From Kiritimatiellia bacterium (GTDB taxonomy: Bacteria; Verrucomicrobiota; Kiritimatiellia; RFP12; UBA1067), in the NCBI GenBank assembly GCA_017563185.1, contig JAFXIL010000037.1:1-53051 (forward strand): a DNA stretch of 53,051 bases, given 5' to 3'. Under the pieces are notes generated by a model, which saw only the letters and a list, made by a program, of their open reading frames with translations, was not told where the DNA came from and made no database searches. Shown here piece by piece: positions 1 through 53,051 of this stretch (the stretch's first letter is position 1; each line of letters begins with the position of its first letter). The position numbers and the translations under genes were made by a program.

Positions 1-93
1 ATACCCGTTCCCATTCCGAACACGGAAGTCAAGCGCCTCATCGCCGAGGGTAGTGCGGGACCCGCCCGCGCGAGAGTAGGACGCCGCCGGCTC
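1..93 (+). rRNA. rrf: 5S ribosomal RNA, 3' part (5' end outside window)
   Basis: The conserved 5S internal segment CCATTCCGAACACGGAAGT is present, followed by the loop-E region and the 3' arm CGAGAGTAGG. About the first 25 bases lie outside the window. A run of eight T starts at 95, directly after the 3' end, and looks like the end of an rRNA operon. No other rRNA is visible. Confidence 0.93.
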
Positions 94-102
94 CTTTTTT
101 TT
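94..102 (+). terminator. T-tract after 5S rRNA
   Basis: Eight consecutive T follow the 5S 3' end. The terminal helix of 5S (partner outside the window) can act as the hairpin. This is the likely end of the rRNA operon. Confidence 0.5.
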
Positions 103-160
103 AGTTTGAAACCAGAAGTTCAAAATCCATAGTTCAAAGTTCGGAGCACAAGGGTTCAAG

Positions 161-1927
161 ATGAAAAAACATAGCGAAGTATTTTCTTTTCGTGGGTTCG
201 CCTTCGTGGCGGCGGTTGTTGCAGCGGCAGTGGCCGTGGCTACGCCGGTGAAGGTGGGCAATCCGGGCTTCATGTACAGCGTTCCCGGTTCGTTCCTGAC
301 GGTTGGCAGGTGCGAGAAGGGGAAGTACATGTTCAACACCTACTCCGGCCTCTGGCTGCGCAACGCAAGCACATGCTGGCGGGAGAACTTCTGCCGCCTC
401 GTGCCGTCGGTGGACGGCAAGGACGTGGCCGTGCGCGAGTGCGTGATGCGCGACGGCTGGCTTGAGGCGGCGACGGATAAGGGCGCGATTGAATTCGCCT
501 ACCTGAGCCCCGACGTAGTGCTCGTGCGCTCGAAGTCGCCAGAAATGCACATCCGCTTCGAGTTCCAGCATCCTCGCCAGAAGTACGACTTCCCCGCGAC
601 GTTCGGGCGCACCATCGACTACCTCCACTTCAATGCAGACCGCATCCTGATGGACACGCGCACGGGAGTGCGCGACCCCGACTGTGGCAACACCGTGCGA
701 GTCCATCCATCCAAGGACGGCATCGAAGTGGCCATCCTCGACATCCACACGGGCGACTGGGACGGAGACGAGGTGAAGGGCTCGTTCGAGGAGGCCGTCG
801 CCAGGCAGAAGGCGAGCTTCGAGCGGATGTACGCCTCGCTTCCCTCCGTGCCGAAGGAGTTCGAATGGGCGCGGCACGAGGCGGCGATCCTGTTCTGGAC
901 GACCATAGCGGGGCCGCGCGGGATGTTCAGGCGGCCGATGATGCTGATGAGCAACAACTGGATGAACAAGACCTGGAGCTGGGACCACGCGATCAACTCG
1001 CTCAGCCTGGGCTACCGCGACCAGGACGCCGCATGGGAGCAGTTCCGCTGCATGTTCGACTTCATGACCCCCGAGGGCATGATGCCCGACATGGTGTCCG
1101 ACGAGCAGATATTCTGGCTCGCCGTAAAGCCGCCCGTGCATGGCTGGGTGTTCTCGAAGCTGCGCGCGATGAAGGAGTTCCCGAGGGACAAGCTGGAGAT
1201 CCCCTACGCCCTCATCGAGAAGTGGACGAACTGGTGGCTCACGCGACGCGACTTCGACCACAACGGCCTCGCCGAGTATCTCGACGGCTGCGACTCGGGC
1301 TGGGACAACTCCACCGCCATCTGCATGAACCGCCCGCCGCTCGAGACGCCAGACCTCCAGGCGTTCCTCGTCCTCCAGATGGAATGCCTCGCCGACATCG
1401 CGAAGACTCTCGGAAGAGACGACGACTCCGCGTGGTGGACCGCACGCGCGAAGAAGATGCTCGATGCGACGGTGAGGATTCTCTTCGACGAGGACGGCGC
1501 GCCGCGTGTGCGGCGCCTGCGCGACGGCGGCTTCGACCGCGACTCCCTTTCGCTCGTCACGCGCCTGCCTCTCATCCTCGGGAAGCGCCTCCCGGAGAAG
1601 TGCCGCGCGAGGATGATCGCCGACATACGGGAGAAGGGCTTCATCACCGAATGGGGCCTCGCATCGGAGTCGGTGAACAGCCGCCACTACCATCCCGACG
1701 GGTACTGGAAAGGCCCGATCTGGGGGCCTTCCACCCTCATCGCGGTGGAGGGGCTGCGCGCATGCGGCGAGGACGCGCTTGCGGACGAGATATCGCTAAA
1801 GTTCTGCAAGCTGATAATGAAGTCCGGCTTTTCGGAGAACTTCGACGCGAAGACGGGCGAGGCGCGCCGCGACCCCGCCTACACGTGGACCGCCTCCGCG
1901 TTCCTCGTGCTTGCGCACGAACTCTAG
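161..1927 (+). CDS. Exported GH63/MGH1-like (alpha/alpha)6 glycoside hydrolase
   Basis: 588 residues. The hydrophobic N-terminus (residues 10-30, ending AVAVATP) is a signal peptide, so the enzyme should act outside the cytoplasm. The C-terminal two thirds look like the six-hairpin toroid of GH63/trehalase-type enzymes: WSWDH near residues 272-276, an acidic motif SGWDNS near 378, and the WKGPIWGPS signature near 516, followed by the usual YTWTASAFL end. Families of this kind are inverting enzymes that release glucose or mannose from alpha-linked substrates; the substrate here cannot be read from sequence. The residues before about 200 are not recognised and may be a beta-sandwich. There is no strong Shine-Dalgarno; this ATG was chosen because the signal peptide starts there. 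The gene stands alone between the 5S gene and a new promoter at 2016. Confidence 0.8.
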   Translation: MKKHSEVFSFRGFAFVAAVVAAAVAVATPVKVGNPGFMYSVPGSFLTVGRCEKGKYMFNTYSGLWLRNASTCWRENFCRLVPSVDGKDVAVRECVMRDGWLEAATDKGAIEFAYLSPDVVLVRSKSPEMHIRFEFQHPRQKYDFPATFGRTIDYLHFNADRILMDTRTGVRDPDCGNTVRVHPSKDGIEVAILDIHTGDWDGDEVKGSFEEAVARQKASFERMYASLPSVPKEFEWARHEAAILFWTTIAGPRGMFRRPMMLMSNNWMNKTWSWDHAINSLSLGYRDQDAAWEQFRCMFDFMTPEGMMPDMVSDEQIFWLAVKPPVHGWVFSKLRAMKEFPRDKLEIPYALIEKWTNWWLTRRDFDHNGLAEYLDGCDSGWDNSTAICMNRPPLETPDLQAFLVLQMECLADIAKTLGRDDDSAWWTARAKKMLDATVRILFDEDGAPRVRRLRDGGFDRDSLSLVTRLPLILGKRLPEKCRARMIADIREKGFITEWGLASESVNSRHYHPDGYWKGPIWGPSTLIAVEGLRACGEDALADEISLKFCKLIMKSGFSENFDAKTGEARRDPAYTWTASAFLVLAHEL

Positions 1928-2015
1928 GCAAATGCTTTTTCGCGCGTGATGCGCCGGCGGGCTGCATGGTGAAATGCGGCCCGAGAGAGAAATTTGCGTT
2001 TGCATATAATTAGCC

Positions 2016-2044
2016 TTGACTAACAGGGGGAGGGGTGTTATACT
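2016..2044 (+). promoter_or_regulatory. Sigma-70-type promoter of the SUMF/Ig-like gene pair
   Basis: TTGACT (2016-2021), 17 bp, TATACT (2039-2044). It lies upstream of the ATG at 2121 and inside a longer open frame that begins at 2016, which argues for the shorter start. Confidence 0.7.
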
Positions 2045-2120
2045 TGCCTTGGTCAAGTGGGGGTCTCGTTCGGCGCGGTGCGCCTGGCGAATCCGTACAG
2101 TAAAGGCAATAGGAGGAACA

Positions 2121-3353
2121 ATGAGAGGCATCAGAACCGCCCGCATGGGCATCGTCGCTGCGGGCTGCGCGTTTGCGGCATTCGCGGCGCAGGCCGTGAC
2201 GATCACCGTTGACAAGGTGCAGCAGCGCTGGCCGTGGAACAACAAGGTCGACATCACGTACACCGTCGCGGACGACAACCTCGACACGCACAATGCCAAG
2301 GTCGTTCTTACGACCGTCGTGAACGGCACTCTGTACGTTGCCTACGAAGGCGACATTAACGAGAACGCCGCGAGCGGAACATACACGGTCACGTGGGAGA
2401 ATCCCCCCACCGGCGTCAGGGCGGAAAACTGCACGATGACGGCCGCCTACTACTCCGATGCCGTCCCGGAGGGAGACGACTACATGATCGTCGAGCTCTC
2501 CACCGGCGTAGTCAAGTACGAGGGCGTCTGCCAGGCGAGCGGCAAGTTCGGCTCGCTCACCGGGCAGGAAATCTCCAACGCCAGATACAGCACCACCAGG
2601 CACTACGACGGCAAGCTGAATCAATTCCGGTTCAAGTACAAGACGTCGCACATGGTGCTGCGCAAGATTCCGGCCGGTACCTACTACACGGGCGACAACA
2701 ACGCAACGGAGTGGACGGTTGACAAGGCGTTCTACATGCAGCTCTTCCCCTACACCAACTACCAGTACTGGGATGTTTTTGACCTGATAAGCAGTGATAG
2801 GGTTTCATCCCAGCAGGATGACAAGGCCAGATCATTGACTTGGAATGACATACGTGGATCGGTCGATCCGCTGTCGCCTTCCGCCCCCGCGACATCCGAC
2901 CCGAAGAACGTGGTGAGGTGGCTGAACGGCAGAGTGGCGGGCACGTTGCCGGGCAGATTCGATCTTCCTACGATGGTGATGCGCGAAATCGCGTGCCGCG
3001 CCGGCACATCCACGACTTATTTCTGGCCCAGCAACAACGCCGGCGACGCATACAAGTACGCATCCTTCGGCAGCGGCTACACCGACGTCGGCACTAAGCT
3101 GCCCAACAACTGGGGCATATACGACATGGTGGGGCTCGACTGGGAATTCTGCCTTGACGTCAATGGGGGAAGCCGTGCGGAAGGGCACGAGAACGATCCG
3201 TTCGCGCCGCTTCTCGGCAGCGACGGCAACCGCGTGGTTCATGGCAACGACTGCTATGGCAAAGCCGCAGACATGAATTCGGCCAGATTCTCGTCCGCCA
3301 ACCCCGGCAGGGCACAGTACGTTTTCCGCCTCGCGTACTATCCGGCGCAGTAA
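2121..3353 (+). CDS. Secreted SUMF-domain (formylglycine-enzyme-like) protein
   Basis: 410 residues. The start is fixed by AGGAGG at 2111-2116 and by a signal peptide (about residues 1-25, ending FAAQA). Residues 26-110 form a beta-rich module opening VQQRWPWNNKVDITYTV, which recurs in the giant protein at 29253. Residues about 170-405 follow the SUMF/C-type-lectin-like fold (VLRKIPAGTYYTGDN, GIYDMVGLDWEFCLDVNG, ending FRLAYYP). True formylglycine-generating enzymes need a C-x(4)-C copper site; I do not see it, so this is probably a binding or structural relative rather than a sulfatase activator. The following gene starts 13 bases after the stop and is probably co-transcribed. Confidence 0.78.
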   Translation: MRGIRTARMGIVAAGCAFAAFAAQAVTITVDKVQQRWPWNNKVDITYTVADDNLDTHNAKVVLTTVVNGTLYVAYEGDINENAASGTYTVTWENPPTGVRAENCTMTAAYYSDAVPEGDDYMIVELSTGVVKYEGVCQASGKFGSLTGQEISNARYSTTRHYDGKLNQFRFKYKTSHMVLRKIPAGTYYTGDNNATEWTVDKAFYMQLFPYTNYQYWDVFDLISSDRVSSQQDDKARSLTWNDIRGSVDPLSPSAPATSDPKNVVRWLNGRVAGTLPGRFDLPTMVMREIACRAGTSTTYFWPSNNAGDAYKYASFGSGYTDVGTKLPNNWGIYDMVGLDWEFCLDVNGGSRAEGHENDPFAPLLGSDGNRVVHGNDCYGKAADMNSARFSSANPGRAQYVFRLAYYPAQ

Positions 3354-3365
3354 GGAGGTGCGCAC

Positions 3366-4226
3366 ATGAAACTGCAACTTGCGCTTGCATTTGCCGCGGC
3401 GGCGTTCGCGGTGTTTGCGGACGACGCGCCGGACGCGACGTCCAACCCGATCAAGTACAGTCTCGACACCTGCTCCCAGCCCCGCGTGCTGCGGACGCAG
3501 GCCGAAGTGGCGATGCTCTGGGAGGCGACGTACAAAGCCGGCGAGACCGTCACGCGCACCGCGCCGGACGGCACGTCTTCCACGCTTGTCGGAAACGCCG
3601 CCACGGGCGGTTCCGTGGCGCTCGGCGTCAATGCCGGCGGTCTCTGGACGTTCACGAACTCGGCTGAGGGCGAAGCGACGTTTGCCGTGCGCCACTCGGC
3701 GTACGGCACCCTCGGCGACGGCACAGTCGCCTCGCCGGCGAAGATAGTGGACGTCATGGAGCTCTTCGAGATGGCGACCGCGGGGACTGTCGGCGACGGG
3801 TACGTCTATACCTTCGTCGGCGTGCCTGGCGCGTCGCCGCTTCCGCCCATCGGCTTAATTGCCGAAGCGGCGGGCGACGGGTTGTGGAAGCTGGTCGCCG
3901 ATCCGGATGTAGTCGTTTCCGGAAGCCGCGTCTATCTGCTCGACACGAGGCAGGGCGGGCCGGACCGCACGGTAAACGTGCGCCGCGGCTACTCGATAGC
4001 CTATTCGGGCGACGACTGGGCCCGCGATGCGTCGGCGGAATCCACGGTCACGGTGAAGACGCCGACCGGCGTAGAGACGTCGCAGAGCTTCACGGGAACG
4101 GACGCCACTCCGTTCGTGGCCACGAAGAGGGGCGAGTACACGGTGACGATGACCGCGGGCGGCAAGACGATGACGGCCGTGATCACCTACGCGCCGGGAG
4201 CCGGGTTCATAGTATTCGTCGAGTGA
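3366..4226 (+). CDS. Secreted Ig-like beta-sandwich protein, function unknown
   Basis: 286 residues. An AGGAGG overlapping the previous stop codon (3353-3359) and a cleavable signal peptide (MKLQLALAFAAAAFAVFA) support this start. The mature protein appears to hold two similar Ig-like segments. Each has a YSxDxW/EATYKAGE-type opening, a T.T.PTG/APDG strand and a GEYTVTMTAGGKTMTA-type end (residues about 45-110 and 205-285). The protein ends soon after a short hydrophobic stretch. No catalytic motif is seen. It is probably the partner of the SUMF protein upstream, since the two share a promoter and are followed by a terminator. Confidence 0.72.
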   Translation: MKLQLALAFAAAAFAVFADDAPDATSNPIKYSLDTCSQPRVLRTQAEVAMLWEATYKAGETVTRTAPDGTSSTLVGNAATGGSVALGVNAGGLWTFTNSAEGEATFAVRHSAYGTLGDGTVASPAKIVDVMELFEMATAGTVGDGYVYTFVGVPGASPLPPIGLIAEAAGDGLWKLVADPDVVVSGSRVYLLDTRQGGPDRTVNVRRGYSIAYSGDDWARDASAESTVTVKTPTGVETSQSFTGTDATPFVATKRGEYTVTMTAGGKTMTAVITYAPGAGFIVFVE

Positions 4227-4260
4227 CGCAGTCCGCCAGAGTCCTGCGGCGGAAGCGGAG

Positions 4261-4285
4261 GGACGGCCCGGCGGGCCGTCCTTTT
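4261..4285 (+). terminator. Intrinsic terminator
   Basis: Perfect 9-bp stem GGACGGCCC/GGGCCGTCC with a 3-base loop, followed by TTTT. It ends the 2121-4226 pair. Confidence 0.88.
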
Positions 4286-4299
4286 CTGCAAATCCGCAT

Positions 4300-4329
4300 T
4301 TGACCGGCCGGGCGGAGTTGGAGTATAAT
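4300..4329 (+). promoter_or_regulatory. Sigma-70-type promoter of the HzsA-related gene
   Basis: TTGACC (4300-4305), 18 bp, TATAAT (4324-4329), directly after the terminator and 35 bases before the ATG at 4365. Confidence 0.78.
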
Positions 4330-4364
4330 ATCGGCGCACAAAAATTTAAAAGGAGAAGGCTCGG

Positions 4365-7130
4365 ATGAAACGGAGTTTCAGATTCCTGCCTGTCGCGGCG
4401 GCGTTCTGCGCACTGACGGCCGGCGCGGTGGAGACGCGTCCGCATGCGGATTTCCTCGACGAGGGAGTGCGCACGCGCGCGAGCCAGTGCCTGATGAACC
4501 TCGCGGGCATCACCTCGGGCGGACGCACCGTGCCGGGTGCCGCGGCGGTGGACCGCCATGGTCTAGGCAACGGCTACGAGACGAAGTGGGGGCTCGAGAT
4601 CGGCCATCTGCGCGAAGGTGCGAACTGCGTGTATCGCGGCTTCGACTTCTCCACGCCCGAGGCGCGCGCGCTCGAGTTCCACGTGTCGTCGGGAATGCAG
4701 GATTCGTGCATGGAGCTCTACGACGCGGACGGCGGGAAGCTGCTGGGGACGGTTTTCTCCCCGTACACCGGCGACTGGAAGAAGTACGTGACGGTGAAGT
4801 TCACGCTTCCGGATTCGGCGGCGGCGGTGAAGAATCTCAAAGTCCGCTTCCGCCATGCGAAGAGGGGGGACCGGCCGCCGGCGGCAGGCGTCCGGCGTGA
4901 CAGCATTCCGCCGCCGGACGTTGTGCCGGGCGGCGCGGTGGCGCTCGTGATGCGCCGCGACCTGCGTCCGTCGCACGTCTATACCTACCACGTCGAGGGC
5001 CTCTCGAAGGGCGGCGGGCTGTACGTGGCCGACTTCGCGAAGGGAGAGGTGCGGAGGCTTGTGGACTCCGCGGAGGGCATCGTCCTCGACGCGCAGGTCT
5101 CGTACGACGGCAGGCAGATTCTCTTCAGCTGGAAGAGGACCATGAACGAGCCGTTCGCCGTCTGGAGGATCAACGCCGACGGCACGGGGCTCGCGAAGGT
5201 GATCTCCGGCCCGTGCAACAACCAGAACGCCTGCTGGCTGCCGGACGGCGGAATCGCGTTCACTTCGGACCGCAAGCCCGCCTTCGCGTATTGCTGGACT
5301 TCCACTTCGCCGGTCCTGTACCGCGCGGACGGCGACGGGAAGAACGTGACGCGCCTCTCGGCGAACTATCTCACGGACTTCACGCCGTCCGTGATGCGCG
5401 ACGGGCGGATCCTCTTCAGCCGCTGGGAGTATGTGGACCGCCCCGCGATCCCGATCCAGAGCCTATGGGCGATCCAGCCGGACGGCACCGGGCTCTCGGG
5501 CGTATTCGGAAACCGCGTCCTCTCCCCCGCCACCTTCATGTTCGCCCACGACGTCCCCGGCCGCGCCGGCGTTTACCTCTGCATAATGACGTCGCACAAC
5601 GGCCCGTGCAGCGGCGCGGTGGGGCTCATAGACGTGTCGCTCGGCGGAAACGCGCAGAAGGCGATACGCAACCTCACGTCCGAAGTGCACGTGCCGCCCG
5701 TGGAGGACGGCATACGCGGCAACGGCGTTCGCGGGCCCTACACCACGCCGTTCCCTGTTGACGGCGAGCGCTATCTGGTGTCCTGCGCCGGCAACGTGCA
5801 GCTGCGCCGCTACGACTCCGCGGGCGCGCGCACTCTTCTCCACGCGCCTGGCGACGGGCTAGGGTGGTATTCGCCGCAGCCGCTCGCGCCGCGCGCGAGG
5901 CTGGCCGCGCAGCGCGCGAACGTGCGCAATGCGGAGCTGGGGCCGTTCGCCGAGGTCGTGGTGCAGGACGTGGCGATCGGCCTTGAAGGGCATGTGAAGC
6001 CCGGCGAGATCAAGCGCATCGCCGTAGTCCAGGAGATGGAGAAGGACATCCGGGCCGAGACGCATCTCAGGCAGTTCGGCTTCCAGTTCCCCGTGGTGAG
6101 CTGCGGCGCAACGTACGCCCCCAAGCGCGTGTGGGGATTCGCGAAGGTGGAGGCCGACGGCAGCGCCCACTTCCTGGCGCCCGCGAACGTGCCCATCTAC
6201 TTCCTTCCGCTCGACGCGGAGGGGCGCGCCCTCCAGAGAATGCGCACCTTCACGCACTTCATGCCCGGCGAGAGGCAGAGCTGCATCGGCTGCCATGCGG
6301 ACCGCAACTACGTGTCGGTCTCTCCGGCGCAGATCGGCAAGTCGATCGCCGCGCAGCGCGCGCCCGAGCCGCTGGTGCCGCCGCCGTGGGGCAGAGACGA
6401 CGGCTTCAGCTTCGCGCGCACCGTCCAGCCCGTCCTCAACCGCCACTGCGTCAAGTGCCACAGCGGCGACGACGGCGCGCCAGAGCCGGAGCTCACCGGC
6501 GACCGCACCGACTACTTCAACGTCGCCTACGAGAACCTCGCGCGCAGGGGAACGGGCGCGGAGAGCGGCGGCGACGTGAGGGCGTACATGAAGAACTTCG
6601 GCAGGAACCCCTACACCAGCTGGATCCCCACCTTCAACGGCCTCGAGGAGAACATTCTCTGGATCACGCCGAAGACGTGGGGCAGCCCGGTGAGCAAGCT
6701 CTCGCAGATCGTCGCCTCGGGCCATCCCGGCAAGAACGGGAAGCCGCGCGTGCGCCTTACGGACGACGAGCGGCTGCGCATCCACATGTGGATCGACCTC
6801 GACGTTCCCTACTACGGCACGTCGCAGAGCCGTCAGAACGACCTGCGCGGCTGCCGCCGCGTGCTTCCGAAGTCGCTTCTTGACTTGAAGGCCGACATCG
6901 AGAAGCGCAAGGGCGTGAAGCTGCCGTACCAGTTCTATGTGCGCTACGACCGCCCCGAGCGCAACCCCTGGCTGAAGGAGGGGCTTGCGAAGGGAATCTT
7001 CAAGGGCAGGGACGATCCCGACTACAAGATGCTCCTCGCGGAAATCGAGAAGGCGAGGCCGATGCTCGACCTACGCAACGACGTGGACTTCCGCGACGTG
7101 ATATGGCAGGCGGACGCCGCGCAGAGGTAG
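4365..7130 (+). CDS. HzsA-related exported protein: beta-propeller plus two CXXCH haem motifs
   Basis: 921 residues with a signal peptide (ending ALTAGAVE) and AGGAG upstream. Residues about 40-170 look like a carbohydrate-binding-type beta-sandwich. Residues about 195-500 carry TolB-like propeller blades (SYDGRQILFSWKR, WRINADGTGL, WLPDGGIAFTSDR, VMRDGRILFSRWEYVD). The middle and C-terminal parts match the hydrazine-synthase-alpha-related family, with CIGCH at residue 640 and CVKCH at 695 for covalent haem c. Such proteins are common in PVC bacteria that do not perform anammox, so hydrazine synthesis should not be inferred; an extracytoplasmic redox or peroxidase-like role is possible. A divergent paralogue lies at 45557. 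The downstream gene starts 68 bases later and is probably in the same operon. Confidence 0.82.
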   Translation: MKRSFRFLPVAAAFCALTAGAVETRPHADFLDEGVRTRASQCLMNLAGITSGGRTVPGAAAVDRHGLGNGYETKWGLEIGHLREGANCVYRGFDFSTPEARALEFHVSSGMQDSCMELYDADGGKLLGTVFSPYTGDWKKYVTVKFTLPDSAAAVKNLKVRFRHAKRGDRPPAAGVRRDSIPPPDVVPGGAVALVMRRDLRPSHVYTYHVEGLSKGGGLYVADFAKGEVRRLVDSAEGIVLDAQVSYDGRQILFSWKRTMNEPFAVWRINADGTGLAKVISGPCNNQNACWLPDGGIAFTSDRKPAFAYCWTSTSPVLYRADGDGKNVTRLSANYLTDFTPSVMRDGRILFSRWEYVDRPAIPIQSLWAIQPDGTGLSGVFGNRVLSPATFMFAHDVPGRAGVYLCIMTSHNGPCSGAVGLIDVSLGGNAQKAIRNLTSEVHVPPVEDGIRGNGVRGPYTTPFPVDGERYLVSCAGNVQLRRYDSAGARTLLHAPGDGLGWYSPQPLAPRARLAAQRANVRNAELGPFAEVVVQDVAIGLEGHVKPGEIKRIAVVQEMEKDIRAETHLRQFGFQFPVVSCGATYAPKRVWGFAKVEADGSAHFLAPANVPIYFLPLDAEGRALQRMRTFTHFMPGERQSCIGCHADRNYVSVSPAQIGKSIAAQRAPEPLVPPPWGRDDGFSFARTVQPVLNRHCVKCHSGDDGAPEPELTGDRTDYFNVAYENLARRGTGAESGGDVRAYMKNFGRNPYTSWIPTFNGLEENILWITPKTWGSPVSKLSQIVASGHPGKNGKPRVRLTDDERLRIHMWIDLDVPYYGTSQSRQNDLRGCRRVLPKSLLDLKADIEKRKGVKLPYQFYVRYDRPERNPWLKEGLAKGIFKGRDDPDYKMLLAEIEKARPMLDLRNDVDFRDVIWQADAAQR

Positions 7131-7198
7131 TTCCGTCCCGCGCCGGAGGCATCGCCCCGCGACAATCCACGGCAAGCAACAAAAGGAGACCGAAGAGG

Positions 7199-8764
7199 AT
7201 GAAGAAGACTGCAATGCTCGCGGCGCTGTTCGCCGCCGGCGCCGCGTTCGCCGCCACGCCGGCCAATTTCGCGGCGGAGGCAAAAGGCTATCTCGCCGCG
7301 CATGAGGTGACAGGCGTTGATTCGTTCCAGAGTCTGCTCAGGCTGATCGGCGAACCGTGCGGGGAGGCCGTAGCCGTGGACGCTGCGGTGCAGCCGCGCC
7401 ACAAGGCGAGAAAGGTGAGATGCTGGGGGCCGATGATGCTCTCCGCCTTCAGGTCGTGGGGCATCGCGGCGGAGGAGTTCGACCCCGATGCCGCGGCGCG
7501 CGGCGACCTGCCGGACGTGCTGTTCGTGACGCAGGGGCCCGGATACTCGCAGGGCGACGTCGATATGATTTTCCGCACGGCGGCAGAAGGCGTGCACGTG
7601 GTAACGCTCAACTCGACGGACCAGTGGAGCCGCGAGATCGCGAAGCGCCTTGGCTTCTCGTATGACGGCGTGCTCACGATCGGCTCGCCATCCGACGGCG
7701 GCGCGATCATTCCGTGCTGTCCCAAGCTGTTTGAGGGATTTCCCGCGAAGCCCAGGCTCGACGCCGAGCTTGGAGCGATCGGCAAGTGGCTGCATGGAAT
7801 GTACCTCACCGGCGACAGGTGCCTCATGTGCGCGGCGGACGCCGGGCAGGGGCGCATCGCGACGGCGGTGGCGCAGTATCCTGTTGGCCGCGGCGCGGTG
7901 ACGCTTTTCGGCCCGCGCCTCTACGAGACGCCGAACGCGCCCGTGTGCAGGCGCCTGCTCCTCAACCTGATCGAGCTCATGCCGCCCGCGCCGAAGGCGC
8001 TGAAGATGCCGTTCGTGTATCATCCGGCCCCGCCGGAGGGGAAGCCGTACTTCGAGCTGCGCGTGCCCGGCACGTGCGACGAATATCTCACCGAGGCGCG
8101 CCCGAGGGACCACATCTGGCATCTCGGCTTCTTCTTCTCGTGGAAGTTCATCAACGGGCGCAACTTCTGGGAGCCGCACGACAGGCGCACGAAGAACCGC
8201 GTCGTGTCGCACGGCGAGACCGCGACGGCGGACGGCGCGCTTTTCGAGAGCGAGATCTCGTACGAGCTTGACGGCCGCGCCATCCTCCGCGAGAGGCGCA
8301 CGGTGAAGGCGACCGTGAAGCCGAACGGAGACTATTCGTTCGACTGGACCGGGCGCTTCGAGGCCCTTGACGACCTTGCCTTCACCGCGAGCGCGCCGCA
8401 GTGGGACAAGGAGAAGGGCACCTGCAACGGAAACGGCTACGCCGGGCTTTCGATGCGCCTTGCGCGGAACTCGGCCTTCGACTTCGCCTACACGAACTCG
8501 GTCGGCTCGGTGAACGCCCGCTGCTACGGCGACAAGGCGGAGCGCATCGACGTATACGCCAGGTCGAAGCGCACCGGCGAGACGACGCGCATCTCGTTCA
8601 TCGCCGACAGGCCCACCACGAACTACACGCTGCATTGGCCGGAGAAGAACGCCCCCGACGGGTTCCACTTCGTGGCGTTTCCCGAGATGTTCAACACCAC
8701 GATGAAGATGGCCAGGGGCGAGAAGCGCGATTTCCACTACGAGGTGGAAGTGTCGCGGCGCTGA
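7199..8764 (+). CDS. Exported ThuA/GATase-like plus DUF6807 (PmoA-like) protein
   Basis: 521 residues. The start is set by AGGAG at 7184 and the signal peptide (MKKTAMLAALFAAGAAFA). Residues about 60-290 look like a flavodoxin/class-I-amidotransferase fold of the ThuA type (DVLFVTQGPGYSQGDVDMI; GRGAVTLFGPRLYE). Residues about 300-521 resemble DUF6807, annotated as PmoA-like in Planctomycetes and Verrucomicrobia (RPRDHIWHLGFFFSWKFING, then alternating beta strands). The name is historical and no methane oxidation is implied; such proteins usually sit with polysaccharide or sugar-oxidation genes. It probably shares a transcript with the HzsA-related gene before it. Confidence 0.72.
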   Translation: MKKTAMLAALFAAGAAFAATPANFAAEAKGYLAAHEVTGVDSFQSLLRLIGEPCGEAVAVDAAVQPRHKARKVRCWGPMMLSAFRSWGIAAEEFDPDAAARGDLPDVLFVTQGPGYSQGDVDMIFRTAAEGVHVVTLNSTDQWSREIAKRLGFSYDGVLTIGSPSDGGAIIPCCPKLFEGFPAKPRLDAELGAIGKWLHGMYLTGDRCLMCAADAGQGRIATAVAQYPVGRGAVTLFGPRLYETPNAPVCRRLLLNLIELMPPAPKALKMPFVYHPAPPEGKPYFELRVPGTCDEYLTEARPRDHIWHLGFFFSWKFINGRNFWEPHDRRTKNRVVSHGETATADGALFESEISYELDGRAILRERRTVKATVKPNGDYSFDWTGRFEALDDLAFTASAPQWDKEKGTCNGNGYAGLSMRLARNSAFDFAYTNSVGSVNARCYGDKAERIDVYARSKRTGETTRISFIADRPTTNYTLHWPEKNAPDGFHFVAFPEMFNTTMKMARGEKRDFHYEVEVSRR

Positions 8765-8803
8765 TTCGTCCAAATTCCCGTTTCGGTTTCGGCCGGCCTG
8801 ATA

Positions 8804-8832
8804 TTGACATGCCGCCGGTGATTTGATATGCT
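8804..8832 (+). promoter_or_regulatory. Consensus sigma-70 promoter of the 2365-residue surface protein
   Basis: TTGACA (8804-8809), 17 bp, TATGCT (8827-8832). The longer open frame beginning at 8823 starts inside this promoter, so the ATG at 8895 is the real start. Confidence 0.82.
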
Positions 8833-8894
8833 TGTACTGTGAACATGGCAGCAGTTTTGCCATGAAGTCAGTTTGCAAGCAAGGAGCGGTTGGC

Positions 8895-11800
8895 ATGAAG
8901 ACAAGAGCAGGTGTGTGTTTGTTCGCGGCCGTGATCGCGGCGGCGCTGGATGCGTTTGCCGGCGTGAACCTGATAAGGAACGGACGCTTCGAAGGAGCGG
9001 GCAGCCAGGATGCATCATGGGGCGCGTACGCCAACCATGCCACCTTCCAGTGCGACGCATGGGAGTTCCTGAAGCCAGGCCGCGCAGGACTGTGCAAGCC
9101 GTCAAGCACCTGGACCAAGATGAACGCGGCCGCGATTGGTCCGTTCGCGCTCTTCATCCAGACGCACAACGACGGCGAGTGCGTGGTGCAGCAGTCGCTC
9201 GGCGCGCTTGCGGCAGGCACGTACCGCGTGTCCTTCACCTTTTCCACCCGGTCCGTTAAAAACGGCAATGTTACGACGTACATCGAGCTCGTCGAGGCCG
9301 GCGGCGCGGTCACCGAGGTGGGCGTGGCGCAGACCGCAGAGACGGGCGAGATTCTCTTTCTCGCAGAGGTGACGATACCGGTCGGCACGTACACCTTCCG
9401 CTTCCGCCAGCCGCAGACCGGTACAGACAGGGCAAACATATTCGAGGACGTGGTAGTGGAGCAGCTCGACGCGCGCATAGGCGACACGCTCTACACCTTC
9501 CACGAGGCGCTGGAAAGGGCTGCGGAAGGGGACACGGTGGTGCTGGACACCGATGCGCAGGGCAACGCCACGATCGACGGCTGGACCGTCACATGGGGCG
9601 GCCGCACTTGGACGAATCCAGTGCAGGTGGCCGGCGTTCTCACGTTCAAGGGCGACGTGACCCTTGCGGCGTTCCCGCGCAGGCCCGGCACCTATACCCT
9701 GTTTTCCGCGCAGAGCATCGCTCTCGCCGAAGGCGCCTCCGTTGCGCTCTACGACGGATACGTTGATGGCTGCGTGCGCACGCTCTCGGTCGGCGACACT
9801 GCGGTCACGGTCACCGTCTCGGGCGATACAGCCCCGGAGGAGATGGTCGTCAACGGCGACTTCGACCTTCCCGGCACCACCCACGGCGTGAACGGGCGCA
9901 CCACGTGGAGCTACGCCTACCCGACCGGTGGTTTTGCGATTCCATATTGGGACTACTACAGCACCGAGACCGTCGGGAGCGGAAACGGCTGCGGCATCTC
10001 CGAGGCGAACGGAGTGTGGCTTGCCGCCGGCCAGACGAACGGCGGCACGTATTCGTTCTACGGCCAGCGCGAGGTGGACGGCGTCGATGCCATCCTCCGC
10101 CAGAACTTCGGCACGACGCCAGCAGGGATCTACCGCTTCTCGTTCAACTACGCGAGGCGTCCCGGGAACAATCAAAACGCATGCATCTGGAACGCCAAGG
10201 TGCTCAAGGACGGAGCGGCGGTCCACTCGATGAAGATGGGCGAGATTGGCAACACCGCGTTCCTGAACAAGTCCGTGGTGGTGGCGCTGGGCGCGGCCGG
10301 CAGCTACGGCGTCGCGTTCGCGCACCTTTCGCCGAACGGCGACGACCGCTCGTCATTGCTGGATGACGTGCACTTCACGCTCTCCAGCGTGCCGGGATGG
10401 AGCGTTCTCGACGGCGTCGTGTGCCTGGCCGGCACGGCCGAGGTGCCGGCGCAGAGCTTTGTGGACGGCGACGCGCAGATTGCGTCCGGCGCCACTATCT
10501 CGACGTACGCCGACAGATTCCTTCCGTCCCTGCGCGTGGACGGCGATCTCGTCGTGAAGGGCCCTGTCGTCATCACTCTGCCCGAATCATATACAACGGA
10601 TGAGGGCACGTACAAGCTCATAGAGGCGAAGGCGATGACGCTGGAGGATGGCGCCTCGTTCTCGATCGACCCGTCATGCAGGTTCAAGGACAGCGAAGCC
10701 GACGCGACCTACAACTACACTCCCGAGCTCATTGTCACGGACAAGGGGGTGGTCTTGCACCTCTACAACGAGCAGCCCTCCGGCAACAACTACTGGAGAA
10801 AGGCCGACGAGCGCACGGACGACTCATGGAGCAACGCCGCCAACTGGCTGCGCGGCCACACCCCGCAGAGCGGCGACGCGAACGTTCTCTTCAACCACCC
10901 CGGCAAGGTGACGTTCAGCGGCGCGTACTCCAATTCAGCCAATCTCTACTTCTACTTGCGAAACGGCACCCAGCAGCCGCTCGTGTTCGATGCGACAAGC
11001 GACGAATACGGCTACAACTTCGGCACGAACAACGACTATTTCCGCGGCGCGCACGGCAGCGGGTGCGCCGGATGGGTCGATTTCCGGCGCGGAGCCTACA
11101 CGTTCCGGTCGCTCTTCATGAACGGAACGGGCAACTCCGGCTACGAATCGGTGTTCCGCCTGGACGTCTCCGGCGCCAGCCTCACTCTTCTCCCCGGCGG
11201 ATCGCTGCAGTGCGGATACTCCGTCGATGCGCTGAGCGCGCTGAACGTCTCCGCCGGCCTTCTCGACGTAGGCTCCGACTACAATCCCAACATCTGCGCC
11301 CGCACGACGCACCGGCTGCGCGTGACGGGCGGCAAGTTCAGAGTGGGGCGCAACTTCCAGGCGTGCAGCGGCCTGAGCAGCTTGTTCGACGCGGAGGTGC
11401 AGGGCGGCGAGCTCGAGGTGGCCGGCACGCTGAACGTCGCCTACACGGCGGCCAACTCGCGCGGCACGCTGCGCGTCTCCGGCGGCCTCGTGAGGGCGAA
11501 CGCGATATCCGCGCCCGCAGGCTACGGCACGTTCATCTTCGACGGCGGCGCGCTTGCGCCAACGGCGACCTCGCAGGAGTGGCTGAACGGCGCCACGCTC
11601 ACGGTCGCCGCCGGCAAGAGCGCCGTAGTCGACACCGAGGGCAAGGACGCGGTGTGGGCGGCCACGCTCGCCGACGACGCCGGGGGGAGCGACTTCGGCT
11701 TCGCGAAGCGCGGCGAAGGAACGCTAACGTTTGGCGCGGCGCAGACGTTCTCGGGGCCTCTCGCGGTGGAGGGCGGAACGCTGCTCTCCACAGTGGCGCT

Positions 11801-14800
11801 CGCCACCGGCTCTCTCGCGGTGTCCGCAGACGCCACGTTCTCGCTCGCCGACGGCACTCCCGGCCACACGGCCACGCCGTCCAGCATGGCGCTCGCCCCC
11901 GGCGCGCGCCTTGCGATAGACGTCTCTGACTCCGCATGCGACAGCTTCGCCGGCGGCGCCATCGACCTCGCGGCCGTGACCGCCGTCAACCCGGCCGTGA
12001 TAGTCGCGAACCCAGTGGGCATCGCGGAGCTGCCGGCCGACAGGGAGTACGTGGTGATCGCATCCGGCCTTGCGCCGGGGGACGACGCCAAGTTCACGGT
12101 GAACGGCGTGGATGCGGTTCTCGCCGTCAAGAACGGCGCGCTCGTGATGACGAGCTCCAACCGCGAGAAGGCGAACGTCGCGTGGAGCGGCGCGGCGGCG
12201 GACGGCGGAAAGTGGACGACGGGCGGCAACTGGACGGGCGGCGCGACGCCGCAGAACGGCGACGTCGCCGTGTTCGGCCTCGCCTCCGGCGGAGAGACGA
12301 CTTTCGACTATGCGGGGCTCTCGCTGAGCGGCCTGCTCGTGGCTGCTGGAGCGGGCGAGTTCACGCATTCGGGCGTCGACACGCTGCGCGTAACCGGAAC
12401 GGTGACCAACGAGTCCGCGCGGGCGCAGACGTTCCGCAATCCGGTGACGCTGGGCGTGGCGGGGAAGGGCGTCGAAGTGTACACGGCAGGCGACCTCGTG
12501 CTCACCGGCGCGACCACGATCGCCTCGGCGACGCTGGTGAAGACGGGCGCGGGCACACTGGCGGTGCCGGGGCCGACCGCTCTCACGGCCGCGCGCATCG
12601 AGGTGGAGGAGGGAACGCTGCGCATCGACGAGCGCGCCGCCACAGTCGATGCGCCGAAGGACGGCGCGATAGTGGTGAAGGACGGCGCGCGCCTCGACGT
12701 GAATCTCGGCGTGGCGGGCCTCGACCTGGTGAAGAACGAGCCTTCCCGCAGCAAGACGGTCTATGTGGAGGGCGAAGGGCCGGACGGCGCCGGCGCGCTC
12801 TACAACTCCGACCCGGCGCCGAACGGCAGCGCGGCCCTGAGCCGGGTCGTGCTGACGGGCGACGCGAAGGTCGGCGGCAGCCATGTGGGCGTGCGCCGTC
12901 TCGACGAGTCGGCGTTCCCGGATGCTTCGCTCGCCGGCCCGTACTCCCTGACGGTCGATACGGGCAGGGGCGGCACTGGCGGCGCCTTCACGCTCGTGAA
13001 CGCGAACGTCGATCTCGCGGGGCTGAACGTCTCCGGAAACCTCCAGTTCGAGGGAAGCGTCACGGGCGCCGTCACAAACGGCGTCGCGGCGACGGACGGC
13101 GCGCGCGTGAGCCTCTACGCGGCGACGGTTCCCGAGACGATTCCTTTCGCAGTTGCCCCAGACGCGACGGTGACGCTAACGGGCGAATATGCCGCAAGCA
13201 CGGTGAACGGTCCGCTGAAGATCGGCGCGGGCGCGACTCTGAACGCAATGCCGACGACCTCCTCGCCGATCACGTTCAACGGCGCGGTCACGAACGACGG
13301 CACCTTCGTTCAGGCGTCAAACGGCAACGTGTACTTCTACGGTCCGTCGCTTGTGGGCGGCACCTACGCGGCCAGCGCGAACCACGTATGGTTTGGCGGC
13401 TCGATCGACTCGCCCGAGAGCGAGATCACCATCGGCGAGAGCGCTGGAGTGGTGATATTCGGCTCGGAAGACGGCCTTGCGAACGCGGGGCTTCCGAAGT
13501 TCAGAAAGGTGCGCGCCACCTCGACGATACGCGAGACGCGCTTCATGCCGCGCGCCGACAGCACGATAGACGGCGGAGTGTTCGACGAGCCCGTCGCCGC
13601 CGCGACCGACTTGTACGTGGACAGCATGGATCCGGCCACCGTAGTGACGCTGAAGAACTCCACATGGAACATCAAGCGAAACTTCTTCCTCGGAATGTAC
13701 AACCGCTCCGGCCGCCTCGTTATCGGCGAAGGCGCCACCGTGAACGCGCCCAGCCTGATCTACACGAGCCACGACAACACGGCTCCGATGGAGACGTGCA
13801 TCGAAGTGGCCCGCGGCGGCGTTCTCAACTGGACGCCTTCGGCGAACAACGGATTCCAGATAGGGCGCGGCAAAGACTCGGACGACACCACCTGCAAGCC
13901 GCAGCGAGTGGCCGTGACCGGCGGCGACCTCAACGCCTACGAAGGAACCGTCCTGCTCGGCGTCTTCTCCGCATACGCCTACTTCGACCTCATCGACGGC
14001 TCCTTCTCGCCGAAGCAGTTCGAGATACGCCACATCAACAACTCGAGGGCGAAGTGGGCCAAGGCGCACGAGGAGCTCTTCACGCAGAAGGGCGGCGTGT
14101 TCGCCCTCGGCTCTGGCGGCATGCGCTCGTCGTGGCCGAACTGGGAGAAGCCGCACGCGAACCTCCAGGGCGGCGTACTGCGCGCGCGTGAGAGCTTCTC
14201 GAACAAGTACGGCTACATGAACCTCCAGTTCGGCGCGTCGCCTGCCGATCCTGGAGAGTACGCGATCGACCTGAACGGCAACACTGTGGCGTGGAACGCG
14301 CCTCTTCTCGGCGCGAGCGACGTGACGATCCAGGGCGACGGCGCCTTCACGAGCTCGGCGGCGCTGCAGTCGATCCCGCTGGGGCGCTGGACCGTGGCCG
14401 CCACGGCGCAGCAGACGGACCTCTCCGGCGCGGCGGGCTTCGCGGGCGGCCTCACGCTCGCGCCGGGCGCCAGCGCGAAGCTCTCCATCGAGGGCGAGGG
14501 GCTTGTAGAGTGGATGATGTTCAACTCCGACGAATACAACGGCCTCGACGCGCTCAAGGGCTTCGCCGGAATCTGCCCGTACGTCTCCGCCACGCTCGCG
14601 CACGTGCACCTCTCGTACGGCAACAACGTCTCCCCGACGGGCAGCAACAGCGCCTTCATCTACCGCGGCCAGTTCCTCGTGGAGGAGGGCAAGGCTGGCA
14701 CGTGGCACTTCGCAGGGGACTACGACGACAACATCTACCTGGAAATCGATGGGCAGGGCGTGTTCACGGGCACGGCGCACAACGTGCCGGGCGCCGGGTC

Positions 14801-15992
14801 TATCGACCTCGAGGAGGGCTGGCATGACTTCCGCGTGATCTGCCGCGACGGGACCGGAGACCAGGGGCCGTGGCTTGAGGAGTGGAAGGCTGCGGGCTTC
14901 GGCATCGGCTGGTCGCGCGACGCCTCCGCCGCTGGCTCGACAGACCCGGCGAAGTACGTGAAGTTCGACACGTCGACGCTAAAGATGCGCCTGCCGCAGT
15001 CCGCCGCATCCCGCACGGGAGTGCGCATGCGCGTGTCCGGCGCGAAGGGCACTGGCAACGTCAACACGTTTGCGGACGACGGTCTAGTGTACACGCGCCT
15101 CGACTGCGTCACCAACACCCTCGCCGGCCTCAACGGGTACGGCGGCTCCGACAACGCCAACGAGCTGCAGAGCGGCACTTCCGTGCGCTTCGACGGCTCG
15201 TTCTACGTCGCAGCCGGGGAAGAGGGCGAGTGGACGTTCTACGGCCACTACGACGACCGCATCGCGCTCGACGTGGACGGCAGTCGCGTGCTGGCGACCA
15301 CGTCGTGGGGCACGGCCACGATCGCCACCGGCGTCAGGCAGCTGACGGAGGGCTGGCACTCGTTCCGCATTTCCGCGGCCGACGGCTCCGGCGGCTGGGG
15401 CGCGTATTCCTCCGACGACGAAGGCAGAAGGGGCGCGATCAGGGTGAAGCGTCCCAACAGCGACAGGACGCTCGCCTTCGACGAGGCGAACTTCCGCATC
15501 GCCTACAGTTCGCAGGACGCGCAGAAGTGGTGCCGCGCCGGTCTCGGCGGCGTGACGACTCTCGGCGAGGGCTCCACGCTCGTCAACCGCGACGGCGTGA
15601 GCCTGAACGGCGGCTGCCCGATCTACGGCGCGCTCGCGGGCTCTGGCGCGCTTGACGGCTTCTTCCGCTTCGTTGGGGAGAATAGCGCGATCCGCGTGAC
15701 GGGCGCGGGCGGGCGGCTCACGGCCAAGCCCAGCCTGGACGACGTGGTGAACGGCGACTGCCTGGCGGGGCTGGCGAAGGTGGAGGCGGACTTCACTGAC
15801 GGAAAGCCGCTTGCCGCGCGCTACGACGTGTGTGCGGCGGGGGCTCTCACAGCAGAAGAGGCGAAGGCCATAGAGGTGGTGGTGACGCTGCCTGGCGGCG
15901 AGACGGCCGACGACTGGAGCGCCACCGTGGCGAGTGGGCGCCTGTCTCTCGTAAATCCGCATCCCGGCGGCTTCATTTTCATCCTGCGATAG
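8895..15992 (+). CDS. Giant secreted adhesin-like protein with beta-strand repeats and two PA14-like domains
   Basis: 2365 residues. AAGGAG at 8881 and a signal peptide (residues 1-22, ending LDAFA) define the start. Two jelly-roll modules open with a V-NG-F motif (LIRNGRFE at about 25, MVVNGDFD at about 314) and resemble CBM/DUF642-type domains. Residues about 630-1870 hold beta-helix repeats of the autotransporter-associated type (KRGEGTLTFGAAQTFSG; VKTGAGTLAVPG), twice introduced by a W-S..A.W......G..P..GD module. Two PA14-like domains follow (about 1869-2012 and 2039-2202; both have a Y.G.FYV..GxxGxWxFxGxYDD-type core). No C-terminal autotransporter barrel, LPXTG or PEP-CTERM motif is visible, so the anchoring mode is unknown. 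Its role is probably carbohydrate or surface binding. Confidence 0.82.
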   Translation: MKTRAGVCLFAAVIAAALDAFAGVNLIRNGRFEGAGSQDASWGAYANHATFQCDAWEFLKPGRAGLCKPSSTWTKMNAAAIGPFALFIQTHNDGECVVQQSLGALAAGTYRVSFTFSTRSVKNGNVTTYIELVEAGGAVTEVGVAQTAETGEILFLAEVTIPVGTYTFRFRQPQTGTDRANIFEDVVVEQLDARIGDTLYTFHEALERAAEGDTVVLDTDAQGNATIDGWTVTWGGRTWTNPVQVAGVLTFKGDVTLAAFPRRPGTYTLFSAQSIALAEGASVALYDGYVDGCVRTLSVGDTAVTVTVSGDTAPEEMVVNGDFDLPGTTHGVNGRTTWSYAYPTGGFAIPYWDYYSTETVGSGNGCGISEANGVWLAAGQTNGGTYSFYGQREVDGVDAILRQNFGTTPAGIYRFSFNYARRPGNNQNACIWNAKVLKDGAAVHSMKMGEIGNTAFLNKSVVVALGAAGSYGVAFAHLSPNGDDRSSLLDDVHFTLSSVPGWSVLDGVVCLAGTAEVPAQSFVDGDAQIASGATISTYADRFLPSLRVDGDLVVKGPVVITLPESYTTDEGTYKLIEAKAMTLEDGASFSIDPSCRFKDSEADATYNYTPELIVTDKGVVLHLYNEQPSGNNYWRKADERTDDSWSNAANWLRGHTPQSGDANVLFNHPGKVTFSGAYSNSANLYFYLRNGTQQPLVFDATSDEYGYNFGTNNDYFRGAHGSGCAGWVDFRRGAYTFRSLFMNGTGNSGYESVFRLDVSGASLTLLPGGSLQCGYSVDALSALNVSAGLLDVGSDYNPNICARTTHRLRVTGGKFRVGRNFQACSGLSSLFDAEVQGGELEVAGTLNVAYTAANSRGTLRVSGGLVRANAISAPAGYGTFIFDGGALAPTATSQEWLNGATLTVAAGKSAVVDTEGKDAVWAATLADDAGGSDFGFAKRGEGTLTFGAAQTFSGPLAVEGGTLLSTVALATGSLAVSADATFSLADGTPGHTATPSSMALAPGARLAIDVSDSACDSFAGGAIDLAAVTAVNPAVIVANPVGIAELPADREYVVIASGLAPGDDAKFTVNGVDAVLAVKNGALVMTSSNREKANVAWSGAAADGGKWTTGGNWTGGATPQNGDVAVFGLASGGETTFDYAGLSLSGLLVAAGAGEFTHSGVDTLRVTGTVTNESARAQTFRNPVTLGVAGKGVEVYTAGDLVLTGATTIASATLVKTGAGTLAVPGPTALTAARIEVEEGTLRIDERAATVDAPKDGAIVVKDGARLDVNLGVAGLDLVKNEPSRSKTVYVEGEGPDGAGALYNSDPAPNGSAALSRVVLTGDAKVGGSHVGVRRLDESAFPDASLAGPYSLTVDTGRGGTGGAFTLVNANVDLAGLNVSGNLQFEGSVTGAVTNGVAATDGARVSLYAATVPETIPFAVAPDATVTLTGEYAASTVNGPLKIGAGATLNAMPTTSSPITFNGAVTNDGTFVQASNGNVYFYGPSLVGGTYAASANHVWFGGSIDSPESEITIGESAGVVIFGSEDGLANAGLPKFRKVRATSTIRETRFMPRADSTIDGGVFDEPVAAATDLYVDSMDPATVVTLKNSTWNIKRNFFLGMYNRSGRLVIGEGATVNAPSLIYTSHDNTAPMETCIEVARGGVLNWTPSANNGFQIGRGKDSDDTTCKPQRVAVTGGDLNAYEGTVLLGVFSAYAYFDLIDGSFSPKQFEIRHINNSRAKWAKAHEELFTQKGGVFALGSGGMRSSWPNWEKPHANLQGGVLRARESFSNKYGYMNLQFGASPADPGEYAIDLNGNTVAWNAPLLGASDVTIQGDGAFTSSAALQSIPLGRWTVAATAQQTDLSGAAGFAGGLTLAPGASAKLSIEGEGLVEWMMFNSDEYNGLDALKGFAGICPYVSATLAHVHLSYGNNVSPTGSNSAFIYRGQFLVEEGKAGTWHFAGDYDDNIYLEIDGQGVFTGTAHNVPGAGSIDLEEGWHDFRVICRDGTGDQGPWLEEWKAAGFGIGWSRDASAAGSTDPAKYVKFDTSTLKMRLPQSAASRTGVRMRVSGAKGTGNVNTFADDGLVYTRLDCVTNTLAGLNGYGGSDNANELQSGTSVRFDGSFYVAAGEEGEWTFYGHYDDRIALDVDGSRVLATTSWGTATIATGVRQLTEGWHSFRISAADGSGGWGAYSSDDEGRRGAIRVKRPNSDRTLAFDEANFRIAYSSQDAQKWCRAGLGGVTTLGEGSTLVNRDGVSLNGGCPIYGALAGSGALDGFFRFVGENSAIRVTGAGGRLTAKPSLDDVVNGDCLAGLAKVEADFTDGKPLAARYDVCAAGALTAEEAKAIEVVVTLPGGETADDWSATVASGRLSLVNPHPGGFIFILR

Positions 15993-16093
15993 GAGCGTCG
16001 TTCGGCAGGTGCATCGTTATGTCCGGGCGCCGTCGAGCGGCCGCCGGGCGCAAAAGCTGTTTCGTCCCAGTGGCGGACCGGTGGAGAATATGA

Positions 16094-16099
16094 TATACT
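16094..16099 (+). promoter_or_regulatory. -10 element (TATACT) just before pilB-like gene
   Basis: TATACT lies 10 bases before the ATG at 16110, giving a predicted 5' leader of only a few bases. The -35 position (TGGCGG) is poor. No Shine-Dalgarno is seen, so initiation may be nearly leaderless. Confidence 0.45.
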
Positions 16100-16109
16100 T
16101 TTGGGCGCA

Positions 16110-17801
16110 ATGGCAGAGACATCAAAACTTGCACTCAATGTGCTGAAGGCCACAGGCCTCTACACCGACGATGCGCTCGCGAAGATCGCTGAGGGCCGCG
16201 TGCGCAATCCCGAGATGGGCCTCGTGGAGGCCGTGCTGAAGTTCGGCGGCGCGAAGGAGGCCGACTTCCTGCGCAAGACGGGTGAGTTCCTCGGCTTCGA
16301 CTACGTGGAGCTGGAGAAGGCGCAGCCGCGTCCCGACGTGCTGCAGAAGCTCCCCGCGAGCGCGGTGTACCAGTACAACGTGCTTCCGCTCAAGTTCGCG
16401 GACGGCGTGCTCACGGTAGTCTCGAGCGACCCGTTCTCGACGATGGCGGCTGACGGCCTGCGCCTGGCGGCGGGATGCTCGGTGAAGATCGCCCTCGCTC
16501 CGCGCGAGGAGATCGACAAGGCCGTGAAGAAGTTCTACGGCGTGGGCGCGGACGCGATCGAGAAGATGATCGAGGACGGTCGCTACGCGGTGGACGAGGA
16601 CGACGGGTCGATGTCCAAGATCGACGTCGGCGCGGAGGGCGAGGAGGCGTCCATCGTCAAGTTCGTGAACAGGATCATCGCCGAAGCCGACCGCCAGGGC
16701 GCAACCGACATCCACATCGAGCCGCAGGAGACCGAGCTGCGCATCCGCTACCGCATCGACGGCATGCTGCACAAGGTGGACGTGCCGCCGCAGCTGAACC
16801 GCCTGAAGAGCGCCATCATCAGCCGCATCAAGGTCATGGCGAACCTCGACATCGCCGAGAAGCGTCTGCCGATGGACGGCCGCATCGGCATCCGCCTGGG
16901 CGGCGAAGACATCGACATCCGCGTGTCCACAATGCCGGGCGCGTGGGGCGAGTCCATCTCGCTGCGACTCCTGGCGAAAAGCGGCAACTTCGTGAAGATG
17001 GTGGACCTTGGCTTCAATGCGCGCGACTTCAAGGTGGTGGACAAGATCATCCGCCGCCCGAACGGCATCTTCCTCGTCACCGGTCCTACCGGATCCGGAA
17101 AGTCCACGTCGCTCTACTCGTTCCTGCACGAGGTGAACACGATGGACGTGCGCATCCTCACGGCCGAGGACCCTATCGAATACCAGATGGATGGCATCAT
17201 CCAGGTGCAGATGAACAAGGACATCGGCCTCGACTTCGCCCGCACGCTGCGCGCCTTCCTGCGTCAGGACCCCGACAAGATCATGGTGGGCGAAATCCGC
17301 GACCGCGAGACGGCGGAAATCGCCATCAACGCCTCGCTGACCGGCCACATGGTGTTCTCCACCCTGCACACAAACGACGCCGCAGGCGCATTCCCTCGAA
17401 TGATCGACATGGGCGTTGAGCCGTTCCTCATCGCGTCCGCCGTGGCGGGAGTGATGGGCCAGCGTCTCTGCCGCCGCCTCTGCCCGAAGTGCCGCCGCGA
17501 GGTGCCGCTCGACAGGAAGTTCTACGACCTTTCATACCCGCCGGAGAGGGAGACGGTGTTCGAGCCGGCCGGCTGCGAGGACTGCGCGAAGACCGGCTAC
17601 AAGGGCCGCCGCGCGCTCTTCGAGGTGCTCGAGGTCGACGAGGAAATAGAAGGCGCCATCGTTAGGCGCGCGAACGCCACGGAGATACGCGACATCTCGC
17701 TCTCCAAGGGCATGAAGACGCTGCGCGAGGACGGCTGGGCGAAGGTGTTCGCCGGCGTGACGTCCGTGAAGGAGATCATGCGCGTCACTGAAGACCAGTA
17801 G
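16110..17801 (+). CDS. Type II secretion / type IV pilus assembly ATPase (GspE/PilB family)
   Basis: 563 residues. An N-terminal MshEN-like domain (about 1-145) is followed by the N2 and RecA-like ATPase domains. Walker A is GPTGSGKS at 325-332. An Asp box follows (ILTAEDPIEYQ), then Walker B (IMVGEIRDRETAEIA) and a His box (STLHTNDAAG). The C-terminal zinc-binding pair CPKC and CEDC is present. The enzyme powers assembly of type IV pili or the type II pseudopilus at the inner membrane. No other pilus gene lies nearby, so PilB and GspE cannot be separated from context. An in-frame TTG at 16101 is less likely as start than this ATG. The length is normal for the family. Confidence 0.93.
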   Translation: MAETSKLALNVLKATGLYTDDALAKIAEGRVRNPEMGLVEAVLKFGGAKEADFLRKTGEFLGFDYVELEKAQPRPDVLQKLPASAVYQYNVLPLKFADGVLTVVSSDPFSTMAADGLRLAAGCSVKIALAPREEIDKAVKKFYGVGADAIEKMIEDGRYAVDEDDGSMSKIDVGAEGEEASIVKFVNRIIAEADRQGATDIHIEPQETELRIRYRIDGMLHKVDVPPQLNRLKSAIISRIKVMANLDIAEKRLPMDGRIGIRLGGEDIDIRVSTMPGAWGESISLRLLAKSGNFVKMVDLGFNARDFKVVDKIIRRPNGIFLVTGPTGSGKSTSLYSFLHEVNTMDVRILTAEDPIEYQMDGIIQVQMNKDIGLDFARTLRAFLRQDPDKIMVGEIRDRETAEIAINASLTGHMVFSTLHTNDAAGAFPRMIDMGVEPFLIASAVAGVMGQRLCRRLCPKCRREVPLDRKFYDLSYPPERETVFEPAGCEDCAKTGYKGRRALFEVLEVDEEIEGAIVRRANATEIRDISLSKGMKTLREDGWAKVFAGVTSVKEIMRVTEDQ

Positions 17802-17827
17802 CGTCTTTGCATTTCTTTTGCGACCTC

Positions 17828-17890
17828 TTGACATTCTCTTGACATCTGCCGCGGCTTCTCCGCCTACTCCCACGCGTGGGCGGAGAATTG
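17828..17890 (+). promoter_or_regulatory. Tandem TTGACAT boxes and a leader hairpin upstream of the small-protein pair
   Basis: TCTTGACAT occurs twice, 11 bases apart (TTGACA at 17828 and 17839). No good -10 follows at 17 bp. A 9-bp inverted repeat TTCTCCGCC/GGCGGAGAA (about 17855-17886) could form a leader hairpin before the ATG at 17921. The function is uncertain. Confidence 0.35.
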
Positions 17891-17920
17891 GCTTCGCCCT
17901 TAAACCGAAAGGACGAAGAG

Positions 17921-18220
17921 ATGAATGAAGAGATCGGCATAACACAGGCAATTCCGGCGGCCGCGCCGCATTTCCGCGCGAGCGACTGCTACTACCATGC
18001 CAACGCCAAGGGAACCGGCAGCGCGCTGAAGCTTGAGCTTCATCCGGCGCACGACGACACGCCGGGAAGCGTGTTCGTGAGGATTGCCATGCAGCGCACA
18101 GTCGCCTCGCAGCAGGGAGGCGTGCAGATGTTTCCAACGTTCGACTGGAAGAACAGCATTGTGATGAAGCTTGACCGCTCCGACCTTTCGCAGATACTGC
18201 AGGTACTGCGCGGAATGTAG
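17921..18220 (+). CDS. Small conserved-looking protein, possible whirly/PC4-type nucleic-acid binder
   Basis: 99 residues. The start was chosen at the ATG after GGACGAAGAG; a longer frame to 17876 lacks a ribosome site. There is no signal peptide or membrane segment. The layout is a short disordered start, several predicted beta strands (SALKLELHPA, SVFVRIAMQRT, SIVMKLDRSD) and a final helix (LSQILQVLRGM). This beta-sheet-then-helix order resembles that of the next gene and of small ssDNA-binding folds, but no defining motif is seen, so the functional idea is only inference. The following gene begins nine bases after this stop. Confidence 0.68.
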   Translation: MNEEIGITQAIPAAAPHFRASDCYYHANAKGTGSALKLELHPAHDDTPGSVFVRIAMQRTVASQQGGVQMFPTFDWKNSIVMKLDRSDLSQILQVLRGM

Positions 18221-18229
18221 GAGAGCGTG

Positions 18230-18538
18230 ATGGACGGGAAGGGCCTTTTCCATCGTTCTTCGGCGGGCAACACCGTCATCAAGTTCTCGCACCAGATCGA
18301 GCCTCGGCCCGGCTATCAGCTCTCCGTGTGGCGCAAGCCCGCCACGGGAGAGGCCGTGAACATGTTCTACGTGTTCAACATGGACGAGGCCTTTGCGCTC
18401 ATGATGGCGCTCGAGCGGGCGATGCTGTACGTGTGCTTCGGCATCCCCGAGGTGATACGCCGCGCGCCGGCAGCGCCGCGCCAGAATGCCTTTGCTCCGC
18501 CGCCAGAGATGCGCGCCGCCGCAGGCAATCCGTTCTGA
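18230..18538 (+). CDS. Small cytoplasmic protein, likely distant paralogue of its upstream neighbour
   Basis: 102 residues. AGGAG overlaps the upstream stop region (18219-18223) and favours the ATG at 18230 over the GTG at 18227. The pattern is beta strands (NTVIKFSHQIEPRPGYQLSV, VNMFYVFNM) and then an amphipathic helix (EAFALMMALERAMLYV), followed by a Pro/Ala-rich tail. This mirrors the preceding protein, where strands are followed by a helix that begins after an M-D or L-D turn. The two genes are translationally close and probably act together, perhaps as a heteromer. I do not recognise the family. Confidence 0.68.
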   Translation: MDGKGLFHRSSAGNTVIKFSHQIEPRPGYQLSVWRKPATGEAVNMFYVFNMDEAFALMMALERAMLYVCFGIPEVIRRAPAAPRQNAFAPPPEMRAAAGNPF

Positions 18539-18557
18539 TCCGCGCGGCGTCATTTCC

Positions 18558-18604
18558 TTGACGCAGCGGCGGGAATTGTGATAAGATAATCTCGTGTTTA
18601 CGAG
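18558..18604 (+). promoter_or_regulatory. Promoter and palindrome of the TetR-type regulator
   Basis: TTGACG (18558-18563), 18 bp, TAAGAT (18582-18587). The palindrome CTCGTGTTTACGAG (18591-18604) covers the expected transcription start and could be an autoregulatory operator. The operator role is inferred. Confidence 0.55.
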
Positions 18605-18634
18605 CATTGCCGTTGCGGCAGAGGAGATGCGGAA

Positions 18635-19297
18635 ATGAATGGCAAGAGGAAAGAGAGATGCGACGGAGTGCGCACGCGCGAGGCGATTCTCGTGGCAGCG
18701 GAGGAGGAGTTCGCGGAGCATGGCTTCGCGGCCGCCTCCACGCGCGCCATCTGCGCGCGAGCCGGCGCGAACAACGCGCTGGTGAACCGCTACTATGGCA
18801 CAAAGGAGAATCTGTACCGCATAGTGGCGAAGCGTCTCTTCGGCGACCTCGGCGCGCCTCTTGCGAAGCTGGACTCCGGGGTGGACACGGAGGAGACTTG
18901 GCGTGCGGCGATGAGGGAGTGGGTGGACGACATGCTGTTCATGACCTTGCCGCGCGCCACGCCGCAGCGTCGATGCGCGGCTCTGTTCCGTCACGAGGTG
19001 ACGCATCCTACGAAGTTCCACAGCGAGTTCAAGCGCGATTTCGGCGATCCCGTGGCCCATGCGCTTGAGCGGCTCGTGGCGATGGCGGTGGACGACGCAG
19101 AGGAGATTTCCCTGTGGGTGTCGACAATATGGGCGCAGGTGAGCGTGTACGCGCTGGCCGATCCCGTATGGCACGCCGCGTTTCGTCCGAAGGGCGTGTC
19201 CACCGCAGCGTGGGCCATGCGCGTGCGCGACCACATCTGCGAGGACGTGTTCGCGCGCCTCCGGTTCAGGGGCGCGCCGCGCGTCACTGTTCGGTGA
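18635..19297 (+). CDS. TetR/AcrR-family transcriptional regulator
   Basis: 220 residues. The N-terminal helix-turn-helix (about 12-60) is typical: TREAILVAAEEEFAEHGFAAASTRAI, then NALVNRYYGTKENLYRIV. The C-terminal ligand domain (about 80-210) resembles the CerR/DUF1956 type (ALFRHEVTHPTKF). It should bind a palindromic operator as a dimer and release it on ligand binding. No efflux gene lies beside it. The 3' end overlaps the 3' end of the convergent LysM gene by 14 bases, with both stop codons inside a small hairpin. Confidence 0.88.
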   Translation: MNGKRKERCDGVRTREAILVAAEEEFAEHGFAAASTRAICARAGANNALVNRYYGTKENLYRIVAKRLFGDLGAPLAKLDSGVDTEETWRAAMREWVDDMLFMTLPRATPQRRCAALFRHEVTHPTKFHSEFKRDFGDPVAHALERLVAMAVDDAEEISLWVSTIWAQVSVYALADPVWHAAFRPKGVSTAAWAMRVRDHICEDVFARLRFRGAPRVTVR

Positions 19298-20192
19298 CGG
19301 TGATGCGCGAGCCCGGAGGAAGGAACATCTCCAGTTCGGCGTGGTCTGCCGGGAATAGACTGAGGCCAAGTTCGCGGAAGCGGGCGCCAACGGTCTGGCC
19401 CGCCTCGGACGAGATCGGGTACACTTCGCATTTGGCGGACTTTGCGGCGGTGAGGTAGTAGCGGCAGAAGAAGTCGCCGTTGTACGTAAGGTCGGCGTAT
19501 CCCAGCTGCTTGTGCACAACTAGGATGGCGTTGAGGAACTTGAACACGATCACGTTGTCGCCGGGATGCAGCTTCTCCCATTTGACGAGCGGGTTGAGCT
19601 TTGCCACCGCTGCGGGGGTGGTGCGGTACTCGTGGGCGATGCGGTTGCGGCTGTCGCCGCGGCGGACGGTGATGCGCTGCGTCCAGGGAGTGAGGCTTCC
19701 TGAGAAGAGCATCTGTCGGTTCAGGTCGCCAAGGCGGCGCATTAGGGGATCGCGGAGGTCGGCCATCGAGGGGCGGTTATACAGCTTCTTGATGGCATCA
19801 ATGCTGTTGCGCAGGTTCCCCTGGCGTTCGGCCTCTGCGTAGCGGCGGATGAGCACCTGGTCCCGCTGGGGGCGCAGGGATTCGGTTTCAAGAAGCTGCC
19901 TTACCAGCGGCCGCACTTCCGGTGCGACGGTTGGGGTTGGCTGCGGGCGGGGGAGGTCCGGCTTGCCTAGATTGGAATTCGCAATGGTCGGATTCGAAGA
20001 TGTTATAATCTGCGGAATCGAAGGCGGGTCTACATCCTTCGCCACTGGCACATCGCGCCGCGATGAAATCTTGTACCAGACGAATGCCACGGCCACGAGC
20101 ACGAGGACGACGAAGACGAGACCGCGAAGGCGGTGCGTCTCCGTCTCTGCGGGGTGATACTCCACCCCGAATTTTCCACGTGCGTAGCCCAT
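19284..20192 (-). CDS. Membrane-anchored LysM protein with a degenerate L,D-transpeptidase-like tail
   Basis: 302 residues. A short cytoplasmic start is followed by one membrane segment (about 23-42, LRGLVFVVLVLVAVAFVWY), a Pro-rich linker, a helical region (95-165), and one LysM domain (about 172-217, ITVRRGDSRNRIAHEYRTTPAAVAKLNP). LysM binds peptidoglycan glycan chains, so the protein spans from the inner membrane to the wall. The last 85 residues recall the start of a YkuD domain (AILVVHKQLGYADLTYNGDFF), but the catalytic H/C motif is absent. It is the last gene of the minus-strand tgt-yajC-LysM cluster, 13 bases after yajC. Confidence 0.8.
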   Translation of the reverse strand: MGYARGKFGVEYHPAETETHRLRGLVFVVLVLVAVAFVWYKISSRRDVPVAKDVDPPSIPQIITSSNPTIANSNLGKPDLPRPQPTPTVAPEVRPLVRQLLETESLRPQRDQVLIRRYAEAERQGNLRNSIDAIKKLYNRPSMADLRDPLMRRLGDLNRQMLFSGSLTPWTQRITVRRGDSRNRIAHEYRTTPAAVAKLNPLVKWEKLHPGDNVIVFKFLNAILVVHKQLGYADLTYNGDFFCRYYLTAAKSAKCEVYPISSEAGQTVGARFRELGLSLFPADHAELEMFLPPGSRITVTEQ

Positions 20193-20205
20193 GTCGACGA
20201 ACTGC

Positions 20206-20670
20206 TTACTTTGCCGCAGGCGCTTCAGCGACTACGCCGATCACGGAGGATCTGGCAACTTCCACCACAACGTCGCGGGCGATCTCGATGTTGAACGTGT
20301 TCTCCTTCGCCTCGACGATGGTGCCGATGAGCCCGCCCGCGAAAGAGACCTTGGCGCCGGCGCGGAGTTCTTCGATCATCTTGCGGCGCTCCTTCTCCTT
20401 GCGCTGCTGGGGCTTGATCATCATGAAGTAGAAGAGCGCGAAGAGGATCAGCATGGGCATCATCATGCCGAAGCCGCCGCCCTGCGGGGCGGGCTTGGCC
20501 GGCGCGTTGGCAGGCTGCACTTCGGCGGCGGCCGGCGCGGCGGCTGCGGCTTCTGTGCCTGCTGGCGCTGCCGCAGGCGCCGCTGCGGGTGCGGCGGAGA
20601 TTGCCGTTGCGGGAGCTGCTGCAGGTGCCGTTGTGGCCGGCTGTGCGGCCTGTGCGAAGAGAACGTTCAT
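20206..20670 (-). CDS. yajC: Preprotein translocase accessory subunit YajC
   Basis: 154 residues. The YajC core is clear: one membrane helix (about 68-85, FGMMMPMLILFALFYFMMI) directly followed by KPQQRKEKERRKMIEEL and then the short beta domain GAKVSFAGGLIGTIVEAKENTFNIEIA. The N-terminus before the helix is an unusually long Ala/Pro-rich segment of about 60 residues. YajC associates with SecDF-YidC during Sec export. AAGGAA lies before the ATG. tgt lies upstream, as in many bacteria, but secD and secF are not adjacent here. Confidence 0.95.
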   Translation of the reverse strand: MNVLFAQAAQPATTAPAAAPATAISAAPAAAPAAAPAGTEAAAAAPAAAEVQPANAPAKPAPQGGGFGMMMPMLILFALFYFMMIKPQQRKEKERRKMIEELRAGAKVSFAGGLIGTIVEAKENTFNIEIARDVVVEVARSSVIGVVAEAPAAK

Positions 20671-20721
20671 TGTAGGTTCCTTTGTTTCTGGTTTCTGGTT
20701 TATGGTTGAATGGCGTTTGAT

Positions 20722-21891
<1,170 letters not shown>

Positions 21892-21910
21892 TCAAGCCTC
21901 AGTTGTTGGC

Positions 21911-21960
21911 TTGAAGAAAATGTCATGATATGGTATGCTATGACGTCTGCGGCTGCAGAC
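21911..21960 (+). promoter_or_regulatory. Promoter and leader hairpin of the phosphatase-kinase-sigma operon
   Basis: TTGAAG (21911-21916), 17 bp, TATGCT (21934-21939). A 6-bp stem GTCTGC/GCAGAC (21945-21960) falls at the start of the predicted transcript. Confidence 0.65.
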
Positions 21961-21985
21961 TTGCGAAAGAAGAGAAAAAGGCGAA

Positions 21986-22597
21986 ATGGAGATTTATTTC
22001 CTTAGACATGGCGAGACCGAGTGGAACCGCGAGCGGCGCATTCAGGGCTCAACGGCGTGGACCGACCTCACGGATGAGGGCGTGCGCCTCGCCGAGGCGG
22101 CGCTGGGCGGCATGCTCGCGCGGGGGCTGGCCTTTGACCGCATTTTCTCCAGTCCCTACCGACGCGCCATGCACACGGCGCAGATAATCGGCGCGGGATT
22201 CGGCGTGGAGCCGGTGGCGGACGAAAGGCTGTGCGAGATTTCGTTCGGGCCCTACGAGGGAACGCGCTACGGCGAGGGGCTTTTTGTGGACGACAACATC
22301 CGCGCCTGCTTCCAGGATCCGCCCCGCTACGTGCCCCGTGACGGCGCGGAGTCGTTCGAGTCAGTCGCGGCGCGCGTGCGCGATTTCATTGACCGCGAGC
22401 TCGCCCCTCTCTCCGCCACATGCTCGCGCGTGCTCGCCGTGGCGCATGGCGGCATTCTGCGCACAGTGCTGGGGTTTGCCATGAACCGTCCCCTCGCCGA
22501 CTTCTGGAAGGGCACTCAGCCCAACTGCTGCGCCCACGTCGTCACGCTCACCGACGGCATGCTTTCCCTCAAGGCCCGCGCCGTCGTATTCGGGTAG
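21986..22597 (+). CDS. Histidine phosphatase (phosphoglycerate-mutase-like) superfamily protein
   Basis: 203 residues. The catalytic RHGETEWN box is at residues 7-14, and the second histidine is in VLAVAHGGILR. FSSPYRRAMHTAQI and the acidic residue in LCEISFGPYEG complete the phosphate pocket. The family includes cobalamin phosphatases (CobC), phosphoglycerate mutases and broad phosphatases; the substrate cannot be assigned here. It precedes the Ser/Thr kinase gene by 14 bases and probably shares its transcript, so a role in the same regulatory unit is possible but unproven. Confidence 0.88.
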   Translation: MEIYFLRHGETEWNRERRIQGSTAWTDLTDEGVRLAEAALGGMLARGLAFDRIFSSPYRRAMHTAQIIGAGFGVEPVADERLCEISFGPYEGTRYGEGLFVDDNIRACFQDPPRYVPRDGAESFESVAARVRDFIDRELAPLSATCSRVLAVAHGGILRTVLGFAMNRPLADFWKGTQPNCCAHVVTLTDGMLSLKARAVVFG

Positions 22598-22611
22598 GAA
22601 AGGAGGTTGAC

Positions 22612-23727
22612 ATGTCAGATATATCAACACAGTCAATTCGAATTTTTACTCCAGGGCAGAAGATCGGCGCGTATCGTATAGTGCGTCTTCTCGGTCAGGG
22701 CGGAATGGGCGCCGTCTATGAAGTGGAGCATGAGCAGCTCGGCGTTCGCTACGCTCTCAAGGCGTTCGCGACGCACAGCAAATACGCCGACATGCTCAAG
22801 AAGAAGTTCCTCGCGGAAGGAAGGGTGCTCGCGAGGCTGCGCCACCCTCATCTCATACGCGTCTTCGATCTCGCGATAGACGAGCCGACAGGAGTGCCGT
22901 ACTTCGTGATGGACATCGTGACGTACAAGGACGGCACGCAGCACACCCTCGATGATCTGGAGCTGGGCGATCTTGAAGAGGACTACATCCTCGGCTGGTT
23001 CGAGGATCTCTGCAAGGCGCTCGACTATATCCACGAACAGGGCATAGTGCACCGCGACATCAAGCTCGGCAACGTCCTTCTGCGGGAGGATAGGCACGTG
23101 ATGCTGTCCGACTTCGGTGTCTTGCGCATCTTCGACGAGGGTCTTTCAAAGGGTGTCAGCGTGGTGCGGACAGCCGTTTCGGAGGCGGGGTCTGAAGCTC
23201 GGCTCGTCATGGGCACCGGAGGCTACATCGCGCCCGAAGTGCGGCGCGGCGAAGATGCCACGCCCGAAGCCGACGTCTATTCCCTTGGCGTCATGTTCTT
23301 CCATCTGCTCACGGGACTCTGGTATGAGCCAGGTACAAGGGCGCTTGCTCTGCTCGACAATTTCAAATACCGTTGGGGCGATGTTCTGCCGCGAATGCTC
23401 TCCGCAAATCCGCAGGAACGTCCTGTGCCGCTTTCAGATCTGCCGCGCAAGCTGCGGGAGTCCAGAGCCTCTGAAGCCACCACTGTGGCGAAGGAGGAAA
23501 CGCCCCCCGCTCGATTTGGCATGTTCAGGCCAAAGTACATTGCTGCGGCTGTTGCCGTTCTGTGCGTTGCGGTCGCCGTGTTTGTGGCGGTGGCGCTTCG
23601 TCCGCAGGCTGAAGAGCAGCCGCATGGGGAGCAGGTGGCCAAGTGGCCGATTCCGCCGGAGCAGGATGATTTTCGCGAGTTGTTTTCAGCAGATGACGTG
23701 TTTAGTCCCAAGGAGGTCGCACGATGA
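22612..23727 (+). CDS. Transmembrane Ser/Thr protein kinase (PknB-like)
   Basis: 371 residues, started at the ATG preceded by AGGAGG (22601-22606). The kinase domain covers about 20-290: glycine loop LLGQGGMGAVYEVE, catalytic lysine K50, HRD at 147-149 followed by IKLGNVLL, DFG at 167-169, and APE in GYIAPEVRRGE. One membrane helix (about 309-330) is followed by only about 40 residues outside, with no PASTA or other sensor domain. The stop codon overlaps the start of the sigma factor gene (ATGA at 23724), so the two are translationally coupled. This pairing suggests that the kinase controls the sigma factor or its regulon. Confidence 0.93.
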   Translation: MSDISTQSIRIFTPGQKIGAYRIVRLLGQGGMGAVYEVEHEQLGVRYALKAFATHSKYADMLKKKFLAEGRVLARLRHPHLIRVFDLAIDEPTGVPYFVMDIVTYKDGTQHTLDDLELGDLEEDYILGWFEDLCKALDYIHEQGIVHRDIKLGNVLLREDRHVMLSDFGVLRIFDEGLSKGVSVVRTAVSEAGSEARLVMGTGGYIAPEVRRGEDATPEADVYSLGVMFFHLLTGLWYEPGTRALALLDNFKYRWGDVLPRMLSANPQERPVPLSDLPRKLRESRASEATTVAKEETPPARFGMFRPKYIAAAVAVLCVAVAVFVAVALRPQAEEQPHGEQVAKWPIPPEQDDFRELFSADDVFSPKEVAR

Positions 23728-24335
23728 GCGAATCCTCTCAGATGAACGTGTTTCCTGTTACCTCGCAGACGCTCCTTCAGAAGCTCGCCGCCCAGATTAC
23801 CGGCGAACGTGAGTCGGCATGGGTGCGGTTTTTCGGTCTGTACGAGCCGGCGATCAAGCGGTTTGTGACATACCATGACAGCGACCACGACCCTGAAGAC
23901 GTGGCGCAGGAAATCTTCCTGAAGCTCGTAAACGTCGTGAAGTCAGGCGGATATAGTCCGACGAAGGGAAGATTCAGGGCGTTTCTCGCCACGATGATCA
24001 GGCGGCATCTCGTTTCGCTCTACAGAAAGGACCAGGCACGCGGGGCGGGGATGTTTGTGGACATTGACGAAGTGGAGCTGACCGTGCCGCCGGACATTGC
24101 GGAGCAGATAGACGCCAAATGGCGGATGGCCCGGCATCAGAGCGCGATTGAACATGTGCTCACGAAGACGGCGATTTCGGCGCAGTCGCGCGCTATCTAC
24201 CGCGCATACGTTGAAGACGAAATGCCGCTGGAGGAAGTGTCCGCGCGATTCGGCGTCACCAAGGCGGCAATATACAAGATCAAGTCGCGCGTTGAGCAGA
24301 TGGCCGCGATCGTTGAGGAAGAGTTTGAAGACTAG
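23724..24335 (+). CDS. RNA polymerase sigma factor of the sigma-70/ECF type
   Basis: 203 residues. Region 2 is recognisable (about 30-105: LYEPAIKRFVTYHDSDHDPEDVAQEIFLKLV ... FRAFLATMIRRHLVSLYRK). Region 4 follows after a spacer (about 155-195: AIYRAYVEDEMPLEEVSARFGVTKAAIYKIKSRV). Regions 1 and 3 are missing, as in ECF factors. No anti-sigma factor is encoded beside it; the coupled upstream kinase occupies that position. This resembles kinase-linked ECF groups of Planctomycetes and relatives. The next gene, for a secreted SUMF protein, starts 21 bases after the stop. Confidence 0.92.
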   Translation: MSESSQMNVFPVTSQTLLQKLAAQITGERESAWVRFFGLYEPAIKRFVTYHDSDHDPEDVAQEIFLKLVNVVKSGGYSPTKGRFRAFLATMIRRHLVSLYRKDQARGAGMFVDIDEVELTVPPDIAEQIDAKWRMARHQSAIEHVLTKTAISAQSRAIYRAYVEDEMPLEEVSARFGVTKAAIYKIKSRVEQMAAIVEEEFED

Positions 24336-24356
24336 AACACACACGAAAAGAACGAG

Positions 24357-25586
24357 ATGAAGTGTGCGAGAATAGTGCTTGTATTGCTGGCGGCATTTGC
24401 GTCGATTGCGAACGCGATGCCAACGCCGGAGCAGGCCAAGAAGGCGGAGCCGTTGGTTTTGAAGCTGATGGGCGAATGCCAGGCCGCGCTCAAGAGCGGT
24501 GCGAAGACGCGCACGGAGGTGGCAGAATCGGCAATGGCTCTCGCTGAAAAGGCGGAATCCGAGGCTGCCAAGCTCCTGTTGATGAAAGGCGCGTACAACC
24601 TCTACGTGCGTGCGGGCGAGTTCAACAAGGCCGTTGATGCGCTCAAGCGTCTCCAGGCGGCGATACCCGACATTCCTCCGGACAACATGGCCAACATAGT
24701 CAAGGCCTCGCTTCGCGGTGTTCCGAGCGGGGAATTCGGGCGGCTAGCTCAGATTCTGGATGCCGGCGGTAGGACCTACTGCATCATCGACCTCTCAGGA
24801 GGTCCCTCGGCAACATCATATCCGGTCTCGTATGTCTCGACAGCTCCAGGAGGCACGTTCAACACCGACGAATACAAGACCACGAAGCTCGTGCTGCGCC
24901 GCATCGAGCCGGGCGAGTTCATCATGGGCGGAGACCAGAAAGACGAGACCCACCGCGTCAAGATATCGAAGCCATTCTACATCGGCGTCTTCGAGGTAAC
25001 GCAATCGCAGTACGCCCTTGTGACGGGCAATAATCCGTCAAGATTCAAGGGTGGCATGCGCCCTGTGGAGAGAGTTTCGTACAATATGATACGCGGTTCA
25101 TCGGATGGGGCGCAGTGGCCGTTGTCGTCTGCTGTTGATTCGTATTCGTTCATGGGCAGGCTTCGTGCTTGCACGGGATTGGATTTTGATCTTCCTACAG
25201 AAGCGCAATGGGAGTTTGCCTGCCGTGCTGGCACGAAGAGCAAGTACAACAACGGCGGCGAGACAGAGGATGATTTGAAGAAGGTTGGTCGATGTGTAAA
25301 AAGGTCGAAGCATCCGGCGGTTGTTGGTTCATATTTGCCGAATGCATGGGGACTATATGACATGCATGGCAATATGTGGGAATGGTGTCTTGACTGGAAT
25401 GGTGCGTTGACATTCGGGATGGATCCCAAGGGGGCCTCCTCTGGGACTGATCGGGTTTTTCGTGGTGGCGGGTGGAGCAATGTCATGGCGTCATTTTGCA
25501 CTTCGTTCTTCAGGGGCCGCAACATCCCGTCTTACAGGGGCGACAACGGTGGTTTCCGCCTTGCCCTGCCCCTGTCTGGCCAATAG
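24357..25586 (+). CDS. Secreted SUMF protein with N-terminal helical domain
   Basis: 409 residues with a signal peptide (ending ASIANA). Residues about 22-125 form a helical, TPR-like domain (EAAKLLLMKGAYNLYVRAGEFNKAVDALKRL) that recurs in the protein at 27535. Residues about 140-405 are a SUMF domain (VLRRIEPGEFIMGGDQ, VTQSQYALVTGNNPSRF, DLPTEAQWEFACRAGT, GLYDMHGNMWEWCLDW, ending GGFRLALP). The last segment lacks the paired active-site cysteines of true formylglycine-generating enzymes, so a catalytic role is doubtful. The gene follows the kinase and sigma genes on the same strand with a short gap, and is probably an output or sensor of that unit. Its SUMF domain is very close to that of the giant protein at 29253. 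Confidence 0.85.
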   Translation: MKCARIVLVLLAAFASIANAMPTPEQAKKAEPLVLKLMGECQAALKSGAKTRTEVAESAMALAEKAESEAAKLLLMKGAYNLYVRAGEFNKAVDALKRLQAAIPDIPPDNMANIVKASLRGVPSGEFGRLAQILDAGGRTYCIIDLSGGPSATSYPVSYVSTAPGGTFNTDEYKTTKLVLRRIEPGEFIMGGDQKDETHRVKISKPFYIGVFEVTQSQYALVTGNNPSRFKGGMRPVERVSYNMIRGSSDGAQWPLSSAVDSYSFMGRLRACTGLDFDLPTEAQWEFACRAGTKSKYNNGGETEDDLKKVGRCVKRSKHPAVVGSYLPNAWGLYDMHGNMWEWCLDWNGALTFGMDPKGASSGTDRVFRGGGWSNVMASFCTSFFRGRNIPSYRGDNGGFRLALPLSGQ

Positions 25587-25707
25587 TGCGCCGGCCGATA
25601 GAAAAATGAAATGTACGAGAGGAAAGACGGCGGGCTACTCCTCATTTTTAACTAGTCCTACTCTGTGTTTTCATCAAGCGCTACTCGTCTTTTTTATCCC
25701 TACGTAC

Positions 25708-25736
25708 TTGCCTTTCTTATCCGCTTATGATATACT
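25708..25736 (+). promoter_or_regulatory. Promoter of the first AAA/DUF4143 ATPase
   Basis: TTGCCT (25708-25713), 17 bp, TATACT (25731-25736). The 121 bases before it (25587-25707) are AT-rich and hold no gene that I can recognise. Confidence 0.65.
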
Positions 25737-25760
25737 GCGCCGCAAGGAGAATAAGGCTCA

Positions 25761-26978
25761 ATGACAAGACGATGGCTTGAAAATCAATTAGTTGACATGA
25801 TGAACGTGCGAAGAGGCGTCAACCTCACGGGCGTTCGTCAATCGGGTAAGACAACATTGGCGGGGATGGTCAAATTGCCGAAAGTCCGCCACTACACAAT
25901 GGACGACAAGGAGATCCGGCGGTCTGCCGCAGATGATCCCAAGGGATTCGTCAAACATTCCAAAGGAGAAACGCTCGTCATTGACGAGGTGCAGAAGGTT
26001 CCCGATTTGCTGGATGCCATCAAAATCGTACTCGACGGCAACAATGATCATGGCCAGTATCTGCTGACCGGGAGTTCCAATCTGCGTTTTATCAAGGCCG
26101 TGAGGGACTCCCTTGCCGGACGTCTGGGCTGGTTGCGGCTTCGCACCTTGTCCTTGGGCGAAATGTGCGGAAACGGACATAGCTTTCTTGCCTCGGCGTT
26201 CAGCAGGGGCTTCAAGAGCGAATACCCTGAAATCGACAAAAGGCAGGCCATAGGACTCGCCTTCCGCGGCGGTTATCCCGAACCGCTGGATTACTCGACG
26301 AAAGACAGGCGCGATTGGTTCAAGACCTATTTGAACGACCTACTGACAAAGGACATCCACGATGTCACCGAAGTGAGGAAGCTTTCCGTTCTCAAGACTG
26401 CGGCCACATGGCTTCTTTCACATTCCTCGCAGTTTTTCGCGCTTGACGAGCTGGCCACCAAGACGGCGCTGGCGAAGGAGACGGCGAACTCCTATCTTGA
26501 GGCATTGAAGGCCCTTTACCTGTTTGACTGCGTCCCTGCGTATGCGGCAACGGACTACGGGCTTGTGGGCAAGCGCCCAAAATGGATTGTGACTGATGCC
26601 GCTCTCATGGCCAACATACTTGACTGGAACGAGGATGACGTGTATCTCGACCAGAACCGCAGCGGGAAACTGATCGAAACATGGGTCTATCAACAACTCG
26701 CCGCGATTGCGGAAGCCGACGGCGACTGCGAGATTTCCCATTACAGGGACGGGAAGAAGCGGGAGATCGATTTCATGGTCAAACGCGAGGACGGTGCGCT
26801 TCTTGGCATTGAAGTGAAATCTGGTTCTGTTTCCTCAAGCGACTTCACCCACCTGAAGTGGTTTGCTGCCAATCTTGCCGAGAAGCAATTTACTGGTATC
26901 GTCATCCATTCGGGAAAGGACGTTCTCCCCTTCGGCGATGGTTTCTACGCCGTGCCGTTTTCTGCCCTTTCAGAGTAG
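25761..26978 (+). CDS. AAA_14/DUF4143 ATPase, copy 1
   Basis: 405 residues, with AAGGAG before the ATG. An N-terminal P-loop ATPase (Walker A GVRQSGKTT at 24-32, Walker B LVIDEVQK at 71-78, sensor LLTGSSNLRF) is followed by the DUF4143 region. The end is a PD-(D/E)XK-like nuclease fold (REIDFMV near 334-340, IEVKSG near 350). Proteins of this family are widespread, often in accessory regions; their cell function is not established. It has its own promoter. It is followed at once by the remnant of a Deg9-type protease gene, so its arrival may have disrupted that gene. Its sequence is only distantly like copy 2 at 36278. Confidence 0.88.
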   Translation: MTRRWLENQLVDMMNVRRGVNLTGVRQSGKTTLAGMVKLPKVRHYTMDDKEIRRSAADDPKGFVKHSKGETLVIDEVQKVPDLLDAIKIVLDGNNDHGQYLLTGSSNLRFIKAVRDSLAGRLGWLRLRTLSLGEMCGNGHSFLASAFSRGFKSEYPEIDKRQAIGLAFRGGYPEPLDYSTKDRRDWFKTYLNDLLTKDIHDVTEVRKLSVLKTAATWLLSHSSQFFALDELATKTALAKETANSYLEALKALYLFDCVPAYAATDYGLVGKRPKWIVTDAALMANILDWNEDDVYLDQNRSGKLIETWVYQQLAAIAEADGDCEISHYRDGKKREIDFMVKREDGALLGIEVKSGSVSSSDFTHLKWFAANLAEKQFTGIVIHSGKDVLPFGDGFYAVPFSALSE

Positions 26979-27004
26979 TGTCTTGCCGTACAAGGGCAGG
27001 ATTA

Positions 27005-27226
27005 TCGTCCACCCTTGTCGACGGCGTAAAGGTGCGCAATCTTCGCCATCTGGTGGAGATTGTCGATGCTTGCAAGGATGGCTTCGTCTGCTTTGGCCTT
27101 GACCGTGGAGACGAGTGGTATGTCATGGTGATTGTCGATGCGAAGGATATGCGCGAATCCACGGCCCGTGTGATGAAGCGTAACCTGATTTCTGCCGACA
27201 GAAGCGAGAATCTGCGCCTGAAGTGA
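27005..27226 (+). pseudogene. C-terminal remnant of a Deg9-like PDZ serine protease
   Basis: The frame from 27005 reads SSTLVDGVKVRNLRHLVEIVDA and ends with STARVMKRNLISADRSENLR before a TGA. This matches the C-terminal PDZ2 end of plant Deg9-type and related bacterial trypsin-fold proteases (VNGVxVKNLxHL...ATxxVLKRHxI). The protease domain and first PDZ are absent; a few further residues (LPYKGRIIV) may continue upstream in another frame. There is no start codon or ribosome site of its own. It lies 27 bases after the ATPase stop codon. Confidence 0.72.
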
Positions 27227-27356
27227 CGGACGCAAGGCCTCCGCGATTGTAATGGTGGGTTGCGGTGTGAACAGCGAGGCTGGCGCGACCGCGACAAATG
27301 ACGCGACCTGGACGGACAGACGAGCAAGAACACAAAATCACGTGTGCATGATGTGG

Positions 27357-27375
27357 CAAGGCCGCCTCGGCCTTG
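27357..27375. repeat. Hairpin with 8-bp arms CAAGGCCG/CGGCCTTG
   Basis: Perfect 8-bp arms around a CCT loop, immediately before a second hairpin with the same arm length. It may be part of a transcription terminator or a small repeat element; no T-run follows. Confidence 0.6.
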
Positions 27376-27376
27376 C

Positions 27377-27424
27377 TGCAAGGGCGAGGGCGCCCTTGTT
27401 ACATCGGGTTTTGCAACTACCTCA
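27377..27424. repeat. 48-base intergenic repeat with hairpin, copy 1
   Basis: It starts TGCAAGGGCGAGGGCGCCCT and contains perfect 8-bp arms CAAGGGCG/CGCCCTTG around a four-base loop. A near-identical copy (four mismatches by eye) lies at 39291-39338. Confidence 0.8.
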
Positions 27425-27534
27425 ATAGCGTGCGGCAGCGCTATAATATTTTGAATTTCTTGTGTCAAAAGTCAGTCCACAATGCGATTCTTTTTTATAG
27501 GTAGGATTCCCGCCGAGGAAAGGAAAGATTTACG

Positions 27535-29208
27535 ATGACGTGTGCCAAGATAGTGCTGGCAGGGCTTGTCGCCATAGTGGCGACGGCGTCTGCGTGGCCG
27601 CCGCCCGACGAGGTGGCGAAGACGAAGCCGATCGTGGACGAACTGATGTCCGCGAAGGGCGCGCTCGCGCCTGCAGACAAGGCCGAGGCGGCGAGCGCGT
27701 TTGCGGAGGAGGCGAATGGCGAGGCCGCGAAGTACCTGCTTCTGCGCAGGGCGGTGGAACTGTACGCGAAGGCGGGCGACGACGGGAGGACGGCTGACGC
27801 CTTCCAGAAGCTGGTCAAGGACGTGAAGGACGTGCCGCCCGCCGTTCAGGAGCGCATTCTGCTCGATGCGGGGCGCACGCTCGCGAAGAGGGTTCGTCCG
27901 CTGAGGACCGAGGCGCTCTTCAAGGGCGTTCGTGCGCTCGTTTGGGCCGAGAAGGAGCTTGCGGCGGCGCGCATGGAGCTGACGGGATCGAAGAAGGACG
28001 ATCCCGCCGCCAATCTGCGCGCAGGCAACGCGCTCGCCGTGCTGGGCGACTGGCCGAAGGCTCTTGAGCATCTGTGCGGCGCACAGGGCAAGATAGCGTC
28101 CGTCGCGGACCATGAGATCAACAGCACCGTGACTGCGGACAAGCTCGCCAACGCCTGGTGGAAGGCGTCTGCGGCAACGGAGAGCGATTACGTGAAGAAC
28201 GCGTACCGTCGGCACTCCGTCGAACTATACCGCAAGGCGCTTGAGGCAGACCTCCTCGTGGGACTTAACAAGACCCTCGCCGAGAACCGGATCGCCGAGT
28301 TTGAGAAGGCGGACGACTTGTCTGCTGGATCTGCCGCTGGAGTCACATCGGGAGCGGCGCGTCCCGTTGCGGCCACTGAGAGAACGAGTTCCAAGCTGGT
28401 CATTGTCGCGCAGAACAACACGTCAGATGTCAAATACAAGTTCAACTACAGGCTTGACACCAATGGCAATGCCATTCTGTGCGGTAATCCTTGCGTCAGT
28501 CCGAAACCGGAGGGTGAACTTGTTGTGCCGGATAAGATTGACGGCCACACAGTCACAAAGATTGACGATATGGCTTTCATCGGTTGCGATAAGATGACGA
28601 GCATTATACTCCCTCCGCACCTAGAGGAAATCATTACAACATGGTTTGGGAGGCGCTGTTCCGGTGCCATATTTGAGCACTGCTTTGCGCTTGCATCCAT
28701 AGATATTGCAAAAACCAATCCGAGATTCACATCGGAGAATGGAGCACTTTACACTAAGGACAAGAAATGGTTGGGCGCATATCCGAAAAACCGCAGTGAA
28801 ATAACTCTGGCGCGGGAAACTACGGGCGTAGGGGCGAATGCGTTCAACAGCTGCATGTTCAAGACGGTAAAAATTCCTGATTCTGTTGAGGGCATTAATT
28901 TCTGGGCGTTTAGAAAGTGTCCAAATCTGGAGGTCGTGGAGTTTCCCAAGAACTTCAAAGGTTATATAGGGGCCTATGTTTTCGATTCCTGTCCGGAAAT
29001 GAAGAAGGTTGTATTCTACGGTGACGCCCCTGCCATTGGCGTCCGTCGCACTAAAGCAAGGCCGAACCTGTTCTGGGCTTCGCCCAATGGCATCGTGGTT
29101 GAGGTCAGGAAAGGCACTAGGGGATGGAAAGGGAAAGGCTCTACCGAGCTCCCAGAGTTCTGGCCACTTGAGGGCAACCCTAAACGCCGCATCCGATACA
29201 TTCCGTGA
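27535..29208 (+). CDS. Secreted BspA-type leucine-rich-repeat protein with N-terminal helical domain
   Basis: 557 residues, signal peptide ending ATASA, GAGGAAAGGAAAG leader upstream. The first about 270 residues are helical. Residues 20-110 (EAAKYLLLRRAVELYAKAGDDGRTADAFQKLV) match the N-terminal domain of the SUMF protein at 24357; similar domains are fused to effector modules in many planctomycetal proteins. Residues about 330-530 hold BspA/LRR_5 repeats (DKIDGHTVTKIDDMAFIGCDKMTSIILPPHL; GANAFNSCMFKTVKIPDSV; FRKCPNLEVVEFPKNF). Such LRRs mediate surface binding. There is no anchor motif. It is probably secreted and shares its promoter with no neighbour. Confidence 0.85.
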   Translation: MTCAKIVLAGLVAIVATASAWPPPDEVAKTKPIVDELMSAKGALAPADKAEAASAFAEEANGEAAKYLLLRRAVELYAKAGDDGRTADAFQKLVKDVKDVPPAVQERILLDAGRTLAKRVRPLRTEALFKGVRALVWAEKELAAARMELTGSKKDDPAANLRAGNALAVLGDWPKALEHLCGAQGKIASVADHEINSTVTADKLANAWWKASAATESDYVKNAYRRHSVELYRKALEADLLVGLNKTLAENRIAEFEKADDLSAGSAAGVTSGAARPVAATERTSSKLVIVAQNNTSDVKYKFNYRLDTNGNAILCGNPCVSPKPEGELVVPDKIDGHTVTKIDDMAFIGCDKMTSIILPPHLEEIITTWFGRRCSGAIFEHCFALASIDIAKTNPRFTSENGALYTKDKKWLGAYPKNRSEITLARETTGVGANAFNSCMFKTVKIPDSVEGINFWAFRKCPNLEVVEFPKNFKGYIGAYVFDSCPEMKKVVFYGDAPAIGVRRTKARPNLFWASPNGIVVEVRKGTRGWKGKGSTELPEFWPLEGNPKRRIRYIP

Positions 29209-29252
29209 TTAGTGTAGGCGTGGACGTGAAGAGTGATAGAAAGGAAGAAATC

Positions 29253-32200
29253 ATGTCAATTGAAAAAGTTCTTGATGTAAAGTCGTATGCGGGGAATCCG
29301 CACGTAGGGTTTGATGAGGGAGAGATTGTATCGGCAGCAACGCCTCGTCGCGGGTTCTTACATTGCAAACTCAGAAAAATCATCACACGTACAGTTGCTT
29401 TGGCGCTATGTTTAATAACTGTAATGGAAGCGATGGCGGCTGATATTCGTTGGGATGCCCCATCATCTGTTAAAGTTGGACAGACATTTTATGTTAGGGC
29501 ATATTATAATTCAATCAAGGCGTCTGTGTGGGTGGATGCATCTGCAAGCAGTGGTTCGGTTTGGGAATGGGATGCTGCCGACCAGTATAAGGCGGCAACA
29601 GCGGGAAGCGTAACATTCTATTTTCAATACGATGTAGGTTCCCAGAGATATACAAGCAAGAAAGTCGTGACGATTCAAGGGGATTCGCAACCTGAGCAAC
29701 CGACATTAGGATCTGTAAGCATATCGCTTTCTTCGTCGTCTGTAGCTCCAGGTGATGCGGTGTCATGTTCGCTTAATGCGTATTCAACCACAGGGGCTTC
29801 CATTACTGGTGGTACTAAATCATGGAAAGTGTCTAGTACCACGAACGACACCATTTCCTCTTCTGGCGTTGTAACCGTTGCCGCCGCCCAGATTTCACGG
29901 AAGATTTCCGTTACTGGAAGTTATACGTATGGAGGGGTCACTAAGAGTGCTACGGCGACAATCACTGTCACGCGATTGCCGATAGCCTTGGCTAGCATTA
30001 GATTGATTGCGCCGTCATATCGTGTTACACCTGGCACTCAGATTCCTGTTTCTTTGGAAGCTGATTCTGTCTATGATGGTCCCATAACAGACGGTGTAGC
30101 AAGTTGGAGAGTGATTCCCACGGAGTTTGGTGATTCTGTGTCTACAGATGGGATTGTTTCCATTTCAAGCACGAACGTAAATCGTGTGGTTAAGATAGCA
30201 TGCGATTATTCATTTGACGGTATTACAAAATCGGATACGATAGAAGTACAAGTAAGGAGTAGATATGATGCGCGAGCAAATGTAATTGCGGACTACGTGG
30301 ACGAGAACAACGAAGAGTATCAGGCTCTCAACTATATTGAGGCGACTGGTAACCAATGGATAGTAACGGACATCAGACCAACCTGCACTGATATGGTTAA
30401 GATGAAGGTTCGGATCTCCTCAATTTCAAAAACTCAGGCGCTCTATTGTTCGCGGACAACGAGGACTTCTAACACTTTTACGGCGTTTCTTATTAATAGT
30501 GTTGTGCGGTGTGATCGTAATACGAATACTTCTACCACGGGGAATACCGTGCCAAGTGTTATGGAAGACACCTCTCTCGTAGCAGACTACTATACGCGTA
30601 GCTTCTCCGTCAATGGCGTAGAGCAAAATGCCCTTATGGCAGACGGTAACTATACGCCAGGCAGCGCATTGATGCTATTCGCAAGCAACACGAAGGGCGA
30701 TGCTCTTTCCATGGACATCGTTCCTGGCGATGTTGACAATAAGGCTACGTATAGGCTGTACTATTTTGAGCTTTATTCTCATGGCAGTCAATCGCCTAAA
30801 CATCGACTCGTGCCTGCACGCCGTATATCCGACTCCGTTGTAGGTCTTTATGACACCATTTGGGGAGAGTTCTACGGTCCTGCCGACAATTCAGACGAGT
30901 TTGTTCCTAGTCCATACACTACAGACGTAAAAGCACTCCAACGGTATCCATGGAGCGGGAAGGTTGACATTACTTATACCGTGTTCGGAAACTTTATGGA
31001 AAATGCGCAACAAAATGCATCGGTGGCCTCGTTAAAAGTGACAGCGACGGACAGGGATGCGAACATGACTTATATCGCAACGCAGTTGTCGGGAGACTTG
31101 AGTTTGGCAGAGGGCACGCATGCCATCGTCTGGGACATGGATGCGGAGGGATTGTCACTCAAGTCCACAAATGTTGTATTCGAAGTTTCATGTGTAATGG
31201 CTCCCGCGATCTATTGCGTGATTGACCTTTCTATGGGTGCGAATGCGACATCTTACCCCGTTACATACTTGTCCACTCCACCGGGTGGAGGTTTCAATGT
31301 GGATGAGTACAAGACCACAAAACTCGTATTGCGACGAATTGAGGCGGGGACATTCATTATGGGTGACGATCAATCGGATGAATCGCATCGTGTTACGCTT
31401 ACTAAGCCGTTCTTCTGTGGACTCTTTGAAGTAACGCAGAAGCAATATTCTCTCATCACTGGGGGCAATCCGTCTAACTTCTCCGGCGACAAGAGGCCGG
31501 TAGAGCAAGTGAGCTATAGTACGATTCGCGGGACATCAGATGGCGCGAACTGGCCATCTTCCTCTGCCGTGGACTCGTCGTCGTTCTTGGGAAAGTTGCG
31601 TGCCAGAACTGGACTTGATTTCGACCTGCCCACGGAAGCACAATGGGAGTACGCCTGTCGTGCAGGAACGACTACGACATACAGTTTTGACGATTCGGAG
31701 GATGGAAACTACTACATGTGGGCTTATTTCAATTCCGATTCACAGTCACACGATGTGGGGACGAAGAATCCGAATCCGTGGGGGTTCTTCGATATGCACG
31801 GCAATGTGTGGGAATTGTGTTTGGACTGGTTCGGAGAACTGTCTGCGGGGACGGATCCAAAGGGTTCTTCCTCTGGATCGGCTCGGGTGAAACGCGGTGG
31901 GTCCTGGACCAGCAAGGTGGCTAACAGCACTTCGTCTGCCCGATACCAACACGGGCCGTCTGTGGAGGAAGACACAGTGGGCTTTCGCCTTGTCAGAACT
32001 TTGCCAAGTGATAGCGAGAGCTCCGCCATCGTTCTTTGTGATGGGAAGAGCGCGGTTACAGAGGTGTCGATTTCCACAAGTGGAGACTATCCAACTGAAG
32101 TGACGATTGGCGATAAGACCCATGTATATTGCTATGATGTGGATGGTGGCGTCGGAATTGTACAGACGGGAATAGGAGCGGTTGATTCATCGCTTGACAT

Positions 32201-35006
32201 CCCGTCCGCAATCGACAACAAGCCTCTTGTGGCAATTGGGCACTATGCCTTCGTTGACTGTGGCGACATTGAGATGGTGGTTATTCCCGCCTCTGTTGCG
32301 GAGATTGGGGATTTCGCCTTTGCCGGATGCAGCAACCTTTCGCAAGTGACGATTTCTGGCGACATCGGAACGTTGACAATTGGCGGCAATGCCTTTGACG
32401 CCGTAACGGAAGTGGTGATTGGAGATAAGCAGGGCTATGAGTTTTCCGGATGGACGAATGAAGTGGGGTACGTGGTGTCCAATCCGTTTCATTCTGCATC
32501 TGCTGTTACGGTGTCTCCGGTCTGGCAGAGAACTGAAACGACGGTGATTGATGGGCGCACATGGACAGTTGTGGTTTCAGACAAGGGAGTAGCGACAATC
32601 GGAAATGGCAACGATGTCGCCGTTGACCCTGCGCCGATAGGCGATTTGGCGATTCCTGGAGAAATTTGTGGTTGCTCAGTGACAGGAATTGGCGGCAATG
32701 CATTCGCGGGATGTGAAGGATTGACGAGCATAACGATTCCAAGCAATGTGACAAGTGTTGGCTATGGAGCATTTGAGGATTGCACCGGGCTGACGAACGT
32801 TGTCATTGAGTCTGAGTCGCTTGATTGCATAATGCCTGGATTGATGCAGGCGAAGTTCGATACACGATTTGATGTGACGTCACTAGACGATGCAAGCGAT
32901 GTGGCGAATGTGTCAGGTGTGATTGCTGCGTACATGAGGGTGACGGAAAGTCCGTGGGAATTCTCTGATCCTCTGAATGGCAAGGTGTTTGCATGGAACG
33001 AAACGAATTCGACATTCGCCTATCGGGGACAGATGTATCTAGATGCGGACAAGACCTATGTGTTCGGTACGCATTTTGACAATGATGCGTGTGTGCAGAT
33101 TGACGGTGCCACTATAGTGAATGCCGACAATTCTACTAGCAGAGAAATTCACACTGGCAAGTTTAAATGTTCCCGTTCCGGGTGGTACGGCATTGAATTT
33201 CGTTTCAGTGATGACTATGCCCAGAAGGGGGCGTGGGGAAACCTCTGGACTGCCGATTTTGGTATTGGCTATCGTGACGATGGAAGTGTGGAAACGGTAC
33301 AAAGCGGGTGGAAGCGCCTTCTTGATCCTGGCGACGGGTCGCTTTTCAGATGCGATGGCTTGCGCACGATATTCGCAGGATGCAGTAACATAGTTTCCGT
33401 GACGATGCCGTTGCCGCTTGTTTCGCGGATGTCGTCGATGTTTCCGGGTTCATACGACAAAGTGGCGTCCATCACACTGACAGGCGCTGCGACTGCGATT
33501 CCCGAGAAGGCGTTCGCTGGATGTACGAACCTGGCCAATGTAACGCTGCCGCGAGAAACCAGGACGGTTACCGTGGGTGCAAATGCTTTTGATGCGACGA
33601 CTGCAGTTGGCATAGAGCCTGTTGACGGGTATTTCTTTGGAGGCTGGACAAATACCGTTGGCGTGGTCGTTGCCGATCCGTTCCACTCTGCAGATACAGT
33701 GACGGTGTCTCCATGGTGGCGGAAGATAGTGAACGTCGGCTACGATGCAAATGGTGGTTATGGCGAAATGGCGACGCAGACGGTGATCGAAGGGGATTCT
33801 CTGTCGCTTTCCGCCAATGCGTTTGCGCGTGACGGATATTCGTTCATGGGGTGGAGCCTTTCTGTGGGAGGCGAGGTGGCATATCCGGACATGGCTGAGT
33901 TTGCGAAAGTATCCGCAAAAATGGACGGTGTGGTTCTGTATGCGGTATGGAAACCGCAGCCACCCGTGATTTCGCTGGAAGGCGGAGCGGAGTTCCAGAA
34001 CGCCTCGCGCTTCGTATCGCTTTCATGTGACACCGGCGACGCGCTGATTCTGTTCACGAATGACGGCGGCGATCCAAGAGCGTCTGGACACGTATACAAA
34101 GACCCGATATACATATACGGAACATGCACGCTCAGGGCCGTTGCATGTGGCGCTGGACACTATTCCGACGAGGTGTCTGCCACTTTGACCCGCACCGAGG
34201 GGCTGAGCGAGGCGGCAAACCTCTACGGATATCTGATGGAAACTGACGAGGATAGTCCATGGACGATAGTGACTGATGTCTCGCGCGACGGCGTCTCAAG
34301 CGTGCGAAGCGGAACGGTTGGCCATGGCGGCATGACGTGGCTTCAGACGTCCGTACGCAAGGCGGGCACGATCTCGTTCTGGTGGCGGGCGGCGTGCGAG
34401 GACGCAGAGGATGAGGAGGGCGAGACATATTGGTACGACTATGGCTCTTTCGCTGTTGACGGCGTGGAGAAGGCAAGAATTGCAGGCAACGACACTGGCT
34501 GGCGCAAGATTGAGGTGGACGTGCCAACCGGCGGCAAGCACGTGCTACGCTGGGAATACTGCAAGGACGGCGCGGCATCCTACTCGCCGGACTGCATCTG
34601 GCTTGACCAGGTGCAGTGGGTTCCCGCCGACGGAAGCGGCTACACGTTGACCACTCCCGATCCTGTCCCCTACACGTGGCTTTCGGCCTGGGGCCTGGGA
34701 TTGGATTCCGATTTCGAGACGGCGGCAAGGCAGACAAGCGGCAAGCATGATGCGAACGGACGCCCCATCGCCGTGTGGGAAGACTACGTTGCGGGAACCG
34801 TCCCCACGGATGCGAACGACTTGTTCCGCGCAATAATCTCCATGCAGGACGACGGCCCCCATATCTCCTGGACACCCAATCTCAACACCAACGGCGAGGT
34901 GCGCGTCTACAGGGTGTGGGGCAAGGCGGACTTGAAGGACTCGGCCTGGACGTATCCCGCGAATCCCACGCACCGTTTCTTCAAGGTGACGGTGGAATTG
35001 CCGTGA
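29253..35006 (+). CDS. Giant mosaic surface protein: Ig-like, LamG-like, SUMF, LRR, PA14, InlB and CHB_HEX modules
   Basis: 1917 residues from the ATG after GAAAGGAAG. The signal helix is unusual, starting only at about residue 43 after a 40-residue polar extension (mature start near ADIRW). Order: three Ig-like domains (63-345); LamG-like domain (356-551, NYIEATGNQWIVTDI); the KVDITYTV module (560-648); SUMF (650-920); LRR_5 repeats (930-1190); PA14-like (1193-1353); more LRR; InlB/Flg_new repeat (VGYDANGGYG...YSFMGWS, about 1490-1570); CHB_HEX-like (1570-1650); a MAM-like jelly roll (1663-1797); and a C-terminal module ending RFFKVTVELP. Up to about 33950 the gene is AT-richer than its surroundings; after that the GC content rises. 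It is probably assembled by domain shuffling. The C-terminal module may be a sorting signal. Confidence 0.85.
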   Translation: MSIEKVLDVKSYAGNPHVGFDEGEIVSAATPRRGFLHCKLRKIITRTVALALCLITVMEAMAADIRWDAPSSVKVGQTFYVRAYYNSIKASVWVDASASSGSVWEWDAADQYKAATAGSVTFYFQYDVGSQRYTSKKVVTIQGDSQPEQPTLGSVSISLSSSSVAPGDAVSCSLNAYSTTGASITGGTKSWKVSSTTNDTISSSGVVTVAAAQISRKISVTGSYTYGGVTKSATATITVTRLPIALASIRLIAPSYRVTPGTQIPVSLEADSVYDGPITDGVASWRVIPTEFGDSVSTDGIVSISSTNVNRVVKIACDYSFDGITKSDTIEVQVRSRYDARANVIADYVDENNEEYQALNYIEATGNQWIVTDIRPTCTDMVKMKVRISSISKTQALYCSRTTRTSNTFTAFLINSVVRCDRNTNTSTTGNTVPSVMEDTSLVADYYTRSFSVNGVEQNALMADGNYTPGSALMLFASNTKGDALSMDIVPGDVDNKATYRLYYFELYSHGSQSPKHRLVPARRISDSVVGLYDTIWGEFYGPADNSDEFVPSPYTTDVKALQRYPWSGKVDITYTVFGNFMENAQQNASVASLKVTATDRDANMTYIATQLSGDLSLAEGTHAIVWDMDAEGLSLKSTNVVFEVSCVMAPAIYCVIDLSMGANATSYPVTYLSTPPGGGFNVDEYKTTKLVLRRIEAGTFIMGDDQSDESHRVTLTKPFFCGLFEVTQKQYSLITGGNPSNFSGDKRPVEQVSYSTIRGTSDGANWPSSSAVDSSSFLGKLRARTGLDFDLPTEAQWEYACRAGTTTTYSFDDSEDGNYYMWAYFNSDSQSHDVGTKNPNPWGFFDMHGNVWELCLDWFGELSAGTDPKGSSSGSARVKRGGSWTSKVANSTSSARYQHGPSVEEDTVGFRLVRTLPSDSESSAIVLCDGKSAVTEVSISTSGDYPTEVTIGDKTHVYCYDVDGGVGIVQTGIGAVDSSLDIPSAIDNKPLVAIGHYAFVDCGDIEMVVIPASVAEIGDFAFAGCSNLSQVTISGDIGTLTIGGNAFDAVTEVVIGDKQGYEFSGWTNEVGYVVSNPFHSASAVTVSPVWQRTETTVIDGRTWTVVVSDKGVATIGNGNDVAVDPAPIGDLAIPGEICGCSVTGIGGNAFAGCEGLTSITIPSNVTSVGYGAFEDCTGLTNVVIESESLDCIMPGLMQAKFDTRFDVTSLDDASDVANVSGVIAAYMRVTESPWEFSDPLNGKVFAWNETNSTFAYRGQMYLDADKTYVFGTHFDNDACVQIDGATIVNADNSTSREIHTGKFKCSRSGWYGIEFRFSDDYAQKGAWGNLWTADFGIGYRDDGSVETVQSGWKRLLDPGDGSLFRCDGLRTIFAGCSNIVSVTMPLPLVSRMSSMFPGSYDKVASITLTGAATAIPEKAFAGCTNLANVTLPRETRTVTVGANAFDATTAVGIEPVDGYFFGGWTNTVGVVVADPFHSADTVTVSPWWRKIVNVGYDANGGYGEMATQTVIEGDSLSLSANAFARDGYSFMGWSLSVGGEVAYPDMAEFAKVSAKMDGVVLYAVWKPQPPVISLEGGAEFQNASRFVSLSCDTGDALILFTNDGGDPRASGHVYKDPIYIYGTCTLRAVACGAGHYSDEVSATLTRTEGLSEAANLYGYLMETDEDSPWTIVTDVSRDGVSSVRSGTVGHGGMTWLQTSVRKAGTISFWWRAACEDAEDEEGETYWYDYGSFAVDGVEKARIAGNDTGWRKIEVDVPTGGKHVLRWEYCKDGAASYSPDCIWLDQVQWVPADGSGYTLTTPDPVPYTWLSAWGLGLDSDFETAARQTSGKHDANGRPIAVWEDYVAGTVPTDANDLFRAIISMQDDGPHISWTPNLNTNGEVRVYRVWGKADLKDSAWTYPANPTHRFFKVTVELP

Positions 35007-35281
35007 ACGGATACAAGTTGTGGGAAAGCTACATGATAGGTGCGAACCCTAATGACAGGAATGATGTTCTGAGAATCACATCGTTTTCGATGAAGGAGGA
35101 TGGTACGTTGGATCTGGACTCGGTCATAGTCTCCCCGTCAAAGTCAGAGTGGAATGTGCAAAATGCAACGTTGTTACTGAAAGGCAAGACGATGCTTGAT
35201 GGTACCGACGATTGGCAGCCGGTGACCGAAGAGAACAAGGCACAATTCAGGTTCTTCAAGGCGGAGGTGGTTCTGCCATAG
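35003..35281 (+). pseudogene. Orphan C-terminal domain, remnant of another giant surface protein
   Basis: From the GTG at 35003, overlapping the stop of the giant gene, a 92-residue frame reads GYKLWESYMIGANPNDRNDVLRI and ends QFRFFKAEVVLP. It is homologous in layout to the last 90 residues of the upstream protein (WEDYVAGTVPTDANDLFRAI ... HRFFKVTVELP) but only distantly identical. Without a signal peptide it cannot be exported alone. It could be a leftover of an exchanged gene end, or a donor cassette. Confidence 0.65.
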
Positions 35282-35284
35282 ATC

Positions 35285-35444
35285 ACCAAAACCGTGGGAA
35301 GAAGGCTCTTGAACGGCTCCATCTCAACCGCCTGCACGGAGAGGTAGTTCACGCCCTTGACCCACAGACCTGCACGAAGCCCACGTAGAAGGGGGTGTTG
35401 GCGAGATTGCCCTGTCCCTTCACCGTCATGAACTTCACTGTCAT
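35285..35444 (-). pseudogene. Frameshifted, truncated minus-strand gene of unknown family
   Basis: After GAAAGGAACAACAAAA an ATG at 35444 opens MTVKFMTVKGQGNLANTPFY and continues VGFVQ. The sense then shifts frame to AGLWVKGVNYLSVQAVEM and EPFKSLLPTVLVIYG, running into the orphan domain on the other strand. One frameshift and a lost 3' end explain the pattern. The product is not recognised. Confidence 0.55.
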
Positions 35445-35541
35445 TTTTGTTGTTCCTTTCTTTTGTGTCGTTGGATGGCCGCGCCTTTCGCGGCCAAAAT
35501 GGTAGGGCGCGCTCGCCGAGCGCGCCGCAAATCCCGTTTTC

Positions 35542-35618
35542 CCGTGTAGGGAAGTCAAACCCTCCGTGTAGGGAGAGCGCTCCCCCCGTGTAGGGAGGCG
35601 GCACACTCCGTGTAGGGA
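35542..35618. repeat. Four 22-bp direct repeats (core CCGTGTAGGGA)
   Basis: The 11-bp core starts at 35542, 35564, 35586 and 35608, exactly 22 bases apart, with unrelated 11-bp spacers. The period is two helical turns, as in protein-binding iterons. It lies between two minus-strand gene remnants. Confidence 0.85.
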
Positions 35619-35623
35619 GCCGC

Positions 35624-35875
35624 TCACTTCCCTGCAGTCGTGGTAACGGGATTCGTCTGCGTCGGCGCGTTCGTGTCGCCGCCTGAGGCGTCCTCGTTCT
35701 GCGAGGACTGCGTGATGATCGCGATGCCCGGTATGCCCAGGGCGTACACGCCCATCGTCTGCGTCTTCGCCCAGATGCGGCGGTCATCCGCTGTGCCGTT
35801 GAACGCCCTCATCGCCGTGTCGAGATCGGCGTCGAGCGCCGCAGTGACGAGCCGATCCAGCCCCAGGCAGGGCGC
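35624..35875 (-). pseudogene. C-terminal fragment of an unknown minus-strand gene
   Basis: The minus-strand frame reads GLDRLVTAALDADLDTAMRA, then FNGTADDRRIWAKTQTMGVY and ALGIPGIAIITQ, and ends NPVTTTAGK with a TGA. Third positions are GC-rich, as in real genes of this window. Upstream (35880-35925) it dissolves into a CCCGCG low-complexity tract, with no plausible start codon. The function is unknown. The frameshifted gene at 35444 lies downstream on the same strand. Confidence 0.5.
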
Positions 35876-36201
35876 GCACTCCGTGCGCGCAGTCGCGCGC
35901 GCCCGCGCCCGCGCCCGCGAAAGACGGTTCCTTGAGAGAACCCGTCTGTGGCTTTCTTTTCCCTTCGCTTTTTCTCTAGGGGGTGCAGGGGGATTTTCTC
36001 TTTTTCCCTTCCGTTTTCTTTTTGCCCGTTGCCGGCCTGTTGATAACTCCACTGGGAGAACGGGCATCGCGTCCCTACCTGGGCGGTTTCCCCGTAGCCG
36101 ATGCGCCGAGCGTCGGGACAGAGAATACGGTGTATTCGAAATGAGGGGGGGGTGAGAGCACGGCACTTGGTAGGCAGAGGGGACATGTCTGGTGGAAGGA
36201 T
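35876..36201. other. Non-coding stretch with low-complexity tract and degenerate repeat
   Basis: It contains a (CCCGCG)n tract at about 35895-35922, pyrimidine-rich sequence, and at 36079-36143 one copy of a degenerate repeat that recurs at 37710-37774 on the other side of the ATPase gene. No gene is supported. Confidence 0.5.
36079..36143. repeat. Degenerate ~65-bp repeat flanking ATPase copy 2, left copy
   Basis: CTGGGCGGTTTCCCCGTAGC onward aligns with 37710-37774 over its whole length at roughly three quarters identity by eye, including ACGGTGT.TTC near the end. The two copies are in the same orientation. Confidence 0.6.
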
Positions 36202-36231
36202 TAAAGTAAGTCATATATCTGACTAACTTTA
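36202..36231. promoter_or_regulatory. 30-bp inverted repeat, probable operator of ATPase copy 2
   Basis: Arms TAAAGTAAGTCA and TGACTAACTTTA around a TATATC centre; 11 of 12 arm positions pair. It ends 11 bases before the -35 box of the ATPase promoter, a position suited to a dimeric regulator. Confidence 0.6.
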
Positions 36232-36242
36232 ACATTGCCATA

Positions 36243-36271
36243 TTGACGAGGCCGTATGACTGTGATATAAT
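36243..36271 (+). promoter_or_regulatory. Strong promoter giving a leaderless ATPase mRNA
   Basis: TTGACG (36243-36248), 17 bp, TATAAT (36266-36271). The expected start point, seven bases after the -10 box, is the A of the ATG at 36278. Confidence 0.78.
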
Positions 36272-36277
36272 TTCCAC

Positions 36278-37612
36278 ATGACAATAAGAAGAGATTTGTA
36301 CCTAAACAAGTTGATTTCGGCGAAGCACGACGGCTTTGTCAAGATCATTACCGGCATCCGTCGCTGTGGCAAGAGCTTTCTGTTGACGAAGCTTTTCCGC
36401 CGGCATCTTGTTGCGTCGGGGGTTTCATCGAGCCGAATCATCGTATTGGATCTCGATGACGACAAGAACGAATTTCTGAGAAACCCCAGGAGGTTGTCGG
36501 AATGGGTACGACGTAGGATTCGCTCCAAGTCGGTTCGCTACTATCTTTTCATCGACGAGATCCAGATGTGCGAGGAGGTTCGCATTGATGTCGAGGGAGC
36601 GGAGACGAAACTGACTTTCTATGACGTGCTGAACGGCCTTCTCAAGTACCCGAAGCTCGACATTTACGTAACGGGTTCGAATTCAAAGATGCTCTCCAGC
36701 GACATCGCCACAAACTTCCGTGACCGCGGAGAGGAAATACGTCTGCATCCGCTTTCGTTTGCCGAGTTCAGACAGGTCGTCAAAAAGGACGAGTATTCGG
36801 CATTTCGGGAATATTTGGTTTACGGCGGCATGCCGCTCTGCGTGCTGAAGCGGACGGAATCAGACAAGCGGGCATATCTCAAGGCACTCTTCGAAAAAGT
36901 CTATCTCAAGGATGTTGTCGAGCGCAATAAGATCAGGGACAAAAGCGTCCTGGAGTGTGTCTTGGACATGCTCTCGTCGGCTGTTGGATCATTGACAAAT
37001 GCCAACAAGTTGGCGCAACAGCTCAATTCTCAGCAGGGGCTTAAGACCAACAGTCCAACCGTGACCCGTCAAATAGGTTATCTCCGTGATGCCTACCTCT
37101 TCTCTAAGGTTGACCGATATGATGTCCATGGGAAACGGTATCTGAACTATCCCTCCAAGTTTTATAGCGAAGACATCGGGCTACGCAATGTCCGATTGAA
37201 TTTTCGCGAGTTTGAGGATGCGCATCTGATGGAGAACGTGATCTACAACGAACTTGTGGCGCGTGGATATGCGGTTGACGTTGGCGTCGTGGAAGTCGAT
37301 GTCAAGGAAGACGGCAAGGTAACGCGAAAACAGCTTGAGATTGACTTTGTCGTTAATACAGGTTTCAACAAGATCTATATCCAATCTGCCTACGCTCTTC
37401 CGGATCAGGCAAAGCGAGACCAGGAAACGCTTTCGCTCAGGAAGAGCGGCGACTTCTTCAAAAAGATAGTTGTCACAGCGGCGAATGCCCCAGCATTTGA
37501 AGGACAGGACGGTATAACATACATTGGCATAATCCCGTTTCTTCTTGACCGGACGTTTTTGGAGAGTGCCGTGTGTTCTGCAACCAACGCTCCAGGAGCT
37601 TTCCCCGCGTGA
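36278..37612 (+). CDS. AAA_14/DUF4143 ATPase, copy 2
   Basis: 444 residues. The P-loop ATPase has Walker A GIRRCGKSF (26-34), Walker B YLFIDEIQM (D93, E94) and sensor VTGSNSKML. The helical DUF4143 part follows (HPLSFAEFRQVV, EYLVYGGMPLCVL). A nuclease-like end carries QLEIDFVVN (D356), but the usual later E-V-K is replaced by YIQSAYAL, as in many relatives of this subfamily. There is no Shine-Dalgarno, and the promoter places transcription start on the ATG. The gene is bracketed by two copies of a degenerate repeat and by gene debris, which suggests insertion as a unit. The biological role is not established for this family. Confidence 0.88.
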   Translation: MTIRRDLYLNKLISAKHDGFVKIITGIRRCGKSFLLTKLFRRHLVASGVSSSRIIVLDLDDDKNEFLRNPRRLSEWVRRRIRSKSVRYYLFIDEIQMCEEVRIDVEGAETKLTFYDVLNGLLKYPKLDIYVTGSNSKMLSSDIATNFRDRGEEIRLHPLSFAEFRQVVKKDEYSAFREYLVYGGMPLCVLKRTESDKRAYLKALFEKVYLKDVVERNKIRDKSVLECVLDMLSSAVGSLTNANKLAQQLNSQQGLKTNSPTVTRQIGYLRDAYLFSKVDRYDVHGKRYLNYPSKFYSEDIGLRNVRLNFREFEDAHLMENVIYNELVARGYAVDVGVVEVDVKEDGKVTRKQLEIDFVVNTGFNKIYIQSAYALPDQAKRDQETLSLRKSGDFFKKIVVTAANAPAFEGQDGITYIGIIPFLLDRTFLESAVCSATNAPGAFPA

Positions 37613-37709
37613 AGCGGCGGTGCTGGCAGATCGGCGGCTATCGCTGCGGCAACATCACGCGGCAGGCATTCGATGCGGCTCGCGGAGAAGGGCATTTCCT
37701 AGATCTGCT

Positions 37710-37774
37710 CTGGGGTGGTTTCCCGAGCGCCGACGCTCCTAGCATCGGAACCGACAAGACGGTGTGTTCAAAAG
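37710..37774. repeat. Degenerate ~65-bp repeat flanking ATPase copy 2, right copy
   Basis: Same orientation as the copy at 36079-36143. Both can be read as a peptide with GGFPxADAPSxGT followed by TV, so the repeat may derive from a gene end. Confidence 0.6.
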
Positions 37775-37859
37775 AAGGTGCCCGATGACCGCAGCTCCCC
37801 TGTGGCCACAGGGTGAAGGATGGTGGTGCAATCGTCCCTGTCAGATTTCAATGATGTCC

Positions 37860-37883
37860 GTCGTATAGTCGTGTAAGATTTCG
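37860..37883 (+). promoter_or_regulatory. Shared promoter box, copy 1 (before the Sel1-like gene)
   Basis: CGTATAGTCGTGTAAGAT followed by TTCG. The same string with one change recurs at 38381-38404 before the next gene. TAAGAT (37875-37880) fits a -10 box. The standard -35 position is poor, so an alternative sigma factor or an activator may be involved. Confidence 0.6.
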
Positions 37884-37921
37884 TGTTGAAGAACGAGCAA
37901 TATGAAGAAAGGAAAACAAGA

Positions 37922-38341
37922 ATGAAACAGGTATGCTTCTCAGGAGTGCTGGTTGTCGTTGCTGCTTTTGCTGCGGCTTTTGCGTGGGCGCAGGAAGGTG
38001 CGCCAGCGTCGATCGCGAATAAGGACAAATCGGCGTTAGATGCCATGCGGGCGTCTGACGTGGGCAAGAGTGGCGGGGCAGATGCAAAGGACGCACCGCC
38101 CGCGTGGGTCGTATCAAGCACGGGAACCGTGGCACGTGCGGAAGCGGGCGACATTGGCGCCATGGGCGAGATCGCTGACGGGTATAGGCAGCTAGCAATG
38201 TCGCCGAACATCAAGTCGACAGGTGAAGAGCGCATGGTGATGATCCAAGAGGCGACGAAATGGTTCACGCGAGCGGCTTCTCTTGGACATGAACGATCTG
38301 CCAAGATTTTGGAGAAGTTGCAAAAGGACTCTACGCGGTAA
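37922..38341 (+). CDS. Small secreted Sel1-like repeat protein
   Basis: 139 residues. The start lies after GAAAGGAAAAC; a frame to 37883 has no ribosome site. A signal peptide (residues 1-23, ending AFAWA) is followed by a low-complexity linker and one Sel1-like (SLR) unit pair (about 75-135: ARAEAGDIGAMGEIADGY ... EATKWFTRAASLGHERSAKI). SLR proteins act in protein contacts in the envelope. The promoter box is identical to that of the lipoprotein gene downstream, so the two are probably co-regulated. Confidence 0.72.
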   Translation: MKQVCFSGVLVVVAAFAAAFAWAQEGAPASIANKDKSALDAMRASDVGKSGGADAKDAPPAWVVSSTGTVARAEAGDIGAMGEIADGYRQLAMSPNIKSTGEERMVMIQEATKWFTRAASLGHERSAKILEKLQKDSTR

Positions 38342-38380
38342 AGATCTCGGACGCTAGGACGCACAGAAGGCGTTGGCGGC

Positions 38381-38404
38381 ATCGTATAGACGTGTAAGAT
38401 TTCG
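38381..38404 (+). promoter_or_regulatory. Shared promoter box, copy 2 (before the lipoprotein gene)
   Basis: CGTATAGACGTGTAAGAT followed by TTCG. It differs from the copy at 37860-37883 at one of about 24 positions. TAAGAT at 38395-38400 is the presumed -10; TTGGCG (38373-38378) could serve as -35 with 16-bp spacing. Confidence 0.6.
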
Positions 38405-38440
38405 CAGCAAGTAGCGAATAAGGCTCAGAGGAAAACTACA

Positions 38441-38998
38441 ATGAAGAAGAGCATGGCGATTTCAATTGGATGCCTGATGGTGGCCGCGATTGCCGGGTGC
38501 AAGTATGGGCCGGACTACATCGATCCGTTCGGGGTCCCTGTCGAGGAATCATCGAAGTATGCGCTTGCACCGAATACAAGATGGACCTCCCTGCGCTACG
38601 GCGAGTGTCCGGTGCTGTCCAAGGAGGGCGTCTGGGAATTGCGGATTCTCAAGGATGGCCGCAGGGTTCAATTCGTCAAATTTGACGATGATTGGGCTAT
38701 GAAGCGTCCGAGGATCGTTAAAGACAGCATTCTCGCGTCTGACGAGTGGAGTTGGGTTGCTCGGCAACTGGAGCAGGCGGATGTTTCGCGCTGGAAAACG
38801 TTCTATCAACCAGCCAGAGATGTTGTGATTTTAGATGGAACTTCCTGGTACCTTAAGTTTATGGATGGAAGCAATGTCGTTGGGGAAGTTACTGGGTGGA
38901 ACGCCTGGCCGAGAAACTTCAAGGACTTTAAATCCATTCTGGATGCCTTTGACATTACCCAGGGCGGTTCTTTCTATTTCAGGACTGAGGAGGAATGA
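38441..38998 (+). CDS. Small lipoprotein, function unknown
   Basis: 185 residues. The signal peptide ends in a lipobox (VAAIAGC, Cys20), predicting a lipid-anchored envelope protein. The mature part is a mix of strands and helices (VWELRILKDGRRVQFVKFDDDW; TSWYLKFMDGSNVVGEVTGW) without repeats or known motifs. The final segment ends in acidic residues. The gene shares its upstream box with the Sel1-like gene. Confidence 0.75.
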   Translation: MKKSMAISIGCLMVAAIAGCKYGPDYIDPFGVPVEESSKYALAPNTRWTSLRYGECPVLSKEGVWELRILKDGRRVQFVKFDDDWAMKRPRIVKDSILASDEWSWVARQLEQADVSRWKTFYQPARDVVILDGTSWYLKFMDGSNVVGEVTGWNAWPRNFKDFKSILDAFDITQGGSFYFRTEEE

Positions 38999-39259
38999 AC
39001 CGCCATGCCGTAGGAAGGTGAGGCGCAATGGCCAGGGGACAGGTCTCACTAGTGGTGTGGTGGTTGGGTGGTGCGGTGGTACGGTGGTCAGCCGACCAGC
39101 CGAACGCCGTGTTTATTGTTGCCAATGTGAGAATGTTGCCAATACCAATGTTGCCAATGTCCAATTCTACCCTCTAGTTCAATCGCCCTTTAATTGTAAA
39201 TTGGATTTGGCAATGGCAACACTTCCACATTGGTAACATTAGAACGGGCAGGGGGAGAG

Positions 39260-39289
39260 TCCCCACGGACGCGAACGACTTTTTCCGCG
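39260..39289 (+). repeat. Relic of the surface-protein C-terminal domain
   Basis: Thirty bases match 34801-34830 at 28 positions and encode PTDANDFFR, the motif PTDANDLFR of the giant protein's last domain. The flanks do not continue the similarity. Confidence 0.6.
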
Positions 39290-39290
39290 A

Positions 39291-39338
39291 TGCAAGGGCG
39301 AGGGCGCCCTTGCTACATCAGGTCTTGCAACTGCCTCA
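39291..39338. repeat. 48-base intergenic repeat with hairpin, copy 2
   Basis: Same orientation and hairpin arms (CAAGGGCG/CGCCCTTG) as copy 1 at 27377-27424, with about four mismatches in 48. Confidence 0.8.
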
Positions 39339-39425
39339 AAACAAGAAGGCAATTCTCGGCTTGCGTCCACGGCCTGTTTGGTGTAAACTATGTGCCGTGG
39401 GGAAAACAAACGAAAGGAATAAATT

Positions 39426-41903
39426 GTGCATTCTGACAACCTCGTGAAGGCGTGCTGGGCGACTCTCGGCGTGCTGGCGTGTGCGGCGGCATTTGCCGCC
39501 GGGCCGAAGAAAGTGCTGGTGTTCAGCCGGTGCGAAGGATTCAACCACAGAGATTCGATTGCCGTTGGCAACCAGACGATCCGTGCCGCAGCCGCGAAGA
39601 TGGGCTACACGGTCGACTTCTCGCTCGAGTACGACGCGCTGAAGCTCGAGAACCTGAAGAAGTACGACACGCTGCTTCTGAACAACACCACAAACCTGAA
39701 GACGAAGGACAATCCTTTCGTCGAGCCCTCGCTTATCGAATATGTGCGTAGCGGCGGCGGTCTCTGCCTCATCCATGCCGCTCTCGACAACTTCTACGAC
39801 GCGCCTGCGTGCTCGATCATGGGCGGCGGCCGCTTCGACGGCCACCCCTGGGGCGCGGGCGGCGGCGAGTGGAAGTTCAAGGTCGAAGAGCCGGAACATC
39901 CCGTGAACGCCGCGTTCAAGGCGCTCGGTCCCTCCTTCGCCCTCAGCGACGAGATATACCAGCACTCCTCGCCGTTCTACGACCGCTCCCAGCTGCGCGT
40001 GCTCATCTCCATGGACCTCACGGATCCCGTCACGAGAGATCGCAAGGGCCAGAAGCGCGCTGACGGCGACTACGCTGTTTCCTGGGTGCGCGCGTTCGGC
40101 AAGGGGCGCGTGTTCTACACCTCGTTCGCGCACGACGGCCGCGCCTGGCGCGACCCCGTTCGCCGCGCGCACATCTTCGCCGGTCTCGCCTACTGCCTCG
40201 GCGACCTGAAGGCCCCCGACACGCCGCGCGAGATCTCGTGGAGCAAGGCCACCTCCGCCGAGCGCTGCTCGCTGCTCTCAGCCTACGCGATGCGCGGCGA
40301 CGCCAAGGCCGTGGCCGCCCATCTGGACGACGCCAATGCCGACGTCGCCAAGGCCGCCGCCCTCGCACTCGGCCGCATTGGATGCCCCAAGGCGCTTGAG
40401 CTTCTCATGAAGAAGACGAAGGAGGCCTGCGGCGACGCCACGCTGGCGGACGCCCGCCGCACGGCGCTCGGCGCCGCTCTCGGCCGCATGGCCGAATGCG
40501 GCAAGGCCAAGGAGGCCGCGGCTGTCGCCAAGACCGTGTACGAGTGCCCCAAGGCGCCGGCATGGCTGCGCGCCGCCGCCACGCGCGTTCTCGTGAAGGC
40601 CGACGCGTCGTTCTTCCCCACGGCGCTCGCTGACAAGTCCAGGCTCGTGTGCCAGGCCGCCCTCTCCGCCGCATGTTGCGTGCCGAACGCGACTCTCGAG
40701 GCCGAGCTCAGGAAGACGAAGTGCCCTTGCGCAAAGGTCGCGCTTCTGAAGAAGCTCGCCGCGAAGCGCGCCAAGGAGAGCGTGAAGACGGTTGCGGCGT
40801 GCGCCGCCGACGCCGACGAGAACGTGTCCGTTGCCGCGCTTGAGGCGCTCGGCGCGATCGGCGGCCCCGCCGACGTTCCGGTGATCCTCTCGGCCCGCTC
40901 GCGCGGCGGCGCCGTGGCCGCCAAGGCCGACGAGGTGCTCGCCGAGATGGGCGGCATCGGCGACAAGATATTCGAGCTCGCGAAGGGCGACATCGGATAT
41001 CTCGCCGTGGCCGCCAAGCGTGGCGAAACGAAGAATCTGACGGGCTGGGAGCAGTTCATGAAGGCTGCGGATCCGAAGACGCGCAAGGCCGCGTGGCGCG
41101 CGTTCGGCAAGATCAGCACGCCCGAGACGCTCGCCGCCTCGCTCGCCTGGCTTGGCGCCGTGGGCTCCGAAGAAGCGGACGTCGCGAAGAACGCTGCGTG
41201 GCACGCGCTGCGCGGCCTCCCCGCAGCCGAGCGCGACGAGAAGATGTGGAAGGCGTGGCGCGCCGCCGGCGCGGATGGACGCAAGGCCATCGAGGACCTG
41301 GTGTTCCGCGCAAACGGCATCGACGCATTCGACTTCTGGAAGAAGCACATTGATGCGGCAGGCAGCAGTTCCGTGCAGAGAGCCGCGAAGAAGGCGTACG
41401 TCGCCACGGCGGCCATAATCGAGGCCGACATCAAGAAGGGCGCGAAGAAGGCCGACAGCGCGAAGTGGAAGGCTTCCGCCTCGCGCGACGGGCATAACGT
41501 GAAGAACGCGTTCGACGGCAACGGCAACTCGCGCTGGACGTCGGGAATGAATCCAAAGGGAGTGTGGTATGCGCTCGACTTCGGGGACAAGCTGTTCGTT
41601 GACGAAGTGACGCTCGACACCACCAAGTCTGCCGGCGACACTCCGCGCGGGTGCGAAGTGTTCGTGAGCGACGACGGCGCCAACTGGACGGGTCCGGTGG
41701 CCGCATGCGACGAGAACACGCAGAAGACCACCTCGTTCCGCATCGGCAAGGCGACGCGCCACCTCAAGTTCGTGGCGCTCGAGTCTCGTCAGGGCCTGCA
41801 CTGGTCGATCCACGAGATCGAGGTGAAGGCGGGCGTAGACGAGGCGAAGGTGAAGAAGATCAAGGCCACCGCGGCGCAGTACCGCCAGGAAGGGGTCAGG
41901 TAA
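39426..41903 (+). CDS. Exported ThuA-HEAT-discoidin (F5/8C) protein
   Basis: 825 residues, GTG start supported by AAAGGA. A signal peptide ends AAAFAAG. The ThuA domain covers about 28-265 (KVLVFSRCEGFNHRDSI, GGGLCLIHAALDNFY, GRVFYTSFAHDGRAW). Residues 270-640 are Ala-rich HEAT-like repeats (DVAKAAALALGRIGCPKALELL). Residues about 676-805 are a discoidin/F5-8 type C domain (NVKNAFDGNGNSRWTSG ... GLHWSIHEIEV). ThuA proteins are linked to disaccharide oxidation and breakdown, and the discoidin domain suggests glycan binding. The Gfo/Idh gene follows 16 bases after the stop, a frequent pairing in PVC bacteria. Confidence 0.86.
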   Translation: MHSDNLVKACWATLGVLACAAAFAAGPKKVLVFSRCEGFNHRDSIAVGNQTIRAAAAKMGYTVDFSLEYDALKLENLKKYDTLLLNNTTNLKTKDNPFVEPSLIEYVRSGGGLCLIHAALDNFYDAPACSIMGGGRFDGHPWGAGGGEWKFKVEEPEHPVNAAFKALGPSFALSDEIYQHSSPFYDRSQLRVLISMDLTDPVTRDRKGQKRADGDYAVSWVRAFGKGRVFYTSFAHDGRAWRDPVRRAHIFAGLAYCLGDLKAPDTPREISWSKATSAERCSLLSAYAMRGDAKAVAAHLDDANADVAKAAALALGRIGCPKALELLMKKTKEACGDATLADARRTALGAALGRMAECGKAKEAAAVAKTVYECPKAPAWLRAAATRVLVKADASFFPTALADKSRLVCQAALSAACCVPNATLEAELRKTKCPCAKVALLKKLAAKRAKESVKTVAACAADADENVSVAALEALGAIGGPADVPVILSARSRGGAVAAKADEVLAEMGGIGDKIFELAKGDIGYLAVAAKRGETKNLTGWEQFMKAADPKTRKAAWRAFGKISTPETLAASLAWLGAVGSEEADVAKNAAWHALRGLPAAERDEKMWKAWRAAGADGRKAIEDLVFRANGIDAFDFWKKHIDAAGSSSVQRAAKKAYVATAAIIEADIKKGAKKADSAKWKASASRDGHNVKNAFDGNGNSRWTSGMNPKGVWYALDFGDKLFVDEVTLDTTKSAGDTPRGCEVFVSDDGANWTGPVAACDENTQKTTSFRIGKATRHLKFVALESRQGLHWSIHEIEVKAGVDEAKVKKIKATAAQYRQEGVR

Positions 41904-41919
41904 GATGAAGGAGCTTAAA

Positions 41920-43194
41920 ATGAAGAACGGAATCTCAAGGCGCGCATTCCTTGGCGCGGGCGCGGCGTTCGGCGCGTTCAATCTGGTGCCGGGAAGCGTG
42001 ATGGGCGCGAATGCGCCGTCCAACCGCATCGTGATGGGCATGATCGGCGTGGGCGGAATGGGCAACGGCAACATGGGCACGTTCCTTGGAATGAACGACG
42101 TCCAGGTGGTGGCCGTGTGCGACGTGAACTCCAACAAGACGGCGAGCGCGAAGAACAAGGTGGACAAGCGCTACGGCAACAAGGACTGCCGCGAATACCA
42201 CGACTTCCGCGAGCTCTGCGTTCGCGACGACGTCGACGCCGTGATGATCGCCACGCCCGACCACTGGCACGCCTACGTGGGCACGTTCGCCGCGAGCCAC
42301 GGCAAGGACATCTACGGCGAGAAGCCGTTCACGCACGACCTGCTCGAGGGACGCGCCCTCGTGCGCGCCGTGGAGCGCAACGGACGCATCTGACAGACGG
42401 GCAGCTGGCAGCGCTCGCAGAGCGAGATGCGGCACGCCGTGGAGCTCGTGCGCAACGGGCGCCTCGGCAAGATCGCGCGCGTGGTGGTGGGCCTTCCCTC
42501 CGGCGGTCGCGGGCGCAACAAGGGCCTCAAGGTCACGCCCGTGCCGAAGGAGCTCGACTGGAACTTCTGGCTCGGCCCGGCGCCGTGGCGCGAGTTCACG
42601 GGTGTCTATGACTGGGACTGGCGCTGGGTCTCCGACTGGGGCGGCGGCCAGCTCATGGACTGGATCGGCCACCACGGCGACATCGCCCAGTGGGGCCTTG
42701 GCACCGACCGCACCGGTCCCGTGCTCTTCGAGGGCACGGCGCCCTACGACCGTGAGGGCATCTACGACACGCCCAAGTCCTATCGCATCGAATGCGAGTA
42801 CGCCAACGGCGTGAAGCTGACCGTGGCGGACAACCATCAGGTGCGCGATGGCGCCACCTGGTACGGCGAGAACGGCGAGTGGGTGTGGGTGACCCGCGGC
42901 AGGTGGGACGCCTCCACCCCCGCGCTCAAGAACGCCCGCATCGAGGCCGGCGAGATCCGCTTCAAGAGCCCTGGCCACCAGCGCCAGTTCATCGACTGCG
43001 TGAAGTCCCGCAAGACCACCCTCACTCCGGCCGAAGTGGCACATCGCTCCGCCAGCATCGGCCACCTCTGCCAGATCGCGCTCAAGACGCGCCGGAAGAT
43101 CAGGTGGAACCCCGACACGGAGACGATCGTGGACGACGCCGAGGCCTCGCGCCTGCTCGGCCGCGCGCCGCGCGGGCCCTGGGCGCTCTGCTAG
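41920..43194 (+). pseudogene. Tat-exported Gfo/Idh/MocA oxidoreductase interrupted by one TGA
   Basis: The frame runs 424 codons, with TGA at 42391-42393 (codon 158) as the only interruption. The start at 41920 is favoured by GAAGGAG seven bases upstream. A Tat signal (SRRAFLGAGAAFGAF) leads to a Rossmann fold (MIGVGGMGNGNMG) and the family core (ATPDHWHAYVG, GEKPFTHDLLEGRALV). After NGRI the family reads W- or F-QTGSxQRS; here the codon is TGA in ATC-TGA-CAG, followed by QTGSWQRSQSEMRHAVELV. The C-terminal dimer domain is intact (GGQLMDWIGHHGDIAQW). TGA is a normal stop elsewhere in the window. The options are a recent nonsense mutation, readthrough or a base-call error. Without readthrough the product would be a 157-residue fragment; an internal ATG at 42427 could restart. 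Confidence 0.85.
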
Positions 43195-43214
43195 CCGAAA
43201 GGTGCAACTTACCG

Positions 43215-43244
43215 TTGTCTAATCGATGGTTTGTTTGGTATAAT
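43215..43244 (+). promoter_or_regulatory. Promoter of the ferredoxin-transporter operon
   Basis: TTGTCT (43215-43220), 18 bp, TATAAT (43239-43244), 34 bases before the ATG at 43279. Confidence 0.7.
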
Positions 43245-43278
43245 CACTACATCTCTCAACAACAAGGAGGAATTGAAA

Positions 43279-43452
43279 ATGGCTCACAAGATTGACCAGG
43301 AGAAGTGCGTGGCGTGCGGCTGCTGCAAGGACGCTTGCCCCGCCGAGGCTATTGCCGAAGGCTCGCCCGCGTACGTGATCGACGCCGACAAGTGCGTTGA
43401 CTGCGGCGCGTGCGCCGGTACCTGCCCGAACGAAGCGATTGCCCCGGCGTGA
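43279..43452 (+). CDS. 2[4Fe-4S] ferredoxin
   Basis: 57 residues, with AAGGAGG upstream of the ATG. Two complete cluster motifs are present: CVACGCCKDACP (8-Fe type first half) and CVDCGACAGTCP. This is the small clostridial-type electron carrier of anaerobes. The stop codon overlaps the GTG start of the next gene (43449-43452), so it is translationally coupled to a membrane transporter. Confidence 0.95.
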   Translation: MAHKIDQEKCVACGCCKDACPAEAIAEGSPAYVIDADKCVDCGACAGTCPNEAIAPA

Positions 43453-44288
43453 TCGACTTCATCCTAGACAACCTGCTGCTGCTTCCATTCCTTTTTCCAG
43501 CCTACCTTGTGCTGGAGTGGATGGAAGCGCATGCGGGAGACGCGCTCGAGCGAAAGCTCGGGCGTGTCAGTCAATGGGGACCGTTCTTCGGCGCGGCCGC
43601 GGGCGTCGTGCCGCAGTGCGGCTTCTCCGCCGCGGCGGCTTCTCTGTATGCGGGCGGCGCGATCACGGCGGGCACGCTCGTGGCGGTGTTTCTCTCCACG
43701 TCAGACGAGCTGATACCCGTGCTCCTCTCCAAGCAGGTGTCGCCCGCATTCGTGTTCAGGCTCGCCGGGCTCAAGGTTCTATTCGCCGTCTTCGCCGGCT
43801 TTGCGGTGAACGCGTTTCTTTACTGCATCGGGCGGAGGGGGCCGTCGCCGCACGTCGACGAGCTGTGCGCGCGCAGCAGGTGCCACTGCTCCAATCATCG
43901 CGGGATACTCGTTCCGGCCCTCATCCACACGGCCGAGATTTTCCTGTTTCTGCTCGTTGTCTCTGCGGTGATAGAGCTTGTGATGCACTACTGCGGCGGC
44001 GAGGAGGCGATGAAGGGGCTGGTGTTCAACAAACCGTTCCTCGGAGAGATGCTGGGCGGGCTTATGGGGCTTGTGCCGAACTGCGCAGTCTCGGCCGCGT
44101 GCGCCGAGCTGTACTCGGCAGGTGGAATGTCGCCTGGCGCCTTGTGCGCGGCGTCCCTCACCGGGGCGGGCATGGGAATGCTCGTTCTCTTCCGCACGCA
44201 CCGGCATTTCGTGCAGAACCTGGGAATACTCGCCGCCACATATCTTTTCGGCGTGCTGTTCGGGTACATAGGCGGGATGTTCCTTTGA
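43449..44288 (+). CDS. ArsP_2-type (putative manganese/heavy-metal) membrane exporter
   Basis: 279 residues with about eight to ten hydrophobic segments. The two inverted halves carry the paired motifs of the family: VVPQCGFSAAAASLYAGGAI near residue 50 with STSDELIPVL after it, and LVPNCAVSAACAELYSAGGM near 205 with TGAGMGMLVLFRTH. The GTG start overlaps the ferredoxin stop; the upstream in-frame sequence is ferredoxin-coding, so no earlier start fits. The central loop is Cys/His-rich (CARSRCHCSNHRG), which may bind metal. The annotation as manganese or arsenic exporter is by family only. The next gene overlaps by one base. Confidence 0.8.
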   Translation: MIDFILDNLLLLPFLFPAYLVLEWMEAHAGDALERKLGRVSQWGPFFGAAAGVVPQCGFSAAAASLYAGGAITAGTLVAVFLSTSDELIPVLLSKQVSPAFVFRLAGLKVLFAVFAGFAVNAFLYCIGRRGPSPHVDELCARSRCHCSNHRGILVPALIHTAEIFLFLLVVSAVIELVMHYCGGEEAMKGLVFNKPFLGEMLGGLMGLVPNCAVSAACAELYSAGGMSPGALCAASLTGAGMGMLVLFRTHRHFVQNLGILAATYLFGVLFGYIGGMFL

Positions 44289-45076
44289 TGGAAGGCGAAT
44301 CAAAGAAGCCGAGCCGCGGAATCGCCGCGAGGGCGTTTGTGGCAACTCTGCCGGTTTTCGCGGGCTACATCTCGATGGGATTTGCGGCGGGGCTGCTGCT
44401 GTCGATACAGTACGCGACGGCATGGTCCGTGTTCTGGGCGCCTGCGACGAGCGGCACGTTCATATCGGGGATGCTTCAGTTCCTGCTGCTCGACTGGCTC
44501 CGCGAGATGACGCCGATCATGGACGTGATCGTGGTGACCGTCTGCCTCAACGTGCGCTATTCGCTCTACGGAATCTCTCTCATCGAGCGCTTCAAGGCGG
44601 CTCCGCTTTTCACGCGCCTCTACCTGATCGGCACGGTTACGGACGAATCGTACGCGCTGCAGACGCAGTGCCCGTGGCCGCCAGGACGCGCCTCCACGCG
44701 CTACTGCTTCCTCATCGCCATGTTCGACCATTTCTATTGGCTTCTGGGCGCGACGAGCGGCGCTCTTGCCGGCATCTGCGCGCAGGGCATCTTCTCGCGC
44801 GAGCGCGTTGAGGCGTGCACGCGGGGAATCGACTTCGCGATGACGGCGCTCTTCATAGTGATTCTCGTGGACCAGGTGAAGAGCCGTGAGAACCGCGCGC
44901 CGGCCGTGATAGGTCTTGCCGTGTCGAGCCTCGTGTTCTGCTCGATTGCGGCGTTCGCCGGTTTCTCCGCGGCGAAGGGCTGGATGCTGATACCGACGAT
45001 GGTGCTGATAGTGTGCTCGTTTCTGGCGCTGAGGGGATGCCTCGATCCCGAATGCAGGAAAGGTGGCGCGGCATGA
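44288..45076 (+). CDS. azlC: AzlC-family branched-chain amino-acid exporter, large subunit
   Basis: 262 residues with several membrane helices. The family pattern is present: LPVFAGYISMGFAAGLLL, ATSGTFISGMLQFLLLDWL, VCLNVRYSLYGISL, VTDESYAL and FDHFYWLLGATSGALAG. With AzlD it forms an exporter for branched-chain and related amino acids. The ATG shares one base with the TGA of the transporter gene before it, and its own TGA overlaps the azlD start. Confidence 0.9.
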   Translation: MEGESKKPSRGIAARAFVATLPVFAGYISMGFAAGLLLSIQYATAWSVFWAPATSGTFISGMLQFLLLDWLREMTPIMDVIVVTVCLNVRYSLYGISLIERFKAAPLFTRLYLIGTVTDESYALQTQCPWPPGRASTRYCFLIAMFDHFYWLLGATSGALAGICAQGIFSRERVEACTRGIDFAMTALFIVILVDQVKSRENRAPAVIGLAVSSLVFCSIAAFAGFSAAKGWMLIPTMVLIVCSFLALRGCLDPECRKGGAA

Positions 45077-45417
45077 GCGAGACGGGGCGCTATCTTGTTC
45101 TTGTGCTTGTGGTGGTGGCCGTGGTGTCGTACCTCCTGCGCGCGCTGCCTTTCGTGCTGTTCGGCTCGGGTAGGCGTCCGCCAGCCGTTGTAAGGTACAT
45201 AGGCTCCCTTCTTGCGCCGTCGGTGATGGCGATGCTCGTGGTGTACTGCTTCGCGGGCTACCTCAAGAACGGCTGCCTCGACACGCCCCTCCACGGCGGG
45301 GCGGAGCTCGCGGCCTCGGCGCTCACGGTGGCGCTGCATCTCTGGCGCGGCAATCCTCTGCTCTCGATCGCCTGCGGCACCGCGCTCTACATGTTCCTCA
45401 TACGCGGCGCGTTCTAG
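45073..45417 (+). CDS. azlD: AzlD-family small subunit of the amino-acid exporter
   Basis: 114 residues with three or four membrane segments. It has the AzlD pattern VVSYLLRALPFVLFG, then RYIGSLLAPSVMAMLVVYCF, and ends GTALYMFLIR. The start is the ATG in the ATGA overlap with azlC. It completes the ferredoxin-ArsP_2-AzlCD operon. Confidence 0.9.
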   Translation: MSETGRYLVLVLVVVAVVSYLLRALPFVLFGSGRRPPAVVRYIGSLLAPSVMAMLVVYCFAGYLKNGCLDTPLHGGAELAASALTVALHLWRGNPLLSIACGTALYMFLIRGAF

Positions 45418-45503
45418 CCTCCCGGCGGCAAGCTGCGGATGCGCCCCGCCGCTATGCCTCTTTTCGGACGAAATTCGATATCGCGCGGTGCGGGTGGATT
45501 TGA

Positions 45504-45509
45504 TAGAAT
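45504..45509 (+). promoter_or_regulatory. -10 box (TAGAAT) before the second HzsA-related gene
   Basis: TAGAAT lies 47 bases before the start codon. The sequence 17 bp upstream (TCGCGC) is a poor -35. Confidence 0.4.
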
Positions 45510-45556
45510 ATTGGCAAGCGGGAATGATTCTCTTCCCGTGCAAGGAGTAGTCAGTG

Positions 45557-48538
45557 ATGAATTTTAAAAGAAGATTGGCGTGTGCTGCGCTTGCGGCAGC
45601 GGCCGTTCATGGAATGTGCGCGGCGGCGCAGGTGCGGTTCGACTTCGAGACGGGCGACCTCCAGGGATGGAAGGTGGTGGAGGGCGCGTTCGAGAGGCCC
45701 GTCACCAACCTCTCAAAGGAGCACAACACGGGCAAGCCGTACACGAACGGCGGCAAGTGGTTCCTTTCAACCCTCGAGAACAGGCACAACCGTCCGGACG
45801 ACAAGCAGACCGGCGTGATCGAATCGCCTACGGTTCGCCTGACGGGTCCGGAGGTGACGTTCAAGATCGGCGGCGGCCAATTTGCATCGTTCACGCTCGT
45901 CGACCGAATGACAGGAAAGGTGATTGCCTCTGCCGCGGGCGAGAACGGCGAACCGATGCGGACGGTCAAGTGGAACGTTCCGCAGGCAGTGGGCAAGGAC
46001 GTCTTCTTCCGTGTAACGGACAACGTGACGAGTGGCTGGTGCCACTTGACGATCGACGACGTCACGTTTGACGGCGCCGTCGGAGCTTCGGATTTCGAAG
46101 AGCGCTCGTTCCTTCCCGGCGGCGCCGCGGAGAACGCCGAGGCGGCCATACGCGAACTCGGCAAGATTGCTTCCTCCTATCCCGCCGCCTTGCACCTCGC
46201 CGCACTGGAGAAGATCGTGAAGGCCGGAGGCCGTAGCAAGACGAAGGCGCTGGAGGCGCTTCTGCGCAAGGCCCTCGTGACCGACAATCCTCTCCTCGCC
46301 GGACGCGAGATGATCTACACCACGCACGCCATGTGGGCGCGCGACCACCACAACACCGCCACCATCTTCCAGTGCGGCGAGATCAACGAGCGCAGCTACC
46401 GCACGCAGGGCGCGATGCGTGCATTGAACTTGAGCACCGGCGCGCGCCGCGACGTGGTGCCAGAAATTGCCGGCCGCACTGTACGCGATCCGGAGGTGGA
46501 CTGGGACGGAAGGCGGATCATCTTCTCGATGCGCAACGGCAAGGACGACGACTACCACATCTACACGGTCAATGCCGATGGCTCCGACCTCAAGCAGCTC
46601 ACGCGCGCGAAGGGCGTATCCGACATCGACCCCATGTGGCTTGCCGACGGCGACATCGTGTTCTCCTCGACGCGCGAGCCGAAGTACTGCATGTGCAACC
46701 GCCACATCATGTGCAACCTATTCCGCATGAAGGCGGACGGCGCGAACATCCACCAGATCGGAAAGTCCACGCTCTTCGAGGGCCACTCGGCGATGCTGCC
46801 CGACGGACGCGTCCTCTACGACCGCTGGGAGTACGTTGACCGCAACTTCGGCGACGCGCAGGGACTCTGGGTGTGCAATCCAGACGGCACGCGCCACGCC
46901 ATCTACTGGGGCAACAACACCACCTCGCCGGGCGGCGTTGTGAACGCGCGCCCGCTCTCCAGCGCATCGCAGGTTATCGCCGTTCTCAGCAGCTGCCACG
47001 ACCGTCCCTGGGGCGCGCTCGGCATCATCGACCGTTCTCTAGGCGTTGACGGCAAGGAGCCAGTGCTTCGCACGTGGCCCGCGGACTATCGAGAGAGAAT
47101 CCACGCCGGCGGACGCGAGGACTTCGACTCGACGCGCGGCATAGCGCGAAAGTATGCGGACCCGTATCCGATCGACGACGCCCACTTCCTCTGCGTGCGC
47201 CAGACGGGCCGCGGCGACGAGACCGCGATCTACTACCTCGACCTGCACGGCAACGAGGTGCTCGTTGCGGAGGATGCGCCGGGATGCCATTCTCCGATGC
47301 TGCTGCGTCCATCGAAGAAGCCGGTGGTGCAGGCCGAGCAGCGCAACTTCATCGCGCCCAACGCGCCGGGACGCTTCTACGTGCAGAACGTGTACATCGG
47401 CACGCACATGCAGGGCGTAGAGAAGGGCTCGATCAAGGCGCTGCGCGTGGTGGAGAGCCCTGAGAAGCGCAGCTGGCTGCCGGTGCGCGGATGGTTTGGC
47501 CACGGCGAGGAGGCGGCCGCGATGAACTGGCATTCGTTCGAGAACAAGCGCATATTGGGGACTGTCCCCGTCGAGGAGGACGGCAGCGCGTACTTCGAGG
47601 TGCCCGGCAACACGTTCGTCTATTTCCAGGCGCTCGACGCGGAGGGCAGGATGGTGCAGTCGATGCGCAGCGGCGCGTATCTGCAGCCAGGCGAGCTCTA
47701 CGGCTGCGTGGGCTGCCACGAGAACCGCGTGGGCGACGTGCCGAAGACCGAGAAGAAGGCGCTCGCCATGCTGCGCGCCCCGTCGAAGCTCGACGGCTCG
47801 TACAACCTCAAGGGACTCGAGAGGGGCACGCCGCCGCATCTCTACTCCTTCCAGAAGGAGGTGCAGCCTGTCTTCGACCGCCGCTGCGTCTCGTGCCATG
47901 ACTACGGCAAGAAGGCCGGCGACAAGATAAATCTCTCCGGCGACAAGGGCGCGTACTTCTGCACGAGCTACGTGGACCTCTGGGCGCTCGGCTACGTGAA
48001 GGGCATTGGCGGTGGCCCGGCCTCGATACAGCCCGCCTACTCGTGGGGCTCCCACGCCTCGCGCTTCACCAAGAAGCTCTACGGCCACGGCAGGAGCGGC
48101 ATCACGGAGGAGGAGCGCGATCGCGTGATCACGTGGATGGACATCAACGCGCCGTACTGGCCTACCTACGATTGCGCTTTCGGCCAGAACTTCGGCGGGC
48201 GCATGCCGATCACGCAGGGCGAGCACAACGCATTGATGAAGCTGACGGGAGTCAAGATCGCCAACAGCCACGGCGCGCGTCAGCGCGAGCAGCTGAACTT
48301 CGACCGCCCCGAGATGTCGCGCATACTCCTTCCCGTCAAGGGCAAGCCCGAATACGACAAGGCGCTTGCGATACTCAAGGCCGGCAAGGAGCGGCTCAAG
48401 ACGACCCCGCGCGCCGACATGGAAGGCTTCGTGCCGTGCGAGGCGGACCGCGCGCGCGAGGAGCGCTACCAGCGCCGACTCGCCGTTGAGCGCCGCGCCT
48501 ACGACGCCATCCGCGAAGGTCGCAGGATATATGACTAG
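45557..48538 (+). CDS. HzsA-related exported protein, second copy
   Basis: 993 residues, AAGGAG at 45542, signal peptide ending GMCAAA. It has an N-terminal beta-sandwich (about 24-175, FDFETGDLQGW), a helical spacer, and a TolB-like propeller (about 270-560: WDGRRIIFSMRNGKDDDYHIYTVNADG; WLADGDIVFSSTREPKYCMC; MLPDGRVLYDRWEYVD). The HzsA-like region carries CVGCH at 717 and CVSCH at 777, each a covalent haem c site. It is longer than the paralogue at 4365 and shares mainly the propeller and haem parts. Its neighbours are redox proteins. The true hydrazine synthase complex (HzsBC) is absent. Confidence 0.83.
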   Translation: MNFKRRLACAALAAAAVHGMCAAAQVRFDFETGDLQGWKVVEGAFERPVTNLSKEHNTGKPYTNGGKWFLSTLENRHNRPDDKQTGVIESPTVRLTGPEVTFKIGGGQFASFTLVDRMTGKVIASAAGENGEPMRTVKWNVPQAVGKDVFFRVTDNVTSGWCHLTIDDVTFDGAVGASDFEERSFLPGGAAENAEAAIRELGKIASSYPAALHLAALEKIVKAGGRSKTKALEALLRKALVTDNPLLAGREMIYTTHAMWARDHHNTATIFQCGEINERSYRTQGAMRALNLSTGARRDVVPEIAGRTVRDPEVDWDGRRIIFSMRNGKDDDYHIYTVNADGSDLKQLTRAKGVSDIDPMWLADGDIVFSSTREPKYCMCNRHIMCNLFRMKADGANIHQIGKSTLFEGHSAMLPDGRVLYDRWEYVDRNFGDAQGLWVCNPDGTRHAIYWGNNTTSPGGVVNARPLSSASQVIAVLSSCHDRPWGALGIIDRSLGVDGKEPVLRTWPADYRERIHAGGREDFDSTRGIARKYADPYPIDDAHFLCVRQTGRGDETAIYYLDLHGNEVLVAEDAPGCHSPMLLRPSKKPVVQAEQRNFIAPNAPGRFYVQNVYIGTHMQGVEKGSIKALRVVESPEKRSWLPVRGWFGHGEEAAAMNWHSFENKRILGTVPVEEDGSAYFEVPGNTFVYFQALDAEGRMVQSMRSGAYLQPGELYGCVGCHENRVGDVPKTEKKALAMLRAPSKLDGSYNLKGLERGTPPHLYSFQKEVQPVFDRRCVSCHDYGKKAGDKINLSGDKGAYFCTSYVDLWALGYVKGIGGGPASIQPAYSWGSHASRFTKKLYGHGRSGITEEERDRVITWMDINAPYWPTYDCAFGQNFGGRMPITQGEHNALMKLTGVKIANSHGARQREQLNFDRPEMSRILLPVKGKPEYDKALAILKAGKERLKTTPRADMEGFVPCEADRAREERYQRRLAVERRAYDAIREGRRIYD

Positions 48539-48592
48539 CAGGCGGATGCCAATGTCGCTTGCATCGGCATAAAGACAAAAGACAGGTGGCGC

Positions 48593-48784
48593 ATGATAAG
48601 GACGCTGACGGTGTTCTACCTGCATAGGCCGCACAGGCTGGACGGGAAGAACCTGCCCATCGTGGAATACGGCCTGGCGGACGCGTTCCGTGAATTCTGC
48701 CGCGGCGGCCACGCTCCGTATTTCGTCGAGGTGCTCAACCGCGACGAGGAGTCGCGTGTCGTGCGGTTGAATCCGTCCGACTAG
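48593..48784 (+). CDS. Small hypothetical protein
   Basis: 63 residues. AGGTGG lies eight bases before the ATG and the third codon positions are GC-rich as in neighbouring genes, so it is probably real. There is no signal peptide and no known motif; it is rich in charged residues (YGLADAFREFCRGGHAP). It sits between the HzsA-related gene and the Fe-S reductase operon. Confidence 0.5.
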   Translation: MIRTLTVFYLHRPHRLDGKNLPIVEYGLADAFREFCRGGHAPYFVEVLNRDEESRVVRLNPSD

Positions 48785-48846
48785 TCCAGATTAGGGCCTG
48801 AGGAAAGCGGAGCGGCCACGTCGTTCGTAGCTTCCCAGGAGAAGTT

Positions 48847-48875
48847 TTGCGCCGATGCGGCTGTTTTGATATAAT
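48847..48875 (+). promoter_or_regulatory. Promoter of the reductase-polyferredoxin-peroxidase operon
   Basis: TTGCGC (48847-48852), 17 bp, TATAAT (48870-48875), 46 bases before the ATG at 48921. Confidence 0.62.
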
Positions 48876-48920
48876 GTTGTCCGTTCAGAAGGGCAAAAGA
48901 GGAAAGAGAAGCGAGACGCT

Positions 48921-50318
48921 ATGACCTGCCATGAAAAGATGACGCGCCGCGACGTGATGGCGCTTCTCGGCGGCGCTACGGCCGCCGGACTCGGCGGATG
49001 TTCGCGCCAGAGCCGCGAAGACGTCATCCGCGTGCTTGATGCGGACGCCGAGGACACGGATCCCGTGCAGGTGGTGCGTCGTCCCGTGCCCTTCGCCCCC
49101 TCGCGCGAGATATCGCTCCTTGGATATGGCGGCACGCGCCTGCCCACTCGCGGACGCGACAAGAACAACGTTGACCGCGAGCTCGGCGCGAAGCTTGTGG
49201 ACTTCGCCTACCGCCACGGCCTCAACTACTTCGACACCGGCTGGAACTACCACGAGGGCAACGGCGAACGCTTCTGGGGCGCCACGCTGTCGAAATATCC
49301 GCGCGATTCCTTCTTCCTCTCCGACAAGATGTGCTCTTGGCGTCTCAAGAAGGAGACCGACGGGCCGGAGATGTTCGCGGAGCAGCTGAAGCGCTGCGCA
49401 GTGGACTACTTCGACTTCTACCTCTGCCACTCCGTGGGCTCGTACGGCGCTTTCCAGCACTCCTACCTCAAGCTCGGCACGCTCGACTACATGCGCAAGG
49501 AGAAGGAGCGCGGCCGCATCAGGCATCTAGGCATGTCCTACCACGGGCAGTCCAAGGACCTTCCGCGCATCCTCGACGAATATCCCGAGTGCGAGGTGTG
49601 CATCCTGCTCGTGAACGCCTACGAGGGGCGGCGCAATCCCGACAATCTCAAGATGCGCGACATTCTGCGCGAGCGCAAGGTCGCCATCGTCGTGATGGAG
49701 CCGTTGGCGGGCGGGAGGCTCTCAACGATGCACGGCCGCGCGCGAGAGCTGCTGAAGGATGCGGCCTCTGGCGACACGCCGGCAAAGTGGGGCTACCGCT
49801 ACGCGGCCTCGCAGCCTGGAGTGATGAGCATCCTCACGGGCATGGGACATTTCGCATACGTGCGCGAGAACGTGAGGACGCTCTCCACCAGGGATTTCAG
49901 GCCTTTCACGGAGGCCGAGGCCGCTGTGTACGAGAAGGCCGTGGCCGCGTTCATGGAGGTGCCGACAATCGCATGCACGGGATGCAGATACTGCACGCCG
50001 TGTCCGTACGGGGTGCCGATTCCGGACCTCTTTGCGTGGTACAACAAGCTGGCGCTCACGGGCCTGCCGCCCGAAGGCGATGCGCCGGACGCGCAGCGGA
50101 AGCGGCGCGATGCGCTCGTCTCGTACTTCAACGAGTTCTCCGAAGGACATCGGGCGCACAACTGCATTGGCTGCCGCAAGTGCATGGCGGCGTGTCCGCA
50201 GTGGACGCTGCGCATTCCCGACGAGCTCACCAAGCTTGCGGCGTTCGTGGGCAAGACGCGCGACGCGTATCTTGCCGCCGGCGGCCGCCTTCACGGAAAG
50301 GGTCCCCTGCCATGCTGA
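48921..50318 (+). CDS. Exported Fe-S aldo/keto reductase
   Basis: 465 residues. The N-terminus has a twin-arginine pattern (MTRRDVMALLGGATAAGLG) ending in a lipobox-like GGC, so it is probably exported folded and perhaps lipidated. The aldo/keto reductase barrel (about 60-330) keeps the tetrad positions: Asp in FDTGWNY, Tyr in NYHEGNGE, Lys in SDKM and His in YLCHS. The C-terminal extension has two cluster motifs, CTGCRYCTPC near 352 and CIGCRKCMAACP near 413. Proteins of this type are common in anaerobes and may pass electrons to or from Fe-S partners. The end overlaps the start of the NapH-like gene by seven bases. Confidence 0.9.
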   Translation: MTCHEKMTRRDVMALLGGATAAGLGGCSRQSREDVIRVLDADAEDTDPVQVVRRPVPFAPSREISLLGYGGTRLPTRGRDKNNVDRELGAKLVDFAYRHGLNYFDTGWNYHEGNGERFWGATLSKYPRDSFFLSDKMCSWRLKKETDGPEMFAEQLKRCAVDYFDFYLCHSVGSYGAFQHSYLKLGTLDYMRKEKERGRIRHLGMSYHGQSKDLPRILDEYPECEVCILLVNAYEGRRNPDNLKMRDILRERKVAIVVMEPLAGGRLSTMHGRARELLKDAASGDTPAKWGYRYAASQPGVMSILTGMGHFAYVRENVRTLSTRDFRPFTEAEAAVYEKAVAAFMEVPTIACTGCRYCTPCPYGVPIPDLFAWYNKLALTGLPPEGDAPDAQRKRRDALVSYFNEFSEGHRAHNCIGCRKCMAACPQWTLRIPDELTKLAAFVGKTRDAYLAAGGRLHGKGPLPC

Positions 50319-51127
50319 AGACGCTTCGCATAGTCTGCGCGGTCGCGCTGTTCACGGCGTTCAACCTGTTCTTCCTCGGCTTTGCCGACTGCCTGGGTGC
50401 GCTCGCTCGCGTGCAGATGGTTCCGGCGCTGATCGCGCTTAATGTTGCGGTGTTTGCGCTGTGGGGCGTGGCCACCGCTCTCTTCGGCAGGCTGTACTGC
50501 GCGTGCGTGTGTCCGCTCGGTGTGCTGCAGGATGCCGCGCTTTGGGTGCGGCGGCGCTTCGTGAAGACTTCGTTCGCGGCGCGTCCGACGCGCTGGTGTC
50601 TGCGCGGCGCTTCGCTTGCGGCGTGCGTTGCCCTTTTCCTTGCAGGCGGCGCTTTGCTTGCGGGGCTTCTTGATCCATACGCGACGTACGGAAGGTTCGC
50701 GTCGTCCGCGCTGGAGCCTGTGGCGGCGTGGCTTGCGAATCTTGTGGGGGGAGCTCTTGCGGCGAATGGGCATGAGTGCATGATTCGCCAGGAGATGGCG
50801 TTGAGGGGTGCGTGCGCTTTTGCGTTCGCGGTTTCGGTGGGGATCGCGGTGATTGCGTGCGCGATGTGGAAGGGGAGGCTCGTGTGCAACACTGTGTGCC
50901 CGGTGGGCGCGCTCCTTGGCGCGTGCGCGGTGCGTCCGCTCGTTCAAGTGCGCATAGACGCCGATGCGTGCGTGAAGTGCGGAATGTGCGAACGCGCGTG
51001 CAGGGCGCAGTGCGTTGACGTTGAGAAGGGCGCGGTGGACCAGTCGCGCTGCGTGCGGTGCTTCGAGTGCATTTCGGCGTGCCGCAAGGGGGCGATCAGC
51101 TGGACGGCGAGAAAGGCGAGGAAATGA
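50312..51127 (+). CDS. NapH-like membrane polyferredoxin
   Basis: 271 residues, four membrane segments. Two CX3CP motifs on the cytoplasmic side (CACVCPLG near 65 and CNTVCPVG near 192) are followed by two [4Fe-4S] motifs (CVKCGMCERAC near 220 and CVRCFECISACRKG near 247). This is the layout of NapH/NosR/CcoG-type quinol-linked electron-transfer proteins. The ATG lies inside the end of the reductase gene, and the TGA overlaps the peroxidase start (ATGA at 51124), so all three are translationally coupled. It likely passes electrons between the quinone pool and the exported partners. Confidence 0.88.
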   Translation: MLKTLRIVCAVALFTAFNLFFLGFADCLGALARVQMVPALIALNVAVFALWGVATALFGRLYCACVCPLGVLQDAALWVRRRFVKTSFAARPTRWCLRGASLAACVALFLAGGALLAGLLDPYATYGRFASSALEPVAAWLANLVGGALAANGHECMIRQEMALRGACAFAFAVSVGIAVIACAMWKGRLVCNTVCPVGALLGACAVRPLVQVRIDADACVKCGMCERACRAQCVDVEKGAVDQSRCVRCFECISACRKGAISWTARKARK

Positions 51128-52002
51128 AGGGACGCATTCTTAGATGTTCGCTGGCAACGATTGTGGCCGCGCTTGCCGTCTGGGGCGTGATAGCGGTGCA
51201 CAACTGGAACGCGCGGCGCGCAAAGGTGCTTGAAAGACGCGCCGAGCTTGAGCGGCTTGGGCTGCCAGGCGATGGTACGAGCGACTTTGTGCCATTGCCG
51301 GCGATTCTGCCGCACAACGCAACTGCGGCGCGCATCGGGGCGGACCTCTTCATCGACAGGCGCCTTGCGAGGGCGTCGCGCCGGACATGCGCCTCTTGCC
51401 ACTGGCTGAACATGGGCGGCGCCGACGGAAAGATGCACGCCGGCCGGCTTACGCGTCCATTCGTGAACGTGGCGCTCGCAACGCGCTTCCTTGGCGACGG
51501 TTCGCTTACCAACATCGCCGATGTTGTTGCGCTGATGATCGAGGACGGGAATTTCGCGGGCGGCGGTACGCTGGGCGACGTGGCGGCTCGCCTCGCGGCG
51601 GATGAGCCCTTGGCTGCGCGATTCGAAGCGGCATATTCCTCGCCTCCAAGCGCGGCGAGCGTTGTGGACGCCATCGCGCAGTATTCCCGCACGCTTCTTT
51701 CGGCCGGCCGGCCGTTCGACCGCTCTTTTGGGGGCGATCTGAACGCGCTTGCGGCGCCAGAGCGTGAGGGCATGGACCTCTTCAGACGGCGCGGATGCTT
51801 GAAGTGCCATGACGGTCCAGGCCTTGGCGGCACCAAGGTGCACGATGGGCGGAAGGTGAGCGCGCTCAGAGGCCTAGGGCAGCGAAACGTTTATCTCTCG
51901 GGAAAATGCACGGATATCGGAGCTGTGCTCGTGTACATGCCTGCAGGCGAACTGGACGAGAATGAGCGCGCCGCGTTCGTGGCCTTCCTCAAGTCGCTGT
52001 AG
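51124..52002 (+). CDS. Di-haem cytochrome c peroxidase family protein (CcpA/MauG-like)
   Basis: 292 residues, somewhat short for the family. A single N-terminal membrane helix (about 8-24) anchors it facing out. Two haem c sites are present, CASCH (89-93) and CLKCH (225-229), one per domain, with GMDLFRRRG before the second. Bacterial peroxidases of this type reduce hydrogen peroxide, while MauG types modify proteins; the ligands deciding this cannot be assigned with certainty. It is the last gene of the redox operon, translationally coupled to the NapH-like gene. Confidence 0.88.
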   Translation: MKGRILRCSLATIVAALAVWGVIAVHNWNARRAKVLERRAELERLGLPGDGTSDFVPLPAILPHNATAARIGADLFIDRRLARASRRTCASCHWLNMGGADGKMHAGRLTRPFVNVALATRFLGDGSLTNIADVVALMIEDGNFAGGGTLGDVAARLAADEPLAARFEAAYSSPPSAASVVDAIAQYSRTLLSAGRPFDRSFGGDLNALAAPEREGMDLFRRRGCLKCHDGPGLGGTKVHDGRKVSALRGLGQRNVYLSGKCTDIGAVLVYMPAGELDENERAAFVAFLKSL

Positions 52003-52049
52003 CGATATGTTTCGTAAAAGAAGATTTTTTAGATTTCTTCTTGATGTCG

Positions 52050-52656
52050 AATGCGCAATATGATGTGCTAGTTGAAGCCCCATTCAGTTCTCGGGGCGTG
52101 ATTCGCATCCGTGGATCACGGAGATGGTGGCATGTCCCGTCTTCGGTCTGCCGGTCGGCTACTGGACTGACGACGGTTCCATGGCGATGTGCGTGATGGA
52201 TTCGTTTGTCCGCAAGGGCGGCTACGACCTGAAGGACGTTGTCGAAACGTTCGTTAAGTGGTTGAAGGAGGGTTATCTCTCCTCGATTGAGGGCAGCTCT
52301 TTTGACATGGGCAATGCCACATACGACTCGGTGATGGCGTTCTCGAGCACGGGTTCGCTCGTGAACGGAAGCGAGGAGTCGCAGGGGAACGGCTCGATCA
52401 TGCGCTTTGCGCCGAGCTACCTGATCGCCCGCGCGCTGGGGCGGCCTGAGATCATCCACGAAGTGAGCGACGTGACGCACGCGTCGCCGCCGTCAACCTT
52501 GGCGGCGACTCCGACACCATCGGCGCCGTCTATGGCCAGATCGCCGGCGCGTACTACGGCTTCAACGCGATACCCGAACGCTGGGTTAAGGCGGTGAAGA
52601 CCTGGGAGGAAGTGGATTCCCTCATCGAACGCTTTCTTGCGGTCGTTATGTTGTGA
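52050..52656 (+). pseudogene. ADP-ribosylglycohydrolase (DraG family), truncated and internally deleted
   Basis: The sense frame gives FSGRDSHPWITEMV, GYWTDDGSMAMCVMDSF (metal site), NGSEESQGNGSIMRFAPSYL, then breaks after [10 protein letters not shown]. In another frame it resumes with [18 protein letters not shown], the second metal site, and [15 protein letters not shown] before a stop at about 52654. The first 30 or so residues are missing or out of frame, and well over a hundred residues of the family core between the two metal motifs are deleted. Intact enzymes remove ADP-ribose from proteins. This copy cannot be functional. Confidence 0.82.
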
Positions 52657-52671
52657 CGAGACGCGCAAATT

Positions 52672-53051
52672 ATGATATACTGCCGTTTCGCGAAGGAACG
52701 CAAGGCGCTCGCCGAGTACGTGCGCAAGGACGCGATACTCGGGCGATTCTTTGACGTGTTTCTTTTCGAGGAAGTCCCGGCGCAAGAGCGCAAGACAGGC
52801 ACAGGCGACATCATTGCCCGCTGCCGCGAATGGGGACTTCCCGATCCTCAATGGCAAATCGAGGATGACGATGACTTTGTCATGGTCATGCCGCGTCCGA
52901 AAAGTTCGGTTAAGAGTGTGGATTGGAGTGTGGATAAGAGTGTGGATTGGACATGTGATCATGTGCTTAGCATCCTAAAAACCAATCCACGTGCCACGCT
53001 AGATCAAGTCGCGAACGTAGTTGGTCTTTCAGTTCGTGGCGTTGAACAAGC
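52672..53051 (+). pseudogene. DUF4062/AlbA_2-HATPase-type protein with large internal deletion (runs off window)
   Basis: The frame from the ATG at 52672 begins like the DUF4062 domain (RFAKERKALAEYVRKDAILG, RFFDVFLFEEVPAQER). It then jumps directly to the C-terminal part of the AlbA_2/RecG-like ATPase fusion (GTGDIIARCREWGLPDPQW). Several hundred residues that normally lie between are missing, but the frame is kept. A repeat of SVDW units and the start of a winged helix (ATLDQVANVVGLSVRGVEQ) follow up to the window edge. There is no clear ribosome site. It may still be expressed as a short protein. Confidence 0.68.

Follow-up and report, generated by a model that had tools for sequence, protein, structure and literature searches.

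A candidate split receptor kinase paired with an ECF sigma factor in a Kiritimatiellia bacterium

Kinase-linked ECF sigma factors and the unit in the window

Kinase-activated sigma factors are a poorly understood branch of the ECFs, and this extends to what the kinase senses in the best-studied pairs. In Planctomycetes, the groups linked to Ser/Thr kinases (STPK) are ECF59, ECF61, ECF62 and ECF217 (PMC8999054). In Xanthomonas citri, the membrane Hanks-type kinase PknS, which has a helical TPR ectodomain, phosphorylates the neighbouring ECF sigma EcfK, a member of ECF43, and the pair has a type VI secretion system as its output; when PknS loses its periplasmic TPR region, autophosphorylation is activated (PMC13147305). 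A search of the literature on sigma factors of Kiritimatiellota, or on leucine-rich repeats (LRR) of Kiritimatiellae in the rumen, found nothing.

The unit described here lies in a stretch of 53,051 nucleotides from a Kiritimatiellia bacterium (the window; Table 1). The initial annotation had described a membrane kinase, a sigma factor coupled to it by ATGA and a secreted SUMF protein 21 bases further on, and matches to Pkinase, TIGR02937 and FGE-sulfatase recovered all three in these places. The kinase stop and the sigma start overlap by the four bases ATGA, an overlap kept in 52 of 65 distinct related units, which is more than chance. The kinase has the features of a Hanks-type receptor kinase, with both HRD and DFG in the alignment and one TM segment that is preceded by basic residues and followed by fewer, which fits an N-in/C-out orientation; its outer part consists of the short tail only. 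The pair faces the envelope and has a secreted partner and no adjacent anti-sigma gene, in agreement with the initial annotation.

Table 1. Features of the unit and of the genes behind the promoter-like site
Feature	Position	Strand	Details
Histidine phosphatase, CobC-like	21986..22597	+	His_Phos_1 E 2e-42; 14 bases before kinase
Membrane Ser/Thr kinase	22612..23727	+	371 aa; Pkinase E 3e-39; cytoplasmic kinase domain, single TM
Kinase outer tail	23596..23724	+	43 aa; conserved motif DDFRELFSADDVF at 23665-23703
ECF-type sigma factor	23724..24335	+	203 aa; TIGR02937 E 3e-17; Sigma70_r2 E 2e-9
Secreted Nhel-SUMF protein	24357..25586	+	409 aa; FGE-sulfatase E 6e-34
Signal-like peptide of Nhel-SUMF protein	24357-24416	+	20 aa
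Nhel domain of Nhel-SUMF protein	24417-24761	+	helical, ~115 aa
SUMF tip of Nhel-SUMF protein	about 24903-25565	+	
Promoter-like site TGTCAAA-N13-TGCGATTC	27463..27490	+	only one in genome; proposed target of this sigma
Secreted Nhel-LRR protein	27535..29208	+	557 aa; LRR_5 E 3e-18; Nhel profile E 2e-34; 44 bp behind site
Giant SUMF/LRR protein	29205..35006	+	1933 aa from GTG; FGE-sulfatase E 1e-32; LRR_5 E 1e-31

The sigma factor fits the ECF layout, with domains 2 and 4 only (its TIGR02937 match spans residues 32-190; region 4 is weak, E 0.01). As in the STPK-linked groups of Planctomycetes (PMC8999054), it adjoins a Ser/Thr kinase gene, lacks an anti-sigma and keeps an acidic 2.2 motif, a likeness drawn from the group descriptions rather than from group models. 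Unlike ECF59, ECF61, ECF62 and ECF217 as described in the part of the literature covered, the unit combines a secreted partner resembling a split ectodomain with a kinase tail that is conserved and a promoter-like site of its own. Its 2.2 motif, DPED, is intact, and the two key positions are D or E in 97-98% of 65 sigmas. In contrast, ECF43 (EcfP/EcfK type) is a group with an altered 2.2 motif, in which an uncharged replacement and a phosphorylated Thr are required; the window sigma falls outside this group, and with its 2.2 motif still acidic, the activation step known from ECF43 does not apply to it. Thr13 is invariant across the 65 sigmas and would be the best candidate for a phosphosite, should the kinase phosphorylate the sigma as PknS does EcfK.

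The possibility that the gene order is confined to close strains, raised by the initial annotation, is not borne out, since units occur well beyond these and sigma relatives were found in 10 of 19 genera sampled of the family. Conversely, the phosphatase that had been counted as an operon member has no relative at 80 other loci scanned (at L008-L037, within a flank of about 1.5 kb), and it is therefore placed outside the conserved unit, though it belongs to the same gene run. DUF4143/AAA_14 ATPases were also rejected as members, being near 7 of the 65 units only.

The secreted Nhel protein and the kinase ectodomain

SUMF had been regarded as the defining partner of the pair, but the constant downstream element of the units is Nhel, a helical domain of about 115 aa, and it is the part behind Nhel that differs by locus (SUMF, BspA-type LRR or other modules). 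For instance, loci L092 and L093 share 95% identity in the kinase, 97% in the sigma and 93% in Nhel, yet their tips share 34%. Judged by sequence, the tip is exchangeable, with SUMF as one form among several. Of solved structures, TvpA (2y3c; E 1e-22) is the closest to the SUMF tip; it is a retroelement-diversified protein and, like the SUMF tip, a binding fold with varying tips. Unlike the retroelement diversification of the TvpA type, variation here occurs via exchange of whole domains, and no match to a reverse transcriptase (PF00078) was found in the 97%-complete genome, which led to the rejection of the SUMF tip as a retroelement (DGR) variable protein.

For the Nhel fold, Foldseek gave no clear PDB match (best E 0.31), and the VIA-align matches were a mixed set of helical repeats with Z values no higher than 8.8, which says nothing beyond "helical, TPR-like". 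Sister kinases with long tails carry a tail-like motif (FDxLF) and, behind it in one polypeptide, an ectodomain that profile comparison shows to be a homologue of Nhel (hhalign 93%, E 3e-7, score 46), and the alignment begins exactly at the mature N-terminus of Nhel. Reversed, shuffled and unrelated profiles scored 8-21. The homology rests on this profile-profile comparison; in an hmmsearch of the Nhel profile against the kinases the matches were weak (about 5 bits each, E 0.05-0.6), and the ten top-ranked kinases were all long-tail. Given this homology, the secreted protein looks like the detached and re-tipped ectodomain of the kinase, that is, one part of a split receptor. PknS differs in that its TPRs belong to the kinase chain itself; the TPR-like domain of the present unit is part of a secreted protein distinct from the kinase.

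The tail that would receive such a protein is itself conserved, with the motif DDFxxxF kept in the short-tail kinases of related units. The motif together with Nhel within 3 kb was found in 27 of 33 units and in none of 21 kinases whose ectodomains are long or fused to LRR, an association that stems mainly from one large clade in the tree, so that a Fisher test overstates its independence.

A promoter-like site before Nhel genes

The sequence TGTCAAA-N13-TGCGATTC, searched for genome-wide by pattern only, occurs once in the 3.2-Mb genome, 44 bp before the Nhel-LRR gene, which the giant SUMF/LRR gene overlaps by 4 bases. A candidate target motif upstream of SUMF/LRR genes, for which the initial annotation had proposed to look, is thus present. 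A matrix built from five relatives scores 34.4 at this site and 9.9 at the next best position in the window. In relatives, the sequence is conserved between the sigma and the Nhel gene; this conservation is in part plain relatedness, and the diverged context of the gene at 27535 is the strongest evidence. There is one site per genome in 6 of 7 genomes and two in the seventh (controls, 0), where the second site precedes an FHA-domain gene. In a sister clade the site is a different one, present in 1-2 copies per genome and always at the unit. The Nhel-LRR protein is proposed to be both a regulon member and an alternative receptor head, and the giant SUMF/LRR protein a regulon member. The secreted protein had been offered as either a sensor or a regulon member; the homology of Nhel to kinase ectodomains and the position of such genes behind the promoter-like site suggest that it may be both.

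Positive autoregulation of its own operon, as in classical ECFs, was considered for this sigma and rejected, because neither an M1 site (≤1 mismatch) nor an M2 site (≤2 mismatches) lies before the kinase and alignment of kinase upstream regions gave no shared motif. Among ECFs in general, only about 55% are predicted to be autoregulated (PMC8103513).

A proposed surface-protein switch and its alternatives

The unit is read here, with a probability of roughly 0.55, as a switch for surface proteins that is complete in itself and has a split receptor kinase at its centre. The kinase would sit in the inner membrane with its short tail outside, and the N-terminal half of the secreted Nhel protein would correspond to what sister kinases carry as a fused ectodomain. 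In the most likely arrangement, the Nhel protein binds the tail motif and serves as the exchangeable receptor head of the kinase, SUMF or LRR being the tip that binds the ligand. A signal received there would alter kinase activity, the kinase would phosphorylate the co-translated sigma (candidate site, Thr13), and the sigma would then read its own promoter before Nhel genes, here that of the Nhel-LRR gene and the overlapping giant gene. The proposed output is Nhel genes rather than a type VI secretion system as in PknS-EcfK.

The best alternative, itself unlikely, is that Nhel proteins are output only, namely surface proteins switched on by the kinase and sigma, in which Nhel is an envelope anchor or stem with no signalling role and the kinase senses otherwise (membrane state or its own dimerisation). 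Promoter-like sites do precede Nhel genes, the giant SUMF/LRR protein is co-regulated by position, and orphan Nhel genes occur: of the six Nhel genes in the genome, three lack an immediately adjacent kinase-sigma pair (that at 27535, 3.2 kb off, and those on C67 and C138). However, no such site precedes the Nhel gene at 24357, even with 3 mismatches allowed, and this gene would depend on the kinase-sigma transcript, as in the units of C53 and C3, which is expected of a signalling partner. The homology of Nhel to the sister-kinase ectodomain and the fusion of LRR_5 directly onto the kinase at loci L029 and L033 also argue against a pure output.

It is less probable still that Nhel is a feedback inhibitor, which would hold the kinase off when on the tail until ligand contact at the tip releases it, with sigma-driven Nhel synthesis closing a negative loop. 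The anatomy would be identical to that of a split receptor that activates, the proposed sigma target is an Nhel gene, and PknS offers a precedent for an inhibitory ectodomain (PMC13147305), but the sequence says nothing on the sign of the effect.

That the genes are ordinary neighbours, a kinase-sigma pair along which a secreted gene has been carried by recent common descent, is very improbable. Nhel was detected in one family only, and most units form one clade in the tree. However, the set stays together although gene order varies (K-S-N, K-N-S and N-K-S for kinase, sigma and Nhel), and Nhel occurs with these sigmas far oftener than not: in the six genomes with Nhel, 20 of 26 copies have a sigma of this group at a distance of at most 3 kb, and Nhel is absent from three genomes that lack such a sigma. 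The profile homology to the kinase ectodomain also speaks against chance company.

An operon controlling sulfatase maturation through a sulfatase-activating FGE is the least probable reading. The tip shares Pfam family (FGE-sulfatase, E 6e-34) and fold with SUMF1/FGE, but of the two active-site cysteines (human FGE numbering), Cys341 is matched by Cys and Cys336 by Asn, the latter making FGE catalysis unlikely, and LRR replaces SUMF in orthologous units.

Within the preferred split-receptor reading, a fuller version is put forward at slightly less than even odds: the kinase ectodomain is now a separate secreted protein whose tip is freely exchanged, the dedicated sigma drives little but receptor-head genes via a private promoter, and the cassettes are insulated sense-and-display circuits, several per genome, with a promoter code for each clade. 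If the split-receptor reading is true, bacteria can change what a receptor recognizes and leave the kinase and sigma untouched. One sigma with a candidate receptor head, docking motif, phosphosite and target promoter makes signal, transmission and output each testable with few genes, and for the sigma factors of an uncultured lineage of gut bacteria (phylum Kiritimatiellota), the promoter-like sites would provide a first promoter code.

Gene content and conservation of kinase–sigma units

The phosphatase, the kinase, the sigma factor with its ATGA overlap and the secreted SUMF protein named in the initial annotation are all present in the window, contig C180 of a genome of 3.2 Mb and 97% completeness. 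Those relatives of this genome that carry a name are Kiritimatiellae living in the guts of ruminants and horses, some of them recorded as Lentisphaerae or Verrucomicrobia. Gene starts are predicted throughout.

Features of the window and of related loci (L numbers)
Feature	Position	Remarks
5S rRNA gene, end	1-92	contig edge; Rfam, 50.4 bits
Phosphatase	21986-22597	
Kinase	22612-23727	HRD and DFG motifs; one membrane segment; 43-residue outer tail
Sigma factor	23724-24335	overlaps kinase by ATGA
Nhel-SUMF	24357-25586	secreted, FGE-sulfatase type
AAA_14/DUF4143-like ATPase	25761-26978	
AAA_14/DUF4143-like ATPase	L002:3925-5133	
M1 site	27460	34.4 bits
Nhel-LRR gene	27535-29208	M1 44 bases upstream
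SUMF/LRR gene	from 29205	1933 aa; overlaps Nhel-LRR gene by four bases
Inverted repeat	L038:5617-5665	also L039-L042, L046
Second M1 with FHA-domain gene	L039:8235-8672	one mismatch; 2.6 kb after sigma; 121 aa
~336-aa gene, sister clade	L046:5694-6704	MKMTLVSVTSSWLCATGVA...; also L047, L124, L131
225-240-aa membrane protein	L083:5654-6376	also L075, L079, L080, L026

Further related kinase–sigma pairs lie on contigs C53, C3, C205, C177, C78 and C164 of the same genome, with a fragment on C95. Behind the pairs on C53 and C3 comes a secreted protein that has its first ~135 residues (the N-terminal domain, Nhel) in common with the window protein but a different end, or tip: a diverged SUMF on C53 and a BspA-type LRR on C3. 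Screening 58 genomes of the family, together with one scan of named genomes, all of them metagenome assemblies, gave 80 loci; 65 distinct units remained after duplicate removal, and 52 of these have the 4-base overlap. The arrangement is conserved as a gene set kept across genera, though its order varies: kinase–sigma–Nhel in the window, C53, C3 and many other loci, kinase–Nhel–sigma at L088-L093, and Nhel upstream of the pair at L073 and L074. The phosphatase, proposed as a member of the operon, drops out, having no relative at any other locus scanned. A sample of 338 genomes from across the phylum yielded Nhel in 11, every one a member of the window's family; sigma relatives extend to other families with much weaker scores. 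More distant units on C177 (L004) and C78 (L006) have the sigma gene ahead of the kinase, and the C177 kinase reads HGD in place of HRD. ATPase genes of the AAA_14/DUF4143 type recur within 4 kb of 7/65 units and are probably unrelated to them.

Kinase outer part and the secreted protein

As claimed, the window kinase has hardly any external domain. Related kinases sort by their outer part into short tails, most of which end in a DDFxxAFxxxGIYE-like motif, long ectodomains (115-142 aa) and LRR_5 fusions (L029, L031, L033). An Nhel gene lies within 3 kb of 27 of the 33 motif-bearing short-tail kinases and near 0/18 and 0/3 of the other classes. The tail/Nhel co-occurrence comes mostly from one clade, and the counts are non-independent, since on the kinase tree the long class is a single clade and the LRR fusions fall among short-tail kinases. 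Long ectodomains comprise a PxFDxLxxIP motif, a linker and PSRxxFExAxIDAWVLTHxxxxDLxxGxITxEKA. In profile–profile comparison they match Nhel (93% probability, E 3e-7, score 46, 67-68 columns) from exactly its mature N-terminus; reversed and column-shuffled controls score 8-13 and unrelated profiles 13-21. The long class thus holds a tail-type motif and an Nhel-like domain in one chain, whereas in the window class the chain ends after the motif and the domain is a secreted protein of its own; we read the two tail motifs as equivalent by eye, without a scored alignment. This fusion/fission pattern suggests contact between tail and Nhel. Nhel is predicted to form six helices (pLDDT 84), with no clear match among solved structures. 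Behind long-ectodomain units there is often a conserved membrane protein without a Pfam family, its gene overlapping the unit or no more than a few bases away; the protein ends near HPCWADTAWILD and is a different partner for this class.

The Pfam match behind Nhel differs by locus: FGE-sulfatase, LRR_5, or the two combined with a thioredoxin-like domain; some tips match no family. Between L092 and L093, kinase, sigma and Nhel are 95%, 97% and 93% identical and the tip only 34%; between L040 and L038 the values are 86%, 90%, 81% and 26%. The tip diverges while the rest stays alike, which makes SUMF just one among several heads that the constant stem can carry: the SUMF partner noted earlier exists at the window unit but is not the constant part, as other loci carry LRR or other tips. 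The solved structure closest to the window SUMF is TvpA, a variable protein of Treponema, and the position of the catalytic Cys336 of FGE is occupied by Asn; the domain therefore likely serves in binding and not in catalysis. At L050, L064 and L046, two or more Nhel genes with differing tips lie close together, as if heads were stored beside the unit.

Promoter-like sites

Comparison of pre-Nhel regions in close relatives revealed TGTCAAA-N13-TGCGATTC (M1), which begins 13 bases past the stop codon of sigma and lies upstream of the Nhel start. Because the list in which M1 was first seen included the window's 27535 gene, it was retested with a matrix built only on five relatives, which scores 34.4 bits at 27460 and 9.9 bits at the next best place in the window. 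As to whether a sigma target motif lies before SUMF/LRR genes, this candidate site precedes the Nhel-LRR gene, which overlaps the SUMF/LRR gene. At up to one mismatch, whole genomes hold one site in each of six and two in the seventh, and M1 read backwards does not occur in them. The second site precedes an FHA-domain protein (Pfam E 4e-17); the FHA domain reads phosphothreonine, in keeping with kinase signalling, and this protein is a likely reader for the same pathway. No promoter-like site precedes the kinase, and the window's first Nhel gene (24357) has none of its own, so it would depend on the kinase–sigma transcript. At several loci an inverted repeat, CCGCCGA ... TCGGCGG, possibly a hairpin or operator, flanks the TGCGATTC block; it is missing at the window's M1.

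The sister clade has its own site, GGGAGATTTG-N9-TGCGTATA, of which each genome holds one or two. Eight genome handles were searched, about six of them independent, as the members of the pairs G055/G382 and G045/G385 agree in places and sizes and probably represent one genome each; controls gave zero. The site stands before Nhel or the gene that directly follows sigma, and once before a SUMF-like gene. It lies directly upstream of the ~336-aa gene behind sigma, which has no Pfam family.

Proposed mechanism

All 65 sigmas have Thr13, and 95% have Ser/Thr at position 16, both within an N-terminal FPxTSxTLL motif; their conservation makes them the first candidate phosphosites. Since the sigma retains its acidic 2.2 motif, it cannot simply be activated in the manner of the ECF43 pair PknT–EcfP (PMC8999054). 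PknS of X. citri, which phosphorylates its ECF sigma and carries TPRs in cis on the outer side (PMC13147305), is alike in design but in one piece. Neither a split receptor nor a private promoter was found described in the papers searched. Beyond sequence conservation we infer the mechanism throughout: in the likeliest scheme, the Nhel protein would act as a detached receptor head by docking on the kinase tail, a ligand at the tip would alter kinase activity, and the kinase would phosphorylate sigma. By initiating transcription at its private sites, sigma would thereby control the display of receptor heads, along with that of associated surface proteins.
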